Shown here: in pieces, positions 1 to 46,568 of the stretch
How positions within the stretch are numbered: position 1 is the stretch's first letter
How the letters are laid out: the number at the start of each line of letters is the position of its first letter
Assembly (NCBI GenBank): GCA_000767215.1
Contig: AXCX01000007.1
Location: 1 to 46,568, forward strand
Length of the DNA: 46,568 nucleotides
Direction of reading: 5' to 3'
DNA from: Actinotalea fermentans ATCC 43279 = JCM 9966 = DSM 3133
GTDB lineage: Bacteria; Actinomycetota; Actinomycetes; Actinomycetales; Cellulomonadaceae
Translations under genes and position numbers: made by a program
Notes under the pieces: model-generated
What the model was told of the DNA's origin: nothing
What the model saw: only the letters and a program-made list of their open reading frames with translations
The model's database searches: none

Positions 1-165
1 GCCTGCCACCACCAGCGCGGCGGCCGCGCGCGCGCCGCGGACGAACGCCCGCTTGCGCCGGCTGGACGCCAGCACGACGCGCGGGTCCAGGCCGGACGGC
101 GGGACGGCGTCGAGCGCGTGCCCGCGGAGGAAGGCGACGAGGACGTCGTCGTCGGTGTGCGTCAC
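1..165 (-). CDS. Partial hypothetical protein coupled to the sigma factor gene
   Basis: Only the first 55 codons lie in the window; the gene runs off the left edge. The GTG start (165-163) overlaps the TGA of the upstream sigma gene by four bases, so the two are translationally coupled. The visible part begins with an acidic stretch (T-D-D-D), then an Arg/Lys-rich stretch (SSRRKRAFVRG) and an alanine/valine-rich run that looks like the start of a membrane segment. That layout, a short cytoplasmic head followed by a membrane segment directly downstream of a SigE-type sigma factor, is typical of a cognate membrane-bound partner of the sigma factor. The assignment is contextual; no family motif is visible in the fragment. 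Confidence 0.6.
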   Translation of the reverse strand, partial: MTHTDDDVLVAFLRGHALDAVPPSGLDPRVVLASSRRKRAFVRGARAAAALVVAG

Positions 166-710
166 AGCGGCCTCCCGTCGATCGCCGGGGCGAGGAGGGC
201 GCGGAGGCTCGCGAGCCCACGCGCGGCCGTCGACTTCACAGTCCCGAGGGGCAGGTCGAGCTCGGCGGCGACCTGCGCCTCGCTGAGGTCGAGCAGGTAC
301 CGGAGCACGACGACGCGGCGCTGCTTCAGCGGGAGCGCCTGGAGGGCGCGCAGCACCTCGTCGCGGTCACCGAGGTCCGGGTCGGTCCACGTTGCCTCGC
401 GGCCGGCGATCGTGTGCGGATCGGCGAGCACCTCGCGCCGCGTCCGACGCCAGCCGTCGACGCGGAGGTTCATGAGCACCCGCCGGGCGTAGGCGAGCGG
501 GTCGCCCTCCCGGGCGCGCGGCCAGGCCCGGTAGGTCCGCTCGAGCGCGTGCTGGGTGAGCTCGTCGGCGCGGTGCGCGTCCCCGCACAGCAGGAACGCC
601 GACCGGTGAAGGGCCGGGATCGCGGCCGCCATGAAGGCGGTGAACTCCGCGTCGCGGTCCTCGGCGGAGCGGGCGGCGAGCAGCTCCAGCTCACCGCTCT
701 CGTCGCTCAC
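162..710 (-). CDS. SigE-family ECF RNA polymerase sigma factor
   Basis: This is an extracytoplasmic-function sigma factor of the actinobacterial SigE family, 182 residues long. Region 2 spans about residues 23-90 (AFLLCGDAHRADELTQHALE, then the aromatic RAWPRA motif). Region 4 spans about 118-172, with the helix-turn-helix SEAQVAAELDLPLGTVKS. The start is the GTG at 710-708, chosen because GAGGGGAG lies about eight bases upstream; the open frame extends much further upstream, but that part has no sigma homology and runs antisense to the next gene. There is no extra C-terminal domain. It is followed without a gap by a coupled gene that probably encodes its regulator. Target promoters cannot be read from the sequence. 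Confidence 0.9.
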   Translation of the reverse strand: MSDESGELELLAARSAEDRDAEFTAFMAAAIPALHRSAFLLCGDAHRADELTQHALERTYRAWPRAREGDPLAYARRVLMNLRVDGWRRTRREVLADPHTIAGREATWTDPDLGDRDEVLRALQALPLKQRRVVVLRYLLDLSEAQVAAELDLPLGTVKSTAARGLASLRALLAPAIDGRPL

Positions 711-830
711 GACGTCGCTCCCCTCGGCCCCCACCACCCGTACACGCACGACGCGCGGCACAGGTTCCATCCGGACGGCAGGGTCCCACGGACGGAGTAG
801 TCCGGGCCCGCGAGCGCGCCCGGTGGTGAC

Positions 831-849
831 CACGTCCCACCGGGACGTG
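831..849. promoter_or_regulatory. Perfect 8-bp palindrome, candidate operator
   Basis: CACGTCCC-ACC-GGGACGTG is a perfect inverted repeat with a three-base spacer. It sits in the divergent intergenic region between the sigma factor gene and the gene at 871, just upstream of the -10-like element of the latter. Its position suits an operator or a dimeric regulator site; no regulator is identified. Confidence 0.4.
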
Positions 850-860
850 TCGCCGCTCCC

Positions 861-866
861 TACGGT
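861..866 (+). promoter_or_regulatory. Candidate -10 element of a leaderless promoter
   Basis: TACGGT lies four bases before the ATG at 871, so a transcript would begin at or next to the start codon. The same TACGGT or TAGCGT hexamer recurs ahead of other genes in this window (minus strand 18522-18517 and 17817-17812, plus strand 45059-45064). No convincing -35 hexamer is seen. Confidence 0.35.
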
Positions 867-870
867 GTGC

Positions 871-1767
871 ATGGACTCCCCGGTCCACCCGCCCGGCGCC
901 GACCCCGCCCTACGGCTCGACCCGAGCGGGTACTCCATCGGCGCCGGGACGCACTCGTGGACCCAGACGCCGTTCGAGGTCGCGCATATCGAGGTGACCG
1001 ACGACGGCGTCGTCGCCCAGGCGCGGTTCACCGACGCAGACGGGCGGCTGATCGAGATCGACGTCGACGACCGTGACGGCCGTCCGCGTCGGCGCGGCGG
1101 GTTCCTCGCACCGGTCAGCGCCGCCGTCACCGAGCCGCGGGCGATGCTCGTGGTCTGGATGCCGATCTTCGACCTGGTCCACGAGGTGCCCGGCCGGTCG
1201 CCGGTCATCCGGATCGACGGGGAGGACGCCCGCATCGGCGCCCTGCCCGGGCGTCGCCTGCACCGCCGTCACCTGATCAAGTACGCGGGCCCCATCTGCT
1301 CGGCCCGCCTCAACGCGGACGACGACGTCGCGGCGGGCAGCCCGGGCGATGGCGTGGTTGAGCCTGGGCCCGACGGCGGCGTGCGGGCCGTGACGGCCGC
1401 CGCGGCCGGCCACGGGGTCGCCGTGCGGTTCACGCCGCCGCTGCCCGACCTGGGCCGCGAGGGCGCGGTCGCCGACGGCACGTGGGTGCTCGAGATGGAC
1501 GACGCGCGGGTCACCGGCGGCGTGTGGTCGGTGCGCCCGGCCGGCGACGACCGCGAGGTGTCGCTGCAGGCGACCCGGCGCTGGCGCCCGCGCCGGCTCC
1601 CGCTGCTGATGCGCGTGGTCACGACGGTGGTCCCGGTGTTCCGCCGCTGGCCGACCACGTACGCGTGGCGGGCCGTGGTGACCGCCGACGGTGTCGTGAC
1701 GGACGCGGGCTGGTCCCGGACGGGCACGGAGGACGGGAAGGGTTACCGGCGCGCGACCGGGAGTTGA
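871..1767 (+). CDS. Hypothetical protein, 298 aa
   Basis: I do not recognise the family. The protein is soluble-looking, rich in Asp and Arg, with alternating hydrophobic residues suggesting mostly beta structure. It contains a hydrophobic stretch (AMLVVWMPIFDLVHEVPG, residues about 92-109) and a C-terminal Arg-rich part (TRRWRPRRLPLLMRVVTT) followed by another beta-rich segment. There is no signal peptide or obvious catalytic motif. The ATG at 871 is used because it sits directly behind a -10-like TACGGT; an in-frame GTG two codons earlier is possible. It is divergent from the sigma factor gene, sharing the palindrome at 831-849. Confidence 0.75.
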   Translation: MDSPVHPPGADPALRLDPSGYSIGAGTHSWTQTPFEVAHIEVTDDGVVAQARFTDADGRLIEIDVDDRDGRPRRRGGFLAPVSAAVTEPRAMLVVWMPIFDLVHEVPGRSPVIRIDGEDARIGALPGRRLHRRHLIKYAGPICSARLNADDDVAAGSPGDGVVEPGPDGGVRAVTAAAAGHGVAVRFTPPLPDLGREGAVADGTWVLEMDDARVTGGVWSVRPAGDDREVSLQATRRWRPRRLPLLMRVVTTVVPVFRRWPTTYAWRAVVTADGVVTDAGWSRTGTEDGKGYRRATGS

Positions 1768-1812
1768 CGCGTCGGCAGTCCCGCCGCACACCCGGCTCGG
1801 TCCGACGAGTCG

Positions 1813-2413
1813 TCACGACGCCCGCGCGTCCCGCACCGGTGACAGCGCCGCGATGGCGGCAGCCCCGGCGAAGACGACCGCCACCGCGACGAGCGTCGGC
1901 CGGTCGCCGAGCTGCCCGACGGCGAAGCCCCCACCGAGCGCCCCGACGGCCGCCGCCGTCCGGTTGGCGGACCGCCTGGTGGCATTGGCCCGTCCGAGCA
2001 CCCCGTCCGGGGTGAGCGACTGCCAGAGGGCCATCTCGTTCGCGTTCTCCGCACCGGCGGCGAGGCCCTGGATGATCAGCGCGAGGAGCAGCAGCAGGGT
2101 GCCGGCCGTGCTCTGCGGGGCGAGCGCGACGAGCGCCCAGGCGAGCGGGTACGCCGCGCGCGTCAGCACGACGACGCGGCCCGGCCCCTGCCACGTGCCG
2201 AGCCGAGGCGCCAGCGAGGCGCCGAGCGGCGTTGACGACGCCGACCTCGAACGGCGTCGCGCCGAGCTGCTGGACCACCAGCACCGGGAGGGCGACGCCG
2301 GTCACCGCGGTTCCGAACGCGCTGATGGCGTCGGCGGCCCAGTAGCGGGCGAAGGGTCGCGGGAGCCTGCGCGCGTCGTCTCCCTGGGCCCTCCCGCTCG
2401 CGCCTCCCGTCAC
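1813..2413 (-). pseudogene. MFS transporter pseudogene with internal deletion and frameshift
   Basis: The first about 60 residues from a GTG at 2413 give a normal MFS N-terminus (ARYWAADAISAFGTAVTGVA, then ATPFEVGVVNA). After VVNA the frame turns to Arg-rich nonsense. In another frame, directly at that point, a typical MFS C-terminal half begins (PLGASLAPRLGTW, then AAYPLAWALVALAP, EMALWQSLTPDGVLGRANA and NRTAAAVGALGGG) and runs to the stop at 1813. The total is about 200 codons against the usual 400 or so, so roughly the middle half is missing and the two ends are out of frame. This is a dead gene, formed by a deletion between 2220 and 2245. The start overlaps closely with the upstream SRPBCC gene end, suggesting a former two-gene operon. 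Confidence 0.85.
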
Positions 2414-2414
2414 C

Positions 2415-2888
2415 TCACGCGGCCGCCGCGCCCCGCTCGAAGGACGCCGTCAGCGCGTCCATGGTGGTGGTGCGCTCCTTGCGGGCCATCCGCCGCAGGA
2501 TCGGCGTCGCGAGGCGCCACATGCCGTACGGGACGAGCCTGGCGTGATGGCGGACCACCGTCGCGCCGTCGTCGGCGGGCTGAAGGTGGTAGCCCGGCCA
2601 GCCCTCGAACTTGGGCCGGCCCGACCGGGACGTGCTCCACCAGTGGAAGACGATCGTGTGCGGTGGCTCCAGCTCGGTGACCTCACCGGGGATCTTTCCC
2701 TGGCTCGTCTCGTCGACGAACGTCGTCCCGACGGCGGGCGCCCCGGGTGACGTCTGCCGAGTTCGGCGCAGCATCGTCCCGCTGCCCGCCATCCAGGCGT
2801 TGTACCCCTCGATGTCGACGAGCCGGGCGAACACCTGGTCGATCGGGGCACGGACGGTGCGCTCGATCTCGAACTCGATCGGAGCCAT
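2415..2888 (-). CDS. SRPBCC (START-like) family protein
   Basis: The protein has 157 residues and the polyketide-cyclase/START-like layout: an N-terminal strand (FEIERTVRAPIDQVFARLVD), the middle segment (EVTELEPPHTIVFHWW) and a C-terminal helix containing MARKERTTTMDALTASFERG. Such proteins bind hydrophobic ligands in a helix-grip fold; the ligand is unknown. I start at the ATG at 2888 because the family begins just there; a longer frame upstream is not family-like. It lies two bases from the start of the downstream MFS pseudogene and was probably co-transcribed with it. Confidence 0.8.
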   Translation of the reverse strand: MAPIEFEIERTVRAPIDQVFARLVDIEGYNAWMAGSGTMLRRTRQTSPGAPAVGTTFVDETSQGKIPGEVTELEPPHTIVFHWWSTSRSGRPKFEGWPGYHLQPADDGATVVRHHARLVPYGMWRLATPILRRMARKERTTTMDALTASFERGAAAA

Positions 2889-3003
2889 CCGCCGATCATC
2901 CACGCCCGGCGGGTGCAGCACCAGACACCGGTACAAAGTCCGCGCCGCGGGGCGACCGGCTCACCGCCCGCTCAGTTCCCGCGTCGAGCACGGTCTGCCC
3001 AGC

Positions 3004-3378
3004 ATGACGACGACGAGAGTGCTCAGCGTGTCCCTGCCCGTGACCGACCAGGACGCGGCCCTGGCCTTCTACACCCAGGTGCTGGGGTGCGAGCTGCGCT
3101 TTGACGCCGTGGTGCCGCCCGGCGTGCGGATGATCGAGGTGGTCCCGCCCGGATCCGAGGTTGGCCTGCTGCTCCTCCCCCCGGACAGCCCCATCCCCGT
3201 CGCCCTCCGCCTGGGCACCGACGACGCCGACGCGGCCTACGCGCGCCTCGCGGCCGTCGACGGCGTGGTGCACCACAACGACGAGGTGCTCCGGTGGGAC
3301 GGCGTGCCGCCGATGTTCCACTTCAGCGATCCCGAGGGAAACAGCCTGGTCTACCTGGAGGACGCCGCCGCCGGGTGA
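3004..3378 (+). CDS. VOC (glyoxalase/bleomycin resistance) superfamily protein
   Basis: This 124-residue protein is a single VOC module built from two beta-alpha-beta-beta-beta units. The first unit contains VSLPVTDQDAALAFYTQVLG; the second ends with the family signature FHFSDPEGNSLVYLED. The fold serves metal-dependent lyases, dioxygenases and drug-binding proteins; the substrate cannot be told. The closing Glu and a His (HFSDPEGN) are in the usual metal-ligand region. It is monocistronic on the plus strand between two minus-strand genes, ending seven bases from the convergent membrane protein gene. Confidence 0.85.
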   Translation: MTTTRVLSVSLPVTDQDAALAFYTQVLGCELRFDAVVPPGVRMIEVVPPGSEVGLLLLPPDSPIPVALRLGTDDADAAYARLAAVDGVVHHNDEVLRWDGVPPMFHFSDPEGNSLVYLEDAAAG

Positions 3379-3385
3379 CCCGTGG

Positions 3386-4354
3386 CTAGGCCGGCTGCTC
3401 CGCGGGCGCCGCGCGCCGGCCGAGCGCCTCGCGCAGGATGAGCCCGGCCACCGCCACGGCCACGGCGAGCGCGAGGGTCTCGCCCACCAGCGCGGTGTCC
3501 GTGGCCGCGAGCCTGAAGACGCCCGCGCCGTACTCGAGCATCCCGGGCAGGTCCCGCGCGAGGATGCGCGTGCCGAGGGCGGCGGAGATCGCGGTCGTCA
3601 GCGGCGGCGCCAGCCAGACGAGGACGAGGCTCACCAGCGCGGAGAAGACCCGGCCGACCGTCCGCACGCCGGCCCACGCGATCGCCGCCCCGACGAGGAC
3701 GGGCATGACGTAGGTGAACGCGCGGAGCAGCCCCATCGGGGCCGAACCGGGGCCGCTCGTCTCGACGACGACGATCGGCAGCCACACGCCCACGGCGACG
3801 GCGCCCGTCGTCAGGCCGAGCAGCGCGCCGGCAGGCGGGGCCAGCGCGACCAGGGCGAACACCCCGGCGCTGATCAGCAGGCAGGCGACCATGCCGCCCC
3901 CGATGCCGACGAGGTACACGGACGAGTCCCGCCCGTCCCGCAGGCCGGGCGCCACGGCCGCGATGGTCTGCACGACGGCGACCACCTGCCCGACGAGCAG
4001 CCCGCCGCCCATCCACAGCGCCGGTCCCCGGCCGCCGGCCAGGGCGACGAGCGCGCGGGCCGCGACGCCCGCCACCGCCCCGCCCACGACGAGCAGCGCG
4101 AAGATCGACGTCACGTGGTACTGGCTGAACGGCAGCAGCACGACGGGCGCCTCGGCCGGGATCCCGCCGTCCCAGAGGTTCTGCAGGGGCAGGCGCGCCC
4201 CGCCGGCGAGCCACGGCGCCAGCCCGACGACGGCGGCGACCATTCCCGCGAGGAACGTCGCCCAGGGCGGGACCGGCCCCGTACGCCCGGCAGCCCGCGC
4301 GTCGGCGGGCGGCGCGCCCTCCTGCGAGACGGCGTCGTCCACGAGCTCTGCCAT
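3386..4354 (-). CDS. Polytopic membrane protein of unknown function
   Basis: The 322-residue protein starts at the ATG at 4354, preceded by AGGGGGA. After a short polar N-terminus it has about eight to nine hydrophobic segments (for example FLAGMVAAVVGLAPWLAG, IFALLVVGGAVAGVAARALV, MVACLLISAGVFALVALAPP and a last one near ETLALAVAVAVAGLILREAL). A conserved-looking loop (LPFSQYHVTSIFA) follows the first segment. There is no ATP-binding or transporter signature I recognise. It is convergent with the VOC gene before it and follows another VOC gene on the same strand after a 55-base gap. Confidence 0.75.
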   Translation of the reverse strand: MAELVDDAVSQEGAPPADARAAGRTGPVPPWATFLAGMVAAVVGLAPWLAGGARLPLQNLWDGGIPAEAPVVLLPFSQYHVTSIFALLVVGGAVAGVAARALVALAGGRGPALWMGGGLLVGQVVAVVQTIAAVAPGLRDGRDSSVYLVGIGGGMVACLLISAGVFALVALAPPAGALLGLTTGAVAVGVWLPIVVVETSGPGSAPMGLLRAFTYVMPVLVGAAIAWAGVRTVGRVFSALVSLVLVWLAPPLTTAISAALGTRILARDLPGMLEYGAGVFRLAATDTALVGETLALAVAVAVAGLILREALGRRAAPAEQPA

Positions 4355-4409
4355 CGGTCCCCCTGCGTGTGCGGCTGCGGCGCACGGCGTGCGCCATCGA
4401 CCGGCCACG

Positions 4410-4844
4410 CTAGTCGAGGCAGAACTCGTTCCCCTCGACGTCCTGCATCACGAGGCACGATTCGTCGAACCCGTCGGCCTCCATCAGCCGCACGCGCGTC
4501 GCGCCGAGCGCGAGCAGTCGGGCGCACTCCGCCTCGAGGGCGGCGACGCGCTCCTCACCCACCAGCCCCGTGCCGACCCGCACGTCCAGGTGCACCCGGT
4601 TCTTGACGACCTTGCCCTCCGGCACGCGCTGGAAGAACAGCCGCGGCCCGACCCCCGTCGGGTCCTGGCAGGCAAAAGCCGAGCCCTGGCGCTCGGCCGG
4701 GAGGGACCGGTCGAACTCCTCCCACGAGGTGACCCCCGCGGGCGGCGGCGGGACCACGTACCCGAGCACCTCGCACCAGAACCGGCCGACCCGCTCCGGC
4801 TCGGCGCAGTCGAACGTGACCTGAACCGTCCTGACCTGTGGCAT
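4410..4844 (-). CDS. VOC family (glyoxalase-like) protein
   Basis: The protein has 144 residues. The N-terminal half has the glyoxalase-like pattern VQVTFDCAEPERVGRFWCEV and a Trp/Glu-rich segment; the second half begins KNRVHLDVRVGTG and ends with VMQDVEGNEFCLD, the family's closing motif with a conserved Glu. This subtype is common in actinobacteria and mostly uncharacterised. The start at 4844 is the first Met in family register. It lies 64 bases downstream of the beta-propeller gene on the same strand and may be co-transcribed with it. Confidence 0.85.
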   Translation of the reverse strand: MPQVRTVQVTFDCAEPERVGRFWCEVLGYVVPPPPAGVTSWEEFDRSLPAERQGSAFACQDPTGVGPRLFFQRVPEGKVVKNRVHLDVRVGTGLVGEERVAALEAECARLLALGATRVRLMEADGFDESCLVMQDVEGNEFCLD

Positions 4845-4908
4845 GGCACCCACGTTAGGGCGCTCGTCCGACCGCGACGAGCCGATTCCCGACACCGGGC
4901 GGCGCGCC

Positions 4909-6228
4909 TCAGCGGTAGCCGAAGACCTCGGAGGCCGTGGTCACCAGCAGGGTGCCGTCCCGCGCGAGGTGCAGCCCGACGGCGTCGGCGGGCAGCGCCA
5001 TCCGCCAGCGCTCCTCCCCCGTCCGCAGGCCCAGGGCGGCGAGCGCAGGGCCGTCGGACTCGGGGACGAGAACGACGTCGCCGTCGGTCAGCGGGTCGAA
5101 CGCCAGGTCGGTGGCGGCCGGGTGCACCCACAGCCACGCGCCCGTCTCCGCGTCGAGGGCCGCCACGGACGACCCGATGGCCACGATCGCGGTGCCCTCC
5201 AGCAGGAAGAACGGCCGGGCATCGCCGTCCGGGCCCAGGCCCGCGATGCGCTCGCCGCCGGTCGCGACGTCGCGCAGGGCCGTGCCGACCCGCCCCAACG
5301 CCGCGTGGACCTGGCCCGCCCACGTGCGCCTCGCGAGGCCGGGCTCGGGGTCCGCCTCGGCGCCGTCGTCCACGGAGACCGCCACCGTCCGGGCGCCGTC
5401 GAGCTGGAGGACCTCGCCGTCCTCGACCAGGTGCCAGCTCAGGTCGGCGAGAGCCTGGCGGGGCCGGACGCCGGAGCCGCTCGTCCAGTCCCAGGCGACG
5501 CGCCCGGACCGCGGGTCCACCCGCACGACGCCGACCGCTCCCCCGGCGCGGGTGGTCAGCAGGAGCAGCCCCCCGCCCACCTCGGCGTGGCCGAGGAGCT
5601 GACCGGCGACCGTCACCCGCCCCTGCACCGCGCCCGTCTCCAGGTCCACGAACGCGATGGGCACCGACGCGGCCTCGGCCGGCGGAGTGCCGTCGCTGCC
5701 GGGTGCGTCGTAGGCGAGGCACATGAGCATCTGCGGCCGGCCGACGGCGGACGGGGCGCTCGCGCCCTGCGTCGCCTCGTCGAGGACCGGGCTGCACTGC
5801 TCGTTCGTGTCCGGGCGTTCCCACAGCACCTGGCCGGTGGCGGTCGCGACCGCGCGCAGGGTGAGGTCGGCGCCGTCGGACTGGGTGACGACCGTCCCGT
5901 CCGTCTGGGTCAGCACCGCACCGCCGGGCGCCCGCCAGGCCTCCTTGGGCGGCCCGGTCATCGCGGGCATCACCCACCCGAGGTCGGCGAGCGCCTCCCG
6001 ACGAGCGGCGTCGCGGCGCGCGTCGGCGACGCCCACGGCGACCGCGCCGAGCAGCAGGGCCGCGACCAGCGCGATCCCCAGCCGACGCAGCACGCGCCGG
6101 CGTGCCGAGTGGGGAGCGGCGCCATCGGGCCCGGCGGGGGCGGTGCGCTCCGCGGGCACGCCGCCGGCGTCGGTGACCTCCACCATCTCCACCCCGACGC
6201 GCGCGTCGGGCCGGCCGGGCCGGCGCAT
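4909..6228 (-). CDS. Membrane-anchored PQQ-like beta-propeller protein
   Basis: The 439-residue protein has an N-terminal Arg-rich cytoplasmic part, one transmembrane helix (IALVAALLLGAVAVGVAD, about residues 52-69) and an extracytoplasmic domain made of repeating blades. PQQ-like blade signatures are visible, such as ATATGQVLWERPD, DPRSGRVAWDWTSG, DAETGAWLWVHP and GLRTGEERWRMALP. Such proteins are usually single-pass outward-facing scaffolds or sensors; no catalytic site is seen. The start at 6228 is the most likely of several in-frame candidates. It is divergent from the MocR regulator gene with a 127-base shared upstream region. Confidence 0.85.
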   Translation of the reverse strand: MRRPGRPDARVGVEMVEVTDAGGVPAERTAPAGPDGAAPHSARRRVLRRLGIALVAALLLGAVAVGVADARRDAARREALADLGWVMPAMTGPPKEAWRAPGGAVLTQTDGTVVTQSDGADLTLRAVATATGQVLWERPDTNEQCSPVLDEATQGASAPSAVGRPQMLMCLAYDAPGSDGTPPAEAASVPIAFVDLETGAVQGRVTVAGQLLGHAEVGGGLLLLTTRAGGAVGVVRVDPRSGRVAWDWTSGSGVRPRQALADLSWHLVEDGEVLQLDGARTVAVSVDDGAEADPEPGLARRTWAGQVHAALGRVGTALRDVATGGERIAGLGPDGDARPFFLLEGTAIVAIGSSVAALDAETGAWLWVHPAATDLAFDPLTDGDVVLVPESDGPALAALGLRTGEERWRMALPADAVGLHLARDGTLLVTTASEVFGYR

Positions 6229-6291
6229 AGCGCCGACCCTAGCCGCGAGGGGTCGAGGGTCGCCGCCCACCGGAAACATGTCCGTGATCAG

Positions 6292-6314
6292 CGGCGAACA
6301 CGCCGTTCACGCCG
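6292..6314. promoter_or_regulatory. Weak candidate operator in the MocR upstream region
   Basis: CGGCGAACACGCCGTTCACG has an inner dyad (GAAC-ACGCC-GTTC) flanked by CGGCG and CGCCG. It lies 42-64 bases before the MocR gene, between it and the divergent propeller gene. It could serve autoregulation; the evidence is only symmetry and position. Confidence 0.25.
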
Positions 6315-6355
6315 TCAGGGGACCGTGGAGGGGCCTCGCCGAAGGGACCCCCACC

Positions 6356-7777
6356 ATGACCCTCGACATCGATCCGAACCCGGCTGGTCCGGCCGCCCTC
6401 GACCGCTCGCCCGCCGCCCGCGAGAACACCCGCGTCACCGCGCTGCTCGAGATGATGTCCCATGCGATCGAGCAACGCTCGGCGCAAGGCATCGCCGTCG
6501 GGGTGAGTGCGCTGATCCGCGACGGCGTCCTGCCGCCCGGCACGCGGCTGCCGACCGTGCGGCACACCGCGGCCGCGCTGCACGTGAGCGCGACGACGGT
6601 GACCGACGCGTGGCGCCGGCTCGCCCGCGAGGGGCTCGTCCGGTCGGCCCGGCGCAGCGGGACGATCGTGCTCCGCCCGCGGGCGGTGGCCATGCAGGAC
6701 CGCTCGCGCGACGCCTCGTGGGCCGTCGGCCTGCGCCGCTACGACTTCAGCAACGGCACACCGGACCACGAGCTCCTGCCGAGCATCCAGGCGGCGATGC
6801 GGTCGGTCGCGGAGACCGCGGGGGTGACCAGCTACAGCGAGCCGCACACGATGCCCGAGCTCGCCGACCTCGTGCGCGCACGATGGCGGACGGCGCTCGC
6901 GCCGGAGGAGATCATCGTCACGAACGGCGCCTTCGACGCCATCGACCGGCTGCTGCGCGACCGGGTGCACCTCGGCGACCGCGTCCTGGTCGAGGACCCG
7001 ACGCAGCCGACCCTCATCGACACGATCGAGAGCTTCGGCGGCATCCCCGTCCCGGTGCACATGGACCACGAGGGCATGGTCCCCGAGGCCCTGCGAGCAC
7101 GGCTCGCGCTCCGACCGGTCGCGCTCGTGCTGCAACCCAGGGCCCAGAACCCGACGGGGATCTCGACGACGCCCGCCCGCGCCGGCGAGCTCGGCCGCGT
7201 CCTCGCCGGCTCGTCGGTGCTGGTCATCGAGGACGACCACACCTCGGACGTCGCGACCGCCCCGCTCGTCAGCGTCGCGCCATGGCACCCCGACCTGACC
7301 GTCCACGTCGAGAGCTTCTCCAAGGCCTACGGACCCGACCTGCGGCTGGCCGCCGTCGGCGGCCCACGCGACGTGCTCGACTCCATCCAGCGCCGCCGGA
7401 GCATGGGACCCGGCTGGTCGGCGCGGATCCTCCAGCAGCTGCTGGTCTTCATGCTCTCCGACCCGGCGACGCAGGAGACCGTGACCCGGGCCCGGACGGT
7501 CTACCAGCAGCGCCGTCGCGCCCTCATGGAGGCGCTCGGCGCGATCGGCCTCCCGTCGACGGGCACCGACGGCCTCAACCTCTGGGTCGAGGTGCCGTCG
7601 GAGCGCGAGGCCCTGCGGCGCGCGGCCGCGGCGGACATCTCGATCAACCCGGGGACGCCGTTCACGCTCGAGGCCGACGGTCGCCAGTTCATCCGCATCA
7701 CGATCGCGCGGATCGACGACCCGCAGCGGCTCGCCGAGGTCCTGACGGGACTGGGTGCACCGACCTCCCCCGCCTGA
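6356..7777 (+). CDS. MocR-type GntR regulator with aminotransferase domain
   Basis: The 473-residue protein joins a GntR winged helix (about residues 25-105, with GTRLPTVRHTAAALHVSATT) to a fold-type I aminotransferase domain (about 125-470). PLP-site features are present: the Schiff-base lysine at about 323 in HVESFSKAYGPD, the substrate-side QNPTG motif near 263-267 and an Asp in VIEDDHTSD. MocR proteins such as GabR and PdxR sense amines or vitamers through PLP. This gene ends eight bases from the end of the convergent pyrimidine-degradation cluster, whose pathway would yield beta-alanine, a GABA homologue. I infer that beta-alanine or a similar amine is its ligand and the cluster its target. 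It also fits a general MocR with another role. Confidence 0.88.
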   Translation: MTLDIDPNPAGPAALDRSPAARENTRVTALLEMMSHAIEQRSAQGIAVGVSALIRDGVLPPGTRLPTVRHTAAALHVSATTVTDAWRRLAREGLVRSARRSGTIVLRPRAVAMQDRSRDASWAVGLRRYDFSNGTPDHELLPSIQAAMRSVAETAGVTSYSEPHTMPELADLVRARWRTALAPEEIIVTNGAFDAIDRLLRDRVHLGDRVLVEDPTQPTLIDTIESFGGIPVPVHMDHEGMVPEALRARLALRPVALVLQPRAQNPTGISTTPARAGELGRVLAGSSVLVIEDDHTSDVATAPLVSVAPWHPDLTVHVESFSKAYGPDLRLAAVGGPRDVLDSIQRRRSMGPGWSARILQQLLVFMLSDPATQETVTRARTVYQQRRRALMEALGAIGLPSTGTDGLNLWVEVPSEREALRRAAAADISINPGTPFTLEADGRQFIRITIARIDDPQRLAEVLTGLGAPTSPA

Positions 7778-7784
7778 GGCGCCG

Positions 7785-8783
7785 CTACAACGCGCGGAGC
7801 GCGGGCAGGACGTCGTTGCCGAAGGACTCGAGGAACGCCGCCTGGTCGTGACCCGGGGCGTGGAAGACCAGGTGGTCGAAGCCCAGGTCCCGGTAGAACC
7901 GCACCTGCTCGACGACCTCCTCCGCCGTCGTGGCGACGATCCACCGCTGCGCGACCTCCTCGATCGGCAGGCGGTCGGCCAGGCGCGCCATCTCCGTGGG
8001 GTCGTCGACGCCGTGCTTCTGCTCGGCGGTCAGGGACAGCGGGGCCCAGAAGCGGCAGGCCTCCAGCGCCGTCGCGCGGTCGGCGGCGTAGGACAGCTTG
8101 ATCTCGATCATCTTGTCGATGCCGGACGGGTCCCGCCCCGCGGCGGCTGCGCCCTCGGCCACCGCGGGCATGAGCTTGTCCCGGTACAGCTCGACGCCCT
8201 TGCCGGAGGTGCAGATGAACCCGTCCCCGACCCGTCCCGCGTACCGGGCCACGACCGGCCCGCCGGCCGCGACGTACACGGGAAGGCCGCTGGAGGGCCG
8301 GTCGTAGACGGTTGCGTCGGACGTCGCGTAGAAGGCCCCGTCGAACGAGACGCGGTCCCCGGCCCAGAGCGCGCGCATGAGCTCGACCGACTCGCGCAGG
8401 CGCGCGAACCGCTCCTTGAACTCGGGCCACTCCAGGGCCGGGTCGACGGCACGCTCGTTGAGGGCCTCCCCCGATCCGACGCCCAGCGCCACGCGTCCGG
8501 GAAACAGGACGCCGAGGGTGCCGAACGCCTGGGCCAGGACCGCCGGGTTGTACCGGAACGTCGGCGTGAGCACGCTCGTCCCGAGGAGCACCCGGGACGT
8601 ACGCTCGCCGGCCGCGGCGAGGACCGCCAGCGCGAACGGCGCGTGCCCGCCCTCGTGCCGCCACGGCTGGAAGTGGTCCGAGACCCACACGCTGTCGAGC
8701 CCGGCCTGCTCCGCCAGCACCGCCAGGTCCACGAGCTCTCGCGGCCCGAACTGCTCCGCCGACGCCTTGTAGCCGATGCGCAT
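7785..8783 (-). CDS. fgd: F420-dependent glucose-6-phosphate dehydrogenase
   Basis: The 332-residue luciferase-like protein closely matches the FGD family ([20 protein letters not shown], then [17 protein letters not shown] and [19 protein letters not shown]). FGD oxidises glucose 6-phosphate to 6-phosphogluconolactone and reduces cofactor F420. Known active-site residues of mycobacterial FGD1 (His40, Trp44, Glu109) and its phosphate-binding residues (Lys198, Lys259, Arg283) map here, at a constant offset of three, to His37, Trp41, Glu106, Lys195, Lys256 and Arg280. So the glucose-phosphate site looks intact. It is the last gene of the pyrimidine cluster, starting five bases after dihydropyrimidinase. 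Its presence suggests F420H2 is consumed by the pathway. The residue mapping is from memory of the family, not an alignment run. Confidence 0.88.
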
Positions 8784-8788
8784 GACCC

Positions 8789-10183
8789 TCAGCTCCCGAC
8801 GGAACGCTTGAGGAACGCGCCACCCGAGCGGGTGCCGCAGAACTGCCCGTCGTCGACGATCTTCTTCCCCCGCAGGAACGTCGTGACGACGCTGCCGGGC
8901 AGCGTCTGACCCTCGTAGGCCGAGTAGTCGACGTTCATGTGGTGGGTCTGGGCCGAGATGGTGCGGGGCCGGTTCGGGTCGAAGACGACGACGTCGGCGT
9001 CGGCCCCCGCCGCGAGCAGCCCCTTGCGCGGGTGCAGCCCGAAGGTCTTGGCGACCTGGGTCGAGCACACCTCGACCCAGCGGTTGAGCGTCAGGTGGCC
9101 CTGGACCACGCCCTCGTAGATCTGCTCGACGCGGTGCTCCACCCCCGGCACCCCGTTCGGGATCGCCCGGAAGTCGGCCAGGCCCAGCTCCTTCTGGTGC
9201 ATGCAGAAGGGGCAGTGGTCGGTCGCGACGGTCGCCAGGCCACCGGTGGCGAGCCCGCGCCAGAGCGCGTGGTGGTTGTGCGCCTCGTGCCGCACCGGCG
9301 GCGAGCACACGAACTGGCTGCCGACGAAGTCCGGCTTCCGCAGGTCCTCGAGCCCGAGGAAGAGGTACTGGGGACAGGTCTCGGCGGAGATCCGCACCCC
9401 GCGCCGGCGTGCGCGCTCGACCTCCTCCAGGGCGGGCGCGGACGACAGGTGGACGATGTAGACGGGCGCGCCGGCGACCTCCGCGAGCCGTGCCACGCGG
9501 TGGACGGCCTCCGCCTCGAGGGCCTCGGGCCGGGTGAGCGAGTGCCACACGGGGGCGGTGTCGCCGCGCAGCGCCGCCTCGTCGCGCAGGACGTCGATCA
9601 CGAGGCCGTTCTCCGCGTGCATCATCACGAGGGCGCCGATCTCGCCGGCGTGCCGCATCACCCGGAAGATCGTGTCGTCCGTGGAGTACCACTGGCCCGG
9701 GTAGGCGGTGAACATCTTGAAGCTCGTGACCCCCTGGTCGACGAGCATGCTCATCTCCGCGAAGGTGGTCGCGTCCACGTCGCGGGTCATCACGTGGAAG
9801 CCGTAGTCGACGGCGCAGCTCCCGTTCGCCTTGTCGTGGTACCGCTCGACCGCACCCAACACGCTGCCGCCCACGAGCGGGGCCGCGAAGTCGAGGATCG
9901 TCGTCGTCCCGCCGTGCGCGGCGGCGATGGTCCCCGTCTCGAAGGTGTCCGACGACGTCGTGGGGTCCTGGCCCGCCTCCATGTGCGTGTGGGCGTCGAT
10001 CCCGCCGGGGATGACGTACTTCCCTGTCGCGTCGACGACCTCGGCGTCCTCGCAGAAGCGCCGCACCAGGTCGGAGTCCTCGTGCGCGACGGCGACGATC
10101 GTCTCGCCGTCGATCAGCACCGCCGCCCGCAGCGAGTCGGAGGCGTTGACGACGAGGCCACCGGTGATGGCGGTGCGCGTCAC
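8789..10183 (-). CDS. hydA: Dihydropyrimidinase (D-hydantoinase)
   Basis: The 464-residue cyclic amidohydrolase opens dihydrouracil or dihydrothymine to the N-carbamoyl-beta-amino acid. Metal ligands of the binuclear zinc site are visible: His65 and His67 in [11 protein letters not shown], the carboxylated Lys156 in GVTSFKMF, His189 in MMHAENG, His245 in YIVHLSS and Asp322 in ATDHCPF. The stretch [10 protein letters not shown] is typical of dihydropyrimidinases rather than of allantoinases. The GTG start overlaps the upstream gene stop by four bases. Its product would feed the carbamoyl-beta-alanine amidohydrolase encoded upstream in the same cluster. Confidence 0.92.
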
Positions 10184-10623
10184 GGCTGCACCGCCGCCTC
10201 CGCCGCTGCCGTCTCCGCTGCTGCCGTCTCCGCGTCGAACTCGGCGAACGCGTTCCGCGCCACCTCGACGGACGACAGCGCCGTCGGGAAGCCCGCGTAC
10301 GCGATCAGCTGACGGAAGATCTCGAGGATCTCCCGCTTGGTGAAGCCCTGCTGGAGCGCGCTCTTCACGTGGCCGTGCAGCTGCACCATCCGGTTCTGGT
10401 TGGCCAGCGTCGTGATGACGATGATCCGACGGGTCCGCTTGTCGAGGCCGTCGCCCGCCCAGATGTCACCGAAGCAGTGCTCCCCGAGCAGCCGGTCCAG
10501 CTCCGGGCCGACGTCGGGGTCGACATCGCGCCAGAAGGCGAGGCCGTCCGGGTCGTTGTTCATCGACGCGAGGACCTCTCGCCCACGCAGGTAGCGCTCG
10601 CCGGTCTCGTAGCTGGCAGTCAT
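10180..10623 (-). CDS. Carboxymuconolactone decarboxylase family protein
   Basis: The 147-residue protein has the all-helical CMD/AhpD-like fold. The core runs from [20 protein letters not shown] through [20 protein letters not shown] to [20 protein letters not shown]. The CxxC pair of AhpD peroxidases is absent, so it resembles the PcaC branch. The C-terminus is an Ala/Glu-rich repeat ([14 protein letters not shown]). It overlaps the aminotransferase stop and the dihydropyrimidinase start by four bases each. A CMD-fold protein has no assigned step in known pyrimidine catabolism; it could handle a malonate semialdehyde derivative, but that is a guess. Confidence 0.85.
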
Positions 10624-12029
10624 CGCAAGGCCTCCAGTGCTGCGGGGTAGGTGTGCCGGGTGTGCGGAGGGGGCGGCGCGCCGGCCGCGGACGTGATGCG
10701 GTCGGCGACCTCGAGGCCCTTGTCCAGCGCGGCGAGGGCGTCGTCGATCGTCGTGGGGGTGACGCAGAGCGGGGGGCACGCCATGAGCCACGGGCCGCGC
10801 AGCGCCGCGAGCAGGCCGTTGTTCACCATGGTCCTGGTGACCTCGCGGACGATCGGGTCCTGCGGGCCGGTGAGCGGGAACAGCTCCACCTTCGTCTCGC
10901 GGTCGTGGACCAGCTCGATGGCGTTGAAGAGGCCCGCGCCCCTGACGTCCCCGACGCACGGGTGGCGCGCGGCGAGCTCGCGCAGCCCGGCGCGCAGGTA
11001 GTCGCCCATCACCGCGGAGTTCTCGATGAGGCCGTCGCTCTCGTAGATCTCGAGCGTCGCCTTCGCGGCGGCGAGCCCCACCGGGTGGGACTGGTACGTC
11101 AGCCCGGAACCGAGGGGGACCCCCTGGACCGCTGCGGCGATCGGTCCGCTGAACATCGCCGCGCCGAGCGGCACGTAGCTGCTGGTCAGGCCCTTGGCGA
11201 GCGTCATGATGTCCGGACTGACCTGCTCGTGGTCGACGGCGAACCACGCGCCCGTGCGGCCGACGCCGCTCATCACCTCGTCGCAGATGAGCAGGATCCC
11301 GTACCTGGTGCACAGCTCCCGCAGGCCGGTCAGCCAGCCGCGCGGGGGGACGATCAGGCCGTTCGAGCCCGTGATCGGCTCCACCATCACCGCCGCGATC
11401 GTGTGCGGGCCCTCGAGCTGGATGATCTCCTCGGTCTCGGCCAGCACGTGCTCGCAGAACTCCTGCTCGGACTGGCCGTCCACGAGGCGGCGGTAGTAGT
11501 ACGGGTCGGGGATCCGCGCGATGTCCCCGACCCCGCCCTCCACCGCGTACCGGCGCGGGTCCCCCGCGAGCGGGAGCACCCCCATCGTCGCGCCGTGGTA
11601 CGAGCGCCGTCGGACGAGGATCTTCCGGCGACCGGTGACCAGTCGCGCCGTCCGGATCGCCGCCTCGTTCGCGTCCGCCCCGGCAAGCGTGAAGAACGCC
11701 TTCTCCAGCCCGTCCGGGGTGAGCGCGTTGAGCTTCTCCCCGACCTCCGCGCGGACCTCGGTGGCCCAGTACGGCGAGGCGAACTCGATCTTCCTGAGCT
11801 GGGCGGCGATCGCGTCCGCGACCCGGGGGTCGCCGTGGCCGATGTTCACCGAGACGGACACCGAGTTGAAGTCGATGTACCGGGTCCCGTCCGCGCCGAA
11901 GACGTGGGCGCCCTCACCCCGCTCGACGACGAAGGGGTCGACGTCCTGCGTACCCCACTCGAACAGGGTGTACCTCTTGGTCCGCTCGGCGATCGAGGCG
12001 ATCTGCTCGGCGGTCATGGTCGTGCTCAC
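10620..12029 (-). CDS. Class III PLP-dependent aminotransferase (beta-alanine type)
   Basis: The 469-residue omega-transaminase carries the class III signature: ICDEVMSGVGRTG with the cofactor Asp at 250 and the PLP lysine at 279 in MTLAKGLTSSYVPLG. SYHGATMG is the phosphate-side segment. In this operon the obvious amine is beta-alanine, transferred to give malonate semialdehyde; that is inference from neighbours. I use the GTG at 12029 because AGGAGA lies just before it; an ATG four codons later has no suitably spaced ribosome site. It ends overlapping the CMD-family gene. Confidence 0.9.
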   Translation of the reverse strand: MSTTMTAEQIASIAERTKRYTLFEWGTQDVDPFVVERGEGAHVFGADGTRYIDFNSVSVSVNIGHGDPRVADAIAAQLRKIEFASPYWATEVRAEVGEKLNALTPDGLEKAFFTLAGADANEAAIRTARLVTGRRKILVRRRSYHGATMGVLPLAGDPRRYAVEGGVGDIARIPDPYYYRRLVDGQSEQEFCEHVLAETEEIIQLEGPHTIAAVMVEPITGSNGLIVPPRGWLTGLRELCTRYGILLICDEVMSGVGRTGAWFAVDHEQVSPDIMTLAKGLTSSYVPLGAAMFSGPIAAAVQGVPLGSGLTYQSHPVGLAAAKATLEIYESDGLIENSAVMGDYLRAGLRELAARHPCVGDVRGAGLFNAIELVHDRETKVELFPLTGPQDPIVREVTRTMVNNGLLAALRGPWLMACPPLCVTPTTIDDALAALDKGLEVADRITSAAGAPPPPHTRHTYPAALEALR

Positions 12030-12048
12030 GGCTCTCCTCGGGGACGGT

Positions 12049-12082
12049 GCTGCTCGGACGGCGTCGCTGCTCGGACGGCGTC
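12049..12082. repeat. Two perfect tandem copies of a 17-bp unit
   Basis: The unit GCTGCTCGGACGGCGTC occurs twice head to tail in the 62-base gap between the amidohydrolase stop and the aminotransferase start. It lies just upstream of the aminotransferase ribosome site. It may be replication slippage, or it may set the spacing of the leader; nothing indicates a bound factor. Confidence 0.7.
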
Positions 12083-12091
12083 GCGCCGGGG

Positions 12092-12919
12092 TCAGGGGGC
12101 GACGAGCGCGTCGTACGTGTCCGGACGGCGGTCGCGCCAGAACGTGTTCGGCATGACCGACCGGTCGGGTTCCGTGAGGTCCAGGTCGGCCAGGAGGATC
12201 TCCTCCTCGCTGCCGGCCTGCGCGATGATCGTGCCGTTGGGGTCCGCGACGTAGGACAGCCCGTAGAAGTCGTTCGGGCCGACGTCCTCCAGGCCCACGC
12301 GGTTGTTCGTCGCCACGTAGTAGCCGTTGGCCTTGGCGTGCGCGCGCTGCTCCAGGAGCCACCACTCGCGCGACTCGCCGGCGGTGGCCGACGGGATGAA
12401 GACGATCTGGGCACCGGCGATCCCCAGCGCCCGGGCGCCCTCCGGGAAGTGGCGGTCGTAGCAGATGTAGACGCCGATCCGGCCGACCGCCGTGTCGAAC
12501 ACCGGGTACCCGAGGTTGCCGGGCTTGAAGTAGTACTTCTCGTAGAAGAAGTTCCCGTGCGGGATGTGGTTCTTCCGGTACATGCCGAGGTACGTCCCGT
12601 CGGCGTCGATGACGACGGCGGTGTTGTAGTAGAAGTTGTCGGCCTTCTCGTACAGCGGCACGACCAGCACGACGCCGAGGCGCCGCGCGGTCTCCATCAT
12701 CAGCTGCGTCGTCGGGCCGTCGGGGACGGACTCGGCCAGGTCGAACCACTCCGGGTCCTCCACCTGGCAGAAGTAGGGCCCCGTGGAGAGCTCCTGCAGG
12801 CAGACGACCTGCGCGCCCTGCTCGACCGCCTTCTCGATCAGGGCGACGTTGTGCTTGTTCTGGGCCTCCATCGGGCTGAGCCCGACGGTCTGGATGAGTG
12901 CTGCGCGTACGACGGTCAC
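12092..12919 (-). CDS. Beta-ureidopropionase-type carbon-nitrogen hydrolase
   Basis: The 275-residue nitrilase-superfamily enzyme has the complete catalytic triad: Glu43 (CLQELSTG), Lys116 (MYRKNHIPHG) and Cys153 (VYICYDRHFPE). Family members with this length and the YRKNHIP segment hydrolyse N-carbamoyl amines (N-carbamoylputrescine, N-carbamoyl-beta-alanine). Next to dihydropyrimidinase the natural substrate is N-carbamoyl-beta-alanine, giving beta-alanine, CO2 and ammonia. The start is a GTG with AGGAAGG five bases upstream. A strong hairpin separates it from the transporter genes. Confidence 0.9.
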   Translation of the reverse strand: MTVVRAALIQTVGLSPMEAQNKHNVALIEKAVEQGAQVVCLQELSTGPYFCQVEDPEWFDLAESVPDGPTTQLMMETARRLGVVLVVPLYEKADNFYYNTAVVIDADGTYLGMYRKNHIPHGNFFYEKYYFKPGNLGYPVFDTAVGRIGVYICYDRHFPEGARALGIAGAQIVFIPSATAGESREWWLLEQRAHAKANGYYVATNNRVGLEDVGPNDFYGLSYVADPNGTIIAQAGSEEEILLADLDLTEPDRSVMPNTFWRDRRPDTYDALVAP

Positions 12920-12953
12920 GATGGCCTTCCTCGGTTGTGCGTGCGTGGGGTCC

Positions 12954-12989
12954 CGGTCCGGTCGCGCGAGGGACTGCGCGACCGGACCG
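12954..12989 (-). terminator. Perfect 14-bp stem-loop between transporter and catabolic genes
   Basis: CGGTCCGGTCGCGC (12954-12967) pairs exactly with GCGCGACCGGACCG (12976-12989) around an eight-base loop. It lies 35 bases past the end of the binding-protein gene and 35 bases before the amidohydrolase start. No T-run follows on the minus strand, so it is either a GC-type terminator allowing partial read-through or an mRNA-stabilising hairpin behind the binding-protein gene. Confidence 0.65.
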
Positions 12990-13023
12990 CGACTGGGGCG
13001 TGGTGGGGCGGGCGCCCGCCCGC

Positions 13024-14124
13024 CTAGTCCTGGAAGTACGTGTACGGGTCGATCACCATGGGCTCGAAGTCGGCGCCGATCAGGTCGGCACCCTCGGCCT
13101 CGAGCTCGGCGGCGACCTTGTCGCGGAACGACATGTCGACCACGTCCTCGCGCACCGGCTTCCCTGCGATGACCTCGAACTGCACGAGCAGGTCCTCGTT
13201 GCGGTCCCACTCCTCCTCGGGCACCGTGAACAGGCCCGCGCTCGACGGCCAGATGAGCTTGTTGATCTCGTTCATCTGCCACGTCTGGAACTTCTCGGGC
13301 AGGGCCGGTCCGAGCTCGAGGGTGGTGTCGACGCCCAGCTGCGGGTCGTCCCGGACGTCGAGCCAGCCCCGCATCGAGGCCCGCAGGAAGCCCTCGACGA
13401 GCTCGGGGTTCTCCTCCAGCCAGGCGCCGTCGACGACGAGGTTCTGCTCCATGACGGCGGTGCCGAGCTCGTTGTAGTCGATGAGCGCGAGCTCTCGGCC
13501 GCCGCAGCCGGCGATCGCCTGGGCCCACTCGTTGTAGACCATGGCGTCGGCGAGGTCGACGCCCTCCTGGCAGAAGTTGGTCATGTCGAACGACTGGTTG
13601 GAGATCTCGATGTCCGCCAGGTCGACGTCGTACTTCGAGGCCGTCGCGGCGAAGGTCGCCTGCCAGCCGCCCCACAGGCTCACCTTGGTGCCCGCCCAGT
13701 TGGCGGGGTCGGCGAGCTCGGGTCGGTCGGCGAAGTAGACGAGACGTCCGGCGCCGCGCTCGAACGCCGGCGCGATCGTCACGAGGTCGGCTCCCGCCTC
13801 GACCGCGGCCAGCTGCTGGCCGTACCCGCCCAGGGCGATGTCGGTCTGTCCGGCGGCGAGGAGCTGGAACGGGCTGACGTCCGGCCCGCCGGGCCGGATC
13901 TCGATGTCGATGCCCTCCTCCTCGTAGTACCCCTTCTTGTCGGCGACGTAGAAGCCGGCGTACTCGGCCTGGGTCACCCAGCTCAGCGTGAGGCTGAGGG
14001 GCGTCAGGCCCTCGGCGGTGTCGGCGGGCTCCTCGGCCTCGGCCGACGAGCAGGCCGTGAGCGCGGTGGCCGCGATGGCGAGGACCGCGGTGGTGGCGAG
14101 CGGTCGGCGCAGTGACGTGTTCAT
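13024..14124 (-). CDS. ABC transporter substrate-binding lipoprotein (NMT1/THI5-like)
   Basis: The 366-residue lipoprotein has a signal peptide with lipobox LTAC and lipidated Cys25. The mature part is an NMT1/THI5/SsuA-type binding protein: LTLSWVTQAEYAGFYVADKK is the characteristic first segment of pyrimidine-precursor binders such as ThiY. The neighbouring genes supply two permeases and one ATPase. Given the catabolic genes, I infer a pyrimidine base or related heterocycle as ligand. Start at 14124 gives a normal lipoprotein signal. The gap to the permease gene upstream is a G-rich repeat. Confidence 0.9.
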   Translation of the reverse strand: MNTSLRRPLATTAVLAIAATALTACSSAEAEEPADTAEGLTPLSLTLSWVTQAEYAGFYVADKKGYYEEEGIDIEIRPGGPDVSPFQLLAAGQTDIALGGYGQQLAAVEAGADLVTIAPAFERGAGRLVYFADRPELADPANWAGTKVSLWGGWQATFAATASKYDVDLADIEISNQSFDMTNFCQEGVDLADAMVYNEWAQAIAGCGGRELALIDYNELGTAVMEQNLVVDGAWLEENPELVEGFLRASMRGWLDVRDDPQLGVDTTLELGPALPEKFQTWQMNEINKLIWPSSAGLFTVPEEEWDRNEDLLVQFEVIAGKPVREDVVDMSFRDKVAAELEAEGADLIGADFEPMVIDPYTYFQD

Positions 14125-14136
14125 CGTGTGCTCCTC

Positions 14137-14220
14137 GGGGGTCAGGGGTTGGGGTCCGGGTCGAGGGATGCGGGGCAGGAGGGATGCGGGGGCAGGGGAT
14201 GCGGGCAGGGGGAAGGGAAG
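14137..14220 (+). repeat. G-rich imperfect repeat, potential G-quadruplex
   Basis: The plus strand holds four G-runs in a row (GGGGGTCAGGGGTTGGGG followed by TCCGGG, 14137-14160). Three imperfect copies of GGGATGCGGGGCAGG follow to about 14220. It fills the 103-base gap between the permease and the binding-protein gene, on the template strand for transcription. It could slow polymerase or just be slipped repeat sequence. Confidence 0.55.
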
Positions 14221-14227
14221 GGCGGGT

Positions 14228-15004
14228 TCAGGTGGTGGCCGGGACGCCGGAGCGGGCGGCGAGCGTGCGCTCGAGCAGGGCGCCGAGCACGAACGCGAGG
14301 ACCCCGAGGAGGCAGGCGAAGACGATGGCCGCCCAGAGGTCGATGGTGTGGAGCTGCTGGGCCATCAGCCGGATGTGCGCGCCCAGGGTCGAGGTCGAGC
14401 CGCCGAAGTACTCCCCGACGATGGCCGTGATGACGCTCAGCGGCAGGGCCGTACGGATGCCGGTGAGCAGGTGCGGCGTGGCCAGCGGCACGCGGACCTT
14501 CCAGAACGTCTGGGACCGGTCGGCGCCGACGACGTGCATGAGCTCGTCGAGGTCGGACTTCTGCGTGAGGCCCTCGAGGACGTAGCTGAAGACCAGCGGG
14601 GCGAGCGCGATCGCGATGATCGTCTGGACGGCGAGCGACGTCGTGCCGAGGAAGACCGTGACGATCGGGTAGAGCACCACGGTCGGCATCGCGCGCCCGG
14701 CGCCGGCGATCGACGCCGAGAGCTGCGCCGCCGTCCGGCTGCGGTGCACGAGCACGGCCGCGAACGTGGCGACCGCCGTCGCCGCCAGGAGCCCGAGGAT
14801 GGCCTCCTTGCCGGTGAGCCAGAAGAAGCCGCCCAGCTGGGACCGGTTGGTCCACGCCTGCGCCGCGATGCCCGACGGGGCCGGCAGGAAGAGCGGCTTC
14901 ACGGCGAAGGCCTTGACCGCGAGCTCCCAGAGGGCGAACGCGACAGCCAGCGCGACGGCGGGGCTGCCCACGGAGACCAGGCGCTCCTTGACGGTGGCCG
15001 GCAC
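14228..15004 (-). CDS. ABC transporter permease
   Basis: The 258-residue SsuC/TauC-type inner-membrane permease has five to six hydrophobic segments (for example ALAVAFALWELAVKAFA and AIVFACLLGVLAFVLGALLE). The cytoplasmic EAA-like loop contains LMHVVGADRSQTFWKVRVPL. The GTG start at 15004 is one base after the stop of the ATPase gene, a coupled arrangement; the longer frame lies antisense within the ATPase. It pairs with the second permease at 15820-16695. Confidence 0.88.
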   Translation of the reverse strand: MPATVKERLVSVGSPAVALAVAFALWELAVKAFAVKPLFLPAPSGIAAQAWTNRSQLGGFFWLTGKEAILGLLAATAVATFAAVLVHRSRTAAQLSASIAGAGRAMPTVVLYPIVTVFLGTTSLAVQTIIAIALAPLVFSYVLEGLTQKSDLDELMHVVGADRSQTFWKVRVPLATPHLLTGIRTALPLSVITAIVGEYFGGSTSTLGAHIRLMAQQLHTIDLWAAIVFACLLGVLAFVLGALLERTLAARSGVPATT

Positions 15005-15005
15005 G

Positions 15006-15818
15006 TCAGTGCCCTCCGGCCGTCGCGAGCAGCGCGCGGATCCGGGACTCCGCCGCGTGGAACGCCGGGTCCGTCCGCGCACCCGGGTCCCGCGGGTACG
15101 GCAGGTCGACGTCGACGACGTCGACGATCCGTCCGGGACGCGCGCCCATCACCACGACGCGGCTCGAGAGGAACACCGCCTCGGGGATCGAGTGGGTGAT
15201 GAAGAGCACGGTCGGGCGGAGCCGTCCCCAGATGGACAGGAGCTCCTGGTTGAGCCGCTCGCGTGTGATCTCGTCGAGCGCGCCGAACGGCTCGTCCATG
15301 AGGAGGACGTCCGGCTCCGTCGAGAGCGCGCGGGCGATGGCGACGCGCTGCTGCATGCCGCCCGACAGCTGCCGTGGCAGGTGCTTCTCGTACCCCGCGA
15401 GCCCGACGAGCTCGAGCAGCTCGCGCGACGTGGCGTCGCGGGCGACCTTGCCGCGCCCCTCGACCTCGAGCGGGAGGCCGACGTTGCGCAGGACGCTCCG
15501 CCAAGGCATCAGGTTCGCCTGCTGGAACACGACGCCGAGCCGGCGGTCGGCCCGCGCCAGCTGCGGCGAGATGCCGTCGACCACCGCGGTGCCGCTCGTG
15601 ACCGGGATGAGGTCGGCGAAGATCCTCAGCAGCGTCGACTTGCCGCAGCCCGAGGGCCCGATGACGGAGACGAACTCGCCCTTGGGGATCTCGAGGTTGA
15701 TGGTGTCGAGGACGAGGTTCTCCTTGCCCTTGACGGAGAACGTCTTGACGACGTCGCGGGCGGCGAGCCCGACGAGTCGGGTCTGCCTCTCGGTCGCCTC
15801 GGTGGTGTCGGTGCTCAC
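15006..15818 (-). CDS. ABC transporter ATP-binding protein
   Basis: The 270-residue ATPase has Walker A GPSGCGKS (54-61), the Q-loop near Gln99, signature LSGGMQQR (151-158), Walker B VLLMDEP (171-177) and the switch His in FITHSIPEA. It belongs to the SsuB/TauB/ThiZ class that serves NMT1-like binding proteins. The GTG start lies one base after the stop of the upstream permease, so translation is coupled on both sides. Confidence 0.93.
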   Translation of the reverse strand: MSTDTTEATERQTRLVGLAARDVVKTFSVKGKENLVLDTINLEIPKGEFVSVIGPSGCGKSTLLRIFADLIPVTSGTAVVDGISPQLARADRRLGVVFQQANLMPWRSVLRNVGLPLEVEGRGKVARDATSRELLELVGLAGYEKHLPRQLSGGMQQRVAIARALSTEPDVLLMDEPFGALDEITRERLNQELLSIWGRLRPTVLFITHSIPEAVFLSSRVVVMGARPGRIVDVVDVDLPYPRDPGARTDPAFHAAESRIRALLATAGGH

Positions 15819-15819
15819 G

Positions 15820-16695
15820 TCAGGCCCCCTTCGGGTCGGCCGCTGCGGGAACGAGCGTGCGGATGGCGCGGACGGCGAAGACCACGAAGGCGCCGAGGGC
15901 GCACGAGGCGATGGCCGCGAGGTAGAGGGAGGTCGGCTGGATCGTGTAGTACTGCCAGCTGGTCAGGATGACCATGCCGAGCCCCTCGGTGGCCCCGAAC
16001 GGCAGCTCCGCCACGATCGCGCCGATGACGGCGACGCCGGCCGCCGTCTCCAGCCCGACGAAGATGAGCGGGAGGGCGGAGGGCAGCCGCACCTTGACGA
16101 GCGTCTGCCAGCGGCTGGCTGCGCAGACCCGCATCAGCTCGAGGCTCTCGGCGCTGGTCGACGCGATGCCCTTGGCCGTGGCGACCGTGACCGGGAAGAA
16201 GGTCAGGAAGGCCGCGATGGCCGCCTTGATCTCCCAGCCCGTGCCGAGGAACAGCACCATGGCCGGGGCGATGGCGACGATCGGGATGGTCTGCATGAGC
16301 GCGGTGATCGGGAGCAGCGCGGCGCCGACCACCCGGTTGCTGGCGATCCACACCCCGAGCGCGACCCCGAGCAGCGAGCCGGCGAGGAAGCCGGCGACGG
16401 CGTTGCGCAGCGTCACGACCCAGTTCTCGGCGATGTACGTCAGCCACGTCCCGTCGGGGCCGGCGGGCTCGCCGAGCTGGGCGAAGACCGCCCACGAGTG
16501 GGGCATGAGGCTGTCGTCCGTGCCGGTCACGAGCTTCGCCAGCTCCCAGAGCAGGCAGAGCCCGACGACGAACGCGACGCCCATCACGGCCGCGACGCCC
16601 CAGCGCGCGGCGACGCGTCGGACCCGCACCCAACCCGAGCCCCACGCCGGTGACGCGACCGCCGGGCGCGCACCCACCACCTGAGCTGCTGTCAT
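15820..16695 (-). CDS. ABC transporter permease
   Basis: The 291-residue permease has an Arg-rich cytoplasmic N-terminus, about six membrane segments and the EAA-like loop CAASRWQTLVKVRLPSALP. It is a paralogue of the permease at 14228-15004 with little residue identity by eye, so the channel is probably a heterodimer. It follows the luciferase-like gene with a 27-base gap and precedes the ATPase. Confidence 0.88.
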   Translation of the reverse strand: MTAAQVVGARPAVASPAWGSGWVRVRRVAARWGVAAVMGVAFVVGLCLLWELAKLVTGTDDSLMPHSWAVFAQLGEPAGPDGTWLTYIAENWVVTLRNAVAGFLAGSLLGVALGVWIASNRVVGAALLPITALMQTIPIVAIAPAMVLFLGTGWEIKAAIAAFLTFFPVTVATAKGIASTSAESLELMRVCAASRWQTLVKVRLPSALPLIFVGLETAAGVAVIGAIVAELPFGATEGLGMVILTSWQYYTIQPTSLYLAAIASCALGAFVVFAVRAIRTLVPAAADPKGA

Positions 16696-16722
16696 GTCCG
16701 CGTCCCTCCTCGTCGTCCGCCG

Positions 16723-17745
16723 TCAGACGCCGGCGGTGGCGGAGTGCTTCCCGATGCGGCGGATCGTGTCGAGGCCGCCGAGCCCGGGGCTCTGGGGCGT
16801 CAGCACGGCCTCGGTGACGCCCGCCTCGACGAACTCGTCGATCTTGTCGACGGCGTCGGAGGTGCTGCCGCACGCGCAGACGGACTGCACGAACTCGTTC
16901 GAGAGCAGCGACATCGCGTCCTTGATCTGCGCCGACGTCGCGGGCCAGCCGACCTTGGCCTTGACCGCCGCGATGAGCTCGGGGTCGGCGCCGGAGAACT
17001 CGGTGATGTGCGACTGCTGGGCGACGTACTGCGTGAGGAAGTACTTGCACTCGTCGATGGCCTTCTGCGGGTCGTCGTCGTCGACCGAGCAGGCGATGAG
17101 CTGCGGGACGCCGAAGCCCTCGAGCGAGCGGCCGGACTTCGCGGCGCCCTTGCGGATCGCCTCCCACGCCTCGACCGTGTACGACGGCGGCAGCAGGAAG
17201 TCCAGCAGGACGCCGTCGGCGATCTCACCGGACAGCGCGACCATGCCGAAGCGGACGGCGCCGATGTAGATCGGGACGTCGTACGTCCGGCCGAAGTCGT
17301 CGTGCGGGCTGTCGAACCGGATGTCCGTCACGTCCACGAACTCACCGTGGAAGGTGACGGTGCGGCCGGCGAGCAGCTCCTTGGAGACCGTGATGACCTC
17401 ACGCATCGCCGTGAGCGGCTTGGTGTTCGGCAGGCCCAGGCGCGTGGCGAGCGGCTCCCACCAGGGGCCGAGGCCCATGATCGACCGGCCGGGCGCGAAC
17501 TCGTCGAACGTCTTGAACGTCCCGGCCAGGATGCCGACGTTGCGCGTCCGGTAGGGGAGGATCCCGCTGCCGACCTTGATCGTGCTCGTCTCCCGCAGCA
17601 CGGCGGTCATGTGCGGGATGACGCTCCCGGTGAGGCGTCCCTCGCCCAGCCACACCGTCCCGAAGCCGAGAGCCTCGGCCTCCTTCGACAGTGCGACGTG
17701 CTCGTCGATCGGCTTCCCGCCCATCATCAGACCGAACTGCGCCAT
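16723..17745 (-). CDS. Luciferase-like F420/FMN-dependent oxidoreductase (Mer-like)
   Basis: The 340-residue TIM-barrel protein belongs to the luciferase-like superfamily, in the part close to methylenetetrahydromethanopterin reductase (Mer). Visible segments include KEAEALGFGTVWLGEGRLTG, VGSGILPYRTRNVGILA and GRSIMGLGPWWEPLATRLG. It is not like the FGD encoded at the other end of the cluster. Family members reduce or oxidise C=C or C=N bonds using F420. I infer that it may reduce uracil or thymine to the dihydro form, filling the missing step before dihydropyrimidinase. It resembles a family I recall as TIGR03842, often seen near hydantoinase genes; this was not searched. GAGAAGG precedes the ATG. 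Confidence 0.82.
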   Translation of the reverse strand: MAQFGLMMGGKPIDEHVALSKEAEALGFGTVWLGEGRLTGSVIPHMTAVLRETSTIKVGSGILPYRTRNVGILAGTFKTFDEFAPGRSIMGLGPWWEPLATRLGLPNTKPLTAMREVITVSKELLAGRTVTFHGEFVDVTDIRFDSPHDDFGRTYDVPIYIGAVRFGMVALSGEIADGVLLDFLLPPSYTVEAWEAIRKGAAKSGRSLEGFGVPQLIACSVDDDDPQKAIDECKYFLTQYVAQQSHITEFSGADPELIAAVKAKVGWPATSAQIKDAMSLLSNEFVQSVCACGSTSDAVDKIDEFVEAGVTEAVLTPQSPGLGGLDTIRRIGKHSATAGV

Positions 17746-17899
17746 CCGACCTTCTCCGATCCGTGGTTCGTGGTGGCGGCGCCGTTGCCGTGGTCTTTCG
17801 CGATGACCGGGACGCTACGGAGCCGATGTCGCGGCGACGTGGCACCGCGATGTCCGAGGCGTCACCGTCAGATACCGCTCAATGGCGGGACGCGGGCCG

Positions 17900-18445
17900 T
17901 CAGGGCTTGAAGGCCGGATCCGCGAGCATGTCCATCAGCTCGGGCACGGTGACGCCGATGTCCTCCGCCCAGACGTCCGGCTTCTCGTGGGCGAAGCGCT
18001 CGAGGATCTCGTAGCAGGCGAGGTCGTCGTGGACCGTGACCTCCATGCCGATCGACCGGAGGAACTCCGACGGCAGCTTGCCGGACCCCAGGTAGTTGGT
18101 GTTCCGGCGGCTGTGGATCTCCTCGCCGATGACGAGCCGCGGCACGCCGAACAGCAGGGTGGTGCCGGCGCACATCGTGCACGGCGAGTGGGTCGTGTAC
18201 AGCGTCGACTCCCGGTACACCTCGGCCGGCTGGCGACCCGCGTTCTCGAACGCCGTCATCTCGCCGTGCAGGATCGGGTTGCTGCGCTGGAACCGGGAGT
18301 TGTGGCCCCGGCCGATGATCTCGCCGCGGTACACGATCACCGCGCCGATCGGGATGCCCCCCGACCGGTAGCCCTCGAGGGCGACGTCGTAGGCGGCGCG
18401 CATGAACGGGTCGTCGACGGTGCAGACGGGCAGGTCGTCGGTCAC
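17900..18445 (-). CDS. Cytosine deaminase, fungal (Fcy1) type
   Basis: The 181-residue zinc deaminase has His60 and Glu62 in ILHGEMTAFENAGR and Cys89/Cys92 in SPCTMCAG. It resembles yeast cytosine deaminase well beyond the zinc motif: LYTT before SPC, and WAEDIGV near the C-terminus against yeast WFEDIGE, with yeast Asp155 corresponding to Asp162 here. The substrate-binding Asn49 is also present. It would convert cytosine to uracil, the entry point for the catabolic genes downstream. About 20 extra C-terminal residues follow the yeast end. It is the first gene of the cluster, with a TACGGT -10-like element at 18522-18517. Confidence 0.85.
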   Translation of the reverse strand: MTDDLPVCTVDDPFMRAAYDVALEGYRSGGIPIGAVIVYRGEIIGRGHNSRFQRSNPILHGEMTAFENAGRQPAEVYRESTLYTTHSPCTMCAGTTLLFGVPRLVIGEEIHSRRNTNYLGSGKLPSEFLRSIGMEVTVHDDLACYEILERFAHEKPDVWAEDIGVTVPELMDMLADPAFKP

Positions 18446-18632
18446 GGGTGGCTCCTTGGCGGGTCGTGGGGTCCGGCGGCCCGGCGCGGTGCGCGCCGGC
18501 CGCTCATGGATGCCGACCGTAGGGAGCGGGTGTTGCGCCCCTCGTCGGGCGGGGTGTCACCCGTGTCACGAAGAAATACCGCGCAACCAGGGCGGTCGCG
18601 GACGCCCTTCTCGCGGCTAGCGTCCCGACCCG

Positions 18633-19853
18633 ATGACCACCTCCCCGAGCCGACCCGACACCCGCGTGCACGTCGGGCTCGCCACCGCTGCCCTCGCCCT
18701 CGGCACGTTCGTGATCGGCATGACCGAGTTCGTGACGATGGGCCTGCTGCCCGAGATCGGCCACGCCGTGGGGACCGATCCGGCCGAGACCGGCCGCGTC
18801 ATCGCGACGTACGCCGTCGGCGTCGTGATCGGCACCCCTGTGATCGTCGGGCTCGTCACGCACCTGCCCCGGCGGACGCTGGCGGTGGCCCTCGTCCTCG
18901 CCCTCGGCCTCGGCAACCTGCTCACAGCACTGGCGGTCAGCATCGAGTCCCTGCACGCGGTGCGGTTCCTCGCGGGTATCCCGCACGCGGCGTACTTCGG
19001 GACGGCGCAGGTGCTCGCGGCGTCGCTGGTCCCGGCGCACCGTCAGGGGCGGGCCGTCGGCTACGTCGCCCTCGGGCTCAACCTCTCGACGCTGACCGGC
19101 GTCCCGCTCGGCACGTGGCTCGGCCAGGTGGCCGGGTGGCGCTGGGCGTTCGTGCTGATCGCCGCGCTGGCCGTCCTGGCCGCCGCGCTCATCGTGCGGT
19201 TCGTCCCGCGGGCACCCGGGGACCGGTCCCTCGACATGCGCGCCGAGCTGTCGGGCCTGCGGCAGTCGCAGGTGGTCTTCGGCGCCGTCGGCGTCCTGGT
19301 GACGGCGAGCGGCGTCTTCGCGACCTACGTCTACGTCGCCCCGCTGGTCACCGACGCGGCGGGCGCGCCGCAGGCCCTCGTCCCCTGGGCGATGCTCGCG
19401 TGGGGTGTGGGCGGGTCGATCGGTGGGGTGCTGGGCGGCCGCGTCGTCGACGCGGGGCCGCTGCGCGCCGTCGTCGTGAGCAGCGCGCTGACGGTGCTGA
19501 CTCTCGTCGGGCTGTGGCTCACGGCGTCGTCCGTCGTCGCCCTGGTCGTCTGCCTGTTCCTGATCGGCCTGCTCGGGCCACCCGCAGCGATCGGGTTCAC
19601 CCTGCGCATCATGCGGTACGCGGGGCGTGCGCAGCTGTTGGGCGCCGCGCTGACGAGCCTGGCCTTCAACGCGTCCAACGGCGTGGGTGCGCTGGTCGGC
19701 TCGTTCGCCATCCTGCGCGGCTGGGGCTACGCGTCCACGGGCCTGGTCGGTGCCGTCGTCACGGTGACCGGGCTCGCGGCGTTCTGCCTCGGCCTGCGGT
19801 TCAGCCCGCCGGAGCCCGCGGATCCACTCCACCCCATCCTCGAGAGGACCTGA
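18633..19853 (+). CDS. MFS transporter (AraJ/Cmx-like)
   Basis: The 406-residue protein has twelve predicted membrane helices in the drug-efflux or arabinose-efflux MFS pattern. The opening segment is ALALGTFVIGMTEFVTMGLL; FLAGIPHAAYFGTAQVLAAS and LNLSTLTGVPLGTWLGQVAG follow. A -10-like TAGCGT (18618-18623) nine bases before the ATG suggests a nearly leaderless mRNA. It is divergent from the pyrimidine cluster and may export a related compound or a toxic analogue; that is inference. It is followed by the EthD-like gene two bases later. Confidence 0.9.
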   Translation: MTTSPSRPDTRVHVGLATAALALGTFVIGMTEFVTMGLLPEIGHAVGTDPAETGRVIATYAVGVVIGTPVIVGLVTHLPRRTLAVALVLALGLGNLLTALAVSIESLHAVRFLAGIPHAAYFGTAQVLAASLVPAHRQGRAVGYVALGLNLSTLTGVPLGTWLGQVAGWRWAFVLIAALAVLAAALIVRFVPRAPGDRSLDMRAELSGLRQSQVVFGAVGVLVTASGVFATYVYVAPLVTDAAGAPQALVPWAMLAWGVGGSIGGVLGGRVVDAGPLRAVVVSSALTVLTLVGLWLTASSVVALVVCLFLIGLLGPPAAIGFTLRIMRYAGRAQLLGAALTSLAFNASNGVGALVGSFAILRGWGYASTGLVGAVVTVTGLAAFCLGLRFSPPEPADPLHPILERT

Positions 19854-19855
19854 CC

Positions 19856-20149
19856 ATGCACGACATCTTCGTGATCTACCGGCGCCCGGCAGACCCGGAC
19901 GCCTTCGACGCCTACTACCGCGACGTCCACGTCCCCCTGGTCCACGCGATCCCTGAGCTCGTCGAGTTCGTCTGGAGCAAGGTCGACAGCACTGACCCCG
20001 AGGCGCCGTACGTGATCGCCCGGCTGACCTACCCCGACGCCGAGACGGCCGATCGCGCCACGGCGTCGCCGCAGGGGCAGGCCTCGCGCGCGGACGTGGC
20101 CAACTTCGGCCAGGCCGGGAGCGTGACGTGGAGGGCCGACAGGCAGTAG
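19856..20149 (+). CDS. EthD family protein
   Basis: The 97-residue ferredoxin-like protein opens with IFVIYRRPADPDAFDAYYRD and VHVPLVHAIPEL, the typical EthD start, and has the usual C-terminal A-x-F-x-xAG segment (VANFGQAGSVTW). EthD-like proteins assist oxidative degradation of various compounds; the exact role is unclear. GAGAGGACCTGACC precedes the ATG, overlapping the MFS stop, so the two form an operon. Confidence 0.88.
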   Translation: MHDIFVIYRRPADPDAFDAYYRDVHVPLVHAIPELVEFVWSKVDSTDPEAPYVIARLTYPDAETADRATASPQGQASRADVANFGQAGSVTWRADRQ

Positions 20150-20265
20150 GGCGCGGGCGATGCGCCTCCGCGCGGTGTACCGTCTGCCGCATGCGCAGGC
20201 GACAGCTGACGACCACGCCGGATCACTCCGGCGCCCTCGCGTTGTCCTGACACCGCGCAGTCCAC

Positions 20266-20289
20266 AGGCCCCGGAGCGATCCGGGGCCT
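20266..20289 (+). terminator. GC-rich stem-loop after the EthD operon
   Basis: AGGCCCCGG (20266-20274) pairs perfectly with CCGGGGCCT (20281-20289) around a six-base loop and is followed by TCGTCGTTCTC. It sits 116 bases after the EthD stop and ahead of the mobile element remnant, fitting a terminator. Confidence 0.6.
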
Positions 20290-20393
20290 TCGTCGTTCTC
20301 ACGACCGGTTCCGGCACGCTCCCGGGGCATCTTCTCCTCGCTGCCGCACACCTGCAGGTAGCGACGGAGTGGCGAGGGGAGGTGGTGCGCGTG

Positions 20394-21167
20394 ATGTCGA
20401 TGCACAAGCTGACGGCCGGGGAGGGGTACGCCTACCTGTCCCGGCACGTCGCCGCGGGCGACGCCGGGCTCGAGCCGGGTGCGTCGCTGACCGCCTACTA
20501 CGAGCACACGGGCAACCCGGCCGGCCGCTGGTTCGGCGAGGGGCTCGCCGGGTTCGGCGACACGAGGCGGCGTCTCCGCCCGGGTGACGTCGTCACTGAG
20601 GCGGCGATGACGGCCGTGTTCCGCGACGGCGTCGACCCACTGACCGATGACGCACTCGGCCGGCCCTATGGCCGGTTCGATGACGGGAAGCGGCACGCCG
20701 TCGTCGGCTACGACCTGACATTCACCGCGCCCAAGTCCGTCTCCGTCCTCTGGGCGCTGGCCGATGACGCAACGCGCGTCATCGTCTATGACGCGCACCG
20801 GGCGGCGTTGGCGTCATCGCTGGAGTTCGTCGAGCAGCGCGTCATCCGCACCCGCACCGGTGAGGCAGGGCGTCATCAGGTCCGCACCCGCGGGATGGTC
20901 GCTGCGGCGTTCGACCACTGGGACACCCGGGCCGGGGACCCGAACCTGCACACGCACGTCGTCACGTGCTACACGTGCCCTTGGGCGCCCAACTACAACT
21001 CCGGCGCACAGGGCCCGTCTCCGAGGTCTGCCAGGCCCGCGAGGCGCCGGCCTCGTGAGCCCGCCGGCACCCGGGGATCGGGGCGTACCCGACGGCGGAC
21101 GCGGCCCGAGGGCCGGACCCGCGCGTCCGGCGACCAGTCGGGCTCCCCACGGGTATCGAGACGGTAG
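20394..21167 (+). pseudogene. Truncated MobF relaxase
   Basis: The first about 190 codons nearly duplicate the intact relaxase at 33139: the start MSMHKLTAGEGYAYL, the catalytic Tyr pair (TAYYEHTGNPAGRW) and the metal-binding DPNLHTHVV. Homology stops at 20962, immediately after the HxH motif, and the frame then runs through unrelated Arg/Pro-rich sequence to 21167. The helicase half is gone, so it cannot act as a full TraA-type relaxase. The last 30 bases of the original gene survive at 23497-23526. Confidence 0.85.
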
Positions 21168-21183
21168 GGCGGGGCACGAAAGC

Positions 21184-22476
21184 TCACGATGTCGGCGTCG
21201 TCAGTGTCGCGATGATGGCCTCAGCGCGCCGAAGGTCGACGAACGCTTCCTCTGCTGCTTCTCCCTCTTGTGGCTGGAGCCACAGCGCCTTGTCACCGGC
21301 CAGCCGGAACACCTGGCCTGCGCCCAGTTCAGTCGGGATGGTAAGGAGCGCACGGTCGGCGGGTCGGAAGAGGTAATGGGTGGCGGCGTTCCCCGGCTCA
21401 ACCTGGGTGAATGCCAAGTAGTGCTCATTGAGCGCGACGTCCGCCAGCGTCTGCCCTGCTACGGACGTGAACTGCGTAGTCCCATACTCGGTCGTTAGCC
21501 ACAGCGTTGTCTTCATCGTGCCCGGGCTTGCTGCCAAGCCTTGGTCGTCCGCGTCCGTCTCCGCCGGCTCCTCGCGAGTAACCGCCCAGCCGAGCGCCTG
21601 GTCGCACGCCGCGACGTCCTCGAGGAACTCGTCAGCCGCCAGGTCGATCTGGGCCACGACCTCGACCGGGCCCGGCCCCTCCGCGTCTACGGGGACGCGG
21701 AGTATGCGCGCCTCGCCGACACCTGGATCGGCGAAGACGAGCGCAGGCACCGGAGAGCAATCGTCGGCCGTCGCCATGAAGCCCCTGCCTGCGACGACAA
21801 CGGGTGCGCTCGAGCCGTCGAGAGGCGCCGTCACGATCTGGGCTCGGTCCGCTGAGCCGTCCTTTCCGACAGGCACGTCGACCCAGAACGCCCAGTCTCC
21901 GACGATCGTTGGGCGGCTGTACCCAGCGACAGTGCGTGACCGACCCTCAGGATCGCGGCTCGTCTCTCCGAGCTTCCTGATCTCACCGGTGTGCCGGTCG
22001 GCGGAGTAGATCACGGAGTCCAAGGCCGCGAGCTCGCTCGAGGTGCTGTCCGCCCAGAGCACCCAGTCATCGGTAAGCGCACCGAGCCATGGAGTCACGC
22101 TCGGGGCGACAGATCCCGGTTCCCGCAGAATGGTCTCGACGTCACCATCCGCGTCGAAGACTGCGATACCGCTGGCGTACTGAATCTCACCCAGTGGATC
22201 CTGCTCGGTCGGCAGGAGGAGGGCGAGGGTCTCGCCATCACTGTCGAGAGCCAGCGCGGCCGGCAGGGACCCTTCTTCACCCCCGACGCGTGCGTCGACC
22301 GTGAAGTCACAACCCTCGCGAGCCGGGCCGGGCCGGACCTCTGCCAGGTCGACAAGTGTGGCTTCAGCGATCACGGCGAGCTCGCAGTCGGGCTTCACCT
22401 CGTTGGCGCAGGCTGCCGCCCCGGCCATGATCAGGATTCCGGCCAGGGCAGCAGCCGTGCTGCGAGCAGAAGTCAC
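21184..22476 (-). CDS. Secreted lipoprotein with TolB-like repeats
   Basis: The 430-residue protein has a lipoprotein signal (ALAGILIMAGAAACAN, Cys23). The mature domain is a beta-rich repeat series that resembles a TolB-type propeller: WLGALTDDWVLWADSTSSEL, TIVGDWAFWVDV, NEHYLAFTQVEPGN and AGDKALWLQP are repeated strand patterns with a Trp or Phe in the same place. The GTG start overlaps the C39 gene stop by four bases, so the two are one operon. It probably stays on the outer face of the membrane; a partner role for the peptidase is inferred only from coupling. It lies within the broken relaxase of the old element. Confidence 0.75.
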   Translation of the reverse strand: MTSARSTAAALAGILIMAGAAACANEVKPDCELAVIAEATLVDLAEVRPGPAREGCDFTVDARVGGEEGSLPAALALDSDGETLALLLPTEQDPLGEIQYASGIAVFDADGDVETILREPGSVAPSVTPWLGALTDDWVLWADSTSSELAALDSVIYSADRHTGEIRKLGETSRDPEGRSRTVAGYSRPTIVGDWAFWVDVPVGKDGSADRAQIVTAPLDGSSAPVVVAGRGFMATADDCSPVPALVFADPGVGEARILRVPVDAEGPGPVEVVAQIDLAADEFLEDVAACDQALGWAVTREEPAETDADDQGLAASPGTMKTTLWLTTEYGTTQFTSVAGQTLADVALNEHYLAFTQVEPGNAATHYLFRPADRALLTIPTELGAGQVFRLAGDKALWLQPQEGEAAEEAFVDLRRAEAIIATLTTPTS

Positions 22477-23402
22477 CAGATGATCCCGTGCACCTGCAGG
22501 TACTTGTTGGTGAAGTCCGCGGTACCGGTGCTGAACTTCTGGTAACCACCCCAGAGCTGCCACGACGGGTCGGCGATGTAGATCGTGTCGCCGCTCGCTG
22601 CGTAGCCGAATCCGGTCACCCAGTGGCCAATGCTCTTCCACAGTGGGTGGTTGTTGTACCGGGCAAGGCTCGTCTGAGACTCGTACGTCTCCAAGGCGAA
22701 GGGCCAGCTCTGGTCGATGTCGTAGACGAGGGCACTCTTGACGAGCGTCGCGTTCGGCTTCGCGTTGGCGACGTACCGATAGTTGTCGGCGCCGCCGATC
22801 CACCTGTTCAGGCCAGTGCGCATTGCCCCGCTGCCCCAGGTGGTCGCGCCGTTCGCGTCGGTCTTGAGGTACGTGCTCGACGCGAGCGTGGTCTGGCTCA
22901 GGCCGTGGTTCTTGTTGTACTTGGAGACGGTCCTACCCTTGTAGGCCAGGATGTTGTACGCCGCTGCGGGGCCGCAGTAGTAGTTGGTCGATTGGGCGAC
23001 AGAACCGACTGCGAGGACCCGGGAGATTGCGGCCGCCGTCGCGTTGGTTGACGTGCCACCGCCAAGCCGGCTGCTGGCCACCCGGAGTTGCATCGCGTCC
23101 GGGTTGAGAGCTGGGTTGCTCGCGGCGGCCTCCTGCACGAGGACGTTGAACTGGGACGGCGCGAGCACGCCCCGGCGAACGTCCATGTACGCCATCGCGA
23201 TCTGCGCCTTCGCGTTCGCTTCGGACTGCACTTGTGCGGGCAACGGGACCCTGTCTTCGGGACGAGCACCGTCGTCGGTGCGTCCGGTTCCGGCGTCGTC
23301 CGTGCCGATGACCCCGTCCTCCGTAGCGAGCGCCGGTGCCGAGAACATCGTGGTTGCCACGATGGCAGCAAGCGCCATCTTGGGCAGGCGAGAGTAATGC
23401 AT
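22473..23402 (-). CDS. Secreted C39-like cysteine peptidase domain protein
   Basis: The 309-residue protein has a signal peptide ending ALA-T (cleavage after residue 26), an N-terminal region with acidic spacer and a C39-like papain-fold domain. The catalytic Cys143 is in STNYYCGPAAAYNIL, His260 in KSIGHWVTGFGY and Asp278 in IYIADPSW. AAGGGGG precedes the ATG at 23402. C39-like domains here are exported rather than fused to an ABC transporter, so it is not a bacteriocin exporter; it may cleave an extracellular peptide. It is coupled to the lipoprotein gene. Confidence 0.83.
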   Translation of the reverse strand: MHYSRLPKMALAAIVATTMFSAPALATEDGVIGTDDAGTGRTDDGARPEDRVPLPAQVQSEANAKAQIAMAYMDVRRGVLAPSQFNVLVQEAAASNPALNPDAMQLRVASSRLGGGTSTNATAAAISRVLAVGSVAQSTNYYCGPAAAYNILAYKGRTVSKYNKNHGLSQTTLASSTYLKTDANGATTWGSGAMRTGLNRWIGGADNYRYVANAKPNATLVKSALVYDIDQSWPFALETYESQTSLARYNNHPLWKSIGHWVTGFGYAASGDTIYIADPSWQLWGGYQKFSTGTADFTNKYLQVHGIIW

Positions 23403-23496
23403 GAAGAAGCCCCCTTGATCAGAGTCATCCACGCTGATGACCGCAGTCAGTGTCTACCGCAGTCAGGCGCCGATTGTGGCCCGCTTTCGCAGGCAA

Positions 23497-23622
23497 TCCG
23501 CCGATGGACCGGTGCTCGGTCGCTGACGAAGGCCACACCCAACCCATCAGAGGGACGCGGCGCGGGTGCTCGGGTTGCCGCCCCGGACGGTGTACCACCT
23601 GGTCGAGCACGAGCAGATCCCG
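23497..23622 (+). pseudogene. Stubs of relaxase 3' end and excisionase
   Basis: Positions 23497-23526 equal the last ten codons of the intact relaxase (36001-36030), ending in the same TGA. After a short leader, 23554-23622 encodes DAARVLGLPPRTVYHLVEHE and QIP, residues 22-44 of the excisionase. The excisionase N-terminus (about 65 bases) and its C-terminus are deleted. The reading frame differs from that of the fused integrase piece. Confidence 0.8.
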
Positions 23623-24266
23623 AGCCGCACTGGCTGCGGCCGGAGCAGCTCGGCCGGCTGGTCATGGCGGTGCCGCTGCTGTGCCAGCCCGTGGTGCTGT
23701 TCCTCGGGACCACGGGATGCCGGTTCTCCGAGATGGCCGCGCTGCGGGTCGACGACGTCGTGCAGACCCCGCACGGGCTCGGGGTGCGGGTGCACCGGGC
23801 CGCGACGCAGTCGAAGCGGACCAGCGGGGCGGTGTTCGGGCCGGCCAAGACCCACCAGACCCGGACCGTGCCCGTGCCCGCGGCGCTGGACGAGTACGTG
23901 CGGACGCGCGTGGCCTTCACCGCGCCTGGCGGGTACTTGTTCCCGAGCCCGGCCGGCGGCGTGTGGACGAACACGAACTTCCGGGCGCGGTCGGGGTGGA
24001 TGGACGCCACGCGCCGGGCAGGCGTCGAGGGAATGACGATCCACGACCTGCGGCACACGGCGGCGTCGCTGCTCATCGCGGCCGGGGCGGACGTGAAGGC
24101 GGTGCAGGTGATCCTCGGACACTCGACCGCGACGATGACGATGGACCTGTACGGGCACCTGTTCAGCGAGGCGACGTGGCAGGCGATGGAACGGCTGCCG
24201 GTGATCCCACTGATGCAGACGCCACGGACGATCGAGCCGCCGCCGGCTCCGGTGCAGCCGGTCTGA
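23622..24266 (+). pseudogene. Tyrosine integrase, catalytic domain only
   Basis: From GAG at 23622 the sequence matches residue 165 onward of the intact integrase at 36279, with only scattered changes. The catalytic set is intact (Arg in TTGCRFSEMAAL, HDLRHT, GHS and the Tyr in MDLYGHLF). The N-terminal and core-binding domains are deleted, and the segment is joined out of frame to the excisionase stub. A start would have to come from chance upstream sequence, so it is not expected to recombine. Confidence 0.85.
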
Positions 24267-24357
24267 ACAGGGCGGTGCCCGTAGGCCGCCTGCGGTCCGG
24301 GCGCCACCTTCACTCCCGCCACGGCGTCTGCCTGGTGGCCGCGCGGCGGCGCCGTGG

Positions 24358-24471
24358 TACAGTTGTTCGAAGTTGGTTTCTCGGCAACCGAACTGGTGAA
24401 GCCCGGTTGACGGCCGGTCCGCAAGGTCCGCGCGAATCGAAGGCCGCCGCTCCGCGAGGGGTGGCGGCCTT
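24358..24471 (+). ncRNA. Possible structured noncoding transcript with terminator
   Basis: Between the integrase remnant and the convergent desaturase gene, the plus strand shows several short stems (GGTTTCTCGGCAACC, CCGGTTGACGGCCGG, GGTCCGCAAGGTCC). They are followed by a strong perfect stem AAGGCCGCC/GGCGGCCTT (24440-24448 with 24463-24471). No open reading frame of interest is present. The last stem could equally serve as a terminator for the desaturase gene on the other strand. I do not recognise a known RNA family. Confidence 0.35.
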
Positions 24472-24492
24472 CGTGCGCCCGCCTCCGTGCGT

Positions 24493-25596
24493 CTACCGCG
24501 CGGAGCGGTACTCCGCCGCGAGCGGGCACTGGAACGGGTCGCGCGCGGCCAGCCCGACCGCGTTCAGGTAGCGGATGACGATCGCGTACGACCGAGCAAG
24601 GCTCGTCTCCGTGTAGTGCACGCGGTGGGCCGCGCAGAACTCGCGGACGATCGGCTGGGCCCGCCGCAGGTTCGGCCGGGGCATGCTCGGGAACAGGTGG
24701 TGCTCGATCTGGTAGTTGAGACCACCCATGGCGACGTCGGTGACGCGCCCGCCGCGGATGTTCCGGCTCATCAGCACCTGCCTGCGCAGGAAGTCGATCC
24801 TCGCGTCACGCGGCACGATCGGCATGCCCTTGTGGTTCGGGGCGAACACCGCCCCCATGTAGACGCCGAAGATGCCGAGCTGGACGCCCAGGAACGCGAA
24901 CGCCATCCCCACCGGCAGCACCCAGAACACGAGGGCCAGGTAGCCGCCGAGCCGGAGCGTGATGAAGGCGATCTCCACCGGGCGTCGCTTCACGGGGCCG
25001 CGGCCGAAGATCGTCTTGACCCCCGAGACGTGCAGGTTCAGGCCCTCGAGCAGGAGCAGTGGGAAGAACAACCAGCCCTGCCGCTGGGTGAGCCAGCCGC
25101 GCACACCGGTTCGGGGCCGCTCCAGCTCTGTCGTGTGGAAGACGATGACGTCCGGGTCGATGTCCGGGTCCGCGCCCACCTGGTTGGGCTTGGCGTGGTG
25201 CCGGCTGTGCTTGTGCTGCCACCAGCCGTAGCTCATCCCGGCGTAGAGGTTCGCGATGACGAGGCTGGACCAGTCGTTCCACCGCCCCGAGGCGAAGATC
25301 TGCCTGTGCGCGGCGTCGTGCCCGAGGAACATGACCTGCCCCAGGAGCACCGCCAGGACCGCTGCGATCCCGAGCTGCCACCACGTCGGGCCCATGACGA
25401 CGAACAGCACGGCCAGGCCGACGAGCCCGGCCGTCAGGCCCACGAACCACGACCAGTAGTAGCCGAGGCGTCGCTCGAGCAGCCCCGCCGCGCGCACCGC
25501 CTGTGCGAGGTCCGTGTACTCGCTGACCTGTCGGTCCAGAGGTCGCGTCCCGTCGCCGACCGGCGTCGGTGTCGTCGTCGTCCGGGTGTCGCTCAT
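24493..25596 (-). CDS. Membrane fatty acid desaturase
   Basis: The 367-residue diiron membrane desaturase has the three His boxes: HDAAH (93-97), HKHSRHH (128-134) and QIEHH (296-300), the last with Gln in place of the first His as in front-end and linoleoyl-CoA type enzymes. Four hydrophobic spans flank the boxes. It introduces a double bond into fatty acyl chains using O2 and an electron donor, probably for membrane fluidity. Its start overlaps the stop of the upstream gene by four bases. It ends in front of the strong stem at 24440-24471. Confidence 0.9.
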   Translation of the reverse strand: MSDTRTTTTPTPVGDGTRPLDRQVSEYTDLAQAVRAAGLLERRLGYYWSWFVGLTAGLVGLAVLFVVMGPTWWQLGIAAVLAVLLGQVMFLGHDAAHRQIFASGRWNDWSSLVIANLYAGMSYGWWQHKHSRHHAKPNQVGADPDIDPDVIVFHTTELERPRTGVRGWLTQRQGWLFFPLLLLEGLNLHVSGVKTIFGRGPVKRRPVEIAFITLRLGGYLALVFWVLPVGMAFAFLGVQLGIFGVYMGAVFAPNHKGMPIVPRDARIDFLRRQVLMSRNIRGGRVTDVAMGGLNYQIEHHLFPSMPRPNLRRAQPIVREFCAAHRVHYTETSLARSYAIVIRYLNAVGLAARDPFQCPLAAEYRSAR

Positions 25597-26126
25597 GTCG
25601 CCTCCCCGGCCGCAGGCTCGTCGCCGTCAGCGGCAGCGAAGAAGCTGATCTCCGCAGCGTCCCTGGCGATCGCGGCCAACCGTGCGCGCTCGTGGGACAG
25701 CCGGGCCTCGGCCGACGCCGTGACGCGGTCCTGCTCGGCCAGGAGGTCCGTCCCGATCTGCTGCAGCATCCGCCCGATGGCGGACGCGAGGCCGTCCTTG
25801 AGCAGACGCAGGCTCGTGTTGTGGATGAGCAGGCGCCGGTCGTCGACGGTGAACGCCAGGCCGGGTTCCGTGCCCGTCGCCTCGACGAGCCGGCGTGCCG
25901 TCCCGGGATCCTCGATGGCCTCTCGCTCCGCAGCGGTGACCTGGCGCGAGAAGACCACCGGAACGGTGTAGAGCGCCGGTTCGTCCGGGGTGCCGAGCTC
26001 GACGGGCAGGCCGGAGGCGAGGATCGACACGAGCCGCAGGGCACGGGAGTCTCCACGGGGCCGGCCGGGCTCGCCTGGGGACGGCACAGGGCTGTCCTGC
26101 GCATAGGTCTTCAGGGTCGTCGACAT
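25593..26126 (-). CDS. Hypothetical protein coupled to desaturase
   Basis: The 177-residue soluble protein has no family I recognise. The N-terminal 25 residues are Pro/Gly-rich and disordered-looking. The middle (PALYTVPVVFSRQVTAAERE) is mixed, and the C-terminal 80 residues are helical, ending in an Ala/Glu coiled-coil-like stretch (SAEARLSHERARLAAIARDA). It overlaps the desaturase start by four bases, which suggests a functional link. Confidence 0.7.
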   Translation of the reverse strand: MSTTLKTYAQDSPVPSPGEPGRPRGDSRALRLVSILASGLPVELGTPDEPALYTVPVVFSRQVTAAEREAIEDPGTARRLVEATGTEPGLAFTVDDRRLLIHNTSLRLLKDGLASAIGRMLQQIGTDLLAEQDRVTASAEARLSHERARLAAIARDAAEISFFAAADGDEPAAGEAT

Positions 26127-26183
26127 GGGATGGCCGATCTGTGAGGGGGCGGGGACGCCTGGTGGACGTCCGTCGTGCGTGCT

Positions 26184-26579
26184 TCAGCGCTTGTGGGCGG
26201 TGCGCCCCGCCGGGTCGGATGCGCCACCGATCCGACGGCGGAGCTGACCGATGCGCAGGCTGCCGACGATCAGGGTCACGACGGCGAACCCGACGCCCGC
26301 GATGAGCAGCGTCGCCGAGAGGGGCGCCGTCCCCCGAAGGCCGAAGAAGGCGACCTCGACCGGGGCGGTGTTCTGGAGCATGAAGACGATGAGCAGGACC
26401 AGCACGGCGACGGCGACGGCGATGCCGACCCAGGCCGCTCCTGCGCGCGTCCGCGCGACGGGCTGCCGGCCCACCCTGCTGTCGTTCGGCGCGGGCCGCG
26501 CGTCGGGAAGGTCGTGGGTGCTCGGAAGGTGGTCGAACGGGCTGCCGGACGACGTGGGCGATGAGCTTCGGACGGGCAT
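26184..26579 (-). CDS. LapA (DUF1049) family membrane protein
   Basis: The 131-residue protein has a Ser/Pro-rich N-terminus of about 45 residues and two membrane helices (AAWVGIAVAVAVLVLLIVFM and ATLLIAGVGFAVVTLIVG) separated by the family's short loop QNTAPVEVAFFG. A basic tail follows. LapA-like proteins are small inner-membrane proteins, in E. coli tied to lipopolysaccharide assembly; in an actinobacterium the function is open. GAGGAGGG lies ahead of the ATG at 26579. It is divergent from the phosphatase gene. Confidence 0.85.
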   Translation of the reverse strand: MPVRSSSPTSSGSPFDHLPSTHDLPDARPAPNDSRVGRQPVARTRAGAAWVGIAVAVAVLVLLIVFMLQNTAPVEVAFFGLRGTAPLSATLLIAGVGFAVVTLIVGSLRIGQLRRRIGGASDPAGRTAHKR

Positions 26580-26717
26580 GACGCCCTCCTCAGAAGTGCC
26601 GGGTGGCGGGCCGCGGAAGCCGCTGACCCTTCGTCCCGGGACTGCTTCCAGTGTAGCCCCGGCAGCCTGCGCCGGCCCGGCGGGCACCGGCCGCCGAGAC
26701 CCCGTATCGTCCGTTCC

Positions 26718-27980
26718 ATGGACGGCGCGCCGGCTGCGGACATCGCCGATGCGATGGCCTCCGTTGCGCGCGCGCTCCAGGCCGAGGACGACCCCCAGCA
26801 CACGCTTCAGCGCATGGTCGACCTGTCCGTCACGACAGTCGCCGGCTGCGAGTACGCGGCCGTCTCCCTCTTCACCCCGGCCGGGATCTACACACCCGCC
26901 GCCTCGGACGCCATCGCACTGCAGCTCGACCAGATCCAGTACGACACCGATCAGGGTCCATGCCTGTCGGCGATCCGTGACCGGGACATGTACGTCACCG
27001 GTGACCTGCGGGCGGAGCACCGGTGGACGACCTTCGCCGCCCGCGCCACCACGGAGAGCGGCATCCGGTCGATGCTCTCGCTCCGCCTCTTCGTGGAGGG
27101 CGACACCCTGGGCGCCCTGAACATGTACTCCCGGCAGCCGGACGCCTTCGACCAGAGCTCTGTCGCCGTCGGGCGGCTCTTCGTCGCCCACGCGGCGATC
27201 GCCCTGTCGGCGGCGACGGAGCACGCACGGTCGGAGAACCGCGCCGACCGTTTCCAGGCACAGGCGGGCATCGCCGTCGTCCTGCAGCGGAGCATGCTCA
27301 CGACGCTGCCCGACCTGGCCCCGTTCGCCGCGGTCGCACGGTACGTGCCGGCCGCCGCCGAGGCCGAGGTCGGCGGGGACTGGTACGACGCCCTGGTGCT
27401 GCCCTCGGGCGACATCCTGCTCGTCGTCGGCGACATCACGGGGCACGACGTCTCGGCCGCCACCGGGATGGCGCAGGTCAGGAGCACCCTGCGGGCCCTC
27501 GCCGTGAACCACGACGAGGCGCCGGCCGACCTGCTCACCCGCCTGGACGAGACGCTGGGGCGGCTCGGGCAGGACCTCATCGGCACCTGCCTCGTCGTCC
27601 GCCTGTCCCACCGGGACGGGCAGTGGTGGGCACGCGTGGCCACGGCGGGCCACCCGGCACCGCTGCTGATCGACGGCGACGGCGCCGCCTACGTCCCCAT
27701 GCCGTACGACATCCTGCTCGGCATCGCGCGCTCCGCCGCCCGCACCACCACCGAGGTCGCCTTCCGCCCCGGGTCGACGTTGCTGCTCTACACCGACGGC
27801 CTGGTCGAGCACCGCAACCGCGGGATCGCCGACGGCATGGCGGCGCTGAGAGACATGGCGGCCGAGCTGGGCACGGGTGACCTCGATGCGCTGTGCGACA
27901 CGCTCGTGCGCCGGCTCGCACCCCACCCCACCGACGACGTCTGCCTGCTCGCCGTCCAGCTCGCCGGCGCAGCTCCCTGA
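26718..27980 (+). CDS. GAF-domain PP2C (SpoIIE/RsbU-type) phosphatase
   Basis: The 420-residue protein has a GAF sensor (about residues 20-170) and a SpoIIE-type PP2C phosphatase domain (about 195-415). The metal-binding motifs are GGDWYDA (219-225), VVGDITGHD and a C-terminal TDDVCLLAV. Such enzymes dephosphorylate anti-sigma antagonist proteins in partner-switching stress control. The GAF ligand is unknown. A TATCGT element at 26705-26710, seven bases before the ATG, suggests a leaderless transcript. It lies just outside the attL of the intact element. Confidence 0.9.
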   Translation: MDGAPAADIADAMASVARALQAEDDPQHTLQRMVDLSVTTVAGCEYAAVSLFTPAGIYTPAASDAIALQLDQIQYDTDQGPCLSAIRDRDMYVTGDLRAEHRWTTFAARATTESGIRSMLSLRLFVEGDTLGALNMYSRQPDAFDQSSVAVGRLFVAHAAIALSAATEHARSENRADRFQAQAGIAVVLQRSMLTTLPDLAPFAAVARYVPAAAEAEVGGDWYDALVLPSGDILLVVGDITGHDVSAATGMAQVRSTLRALAVNHDEAPADLLTRLDETLGRLGQDLIGTCLVVRLSHRDGQWWARVATAGHPAPLLIDGDGAAYVPMPYDILLGIARSAARTTTEVAFRPGSTLLLYTDGLVEHRNRGIADGMAALRDMAAELGTGDLDALCDTLVRRLAPHPTDDVCLLAVQLAGAAP

Positions 27981-28112
27981 GTGTCGAGGGGCGGTGAGGT
28001 GGCTGGTCGCAGGGCGCCGCGGGCGTTGACGCCGTCACCGGGCGATGCCGTCTGCCGGCGTCCGACCACGCCCATGACAGGCCGTCCACGTCCTGGGACC
28101 CGAGACAGAGGC

Positions 28113-28146
28113 GGCAGGTTCGGCCCGCCGACACCCGCTTTAGGAG
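28113..28146 (-). repeat. attL: attL: degenerate 3' fragment of tRNA-Arg with 20-bp core
   Basis: The core GCCGACACCCGCTTTAGGAG (28127-28146) is identical to 43132-43151 inside the intact tRNA-Arg gene. To its left, 14 more positions match the tRNA T-arm with four changes, giving 30 of 34 identical positions. This is the displaced end expected when an element recombines into the anticodon/variable part of a tRNA gene. Confidence 0.82.
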
Positions 28147-28229
28147 TTCGATCTCGGTCTGTGGATAACGCTCTGACCTGCGGAACTACATGCGAGTAGT
28201 TCGCGTCGTGACCCCGTTCCGGGGTGGAC

Positions 28230-28248
28230 GCTGACCACACGCTGACCA
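28230..28248. repeat. Paired GCTGACCA arm-type repeat, left end
   Basis: GCTGACCACACGCTGACCA contains GCTGACCA twice with an 11-bp period, one DNA turn. The identical 19 bases occur at 43017-43035 inside the right end. Position and repetition suit arm-type binding sites of the integrase. Confidence 0.6.
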
Positions 28249-28386
28249 CCAGACTCGCCAGCACTTCCTAGGACGGCCCGTAAACATGGGCCCAAAGCCG
28301 GGGGGACGTATCGATCCGCGGTGGCAGCCTTCGTCGCGGCCTCCCTTGGAGCCGGCGACAGAGGACGTCGCCATCCACCAACTACT

Positions 28387-29097
28387 TTACGGTGCACATG
28401 TCCGCAACAAATCATTCACCTGCGACTCCAGTCGCGCATCAAGAACGGTAGCCAGAGCCTTCAAGAACAGGATGGCCTCGTCCAGCTGGTCTCGCGTGAT
28501 GCGCCGAACATCAACCGCGTGTGCGACCGCATTCCGGCGCCCCACGATTTCTTCGAGTTTGTCCTTCAGGAACGAACTCGCCTCAGGCCGCCCCCAGAGC
28601 GCATCGAAGCCGCCGCGAACGACCGTGAAGATGTCAGCAACACCCACATCCGCGTACATCTCCTGCACGGTTCCGGGACCGGGGTTGGCCTTGGTCTCAG
28701 CGAACGCACCCGGCGAGACGATCTCCGCACCGACGACGCGTGCCGCGTAGATCACCTCCGCAAGTCGGTCAACCCGTTCCGTCTTCGAGCCGCGCGGACC
28801 TCGCATAGCTAGACCCAGTGACTCCCAGACGCTCTTGAGTCTCATCCGGTCCGGCAGCTTCGAGAACGCGATGACCGGCGGCTGCTGCGTCAGCGATCCC
28901 AGGCGCTCCAAGAATAGCGCGTGTAGGAACGCCTCGAAGGAGGACACCATCAAGATGGCTGCTCCGCCTCGAAGCGCGAGGCCCAGCGCCTCGGTCGCGC
29001 CAGAGGGAGGATCGGGGAGCGGCCGCTCTGCCACCACGAGTTCCTCCGCCATGGCGAGCGAGTCGAGAAACTCGAGCAGGGATTTCGAGGACGGCAC
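28387..29097 (-). CDS. HEPN (RiboL-PSP/MAE_28990-like) predicted RNase
   Basis: The 236-residue protein matches the HEPN type often annotated MAE_28990/MAE_18760. It has long helices, with the ribonuclease motif R-x4-H in GRRNAVAH (Arg188, His193). The segment GAAILMVSSFEAFLHALFLE is the usual first core helix. HEPN proteins of this motif cut RNA and act as toxins or immune effectors. The GTG start shares one base with the stop of the DUF262 gene (TAGTG), so the two proteins are made together, as in a two-gene toxin or defence pair. Confidence 0.8.
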   Translation of the reverse strand: MPSSKSLLEFLDSLAMAEELVVAERPLPDPPSGATEALGLALRGGAAILMVSSFEAFLHALFLERLGSLTQQPPVIAFSKLPDRMRLKSVWESLGLAMRGPRGSKTERVDRLAEVIYAARVVGAEIVSPGAFAETKANPGPGTVQEMYADVGVADIFTVVRGGFDALWGRPEASSFLKDKLEEIVGRRNAVAHAVDVRRITRDQLDEAILFLKALATVLDARLESQVNDLLRTCAP

Positions 29098-30266
29098 TAG
29101 CCCACCTGCTCGCCGATCAAGTCCCGCACTCGCGTAATGCGCCGCTTGAATAGGCTAGGTGTATTCGTTGCCGCGTCGACGCTCGCCAAGAATTCGGCGT
29201 CCCTAAAGAGCTCCTGCATCCCCGAAAGTATCGGCTCTCGCTTCTCGAGCAGCACCTCGCGCTCTTGACCCCGACAGGCGAACATCTGTGCATCGAACAG
29301 AGCCGCCAGCACCTGCCGACGCCATTGCCCGCTAGACGGGACCCACCTCTGGAAAGCGTGTTCGCCGAACGCCGCCTGCACATTGGATACGGTCGCGAGG
29401 AAGTCTTGCCTCATCTCCTCCAGAACCGCAGCGTCGGCGTACTGGCGCCGTGCCATAAACTCGTCCATGTGCCGCTGCATTCCTCCTGAGAAGGTATCCC
29501 AGGTGTCCCTGAACGTGAAGTACCTCAGCACGAACTCTGCGTCGCGCATCTCACGCCAGATCAGCGAGCGGTCACGTCGCTGGATATTCAGGAGATCGTG
29601 AAACGCGCGCTCCTCCGACAACTCGAGCACCAGGTTATTGAACGGCCCGGCCCAGGTGCTGTTCCGGATCTCCTGGGGATTCAGCCGCACACCGCCCGTG
29701 TTGAGACGCTTGAAGACCTCGAACTTCACATCCTTGTCAGACTGCCGGAGGATAATGATCGCCTGCAACGCCGCTCGGGTCTCAATTGCGTTTCGAAGCG
29801 GCGTCGGGATCTCCTCAACGGTGCTCCCGTTAAGCTCCGAGAAGACCTTGAGTCCGTTGAGCCTCAGGCGCCCCCTGAGGAAGTTGTGTACTGCAGTGAG
29901 CCTCTGCTTGCCGTCAATTACTGAGTACTTCCCGTAGTCGTCCTCATTAAGGAAGACCGATGGAACCGGGACGTTCATTAGGAACGACTCGATCAGCGCG
30001 CTTTGCCGCTTCTGGTCCCATCGAGCGCGCCGCTGGTACCTGGGCGACAGGTCGATCTTCGAGCTATGAATCAGGTCGGACAGCGTGCCGAGGTTGTAGT
30101 TGAGCACACTGACGACCAGTTCTCGCTGCCGGCTCTCCCAGAACCGAACGGGATCTACCTCCTCCCCCTCTTCGTCGAGGTCAGTCGCACTCTCCTCGAG
30201 GTCGACCTCAATGTCGACGGGCTCGCCAGTGCCAGCCTCAGTCAGGTCCTCGCGCTCGTCGGCCAC
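29097..30266 (-). CDS. DUF262 domain protein
   Basis: The 389-residue protein starts with a very acidic tail (about residues 1-45). Then comes the DUF262/ParB-like core: IDLSPRYQRRARWDQKRQSA, FLMNVPVPSVFLNEDD and YSVIDGKQRLTAVHNFL, with the (I/D)GxQR motif at 118-122. RLNTGGVRLNPQEIRNS is the second family block. DUF262 is the NTP-using domain found in GmrS/GmrD-type restriction and in many defence islands. The GTG at 30266 is chosen because AAAGGAGG lies seven bases upstream. There is no DUF1524 nuclease half; the adjacent HEPN may be the effector instead. Confidence 0.85.
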   Translation of the reverse strand: MADEREDLTEAGTGEPVDIEVDLEESATDLDEEGEEVDPVRFWESRQRELVVSVLNYNLGTLSDLIHSSKIDLSPRYQRRARWDQKRQSALIESFLMNVPVPSVFLNEDDYGKYSVIDGKQRLTAVHNFLRGRLRLNGLKVFSELNGSTVEEIPTPLRNAIETRAALQAIIILRQSDKDVKFEVFKRLNTGGVRLNPQEIRNSTWAGPFNNLVLELSEERAFHDLLNIQRRDRSLIWREMRDAEFVLRYFTFRDTWDTFSGGMQRHMDEFMARRQYADAAVLEEMRQDFLATVSNVQAAFGEHAFQRWVPSSGQWRRQVLAALFDAQMFACRGQEREVLLEKREPILSGMQELFRDAEFLASVDAATNTPSLFKRRITRVRDLIGEQVG

Positions 30267-30471
30267 CGTGGGCCTCCTTTCCACTGCTGGACGATATCGG
30301 ACGAGCACGTCGCGCGATGCCAGGGCTGGCCGATACGACGCTCGCCAAGGGCCCAGGCGCACCCTGGCAGGGACCGCGCCCGCTCAGGCCCGGATGGAGG
30401 GCCACACTTGGCGCCGACGCCCACACTCACGCCGGGCGCGACGGCAGACGCGGCCTGCGCCACCTCTCTGA

Positions 30472-32286
30472 TTACGCCTTGTCGTGCACCTTGCGGTCTT
30501 CTCCCACACGTAGCCGTCGGCCGTAGAAGTCAAGCCCGTCGAGTTGCGCGATGAGATCGGTTGTGACGCCGGCGCTCTCGACGACGGCAAACCCGAACCC
30601 GCGGTTTCTGTCACCCTTCTGCCCAGGCGGGAGGGTGACACTTAGGACCTCTCCGAATCCACTCAGCACAGCAACGATCTCTGCCTCGGATGCAGCAAGC
30701 GGCAAGTTGCCCAGGAATAGGTAGTGAGCACCCCGCGGTTCCTCGTCCTCACGCGGCGCACTCGCACTGGCATCCTGGCGCACGCGGTAGCTCTTCACCT
30801 TGCGAGTCGCGACTCCACGCCGTCGAGCCTCCGCACGCACCTTGCTGCGATCCTTTGTGCGCTCGATCAATCCGGCATTTCGAAGCGGTGTCAGGATGTC
30901 CTGTAGTTGGCCTACATCGACGATGCCGAGCGTGTCAATTGCATCCTGAGCCGAGAATTCACGGCCGTTGTAGCCTAGCGCCATCACCGCACGCTGCGCT
31001 TCCGATAAGTGGGCGGCATCAAAACTGCTCAGCCAGAGACTTACGTCTGGCTCGTAGAGTGACTTGTTGTACAGAGCAACTGTGAAGTTGTCGGACCCGT
31101 TTCTCAGCTCGGGTTCAGCGAGTCCACTCGAGCGCATCACGTTGAAGATGCGCACCACCCCTTCGCCCATCTCTCGCACGAGACCCACCTCGCGCAGGAC
31201 CCGCGCGATGAGCGGGTTGCGCGACTCGTGCACACCACGAAGCTGGGTCAGGTCGGAGAGGGCGACGGTTGACAGAAGGGTTCCTGGGCTGACGATCTCC
31301 ATACGGTCTGAATAGATGCTGACCTCAACACCTCGCCCTTCGATAGCGTAGTCGCGGTGTACTATCGCATTTAGCAGTGCTTCCCGACATGCGAGCTGAG
31401 GGTACAGGTAGTTCTGTTCGAATCGCGCGGTCTCGGTGAACGTGGGCTGCTGAGCCATTGCCAGAGTCAGTCGTTCCCATGCCGTGTCGACGAGCGTGAG
31501 AATGTTCCCCGCAACAACGTCGTCCTTGACCACGTTGTAGGAGGGCGCCGTCAATCTCTCCTTTCCACGCACCGTGATGATTCTGACCTGGGAGCGTGGG
31601 TGCCACCGTCGCACGTCCTTCGCGAACAGCGCGAGCGCCGCATTCTTGAGGCGCAAGCCGTCTGGCGTGAACTCCGCCAAGTCGAAGTATTGCAGGCATT
31701 TTTCCACGGATATGCCATACGCAACCTGCGCGGCCACCGAAGTGACGAGATCGAGGTCCAGGTCGCTCAGCCTGGCCGAGTAAACGACTTCTCGATCCCA
31801 GATCCGCGATCGGTCTTCCTCTCGGCTGTGGACGATCCGTTCAGCCGTGTCGGGGACGCTCGCGCGGTCTTCGCGCCGAATGCACCGCCCGTCTGACGTT
31901 AGGTAAACGAAGTCGAGGCCCTTGCTGATTGCGAAGTAGAGGATCTTGTCGCCGTCTACCTTGACAAGGGTCGCGGTCATGGCCGGGAGAGGCGTATCGC
32001 GATGCACGTGGGTGCGCGGCGCGGCCAGCAGCTCTTGGATTTCCGTCGCATCGAACGGGAGGCCAGTAACGGTACCGTCGTCTTCAACGCCCACGAGAAG
32101 CTCGCCGCCGTCGGCATTGGCGAACGCGACCAGCGTGCGCGCGATGTCCACGGCCACGTCCTTCGGACTGCGTCCGGTCCTGGCGCCGGGCGGTCCTGCC
32201 ATCGCGCTCTTGAACTCCCGGAAGTGGCTCTCGCCGATGCGAATCGCCAGCGACGCTCGCTCAGTGAGTTCCAGGGCCTCGGTCAT
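30472..32286 (-). CDS. AlbA_2/Schlafen-type ATP-binding protein fused to an RRM
   Basis: The 604-residue protein opens with an AlbA_2 (Schlafen AAA_4) domain at about residues 15-130 (ESHFREFKSAMAG, VAFANADGGELLVGVEDDG). The family's ATP-binding-like region follows at about 290-390 (CREALLNAIVHRDYAIEGRG, VREMGEGVVRIFNVM), then a winged-helix segment. Unusually, residues 521-600 form an RNA recognition motif with RNP2 LFLGNL and RNP1 RGFGFAVV. The N-terminal part is widespread as a putative regulator or helicase; adding an RRM implies that it binds RNA. It is monocistronic in the element's left cargo. Confidence 0.85.
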   Translation of the reverse strand: MTEALELTERASLAIRIGESHFREFKSAMAGPPGARTGRSPKDVAVDIARTLVAFANADGGELLVGVEDDGTVTGLPFDATEIQELLAAPRTHVHRDTPLPAMTATLVKVDGDKILYFAISKGLDFVYLTSDGRCIRREDRASVPDTAERIVHSREEDRSRIWDREVVYSARLSDLDLDLVTSVAAQVAYGISVEKCLQYFDLAEFTPDGLRLKNAALALFAKDVRRWHPRSQVRIITVRGKERLTAPSYNVVKDDVVAGNILTLVDTAWERLTLAMAQQPTFTETARFEQNYLYPQLACREALLNAIVHRDYAIEGRGVEVSIYSDRMEIVSPGTLLSTVALSDLTQLRGVHESRNPLIARVLREVGLVREMGEGVVRIFNVMRSSGLAEPELRNGSDNFTVALYNKSLYEPDVSLWLSSFDAAHLSEAQRAVMALGYNGREFSAQDAIDTLGIVDVGQLQDILTPLRNAGLIERTKDRSKVRAEARRRGVATRKVKSYRVRQDASASAPREDEEPRGAHYLFLGNLPLAASEAEIVAVLSGFGEVLSVTLPPGQKGDRNRGFGFAVVESAGVTTDLIAQLDGLDFYGRRLRVGEDRKVHDKA

Positions 32287-32435
32287 CGCAGCCGCCTTCG
32301 GTCGACACCGCCAACGTGCCGAGGCTACTCACCCGGCGTCGTGTCCAGGGGGCGAAGTGCGCGGAGCTCAACGCGGAGCGCAGGTGCAAGAGGAGTCACG
32401 GCGCGTCATCGGCCCAGGCCTGGCCGGCCCTCGAG

Positions 32436-32930
32436 TCAGCGAGGCGGGAACAGAGCCCGGTCGCAATCCCACTCCTCCACTGCGCGTAGGAGCTCGGGGA
32501 CAGTCGTCGTCACGGTGACGAAGAAGTCGTAGAGGTCCACGTCGTCTCCCGGCGGGGTTGCCCATCGGGGCCTCGCCTCGAGCGAGAAGTGCACCCGGAC
32601 GGACCTGCAACCCTCAGCGGTCGCGGCGAGGCTGAAACCGAGGTTCGGCTCCGTGAAGACCAAGAGCTGCTCTTCGTCAGCCGGGAAGGGAATCGCCCTG
32701 ACCTCGCCGGCGGCGGCCGAGCGCAGCCAGCCGGCGAGCTCCGCGGCCTCCCACGTGGTCAGGCACGCGTCCTCAAAGTGCCAGCGCCTCCCATCCGCTA
32801 GGCGTACGTCGCCCCGGATGTAGAGCCAGTTGGCATCCCAGTCGCGAGGCCCATCCCCCTCGATGCTCGGGTACTGGTAACCCAACGGTCGGAGCTCGAT
32901 CTCTGCTCCGTCGGTCGAAGTCAGCCTCAC
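32436..32930 (-). CDS. WapI-like immunity-type protein
   Basis: The 164-residue protein resembles the WapI family. It has an early GYQYPSIEGDGPRDWDANWL, then WLYIRGDVRLADGRRWHFED and LTTWEAAELAGWL, and it ends with a beta-rich part. WapI in Bacillus neutralises the toxin of contact-dependent WapA; most homologues are orphans. No toxin gene is seen next to it. The GTG at 32930 fits the family start. It lies between the AlbA-RRM gene and the divergent relaxase gene. Confidence 0.6.
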   Translation of the reverse strand: MRLTSTDGAEIELRPLGYQYPSIEGDGPRDWDANWLYIRGDVRLADGRRWHFEDACLTTWEAAELAGWLRSAAAGEVRAIPFPADEEQLLVFTEPNLGFSLAATAEGCRSVRVHFSLEARPRWATPPGDDVDLYDFFVTVTTTVPELLRAVEEWDCDRALFPPR

Positions 32931-33138
32931 CCCGCCATCTTGCCCGTCTGTGCCTGCGGCGGGATGGCAAGACGACCGCTCCCGCCAGGAGCGGTCCCGA
33001 AAGACGTGTGGCCTCAGGTTGGTAGGCCCGCTGGCACACCTCTTCCTGAACGCCGTCGCGGCGGCAGCTGCGCATCTTCTCCCCCGCTGCCGCACACCTG
33101 CAGGTAGCGACGGAGTCGCGAGGGAGGTGAGGCGGGTG

Positions 33139-36030
33139 ATGTCGATGCACAAGCTGACGGCTGGGGACGGGTACGCCTACCTCACCCGGCACGTCGCCGC
33201 GGGCGACGCCGGCCTCGACGCCGGCGCGTCGCTGACCGCGTACTACGAGCAGACCGGAAACCCTGCCGGTCGCTGGTACGGCGAAGGCCTCCCCGGCCTC
33301 GGTGACACGACCCGGCGGCTCCGCCCGGGCGACGTCGTCACCGAGGCGGCGATGACGGCCGTCTTCCGCGACGGTGTCGACCCGCTGACCGATGACGCGC
33401 TCGGCCGGCCCTATAGCCGGTTCGATGACGGGAAGCGTCACGCGGTGGTCGGGTTCGACCTGACCTTCACCGCGCCCAAGTCCGTTTCGGTCCTGTGGGC
33501 GCTGGCCGATGACGCGACCCGCGTCATCGTCTATGACGCTCACCGGGCGGCGCTCGCGTCATCGCTGGAGTTCGTCGAGCAGCGCGTCATCCGCACGCGC
33601 ATCGGCGAGGCGGGCTGTCATCAGGTCCGCACCCGCGGGATGGTCGCGGCGGCGTTCGATCACTGGGACACCCGGGCCGGGGACCCGAACCTGCACACCC
33701 ACGTCGTGGTCGCCAACAAGGTCCAGGGGCCCGACGGCGCTTGGCGCAGCCTCGACGGGCGGACCGTGCACGCCGCGGTCGTCACCGTCTCCGAGCTGTA
33801 TGACGCGCTGCTTGCCGACGAGCTGGCGCGGCGCCTGCCCGTGGAGTGGTCGATGCGCGACCGCGGCCCGCGCCGGAATCTCGCGTTCGAGGTCGACGGC
33901 GTCGGCGAGGACCTGCTGGCCCACTTCTCGACCCGTGCCGAGGCGATCCACTGCGCCGAGCAGGAGTGGCTCGCCCAGTTCGAGAGCACCCACGGCCGGG
34001 CGCCGACCCGGGTGGAGACGACGCGGGCGCGCCAGCACCTGACCCGCGCCACGCGGCCACCGAAGACCATCCGACCGCTGGCAGACCTGCTGGTGGACTG
34101 GGCGAACCGTGCCCGCGCGCTGACTGGGCTCGAGCCGCGCGACCTCGCCGCCCGGGCGCTGGCCGGCACCTACGGGCGGGCGCTGCACGCGCACGACGTC
34201 GGCCCGGAGGTGCGTGCGGCGATGGTCGCCCAGGTCCTCGACGACGTCTCGACCCGGCGGTCGGTGTGGACGACGTGGAACCTCGGCGCCGCCGCCGTGC
34301 GGGCCTCGAAGCTGCTGCGGATGGCCTCGCCCGCGGAGCGGCGGGCGCTGCTCAACGACCTCACCACCGAGGCCGCCGCGGCGTGCGTGCACCTGGACGA
34401 CAACCGCGACCCGATGACGCGGCGCGTCGGGGAGTCGCTGTTCACCTCGACCGCGCTGCTCGGCGCGGAGAAGGCGCTCATCGACGCGGCCGAGACCACC
34501 GGCGCACCACACCGGCCGGCGGAGATGCTCGGCGCCATCCCGCTGCGGACCGAGCGCCACCTCGGCGCCCTCGCCCCCGACCAGCGCGCGGCCGCCGAGG
34601 CCGTCATCACCTCCGGTCGGCTCCTCGACGTGCTCGTTGGGCCGGCCGGGTCGGGCAAGACGACGACCCTCGCCGCGCTGTCCTCGTTCTGGCGGCACGG
34701 CATCGGCTCGGTGGTTGGGCTGGCGCCGTCGGCAACTGCGGCTCGGGCGCTGGCGGAGTCGCTCGGGGTGCCGTGCGAGACGACGGCGAAGTGGCTGCAC
34801 GAGTCCACCGGCGACGGCGCCACCATCCGCACCCTGCGCTACGCCGACGCACTCGCCCGCATGGCGACCCGGGACTACCGGGAGCAGCGCGCGGCCAACG
34901 AGGAGCACTGGCGGCTTCGCGCCGAGCAGGACCAGTGGCGCTTCTCCCCCGGGCAGCTCGTCATCGTCGACGAGGCCTCCCTCGCCGACACTCGCACGCT
35001 GGCCGCGATCGTCGAGCAAGCGCGGGCGGCGACGGCGAAGGTGCTGCTGGTCGGGGACCACCTGCAGCGCGGGTCGGTCGACGCCGGAGGCGCGTTCGGC
35101 ATGCTGGCCCGCCGCGGACCCACCGCCGAGCTCACCAGCCTCTGGCGGTTCGCCCACCCCTGGGAGGCACGCGCCAGCCTCGAGCTCCGACGCGGCCACG
35201 CGGCGGCGCTCGACGCCTACGAGGCCCACGGCGCCATCACCTCGGGTGGCCACGACGCGACGCTCGACGCCGCCATCGACGCCATCACCACGGCCAGCGA
35301 GCACGTTCGGGTCGCGGTGCTGCAGGCCGTCGACAACCGGACCGTCCGCGAGCTCAACGCCCGCATCCGAGCCGACCGCATCACCACCGGCCACGTCGCC
35401 CCCACCGGCGTCGCCCTGCACGAGGGGCTAACGGCCGGCGTCGGCGACCGGATCGTCACCCGCCGCAACCACCGCCGCGTGACCACCGCCGACGGGTTCG
35501 TGCGCAACGGCGCCCTGTGGGACGTGACCGCCGTCCTCCCCGACGGGTCTCTCCGCGTCCGCCCCGCCAGCCACCCCGACGCACCGACCGTCCGCCTCGC
35601 CGCCGAGTACGTCGCCGAGCACGTCGAGCTCGGCTACGCCACGACCATCGCCCGGACCCAGGGCATGACCGTCGACGAGACCCACACCATCGCCACCCCC
35701 GGCATGGGCCGCGAGGACCTCTACGTCGCGATGAGCCGCGGCCGCCACACCAACCGCGCCTACGTCGTCGTCGACCAAGGCGACCCGGAGTGCCTGCCCG
35801 GCCACGCGCCGTCGTCGGGCCGCGAGGTGCTCGAGCAGATCCTTGCCACCAGCCACGCCGAGCCCAGCGCTACCGAGACCTGGGACACCTACCACCCCGG
35901 CCGCGCCGCGCCCCTCGTGCCGCCCGTGCATCCACAGCAGCCACGGAACCCCTGGCCTCCACAGCCCGCGTCGCACCCCTTGACCGCAGCGCCGCCGTCG
36001 TCCGCCGATGGACCGGTGCTCGGTCGCTGA
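33139..36030 (+). CDS. MobF-family relaxase/helicase (TraA-like)
   Basis: The 963-residue protein combines a TrwC relaxase domain (residues 1 to about 310) with a RecD/TraI-type helicase. Catalytic tyrosines are Tyr35/Tyr36 (SLTAYYEQTGNPAGRW); the metal-binding His triad is His175, His186 and His188 (DHWDTRAGDPNLHTHVV). The helicase has Walker A GPAGSGKTT (501-509), Walker B IVDEAS (609-614) and a C-terminal AMSRGRHTNRAYVVVD motif. It nicks the element's oriT and unwinds the strand for conjugal transfer. An ATG at 33139 or an adjacent GTG at 33136 is used; GGGAGG lies upstream. Its N-terminal third is duplicated at 20394-20962. Confidence 0.93.
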   Translation: MSMHKLTAGDGYAYLTRHVAAGDAGLDAGASLTAYYEQTGNPAGRWYGEGLPGLGDTTRRLRPGDVVTEAAMTAVFRDGVDPLTDDALGRPYSRFDDGKRHAVVGFDLTFTAPKSVSVLWALADDATRVIVYDAHRAALASSLEFVEQRVIRTRIGEAGCHQVRTRGMVAAAFDHWDTRAGDPNLHTHVVVANKVQGPDGAWRSLDGRTVHAAVVTVSELYDALLADELARRLPVEWSMRDRGPRRNLAFEVDGVGEDLLAHFSTRAEAIHCAEQEWLAQFESTHGRAPTRVETTRARQHLTRATRPPKTIRPLADLLVDWANRARALTGLEPRDLAARALAGTYGRALHAHDVGPEVRAAMVAQVLDDVSTRRSVWTTWNLGAAAVRASKLLRMASPAERRALLNDLTTEAAAACVHLDDNRDPMTRRVGESLFTSTALLGAEKALIDAAETTGAPHRPAEMLGAIPLRTERHLGALAPDQRAAAEAVITSGRLLDVLVGPAGSGKTTTLAALSSFWRHGIGSVVGLAPSATAARALAESLGVPCETTAKWLHESTGDGATIRTLRYADALARMATRDYREQRAANEEHWRLRAEQDQWRFSPGQLVIVDEASLADTRTLAAIVEQARAATAKVLLVGDHLQRGSVDAGGAFGMLARRGPTAELTSLWRFAHPWEARASLELRRGHAAALDAYEAHGAITSGGHDATLDAAIDAITTASEHVRVAVLQAVDNRTVRELNARIRADRITTGHVAPTGVALHEGLTAGVGDRIVTRRNHRRVTTADGFVRNGALWDVTAVLPDGSLRVRPASHPDAPTVRLAAEYVAEHVELGYATTIARTQGMTVDETHTIATPGMGREDLYVAMSRGRHTNRAYVVVDQGDPECLPGHAPSSGREVLEQILATSHAEPSATETWDTYHPGRAAPLVPPVHPQQPRNPWPPQPASHPLTAAPPSSADGPVLGR

Positions 36031-36066
36031 CCACCACCACATCCAACCCAACAGAAGGAGAAGGTC

Positions 36067-36279
36067 ATGACCACCACCGCACAGCACACCGCCCCCGCCA
36101 CCGCGGCCCGGCAGTACTACCGCGTGAAGGACGCCGCCCGGGTGCTCGGCGTGCCGCCCCGGACGCTGTACCACCTGGTCGAGCACGAGCAGATCCCGTA
36201 CCGGCGGCTCGGCACGGTGATCCTCCTCCCGGCGGCGTGGGTCGAGCGCGAGCCGACGATGCCGGTGAAGCGGCGCTGA
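36067..36279 (+). CDS. xis: Excisionase / MerR-like HTH protein
   Basis: The 70-residue winged-helix protein has the HTH_17 pattern YYRVKDAARVLGVPPRTLYH followed by the wing residues LVEHEQIPYRRLGTVILLP. Such small proteins act as excisionases beside tyrosine integrases. GAAGGAG precedes the ATG. Its TGA shares one base with the ATG of the integrase gene. A fragment of the same gene survives at 23554-23622. Confidence 0.88.
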   Translation: MTTTAQHTAPATAARQYYRVKDAARVLGVPPRTLYHLVEHEQIPYRRLGTVILLPAAWVEREPTMPVKRR

Positions 36280-37415
36280 TGTCCGTCACCAGACGGCAGC
36301 ATCCGACGGGCAAGGTGACCTGGCGCGCGAAGGTGTTCTTCGAGGGCTGGGTCATCGCGCAGCGGTCGTTCGAGCGCCGGGTCGATGCCAAGCGCTGGGA
36401 GGCGGACCAGCTCGCGAAGCTGGACGCCGGCTCGTGGATCGACCCGGCGCGCGGGCGGATGATGTTCGCGGCGCTGGCCGAGGAGTGGCAGGCCTCGCGT
36501 GGCCACCTGGCGGTGCGCAGCCAGGAGACCACACGGTTCCTGCTGGACAAGTACGTGATCCCGGAGATCGGGGCGTACCCGATCTCCGGGATCTCGGCGG
36601 CCGACGTCGAGCGGGTGATGTCCGCGTTGACGGCGCGGGGGCTGGCGACGGCGACGCGGCGTCGGGCGCTGTCGATGATGCGGCTGGTGTTCGACTACGC
36701 GATCCGCGACCGGCGGCTGTCGGTGAACGTGGCGCGGATGGTGGCGCTGCCCCGCGGGGGGACCAAGCGGGAGCCGCACTGGCTGCGGCCCGAGCAGCTC
36801 GGCCGGCTGGTCATGGCGGTGCCGCCGTTGTGCCAGCCGGTGGTGCTGTTCCTCGGGACCACGGGGTGCCGGTTCTCGGAGATGGCGGCATTGCGGGTCG
36901 ACGACGTCGTGCAGACCCCGCACGGCTTGGGGGTTCGGGTGCACCGGGCGGCGACGCAGTCGAAGCGGACCAGCGGCGCGGTGTTCGGGCCGACGAAGAC
37001 GCACCAGACGCGGACCGTGCCGGTGCCGGCGGCGCTGGATGCGTACGTGCGGACGCGGGTCGCCTTCACCGCGCCGGGCGGGTACCTGTTCCCGAGCCCG
37101 ACCGGCGGCGTGTGGACGAACACGAACTTCCGGGCGCGGTCGGGGTGGATGGAGGCGACGCGGCATGCCGGGGTCGAGGGGACGACGATCCACGACCTGC
37201 GGCACACGGCCGCGTCGCTTCTTGTCGCGGCCGGGGCGGACGTGAAGGCGGTGCAGGTGATCCTCGGGCACTCGACCGCGACCATGACGATGGACCTGTA
37301 CGGGCACCTGTTCAGCGAGGCCACGTGGCAGGCGATGGAACGGCTGCCGGTCATACCGCTGATGAAGGCGCCGCGGGCGATCGAACCACTACCGCCTGAC
37401 CTGCGCGGTGACTGA
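36279..37415 (+). CDS. int: Tyrosine site-specific integrase
   Basis: The 378-residue protein has an AP2-like arm-binding N-terminus, a core-binding domain (about 62-150) and a catalytic domain with Arg198, Lys240, His305, Arg308, His331 and Tyr341. These are carried in TTGCRFSEMAAL, GPTKTHQTRT, TIHDLRHT, ILGHS and MDLYGHLF. It is overlapped by the excisionase stop. It should recombine the attP core into tRNA-Arg(CCU). A catalytic-domain copy lies at 23622-24266. Confidence 0.93.
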   Translation: MSVTRRQHPTGKVTWRAKVFFEGWVIAQRSFERRVDAKRWEADQLAKLDAGSWIDPARGRMMFAALAEEWQASRGHLAVRSQETTRFLLDKYVIPEIGAYPISGISAADVERVMSALTARGLATATRRRALSMMRLVFDYAIRDRRLSVNVARMVALPRGGTKREPHWLRPEQLGRLVMAVPPLCQPVVLFLGTTGCRFSEMAALRVDDVVQTPHGLGVRVHRAATQSKRTSGAVFGPTKTHQTRTVPVPAALDAYVRTRVAFTAPGGYLFPSPTGGVWTNTNFRARSGWMEATRHAGVEGTTIHDLRHTAASLLVAAGADVKAVQVILGHSTATMTMDLYGHLFSEATWQAMERLPVIPLMKAPRAIEPLPPDLRGD

Positions 37416-37482
37416 GGTCCACCGCGAGTCCCCTGCCCACACGGGCTCGCTCGGACCGCGCGTGGTCGACCGAACTCGCTAA

Positions 37483-37503
37483 TTATCCGCGTATTCTTAT
37501 CAC
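37483..37503 (+). promoter_or_regulatory. Leaderless promoter with TTATC repeats before the XRE gene
   Basis: An AT-rich stretch in a GC-rich background contains TATTCT at 37492-37497, seven bases from the GTG start, and two TTATC copies (37483-37487 and 37497-37501) 14 bases apart. It fits a leaderless promoter with an operator for the XRE protein itself. Confidence 0.5.
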
Positions 37504-37764
37504 GTGCCCCGACCTGTGCTGACCGACGGCGACCGAGCACGCGGTCGCGCCCTGGGGCAGGCGCTCCGAGCAGCCCGCGGGGAGCGATCACAGGCGGAGA
37601 TCGCTCGGGCCGCGTCCTTGTCGCTCGACACGCTCCGGAAGCTCGAACAGGGCGGCACGCCCACACCGGGCTTCTTCCTCATCGCGCTGGTAGCCCGCGA
37701 ACTCAACCTTGCGCTCGACGATCTGGCGTGCGCAGTGTTACCAACCGAAGGAAGGCGACCATGA
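37504..37764 (+). CDS. XRE-family helix-turn-helix regulator
   Basis: The 86-residue protein is essentially one HTH_3 domain: GQALRAARGERSQAEIARAA, SLSLDTLRKLEQG and a final helix. The GTG start is used because it lies seven bases after a -10-like TATTCT. Its TGA overlaps the ATG of the DNA glycosylase gene, so it heads the operon 37504-41382 and probably represses it until the element is disturbed or a phage arrives. The operator guess rests only on the TTATC repeats. Confidence 0.88.
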   Translation: MPRPVLTDGDRARGRALGQALRAARGERSQAEIARAASLSLDTLRKLEQGGTPTPGFFLIALVARELNLALDDLACAVLPTEGRRP

Positions 37765-38549
37765 CGACCATCGCTGCACCGCGTCCCTCGCAGGAGCTGG
37801 CGCACGAGCCGGTTGGTGAGGACGTGGTGTTCTGCGGCTCCGACTGGCGCCGTGTGGTCCGCTGGCACGATGCCACGCGCCTAGGTACGGCGGCCTTCTG
37901 GATAGATCAGGCGCGTCGCCGGCCGCGGCCGGCGACCTACCAGGTCGGTAGCGGTCTGCACCAGGAGGTGGCACTGTGCCTCCTCGGCGGCTACGGGATC
38001 ACCGAGAGGATGGCGTACCACGCATACAGGCGGCTGCTTGACGAGCAGCTCCTGAGCGGCGAGCCGGTCGACGTCGAGACACTGCGTGAAGCCCTCGCGC
38101 GGCCATTTGACCTGCCGGGTCACCCTCGCCCAGTGCGGTATCGATTCCCGTCGCTCAAGGCCGAGCGTCTCGCAGGTGCGCTCGAGTATCTGCGCGAGAA
38201 CTCGCCTCCGTCGATCGCCCAGCCAGTCCCCCTTAGAGACTGGCTGACGTCATTGCCCGGAATTGGCCCGAAGACTGCGTCGTGGGTCGTACGGAACGTC
38301 ACCCGGACCAACGATGTCGCCGTCATCGACATTCACATCCGTCGAGCTGGAGTCGTCGCCGGCGTCTTCGACCCAACCTGGAAGCTGCCGCGCGACTACC
38401 GCCGCTTTGAGGAAGCATTCGTCACATGGGCTCACGTCGGGGGCATACCGACGGCTGACCTTGACGCCTGCATCTGGTCCACGCTGGCGACCATGGGCCG
38501 TGGCGCCCGATTGATGTTCGGTGTCGCCACTTTGGGTGATCTTGACTGA
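37761..38549 (+). CDS. OGG-like HhH DNA glycosylase
   Basis: The 262-residue protein has a helix-hairpin-helix GPD core. LTSLPGIGPKTASWVVRN carries the hairpin and the bifunctional lysine (Lys171, equivalent to OGG1 Lys249); AVIDIHIRRAG carries the catalytic Asp190. It should excise an altered base and cleave by a Schiff base. No iron-sulfur cluster cysteines are seen at the end, unlike Nth. OGG-like HhH proteins accompany QueC-like proteins in type IV CBASS operons, and here a QueC-like gene follows. It begins inside the XRE stop codon. The target base is unknown: it could be oxidised guanine or a modified phage base. Confidence 0.85.
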   Translation: MTTIAAPRPSQELAHEPVGEDVVFCGSDWRRVVRWHDATRLGTAAFWIDQARRRPRPATYQVGSGLHQEVALCLLGGYGITERMAYHAYRRLLDEQLLSGEPVDVETLREALARPFDLPGHPRPVRYRFPSLKAERLAGALEYLRENSPPSIAQPVPLRDWLTSLPGIGPKTASWVVRNVTRTNDVAVIDIHIRRAGVVAGVFDPTWKLPRDYRRFEEAFVTWAHVGGIPTADLDACIWSTLATMGRGARLMFGVATLGDLD

Positions 38550-38623
38550 AGCACCCCCTCCAGGCCCACCAAACCCGGTAGGGTTGCCGTGCGAAGAGGC
38601 GGCTGCGACCGAGGGGGCAAACA

Positions 38624-38962
38624 ATGGGCGGAAGCGGTGGCTCGGGTTACGAAGTCGACATCATCGGCGGGGGCGCTGGCGGACCTTCGTGCTCGACCCT
38701 CTCGTTCGACGCACCTGTAGCGTCGCCCGATCCTGCTGTCGTCGCGCAGATCTCGGTCCACGACACCTGCGACGTAGTCGTCGCCGGCGTGCCGCCGCAG
38801 GTGCGTCTGCTGGTCCGGCCCATCGGCGCTCAGCTCGGCGCGCTTACTGAACGCATTGCCGACCTCACGAAGTGCATAGCGGACGGGTACCGATACGAGG
38901 CCGAGGTGATCAGCACAGCACCGGTTGTGCGGGTGCGAGTCCGGCCCCAGCGCAACAACTGA
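38624..38962 (+). CDS. Small Met-Gly-Gly N-terminal protein of unknown function
   Basis: The 112-residue protein starts MGGSGGSGYEVDIIGGGAGG, so Met removal would leave an exposed flexible Gly-Gly terminus. The rest looks like a small beta-barrel: APVASPDPAVVAQISVHDTC, VVVAGVPPQVRLLVRP and DGYRYEAEVI, ending in a beta strand VVRVRVRP. Two cysteines (residues 23 and 49) are present, and a third at 84 lies in LTKCIADGYRY. I do not recognise the family with certainty. GAGGGGG lies about six bases ahead of the ATG. It sits between the glycosylase and the PfkB-NDT gene, in the operon of a QueC-like enzyme, which suggests it is a substrate or adaptor of that enzyme. Confidence 0.8.
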   Translation: MGGSGGSGYEVDIIGGGAGGPSCSTLSFDAPVASPDPAVVAQISVHDTCDVVVAGVPPQVRLLVRPIGAQLGALTERIADLTKCIADGYRYEAEVISTAPVVRVRVRPQRNN

Positions 38963-38966
38963 CGTG

Positions 38967-40157
38967 ATGGACGTCACGGTCGTCGGTGGCGTCTACGACG
39001 AGGTCTGCGTCGACCCAGCTGCACACCGTCTCATGGGCTCGGGACTGCGGGCGGCACGCCTGCTTCACGCTCTCGGGGCCGATGCGAGCCTTGCCACCTG
39101 CGTGGACGAAGCGACAGCGCCGGAGCTGGGCGCCGTGGCGGCTGCTTTCGAGGTGCCCGTCTCCACGACACCTCGCACGGCTCCGGTGCGCTACTTGTAC
39201 GAGACACCCGTACACCCAGCGATCCGGCCCGGCTCAACCGGCGGTGGACCGATCGCCGCGGACGGCGACGTTGTCGTTGGCTTCGGGATGATTGAGACCG
39301 AGTGGACGGCCAGAGGCGATCGCGTTGTCATTGACCCGCAGCACTCCGAGGTCGCCGACCTGCTCGGCAGGGTCAGTGCCCCCCACCGGGCGCTCGTGCT
39401 GAACGAGCACGAAGCGCGGCGCTTCGCAGGACACGGCGACCTGCGCAGCGCGGCTCGGCACTTCCTCGAACTTGGCATCGAGGCGGTCGCCATCAAGAGA
39501 GGGGCCCGTGGCGGGTTGGTCGCCACGGCGAGCGGTCTCAGCGCGTTCGGAGCGGTTCCGACCCGTCGGGTCGACCCAATCGGCTCGGGCGACGCGTTCA
39601 CCGCGGGTTTCGCCCACGCCTGGGCAGTAGAAGCAGCCGAGCCGCTCGAGGCCGCGCGCTTCGCCTCCCGCGTCGCGGCGGCACATTCACTCGAGGGTGC
39701 AGCCGGCTTCAACGCCGACGTCCTCGCGAACGTCGGCGAGCCCACCGCATACCCGCAGGACTCAATGCCGTCTGTGTACCTCGCGGGCCCGTTCTTCAAC
39801 GTCGCTCAGCGAATGCTCATCCGCGTGGCTCGACGGGCCCTACTACATCTCGGTGTGGAGGTGTTCTCACCGCTCCACGAGATCGGCCACGGAGGCGACG
39901 AGGTCGCCGAGCTCGATATCGCGGGTCTGGAACGCTGCACGAGCGTCCTCGCGATCCTCGATGGCGCTGACTCGGGCACCGTCTTCGAGACGGGTTGGGC
40001 AACAAGGGCCAACATCCCCGTCGTCGCACTCGCCGAGAACGCCGATGACCACGCTTGGACGATGCTTCGCGGAACCGAGGCACTCGTGCTGCCCGACCTC
40101 TCCAGCGCGATCTACAACGCTGCGTGGGCGGCCCTGGGCCGAGACGCCGAGAAGTGA
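38967..40157 (+). CDS. PfkB-type kinase fused to nucleoside 2-deoxyribosyltransferase
   Basis: The 396-residue protein has two parts. Residues 1 to about 255 are a ribokinase/PfkB kinase with LVLNEHEARRF, AIKRGARGGLVATA and the catalytic VDPIGSGDAFTAGF (Asp209). Residues about 268-396 are a nucleoside 2-deoxyribosyltransferase: SVYLAGPFFNVAQRMLIRVA, SPLHEIGHGG and the catalytic DSGTVFETGWA (Glu341). The two could make and phosphorylate a nucleoside with an unusual base, or strip a base from one. The ATG at 38967 lies four bases after the stop of the small gene; its TGA overlaps the GTG of the QueC-like gene by three bases. Confidence 0.87.
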   Translation: MDVTVVGGVYDEVCVDPAAHRLMGSGLRAARLLHALGADASLATCVDEATAPELGAVAAAFEVPVSTTPRTAPVRYLYETPVHPAIRPGSTGGGPIAADGDVVVGFGMIETEWTARGDRVVIDPQHSEVADLLGRVSAPHRALVLNEHEARRFAGHGDLRSAARHFLELGIEAVAIKRGARGGLVATASGLSAFGAVPTRRVDPIGSGDAFTAGFAHAWAVEAAEPLEAARFASRVAAAHSLEGAAGFNADVLANVGEPTAYPQDSMPSVYLAGPFFNVAQRMLIRVARRALLHLGVEVFSPLHEIGHGGDEVAELDIAGLERCTSVLAILDGADSGTVFETGWATRANIPVVALAENADDHAWTMLRGTEALVLPDLSSAIYNAAWAALGRDAEK

Positions 40158-40759
40158 GCCGGCTCCTGCTCCTCTCCGGAGGGCTCGACAGCACGGCCAT
40201 TGCCGCCATGACTCGTCCCGACCAATGCCTAACCATTGACTACGGACAGGTCGCGGCTCAGGCAGAGGCCCGGGCCGCCAAGCAGGTGGCCACGTTGCTC
40301 GGTATTCATTGGAGCATGATCACCGTCCCGGCGAGAGAAGTGGGCGCCGGGCTGATGACGGGAACGGCCACCGATCCGCAGGGGCCTCCGGACGCCGCTC
40401 CTGAGTGGTGGCCGTTTCGCAACCAACTTCTGATCACCCTGGCAGCCGCGTGGGGCGTCACTCGGGGCATCACCGTCGTGGAGGTCGGGACTGTCGCATC
40501 CGACGGCGCTCGGCACCTCGACGGCACCAGCCTCTTCCTCGAGGCCATTGATCACGTTGTCGCAAGTCAGGAGGGCCACATCCGCGTTCGCGCGCCGGCC
40601 GCGAAGCTGGGGGCCGTTGAGCTGCTCACGACCTCGCCGGTGACCGAGGACGTCCTCGCCTGGACTCACTCATGCCACCGCGCGAACTTGCCTTGCGGAG
40701 CCTGCCCGGGATGCACCAAGCGCCGAGAAACCCTGGCGGCTGTGGGCCTCCTGCAGTGA
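40154..40759 (+). CDS. QueC-like 7-cyano-7-deazaguanine synthase homologue
   Basis: The 201-residue PP-loop ATPase is shorter than true QueC (about 225-235). It has the SGGLDS motif (8-13), LTIDYGQ (27-32), WPFRNQLLI (86-94) and the zinc-binding cysteine set Cys174, Cys181, Cys184 and Cys187 in SCHRANLPCGACPGC. QueC adenylates 7-carboxy-7-deazaguanine and turns it into preQ0. No queD, queE or folE gene is nearby, so it would use a precursor made elsewhere or imported. QueC-like relatives work in phage defence (QatC, CBASS Cap9). Both its start and its stop overlap neighbouring genes. Confidence 0.87.
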   Translation: MSRLLLLSGGLDSTAIAAMTRPDQCLTIDYGQVAAQAEARAAKQVATLLGIHWSMITVPAREVGAGLMTGTATDPQGPPDAAPEWWPFRNQLLITLAAAWGVTRGITVVEVGTVASDGARHLDGTSLFLEAIDHVVASQEGHIRVRAPAAKLGAVELLTTSPVTEDVLAWTHSCHRANLPCGACPGCTKRRETLAAVGLLQ

Positions 40760-41382
40760 CTGCCAAGAGAGGACGCCTCGCGACCGCCGGCTGGGTCGCG
40801 ACCTTCGTCGCCTGCGTCGCGCTCGCGAACTGGGCAATCATCCACATTGGAGCCGACAACGGCGACGGTGGTCCTCGCACCCTTCCGCTCGGGTTCGGCC
40901 TGCACGCACCGTCCGGGGTCATCTTCGCGGGTGCCGTCTTGACAGTGCGCGACATGATTCATGAACGACTTGGCACTCTCGGCGTTCTTGCCGTGATCGC
41001 GGCGAGCGCTCCTGTGACTGCTCTGACATCGACGCGATCACTAGCGATTGCGTCGGTGGTGACATTCGCGATCGCGGAGATCGCTGACCTGCTCATCTAC
41101 GAGCGCATGCGCCACCGCCGTCGGATCCGTGCGGTCGTCGTCAGCAACGCGGCCTCCGGCGTCCTAGACTCCGTCATCTTCCTTGCCATTGCCTTCGGCA
41201 CAGAAGCAGCCATCACGGGAGCGCCTGGGATGGCAATCGGCAAGGTGGGGGCGTCAGTGTTGACCCTCGCACTCGTTGAGATCCTCCGGACCCTTGTGAT
41301 TCCACGAAGAGCCGTAGGGACGGAAGCGAACGAGCGAGGCGCCGAGGCGGAACCGTCACGCGCAGAGCGAGCCGTCCGGTGA
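40756..41382 (+). CDS. VUT/YhhQ-type membrane transporter
   Basis: The 208-residue membrane protein has about six hydrophobic segments (WVATFVACVALANWAII, SGVIFAGAVLTVRDMIHE, VVTFAIAEIADLLIYERM and others). The VLTVRDMIHERLG loop and the A-E-x-x-D pattern are typical of the VUT family, whose YhhQ members import queuine, preQ0 or preQ1. Its GTG overlaps the QueC-like stop by four bases. In context it would import a deazapurine base for the QueC-like or deoxyribosyltransferase enzyme. The C-terminal 20 residues are charged. Confidence 0.83.
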   Translation: MTAKRGRLATAGWVATFVACVALANWAIIHIGADNGDGGPRTLPLGFGLHAPSGVIFAGAVLTVRDMIHERLGTLGVLAVIAASAPVTALTSTRSLAIASVVTFAIAEIADLLIYERMRHRRRIRAVVVSNAASGVLDSVIFLAIAFGTEAAITGAPGMAIGKVGASVLTLALVEILRTLVIPRRAVGTEANERGAEAEPSRAERAVR

Positions 41383-41388
41383 CCGCCT

Positions 41389-42747
41389 TCACGAACTGCT
41401 GGCGGGAATCACCAACTGCAGCAGCCGTTCGCGGATATCATCGGGGGCGGAGAGGTATCCCCAGTTGATTACAACGCTGGCGACCGCATCCGCAACAGCG
41501 AAGGAAGGCGCGCCGTCGTTTAGCGCATCGACCTCTCCGGCCCACATCAGCGAGGCTTGCGACGCCCGGGAACGAATACCCAGCACTTCGAGATCGACGT
41601 AGCTCTCGAGGCTATCCCGGATCGCGTCGCGACGCAGGGCGCCTCTACCCTGGGCGTGGAGCTCAAGGATCCCGGACGTGGGCACGGCCTCGCCGTACTC
41701 GTCAGCCAACCATGCAGGCATCGCCCTCATCGCGTGCCGCGCGAGGTCAGCGAGGCTCCCAAGCACCCCGGAGGCGGGCAATGGGCCGACCGGGACCGAA
41801 AGGCTGACGTCTGCGATGAATCGCAGACACGGGCCACCGTCAAACAGAGCTAGAGCCGAGCGCACCGAAGCCTCCGGCTCACCTCCGGCGGACCGTGCGC
41901 AGTCCTGCTCTGCGACGAAAAAACTGTCAAAGGTGTGCGTCGCGTCCAAAGCGGCTTGCTGAGGACCACCGACGCCACCGTTGCGGGCGTAGTAGCTGTG
42001 CCATCGATCCAAGACCGCAGTGGGGACCGTGGAGAGGAACGCGGCCGGATTCGTCAAACGGGCAAGACCCTGTTCCCAACTACTGGGCCGCCATACTGCC
42101 CGGAGATGGACGCAGGGTCTGTTCTGGTTCAACTCGGCGAATCGAGCCGGGTGACTATTCGCCAGTAGCGAGTCGAGACCATAGCGGGCGAGTGTTGTTG
42201 TGACAACCGCGGGGGAAGTGTGGCGGGTGCTCGGCGCCGCATGCACAGAAGAAGTAGCCGCAGGTCTCTCCCGCGTTGACCGTGACCCTTGCTCCTCGAT
42301 GACCTTCTTCGCGGCGAGCACGGATCCGTTTAGAGCAGCGAGCAAGTTACCGTCGCGCCGGGCCCGATAGTCCGGAAGTCTCGTCAGCCCAAACAGGTCA
42401 CTCGGCAGCCTTACGCCCGATTCGACCTCAGGACACAGAATCAATACGCGGCGGACGCCCAGTATCCCAATGAAGAGTCCCAACTCGAGGATTACGTTGT
42501 CGCGAGGAGATGCACCGCGCTCTCCCCGACTCTCAGTGAGGTCGTCCGGTGCGGCTATCAAGATTGCGAAGTCCGCTTCGCGCGCGGCCTTGGTCAATGA
42601 CTCCAAAGCGTACTCGGACGGCGTGAAGACGTTCTGGTCCCAGACCGTTGCCTCGCACTTCACCGCCTGTTCCAGAGCGACGTGCAGGTTTCTTGCCACA
42701 TCCAAGCGCTCTGATGAGGATCCGATGAAGACCCTTGGTCGATCCAT
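41389..42747 (-). CDS. TIR-like nucleotide-binding protein with novel C-terminal domain
   Basis: The 452-residue protein has an N-terminal CAP12/PCTIR-type TIR domain (about residues 3-140): RVFIGSSSERLDVARNLHVA, FAILIAAPDD and the catalytic region SPRDNVILELGLFIG with Glu88. Such domains cleave NAD+ or bind cyclic nucleotides. The remaining 300 residues are a separate domain I do not recognise, perhaps the sensor, beginning near SPAVVTTTLARYGLDSLL. GGAGAAG lies before the ATG at 42747. It converges on the VUT gene with six bases between stops, so it is not in that operon, but it is the last gene before the attachment site and may be the killing partner. Confidence 0.83.
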   Translation of the reverse strand: MDRPRVFIGSSSERLDVARNLHVALEQAVKCEATVWDQNVFTPSEYALESLTKAAREADFAILIAAPDDLTESRGERGASPRDNVILELGLFIGILGVRRVLILCPEVESGVRLPSDLFGLTRLPDYRARRDGNLLAALNGSVLAAKKVIEEQGSRSTRERPAATSSVHAAPSTRHTSPAVVTTTLARYGLDSLLANSHPARFAELNQNRPCVHLRAVWRPSSWEQGLARLTNPAAFLSTVPTAVLDRWHSYYARNGGVGGPQQAALDATHTFDSFFVAEQDCARSAGGEPEASVRSALALFDGGPCLRFIADVSLSVPVGPLPASGVLGSLADLARHAMRAMPAWLADEYGEAVPTSGILELHAQGRGALRRDAIRDSLESYVDLEVLGIRSRASQASLMWAGEVDALNDGAPSFAVADAVASVVINWGYLSAPDDIRERLLQLVIPASSS

Positions 42748-43109
42748 ACTTCTCCACTCGCGAGGCGCCGACGTTTGGAGCCTACTAACGCCGGCGCCGC
42801 TCATGGGCCCGGCGCGACCAGTCCGCAGCAAGTCGCACGTGGAGCTGACCGAACCGTCAGCGTGACAGGCGGCGGTGCACGACCCCACCGCGCAGGCCGC
42901 CACGACTCAGCTCCACGCCCTTGGGAGGGCTCTGGCGGCCTTGCACGCTCCGCCGTCTAGCGTCCGTCGGCGTCCGTCCACGTTCTTGACAGGCTGTCCA
43001 CGTCCCGAGACAAGTCGCTGACCACACGCTGACCAATGCCCGGCAAATCGGACATTGCCCCACCGCCGCCGCGGCACCCACACCGACTCTGACCTGCAAA
43101 AACACTGTG
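42748..43109. other. Intergenic right end of the element
   Basis: No gene is seen in these 362 bases. They should contain the TIR gene promoter and the right arm of the element: a segment similar to 28051-28106 (42964-43012), the GCTGACCA pair (43017-43035) and CTCTGACCTGC (43087-43097). Confidence 0.65.
43017..43035. repeat. Paired GCTGACCA arm-type repeat, right end
   Basis: The same 19 bases as 28230-28248, GCTGACCACACGCTGACCA, in the same orientation, 97 bases inside the right core. This is the likely integrase arm site. Confidence 0.6.
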
Positions 43110-43182
43110 TGCGCCTGGGCAGATTCGAACTGCCGACACCCGCTTTAGGAGAGCGGTGCTCTATCCCCTGAGCTACAGGCGC
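43110..43182 (-). tRNA. tRNA-Arg (anticodon CCU)
   Basis: The minus strand gives a complete 73-base cloverleaf: acceptor GCGCCTG/CAGGCGC with discriminator A, D-arm GCTC/GAGC, anticodon arm CCGCT-CTCCTAA-AGCGG with CCT, variable GTGTC and T-arm GGCAG-TTCGAAT-CTGCC. CCA is not encoded. It reads AGG codons. The element's core repeat (43132-43151) lies within the anticodon-to-variable part, and the gene stays intact after integration. Confidence 0.95.
43132..43151 (-). repeat. attR: attR core inside tRNA-Arg
   Basis: GCCGACACCCGCTTTAGGAG is identical to 28127-28146. On the tRNA strand it covers the anticodon, the anticodon stem 3' side, the variable loop and the first T-stem bases. Confidence 0.82.
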
Positions 43183-43362
43183 GTGGACCCGCGAACCTCC
43201 GCGCGACCCCGCGAGCCCCGACCGCGCGTCGTACGCGGCGTAGGCCGCTACGAGAGTACCGGCACAGCCCGCCACCCCACCGCACCCACCGACCACTCCT
43301 AGCCGATCGGCTAGGACCTCCTACCCGCACCCCCGCCCACCCCCGCTCCTACCGTCGACCAC

Positions 43363-44352
43363 ATGACCGACACCCTCGTCCTCGGAGGCACCGGCCTCCT
43401 CGGCTTCCACACCACCCTCGAGCTGCTGGCCCGCGGCCACGGCGTCACCACGCTGTCCCTGCCGACGACCGAGACGGCCCACCTCCCGGCGCAGGCGGAC
43501 GCGCACTTCGGCGACCTCACGGCGATGTCCGACGACGAGCTCCGCGCCCTCCTCACCGGCAAGCACGCCGTGTTCTACGCCATCGGCGCCGACGAGCGGA
43601 CAGTCCCGCCGGCCCCCGCCGCCCACTTCTTCTACGAGGCGAACGTCCTGCCCACGCAGCGCATGGCGCGCCTGGCCCGCGAGTCGGGCGTGGCGAAGTT
43701 CGTGCTCTACGGCTCCTACACGGCCGAGTGGGCCGAGCAGTGGCCGGACCTCGGCTACCGCACCCGCAACGGGTACCCGCGCACGCGCCTCGCGCAGGAG
43801 GAGGTCGCGATCCTCGAGGGCCAGGGCGCGATGGACGTCATGGTGCTGCGTCTGCCGTACATCTTCGGCCGGGTCGAGGGGCAGCGACCCCTGTGGGAGA
43901 TGTTCTTCCCCATGGTCCAGACGGACGGGCCGGTGGCCTGCCTGCCGGGCTCGACGTCGTCGGTCACCGTGCGGCAGGTCGCCCAGGCCGCCGTCGGCGC
44001 GATGGAGCACGGCGAGCACGACGGCCGCTACCCCATCAACGCCTACGACCTCACCTACGCCGAGTTCTTCCGCATGTGCTGCGAGGCCCTCGGCCGCGAC
44101 CCGGGCGACGTCATGGTCCTCCCGCTCGAGGCGATGCTGCCCGGGTACGAGGCGGCGCAGGCACAGACCGAGGCGGCCGGCGTGGAGCACGGCATCCACC
44201 TGCCCGACTCCGCCCGCTTCCAGTCGCGCGACGCCGTCAGCGACCCGGCCGCGAGCGCCGTCCTGGGCATCGAGCCCGACGACGTCCCCGGCGCCATCCG
44301 CGAGACCCTCCGCTGGTGCGTCGAGCACCCGCGCGAGGCGACCGAGGGCTGA
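43363..44352 (+). CDS. NAD-dependent epimerase/dehydratase family protein
   Basis: The 329-residue extended SDR protein has the Rossmann motif GGTGLLG (residues 8-14) after TDTLVL. The acidic residue after strand 3 (HFGDLT) and the later QSRDAVSDPAASAVLGIEP segment are also typical. The catalytic Tyr-x3-Lys is not clear: YPRTR in RNGYPRTRLAQEE has Arg in place of Lys, so it may be an atypical reductase or a binding protein. It is followed six bases later by a TetR gene, probably in the same transcript. Confidence 0.85.
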   Translation: MTDTLVLGGTGLLGFHTTLELLARGHGVTTLSLPTTETAHLPAQADAHFGDLTAMSDDELRALLTGKHAVFYAIGADERTVPPAPAAHFFYEANVLPTQRMARLARESGVAKFVLYGSYTAEWAEQWPDLGYRTRNGYPRTRLAQEEVAILEGQGAMDVMVLRLPYIFGRVEGQRPLWEMFFPMVQTDGPVACLPGSTSSVTVRQVAQAAVGAMEHGEHDGRYPINAYDLTYAEFFRMCCEALGRDPGDVMVLPLEAMLPGYEAAQAQTEAAGVEHGIHLPDSARFQSRDAVSDPAASAVLGIEPDDVPGAIRETLRWCVEHPREATEG

Positions 44353-44358
44353 GCACCC

Positions 44359-44907
44359 ATGCCGCGGGGTGACGCGTCCGCCGAGCGGGTCTGCGCGTGC
44401 GCGCTCGACCTGTTCTCCCGGCACGGCGTCGCGGGCACCTCGCTGCAGATGATCGCCGACGCCCTCGGCGTCGCGAAGGCCGCCGTCTACTACCGGTACC
44501 GCACCAAGGACGACATCGTGCGGGCCGTGCTGGCGCCGGCCTTCGACGCCTTCACCACCCTGCTGGACGAGGTCGAGCTGCGGCCCGTCGACGAGCGCGC
44601 CGGTGCGCTCGTCGACGGGCTCGCCCGGCAGGCCGTCACGCACCGGCGGCTGTACGCCGTCGTGCTCGGCGACGTCAGCGCCGCCGACCTGGGGCGCCGC
44701 TCCCCCGACGACGCCGCCGTCTGGCTCCGCCTCCGCGAGACCCTCGCCGGCCCCGCGCCCGACGACGTCTCCCGCACCCGCGCGGCCATCTTCCTGTCCG
44801 GGCTCATGGGCCCCGCGGTCGACGCCGACGTCGCGCGCCTGGATGACGCGACCCTCGAGCGCGCGGTCGCGAGCGCCGGGCGGCGGATCCTCGGGCTCCC
44901 GGACTGA
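44359..44907 (+). CDS. TetR-family transcriptional regulator
   Basis: The 182-residue protein has an N-terminal TetR HTH (ACALDLFSRHGVAGTSLQMI, ADALGVAKAAVYYRYRTKDD) and a helical ligand-binding part. It most likely regulates the epimerase gene in front of it. No clear operator is seen; a strong nested dyad lies 55 bases downstream, ahead of the next gene. Confidence 0.9.
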   Translation: MPRGDASAERVCACALDLFSRHGVAGTSLQMIADALGVAKAAVYYRYRTKDDIVRAVLAPAFDAFTTLLDEVELRPVDERAGALVDGLARQAVTHRRLYAVVLGDVSAADLGRRSPDDAAVWLRLRETLAGPAPDDVSRTRAAIFLSGLMGPAVDADVARLDDATLERAVASAGRRILGLPD

Positions 44908-44961
44908 CGCCGCGCCACGGTCGGTCCCCACACGACGTCCGTCGAGGTCGAGCTCTGCGCT

Positions 44962-45010
44962 CGAGGTCGAGGGTCGCAACCTTCGACCTCGGTCGAAACC
45001 CTCGACCTCG
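44962..45010. promoter_or_regulatory. Nested inverted repeats before the secreted-protein gene
   Basis: CGAGGTCGAGGGT (44962-44974) pairs perfectly with ACCCTCGACCTCG (44998-45010). Within the loop, TTCGACC and GGTCGAA (44982-44997) form a second dyad. Another CGAGGTCGAG copy lies just upstream (about 44943). It is either the bidirectional terminator of the TetR gene or an operator array for the secreted-protein gene. Confidence 0.5.
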
Positions 45011-45058
45011 GCGCGGGCAGGGCGGAAGTCCGCCGGTGTCGGCGGGCTCGACCCGGCG

Positions 45059-45064
45059 TAGCGT
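45059..45064 (+). promoter_or_regulatory. Candidate -10 element of the secreted-protein gene
   Basis: TAGCGT lies 25 bases before the ATG at 45089, with AAAGGGG as ribosome site between them. No clear -35 is visible. Confidence 0.35.
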
Positions 45065-45088
45065 GACGATCATCGAAAGGGGTACGTC

Positions 45089-45949
45089 ATGAGACTCACT
45101 CATGCGCACAAGGCCCCGAGACCAGGGCAACGGGGCCCCGGGCGACGATCATCCTCAGCCACACCACTCCTGGCCGCCACCGCGCTCCTCGGCGGCCTGC
45201 TCGCCCTGCTGCTGGGCGCCGTCGGGCCGGCCGGCGCGGCACCGGCACCGGCACCCGCGCCCCCACCGCCGAGCTTCCCGGTGAGCACCGCCGAGTGCGC
45301 GCACGGCGGGTACGCCGACTTCCCGGAGCTCGACTTCCACAACCGGGGCCAGTGCACCCGGTGGGTGCAGCAGTACGTCGTGCGGCCGGCCTGCCACCCG
45401 GGCGCGCTCGCCGACTTCCAGGCGGACGGGCCCCGGTTCGCCCACCAGCTCGGCCTCCCGCTCGGGCGGTTCATCGCCACGGTCTGCCGCGGCCAGGACT
45501 TCCCGGTGAGCAACAACAGCTACGTCGTCGACGACCCCGCCGGCACGGACCTGCTCAGCCTCGCCTCGGGCAACACGGCGCCGTTCACGTCGAAGGTCGG
45601 GTACATCTACTGGATCGAGGTGCAGGGCACCTGGCAGAGCGGCCTGTTCGAGGTCGACGCGACCTACGTCTCCACCGATGGCTGGGCCACCTGGGCGGAC
45701 GGCCCGTACGGCATGCCGCGGCAGACGTCGACGCAGATCGAGAACCGGTTCGTCGACTGGGGCCCGTACGACGCCGGCCACCACTACGACTACTGGGTGC
45801 GCGGCAACGGGACGCCCGTCAACCTGCGCGTCTTCGAGGGCAACGCGTTCACGAACACCCCGAACCCGGCGGCCTACGCCGACAACTGGTTCCCGGGCAT
45901 CGGCGGCGGCATGCCGGCGCTGGTCTTCGAGTACCAGCTCTGGCGGTGA
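45089..45949 (+). CDS. Secreted protein of unknown function
   Basis: The 286-residue protein has a long basic N-terminus and a hydrophobic signal core (LLAATALLGGLLALLLGAVG) ending AGAAP, followed by a Pro/Ala linker. The mature domain is rich in Trp, Tyr and Gly, with four Cys (ECAHGG, GQCTRW, PACHPG, TVCRGQ) that could form two disulfides. A beta-rich C-terminus follows (GYIYWIEVQGTWQSGLFEVD, YDYWVRGNGTPVNLRVFEGN). No hydrolase motif is recognised. AAAGGGG precedes the ATG. Expression may be controlled by the dyads at 44962-45010. Confidence 0.8.
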   Translation: MRLTHAHKAPRPGQRGPGRRSSSATPLLAATALLGGLLALLLGAVGPAGAAPAPAPAPPPPSFPVSTAECAHGGYADFPELDFHNRGQCTRWVQQYVVRPACHPGALADFQADGPRFAHQLGLPLGRFIATVCRGQDFPVSNNSYVVDDPAGTDLLSLASGNTAPFTSKVGYIYWIEVQGTWQSGLFEVDATYVSTDGWATWADGPYGMPRQTSTQIENRFVDWGPYDAGHHYDYWVRGNGTPVNLRVFEGNAFTNTPNPAAYADNWFPGIGGGMPALVFEYQLWR

Positions 45950-45950
45950 C

Positions 45951-46460
45951 CTAGCCGGCGGACGCGACGGCGACCTGGCCGAGCGCCGCCTGGCGGCGCA
46001 CCATGCGGGTGCAGTCGCGGGCGGACAACCACCCGGCCAGGGCGCCGACCACCAGGCTGACCAGGGTGTAGGCGACGAGGTCCGGCACCCTCGGCTCGGA
46101 CGTCACCAGCACGAAGACGACGGACAGGGCCGTGGCGCTCACGCCGCCGGCCAGCGCACACGCGCGGCGTGAGCCGCCCGACCAGCGTGCCGCGGCCCAC
46201 ACGACCGTCCCCTGCACGGTCCCCCCGACGGCGAACACCGGGGTCAGCAGCGCCGTCCAGAACAGGTAGCTCGCGGCGACCATCCCGAGGCCGCCCACGG
46301 CGCCCCACAGGTCCGGCCCGCGCATCGCGCCGGTGGCCAGCCCGACCACCGTGGCGACGGCCGTCATCCCGACGATCACCACGAGGTACGCGACGAGGAT
46401 CCGCAGCGCCCAGATGCCCGCCAGCCGCAGGATCTGCCACGGCGGGATCGGTGGGGTCAC
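45951..46460 (-). CDS. Small polytopic membrane protein
   Basis: The 169-residue protein has about four membrane helices (ILVAYLVVIVGMTAVATVVG, GMVAASYLFWTALLTPVFAV, ALAGGVSATALSVVFVLVTS and LVAYTLVSLVVGALAGWL) and short polar ends. I do not recognise a family. It converges on the secreted-protein gene with one base between stops. Confidence 0.7.
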   Translation of the reverse strand: MTPPIPPWQILRLAGIWALRILVAYLVVIVGMTAVATVVGLATGAMRGPDLWGAVGGLGMVAASYLFWTALLTPVFAVGGTVQGTVVWAAARWSGGSRRACALAGGVSATALSVVFVLVTSEPRVPDLVAYTLVSLVVGALAGWLSARDCTRMVRRQAALGQVAVASAG

Positions 46461-46484
46461 CGTGCCAAAGTAGCCGCGGCGGCG

Positions 46485-46568
46485 CTACGCCGCGAGGCCG
46501 TGCCGCTCGCGGCCGCGGGCAACGACGGCGCCGTCGGGCACCACCGCGTCCTCCGGCACGACGGCGCC
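46485..46568 (-). CDS. C-terminal fragment of a gene running off the window
   Basis: The last 84 bases read in the minus strand as an open frame ending in TAG at 46487-46485. It encodes GAVVPEDAVVPDGAVVARGR and a short tail. The repeated VVP(D/E)xAVV pattern resembles a left-handed beta-helix (hexapeptide) end, but too little is present to name it. Confidence 0.4.
   Translation of the reverse strand, partial: GAVVPEDAVVPDGAVVARGRERHGLAA

What the first reader, a model, noticed from the sequence alone, without database searches (positions are those of the whole stretch)
37504..41382. Undescribed-looking deazapurine operon: XRE, OGG glycosylase, MGG protein, PfkB-NDT, QueC-like, VUT
Six genes are chained by overlaps or gaps of 75 bases or less and belong together. 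Their families share one chemistry: a transporter for queuosine precursors, a QueC-like enzyme that activates a 7-deazaguanine, a deoxyribosyltransferase-kinase that handles nucleosides, and a glycosylase that removes a base. QueC-like and OGG-like proteins occur together in type IV CBASS, but here there is no CD-NTase or TGT gene. The operon is cargo of an integrative element next to a TIR gene. I infer an antiviral or element-maintenance system using a deazapurine. No queC partner genes for ordinary queuosine synthesis are present.
Basis: partly seen in the sequence, partly recalled or inferred. Interest (0 to 1): 0.9.

Follow-up and report, generated by a model that had tools for sequence, protein, structure and literature searches.

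The report
Deazaguanine-tagged DNA-binding protein operon
A mobile DNA element in a bacterium (probably an actinobacterium) carries genes that look built to glue a rare purine-like base onto the tip of a small DNA-binding protein, perhaps as a virus defence, and the same core genes turn up across bacteria and archaea, including some E. coli.

Summary
The six genes are real and form one operon. Among 99 loci found through PfkB-NDT, the small protein is present in 96 and a QueC-like gene in 93. I propose a third QueC-type protein deazaguanylation system, joining 7-carboxy-7-deazaguanine (CDG) to the small protein's N-terminus. Three relatives carry QueD and QueE-like genes, which make CDG; the window's host has no TGT, QueD, QueE or other QueC and carries VUT. 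Unexpected: relatives with Ser/Thr at position 2 usually have a SagB-like azoline-oxidase gene (70 of 84), those with Gly/Ala never (0 of 17), suggesting an oxazole formed with Ser. In one clade PurA replaces QueC; in another an MGG-tailed TIR replaces the small protein. The QueC group is in print as probable purine salvage; I found no report of the small protein, oxidase or motif. Chemistry and defence role are untested.

The parts
37504..37764 (+). XRE-type regulator (repressor role inferred)
   Evidence: HTH_31 9.6e-7; XRE-like hit in 12 of 99 loci
37761..38549 (+). OGG-type HhH DNA glycosylase/lyase; Lys171 and Asp190 (catalytic by recall) invariant in 20 aligned relatives
   Evidence: Ogg-HhH 1.6e-11; alignment A6; OGG hit in 78 of 99 loci
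38624..38962 (+). Small protein, 112 aa: tail MGGSGGSG..., then HIRAN-fold domain (about 24-110); proposed substrate of N-terminal nucleobase conjugation
   Evidence: AlphaFold2: tail pLDDT about 50, domain mostly about 90, 75 at residues 51-70; lp_0118 Z 11.5, HIRAN of HLTF and Rad5 Z 8.6; N-terminal motif
38967..40157 (+). PfkB kinase + nucleoside 2-deoxyribosyltransferase fusion; kinase GxGD and NDT DxGTxxExG invariant in the 9 proteins of A1
40154..40759 (+). QueC-like enzyme with the published 'cluster 4' zinc signature CH(x)5CxxCxGCxK; proposed CDG-to-N-terminus ligase
   Evidence: PF06508 1.5e-25; A2 invariants; alignment to QueC and Cap9
40756..41382 (+). VUT-type transporter, proposed importer of a 7-deazaguanine precursor
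   Evidence: Vut_1 1.9e-8; VUT hits in the window, L005 and L012, 3 of 99 loci
41389..42747 (-). Convergent Cap12-type TIR gene; neighbour, not shown to be part of the system
   Evidence: CAP12-PCTIR_TIR 7.6e-30
36276..37415 (+). Tyrosine integrase of the element
   Evidence: Phage_integrase 1.7e-17
43109..43182 (-). tRNA-Arg(CCT), integration target; 43132-43151 repeated at the left end
28127..28146 (.). Left attachment-site copy of the tRNA-Arg segment

Best explanation
It is a third QueC-type protein-nucleobase conjugation system. The QueC-like enzyme activates CDG with ATP and joins it, as an amide, to the free N-terminal amine of the small HIRAN-fold protein after Met removal (Gly2 here). 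The base reaches the cell through VUT in this host, is made by co-carried QueD/QueE in some relatives, or comes from the host's own pathway. In Ser2/Thr2 versions I infer that the enzyme's ancestral second ATP step (amide to nitrile in QueC) is diverted: the Ser hydroxyl attacks the activated amide to give an oxazoline, which the SagB-like flavin enzyme oxidises to an oxazole. PfkB-NDT then most likely acts on the exposed base (adds or exchanges a deoxyribose, then phosphorylates it), in the place that Cap10 (TGT family) has in type IV CBASS. The tagged HIRAN domain binds DNA ends or single strands, and the OGG glycosylase acts on the same DNA; together they probably form an anti-invader response carried by mobile elements. 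Shown by sequence: gene set, motif, fold prediction, associations. Inferred: the conjugation, the oxazole, the PfkB-NDT step, the defence role.
For: Core in 96/93 of 99 loci. By a start rule blind to the motif, M[SGAT]G begins 87 of 102 small proteins, against 2/99 QueC, 3/106 PfkB, 0/85 OGG and 2/70 SagB-like ORFs; 12 of 14 record-annotated small proteins read M(S/G)G, counting one annotated one Met early and two identical ones (L007, L228). Precedent: Cap9 modifies Gly2 of MGGS CD-NTases; QatB needs its MGTS N-terminus (PMC13279940). The QueC-like proteins keep the ATP loop, P-x-R-N, four Cys and the Asp aligned with Cap9 D117. CDG: QueD plus QueE-like genes in L038, L042, L053; the locus QueD is the only PTPS of all three hosts, and two of them (L038, L042) have no TGT. 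Substrate swap: an MGG-tailed ThsB-like TIR follows QueC in 10 of 11 branch-B loci. Ser/Thr2 with SagB-like 70 of 84, Gly/Ala2 0 of 17 (Fisher 3e-11; correlated-evolution LR 24.6, p 6e-5). The SagB-like profile hits CyaGox (1.7e-19), a SagB-type dehydrogenase and BmdC (1.5e-12) first in PDB; that these are azoline oxidases is recall.
Against: No biochemistry. Most relatives have Ser2, whereas the demonstrated Cap9 substrate has Gly2. Cap9 Y115, which stacks on the base, aligns with His here. By sequence the enzyme is as near to canonical QueC (2pg3 5e-22) as to Cap9 (4.6e-19). 14 of 84 Ser/Thr2 rows lack the oxidase, and so does the one Cys2 row. On well-supported branches only 3 independent pairs differ in residue 2 (oxidase same way in 2.4 on average, never opposed), too few for significance; of 5 pairs that differ in the oxidase, residue 2 does not differ in 2.9. 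The host of L053 has a TGT. Hosts of L032 and L073 have no TGT, no PTPS and no VUT/QueE hit at the locus: CDG source unknown. The PurA variants form one clade, so one event. HIRAN is a fold match only: no Pfam family in the window protein, Foldseek best E 2.4e-3; the aligner warns that Z under 8 may be a common arrangement, and SmpB scores up to 6.4.
Confidence: 0.6

Rival explanations
1. Purine or deazapurine salvage operon, as suggested in print for QueC cluster 4: VUT imports a base, QueC-like amidates it, PfkB-NDT turns it into a nucleotide; the small protein is a regulator or chaperone.
For: PfkB-NDT enzyme families; VUT gene; PMC13329287 gives this reading.
Against: Does not explain the M(S/G)G start, the swap to an MGG-tailed TIR, the SagB/residue-2 link or OGG in 78 of 99 loci.
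Confidence: 0.15
2. DNA modification and restriction: QueC-like and PfkB-NDT make a deazaguanine deoxynucleotide that enters DNA, and OGG cuts DNA with or without it; the HIRAN protein reads DNA.
For: OGG and HIRAN point to DNA; Dam-like methylase in 32 and dGTPase-like gene in 16 of 99 loci.
Against: No TGT-family enzyme found in the host genome to insert the base (a very divergent one could be missed); does not explain the N-terminal motif.
Confidence: 0.13
3. Conjugation happens, but the acceptor is another protein and the Ser/Gly tail is only a flexible linker; SagB-like acts on a different substrate.
For: Gly-rich tails are common linkers; 14 of 84 Ser/Thr2 rows lack SagB-like.
Against: The first residues are conserved while the rest of the tail varies; SagB-like presence goes with residue 2.
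Confidence: 0.1

Closest known systems
Type IV CBASS deazaguanylation module (Cap9 QueC-like, Cap10 TGT-like; modified CD-NTase)
   Different: No TGT in the genome, no CD-NTase among the seven proteins scanned; the partner is a HIRAN-fold protein or a TIR; SagB-like gene in 61 of 99 loci
qatABCD
   Same: QueC-family protein with a partner whose N-terminal motif (MGTS) is essential (PMC13279940)
   Different: No KAP ATPase or TatD among the operon's families; QueC-like is 201 aa, QatC about 20 kDa larger than QueC; the Asp of the base pocket is kept here, Thr in QatC
QueC cluster 4 / PfkB-NDT (Libby et al. 2026, PMC13329287)
   Same: Zinc signature CH(x)5CxxCxGCxK and PfkB-NDT neighbour: I take it to be the same protein group
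   Different: The paper proposes purine salvage; its main text holds no 'glycosylase', 'nitroreductase' or 'HIRAN'
Azole-forming peptide maturation (SagB, McbC, CyaGox)
   Same: The relatives' flavin enzyme matches TIGR03605 and those structures
   Different: Here QueC-like would have to do the cyclisation; I did not search the loci for a YcaO-type cyclodehydratase; no SagB-like gene in the window
HIRAN domains (HLTF, Rad5) and the C-terminal part of HamB
   Same: Fold, Z 7.4-8.6 over 74-86 residues
   Different: Stand-alone with a Gly-rich tail; 12-18% identity

Membership tests
QueC cluster 4 (PMC13329287) | SGGxDS ATP loop | tested here: met
   S8 G9 G10 D12 S13 invariant in the 10 proteins of A2
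QueC cluster 4 (PMC13329287) | C-terminal CH(x)5CxxCxGCxK | tested here: met
   CHRANLPCGACPGCTK in the window protein
QueC cluster 4 (PMC13329287) | YGQ(x)6E | tested here: inconclusive
   Y30 G31 Q32 and E38 invariant, but the spacing is 5, not 6
QueC cluster 4 (PMC13329287) | PfkB-NDT neighbour | tested here: met
Canonical QueC | Curated NCBIfam score for QueC | tested here: not met
   TIGR00364 78.5 bits, cut-off 150.3
Canonical QueC | YPDC motif and queuosine pathway in the genome | tested here: not met
   HLDG in place of YPDC; no TGT, PTPS or QueE
Type IV CBASS | CD-NTase in the operon | tested here: not met
   none among the operon's and TIR proteins; the rest of the genome was not searched for one
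Type IV CBASS | TGT-family Cap10 | tested here: not met
qatABCD | QatA KAP NTPase and QatD TatD nuclease in the operon | tested here: not met
   not among the operon's families
Protein deazaguanylation (as a mode of action) | Partner protein with a short small-residue N-terminal motif | tested here: met
   MGGS in the window; M[SGAT]G in 87 of 102 small proteins by a blind start rule
Protein deazaguanylation (as a mode of action) | Covalent CDG adduct on the N-terminus | not testable with these tools
   needs mass spectrometry
HIRAN domain | HIRAN fold | tested here: inconclusive
   Z 8.6 to HLTF HIRAN, 11.5 to 3k2y; no Pfam hit in the window protein
Azoline oxidase (relatives only) | SagB/TIGR03605 family | tested here: inconclusive
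   1.6e-14 to 2.6e-5 for four members, all under the curated cut-off; profile hits CyaGox, SagB-type and BmdC first in PDB, then plain nitroreductases from 3.9e-11

The most novel reading that the evidence does not exclude
The protein is turned into a nucleoside or nucleotide. QueC-like builds a deazaguanine on the protein's N-terminus (with Ser2, a deazaguanine-oxazole made by QueC-like plus the SagB-like oxidase); PfkB-NDT then adds deoxyribose and phosphate to that base, so that a DNA-end-binding HIRAN protein carries a terminal nucleotide and can be joined to, or swapped into, DNA at sites opened by the OGG glycosylase. The PurA variants do the same by C6-amine ligation on an ordinary purine.
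Probability: 0.2. Interest if true: 0.97.

Novelty: new variant of a known kind. Interest (0 to 1): 0.85.

Why it matters
Nucleobase-protein conjugation was reported in 2025 in one defence system (PMC11996544, abstract), with a second proposed (PMC13279940). If this is right it is a third and widely spread one (bacteria and haloarchaea; 22 of 5426 complete E. coli genomes, 18 with most of the queried stretch), with exchangeable protein acceptors (HIRAN, TIR), apparently exchangeable purine-amine ligases (QueC-like, PurA-like), and a new predicted end product (deazaguanine-oxazole). The E. coli copies and exact mass shifts make the chemistry testable at once, and an enzyme that tags N-terminal Gly or Ser with a base would be a useful tool.

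Tried and rejected
Queuosine synthesis: rejected for this host (draft of 841 contigs rated 100% complete). Finding more loci by whole-genome sampling gave few: PfkB-NDT in 1 of 296 class members (own genome only), 3 of 369 gammaproteobacteria incl. the seed, 16 of 348 Pseudomonas incl. the seed and 5 of branch B, 4 of 337 alphaproteobacteria incl. the seed, 1 of 345 Bacteroidia, the seed. Phage records: one weak NDT-only hit in 50,697. The viral-contig scan kept 80 of 111; L092-L099 are full homologues, the other 72 (L100-L171) match only part, mostly the NDT domain, and were not used. Sequence search for the small protein in PDB and Pfam: nothing convincing. The second structure prediction was not used.

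Papers: PMC13329287 parts 1-3 of 5 plus a term search; PMC13279940 parts 1-2 of 6 plus a term search; PMC11996544 abstract, all that is held; PMC13160076 passages; others only as listings. That I found nothing in print on the small protein, the oxidase link or this operon beyond cluster 4 rests on searches (118: two papers matched, one listed) in an open-licence library.

Rows dropped before the residue-2 count: 122 small proteins with a PfkB partner, 115 with non-identical PfkB; eight rows with under 1500 nt after PfkB left out (L064, L096, L013, L047, one of two in L010, L075, L088, L033); 107 kept, 102 with QueC, 101 with S/T/G/A. Residue 2 came from the best-scored M[SGAT]G start where one existed, otherwise from the best-scored start; L029, L054, L072 and L224 were set by eye. 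The pattern was seen first in L002-L099 and the window; in 17 later non-identical rows, many of them close kin of earlier ones: 13 Ser with, 2 Ser without, 1 Gly without, 1 Cys without. L033 cannot speak on QueC: its contig ends just after PfkB.
Full report
WHAT IS THERE. The window holds a six-gene operon at 37504-41382. The operon lies at one end of a roughly 15-kb integrative element: a segment of tRNA-Arg at 43132-43151 is repeated exactly at 28127-28146. Between them lie HEPN, GmrSD and Schlafen/AlbA genes, a TrwC relaxase, an excisionase-like HTH gene and an integrase, then the operon and a convergent Cap12-type TIR gene.

THE CORE IS A CONSERVED MODULE. tblastn of PfkB-NDT in plasmids found 38 records; a profile scan of genome contigs kept the best 80 of 181 loci and viral contigs gave 8 full homologues. 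In 99 loci (window plus L002-L099, all chosen by PfkB-NDT) profile searches found the small protein in 96 (not L011, L019, L021) and a QueC-like gene in 93 (not L024, L026, L033, L043, L048, L068; the L033 contig ends after PfkB). Other families over the same 99: OGG 78, SagB-like 61, Dam-like 32, dGTPase-like 16, XRE-like 12, PurA-like 5, VUT 3, QueE-like 3. Records come from Pseudomonadota, Cyanobacteriota and haloarchaea and, by title, Bacteroidota, actinobacteria and others. The Citrobacter version matches 22 of 5426 complete E. coli genomes, on chromosomes, 18 over at least 80% of the query; the two copies inspected lie near recombinase genes.

THE SMALL PROTEIN. AlphaFold2 from 62 relatives gives a disordered tail (pLDDT about 50 for residues 1-20) and a domain mostly at about 90, 75 at residues 51-70. 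VIA-align finds lp_0118 (Z 11.5), HIRAN domains of HLTF and Rad5 (8.6) and the C-terminal part of HamB of the Hachiman defence system (7.4); Foldseek alone is weak (best 2.4e-3). HIRAN domains bind DNA ends (recall). The tail begins MGGSGGSG here; MSGS is the commonest start elsewhere (47 of 100 by a crude rule). With a start rule that ignores the motif, 87 of 102 small proteins begin M[SGAT]G, against 2/99, 3/106, 0/85 and 2/70 for four neighbouring gene families. Alignment A4 was built only from motif starts, so its invariant Gly3 is no evidence.

WHY A DEAZAGUANINE CONJUGATE. Cap9 joins CDG to Gly2 of MGGS CD-NTases, and QatB needs its N-terminal MGTS region (PMC13279940; PMC11996544 abstract). 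The QueC-like proteins keep the ATP loop, the P-x-R-N motif, four cysteines and the Asp that aligns with Cap9 D117, which reads the guanine edge; the stacking Tyr is His in the window. The host has no TGT, PTPS or QueE and no other QueC, so the operon is unlikely to serve queuosine. Three actinobacterial relatives carry QueD and QueE-like genes at the locus (L038, L042, L053); in L042 they follow QueC in overlapping frames. QueE calls there stay under curated cut-offs, and the L053 one is weak. In all three hosts the locus QueD is the only PTPS; L038 and L042 hosts have no TGT, the L053 host has one. So CDG seems made for this system in at least two hosts. The window and L012 have VUT instead. 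L032 and L073 have none of these, which I cannot explain.

NATURAL SWAPS. (1) Branch B (L011, L206-L210, L212, L213, L225-L227) lacks the small protein and the SagB-like gene. It has PfkB-NDT, OGG/DNA lyase and QueC-like (TIR genes are annotated among them in L011, L225 and L226), and in 10 of the 11 loci (the next frame was not recovered for L206) a ThsB-like TIR starting MGGSS, MGGGSSG or MGGGGGG directly after QueC. These loci are kin, so this is not ten events. (2) In five loci, one clade, an adenylosuccinate-synthetase-like gene (PF00709, 1e-42 for the member scanned) sits where QueC would be; four of the five have no M[SG]G start. Both enzymes couple an amine to a purine-type ring through an activated oxygen (recall), so the common step may be purine-amine ligation.

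SER2 AND THE OXIDASE. A SagB-like gene is present in 61 of 99 loci. It matches TIGR03605 at 1.6e-14 to 2.6e-5 for four members, all under the curated cut-off; its profile finds CyaGox (1.7e-19), a SagB-type dehydrogenase and BmdC (1.5e-12) first in PDB, then plain nitroreductases, McbC at 0.011. Ser/Thr2: 70 with, 14 without; Gly/Ala2: 0 with, 17 without (Fisher 3e-11). Relatedness: 9 and 10 changes on the PfkB tree. On well-supported branches 3 independent pairs differ in residue 2, the oxidase following in 2.4 on average and never opposed; 5 pairs differ in the oxidase, residue 2 following in 2.1 and not differing in 2.9; neither is significant. A correlated-evolution likelihood test gives LR 24.6, p 6e-5, on a quick tree with many weak branches. 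Close contrasts exist: L029 and L215 (Ser, oxidase) against L031 (Gly, about 410 nt between the QueC and OGG frames) in one clade of support 100; in L014, L022 and L092 (Gly, Ala, Gly) the QueC and OGG frames lie 3-10 nt apart. My reading: QueC's second activation of the amide, used for the nitrile in preQ0 synthesis, would with Ser give an oxazoline and then an oxazole. The window is the Gly2 kind and has no oxidase gene.

WHAT IS INFERRED. The conjugation, the oxazole, the order of steps, the action of PfkB-NDT (its kinase GxGD and NDT DxGTxxExG motifs are invariant in 9 aligned proteins) and the defence role. The mobile-element setting, neighbouring TIR genes and the parallels with type IV CBASS and qatABCD make defence the likeliest use.

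NOVELTY. The QueC group is published as cluster 4 with PfkB-NDT in about 89% of neighbourhoods and frequent HTH genes, read as purine salvage (PMC13329287); its main text has no 'glycosylase', 'nitroreductase' or 'HIRAN'. Searches listed no account of the small protein or oxidase. I rate it a new variant of a known kind.

Noticed in passing
L011, L206-L210, L212, L213, L225-L227: A distinct branch: PfkB-NDT, OGG/DNA lyase, QueC-like and a ThsB-like TIR with an MGG N-terminus; a candidate nucleobase-modified TIR.
   Followed up: partly
L024, L026, L043, L048, L068: An adenylosuccinate-synthetase-like gene replaces QueC next to the small protein and PfkB-NDT; N-termini such as MKGK, MSKRK.
   Followed up: partly
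window 28387-32286: HEPN, GmrSD-type restriction and Schlafen/AlbA-RRM genes at the other end of the same element, a second likely defence cluster.
   Followed up: no
L050, L080, L093: Two small-protein/PfkB-NDT pairs lie around a single QueC-like gene.
   Followed up: no
L006, L222, L224: Haloarchaeal small proteins are long and appear to hold two copies of the domain; L224 begins MCGGGS.
   Followed up: no
L228 (E. coli KMi029): The E. coli copy lies near three recombinase genes, an ATP-dependent nuclease plus UvrD-helicase pair and a dGTPase annotated as anti-phage.
   Followed up: no
L008, L216: Multiubiquitin-domain, ThiF-type and DUF6527 genes lie near the module on two plasmids.
   Followed up: no
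L032, L073: Hosts without TGT or PTPS and without VUT or QueE hits at the locus: source of the deazaguanine unknown.
   Followed up: partly
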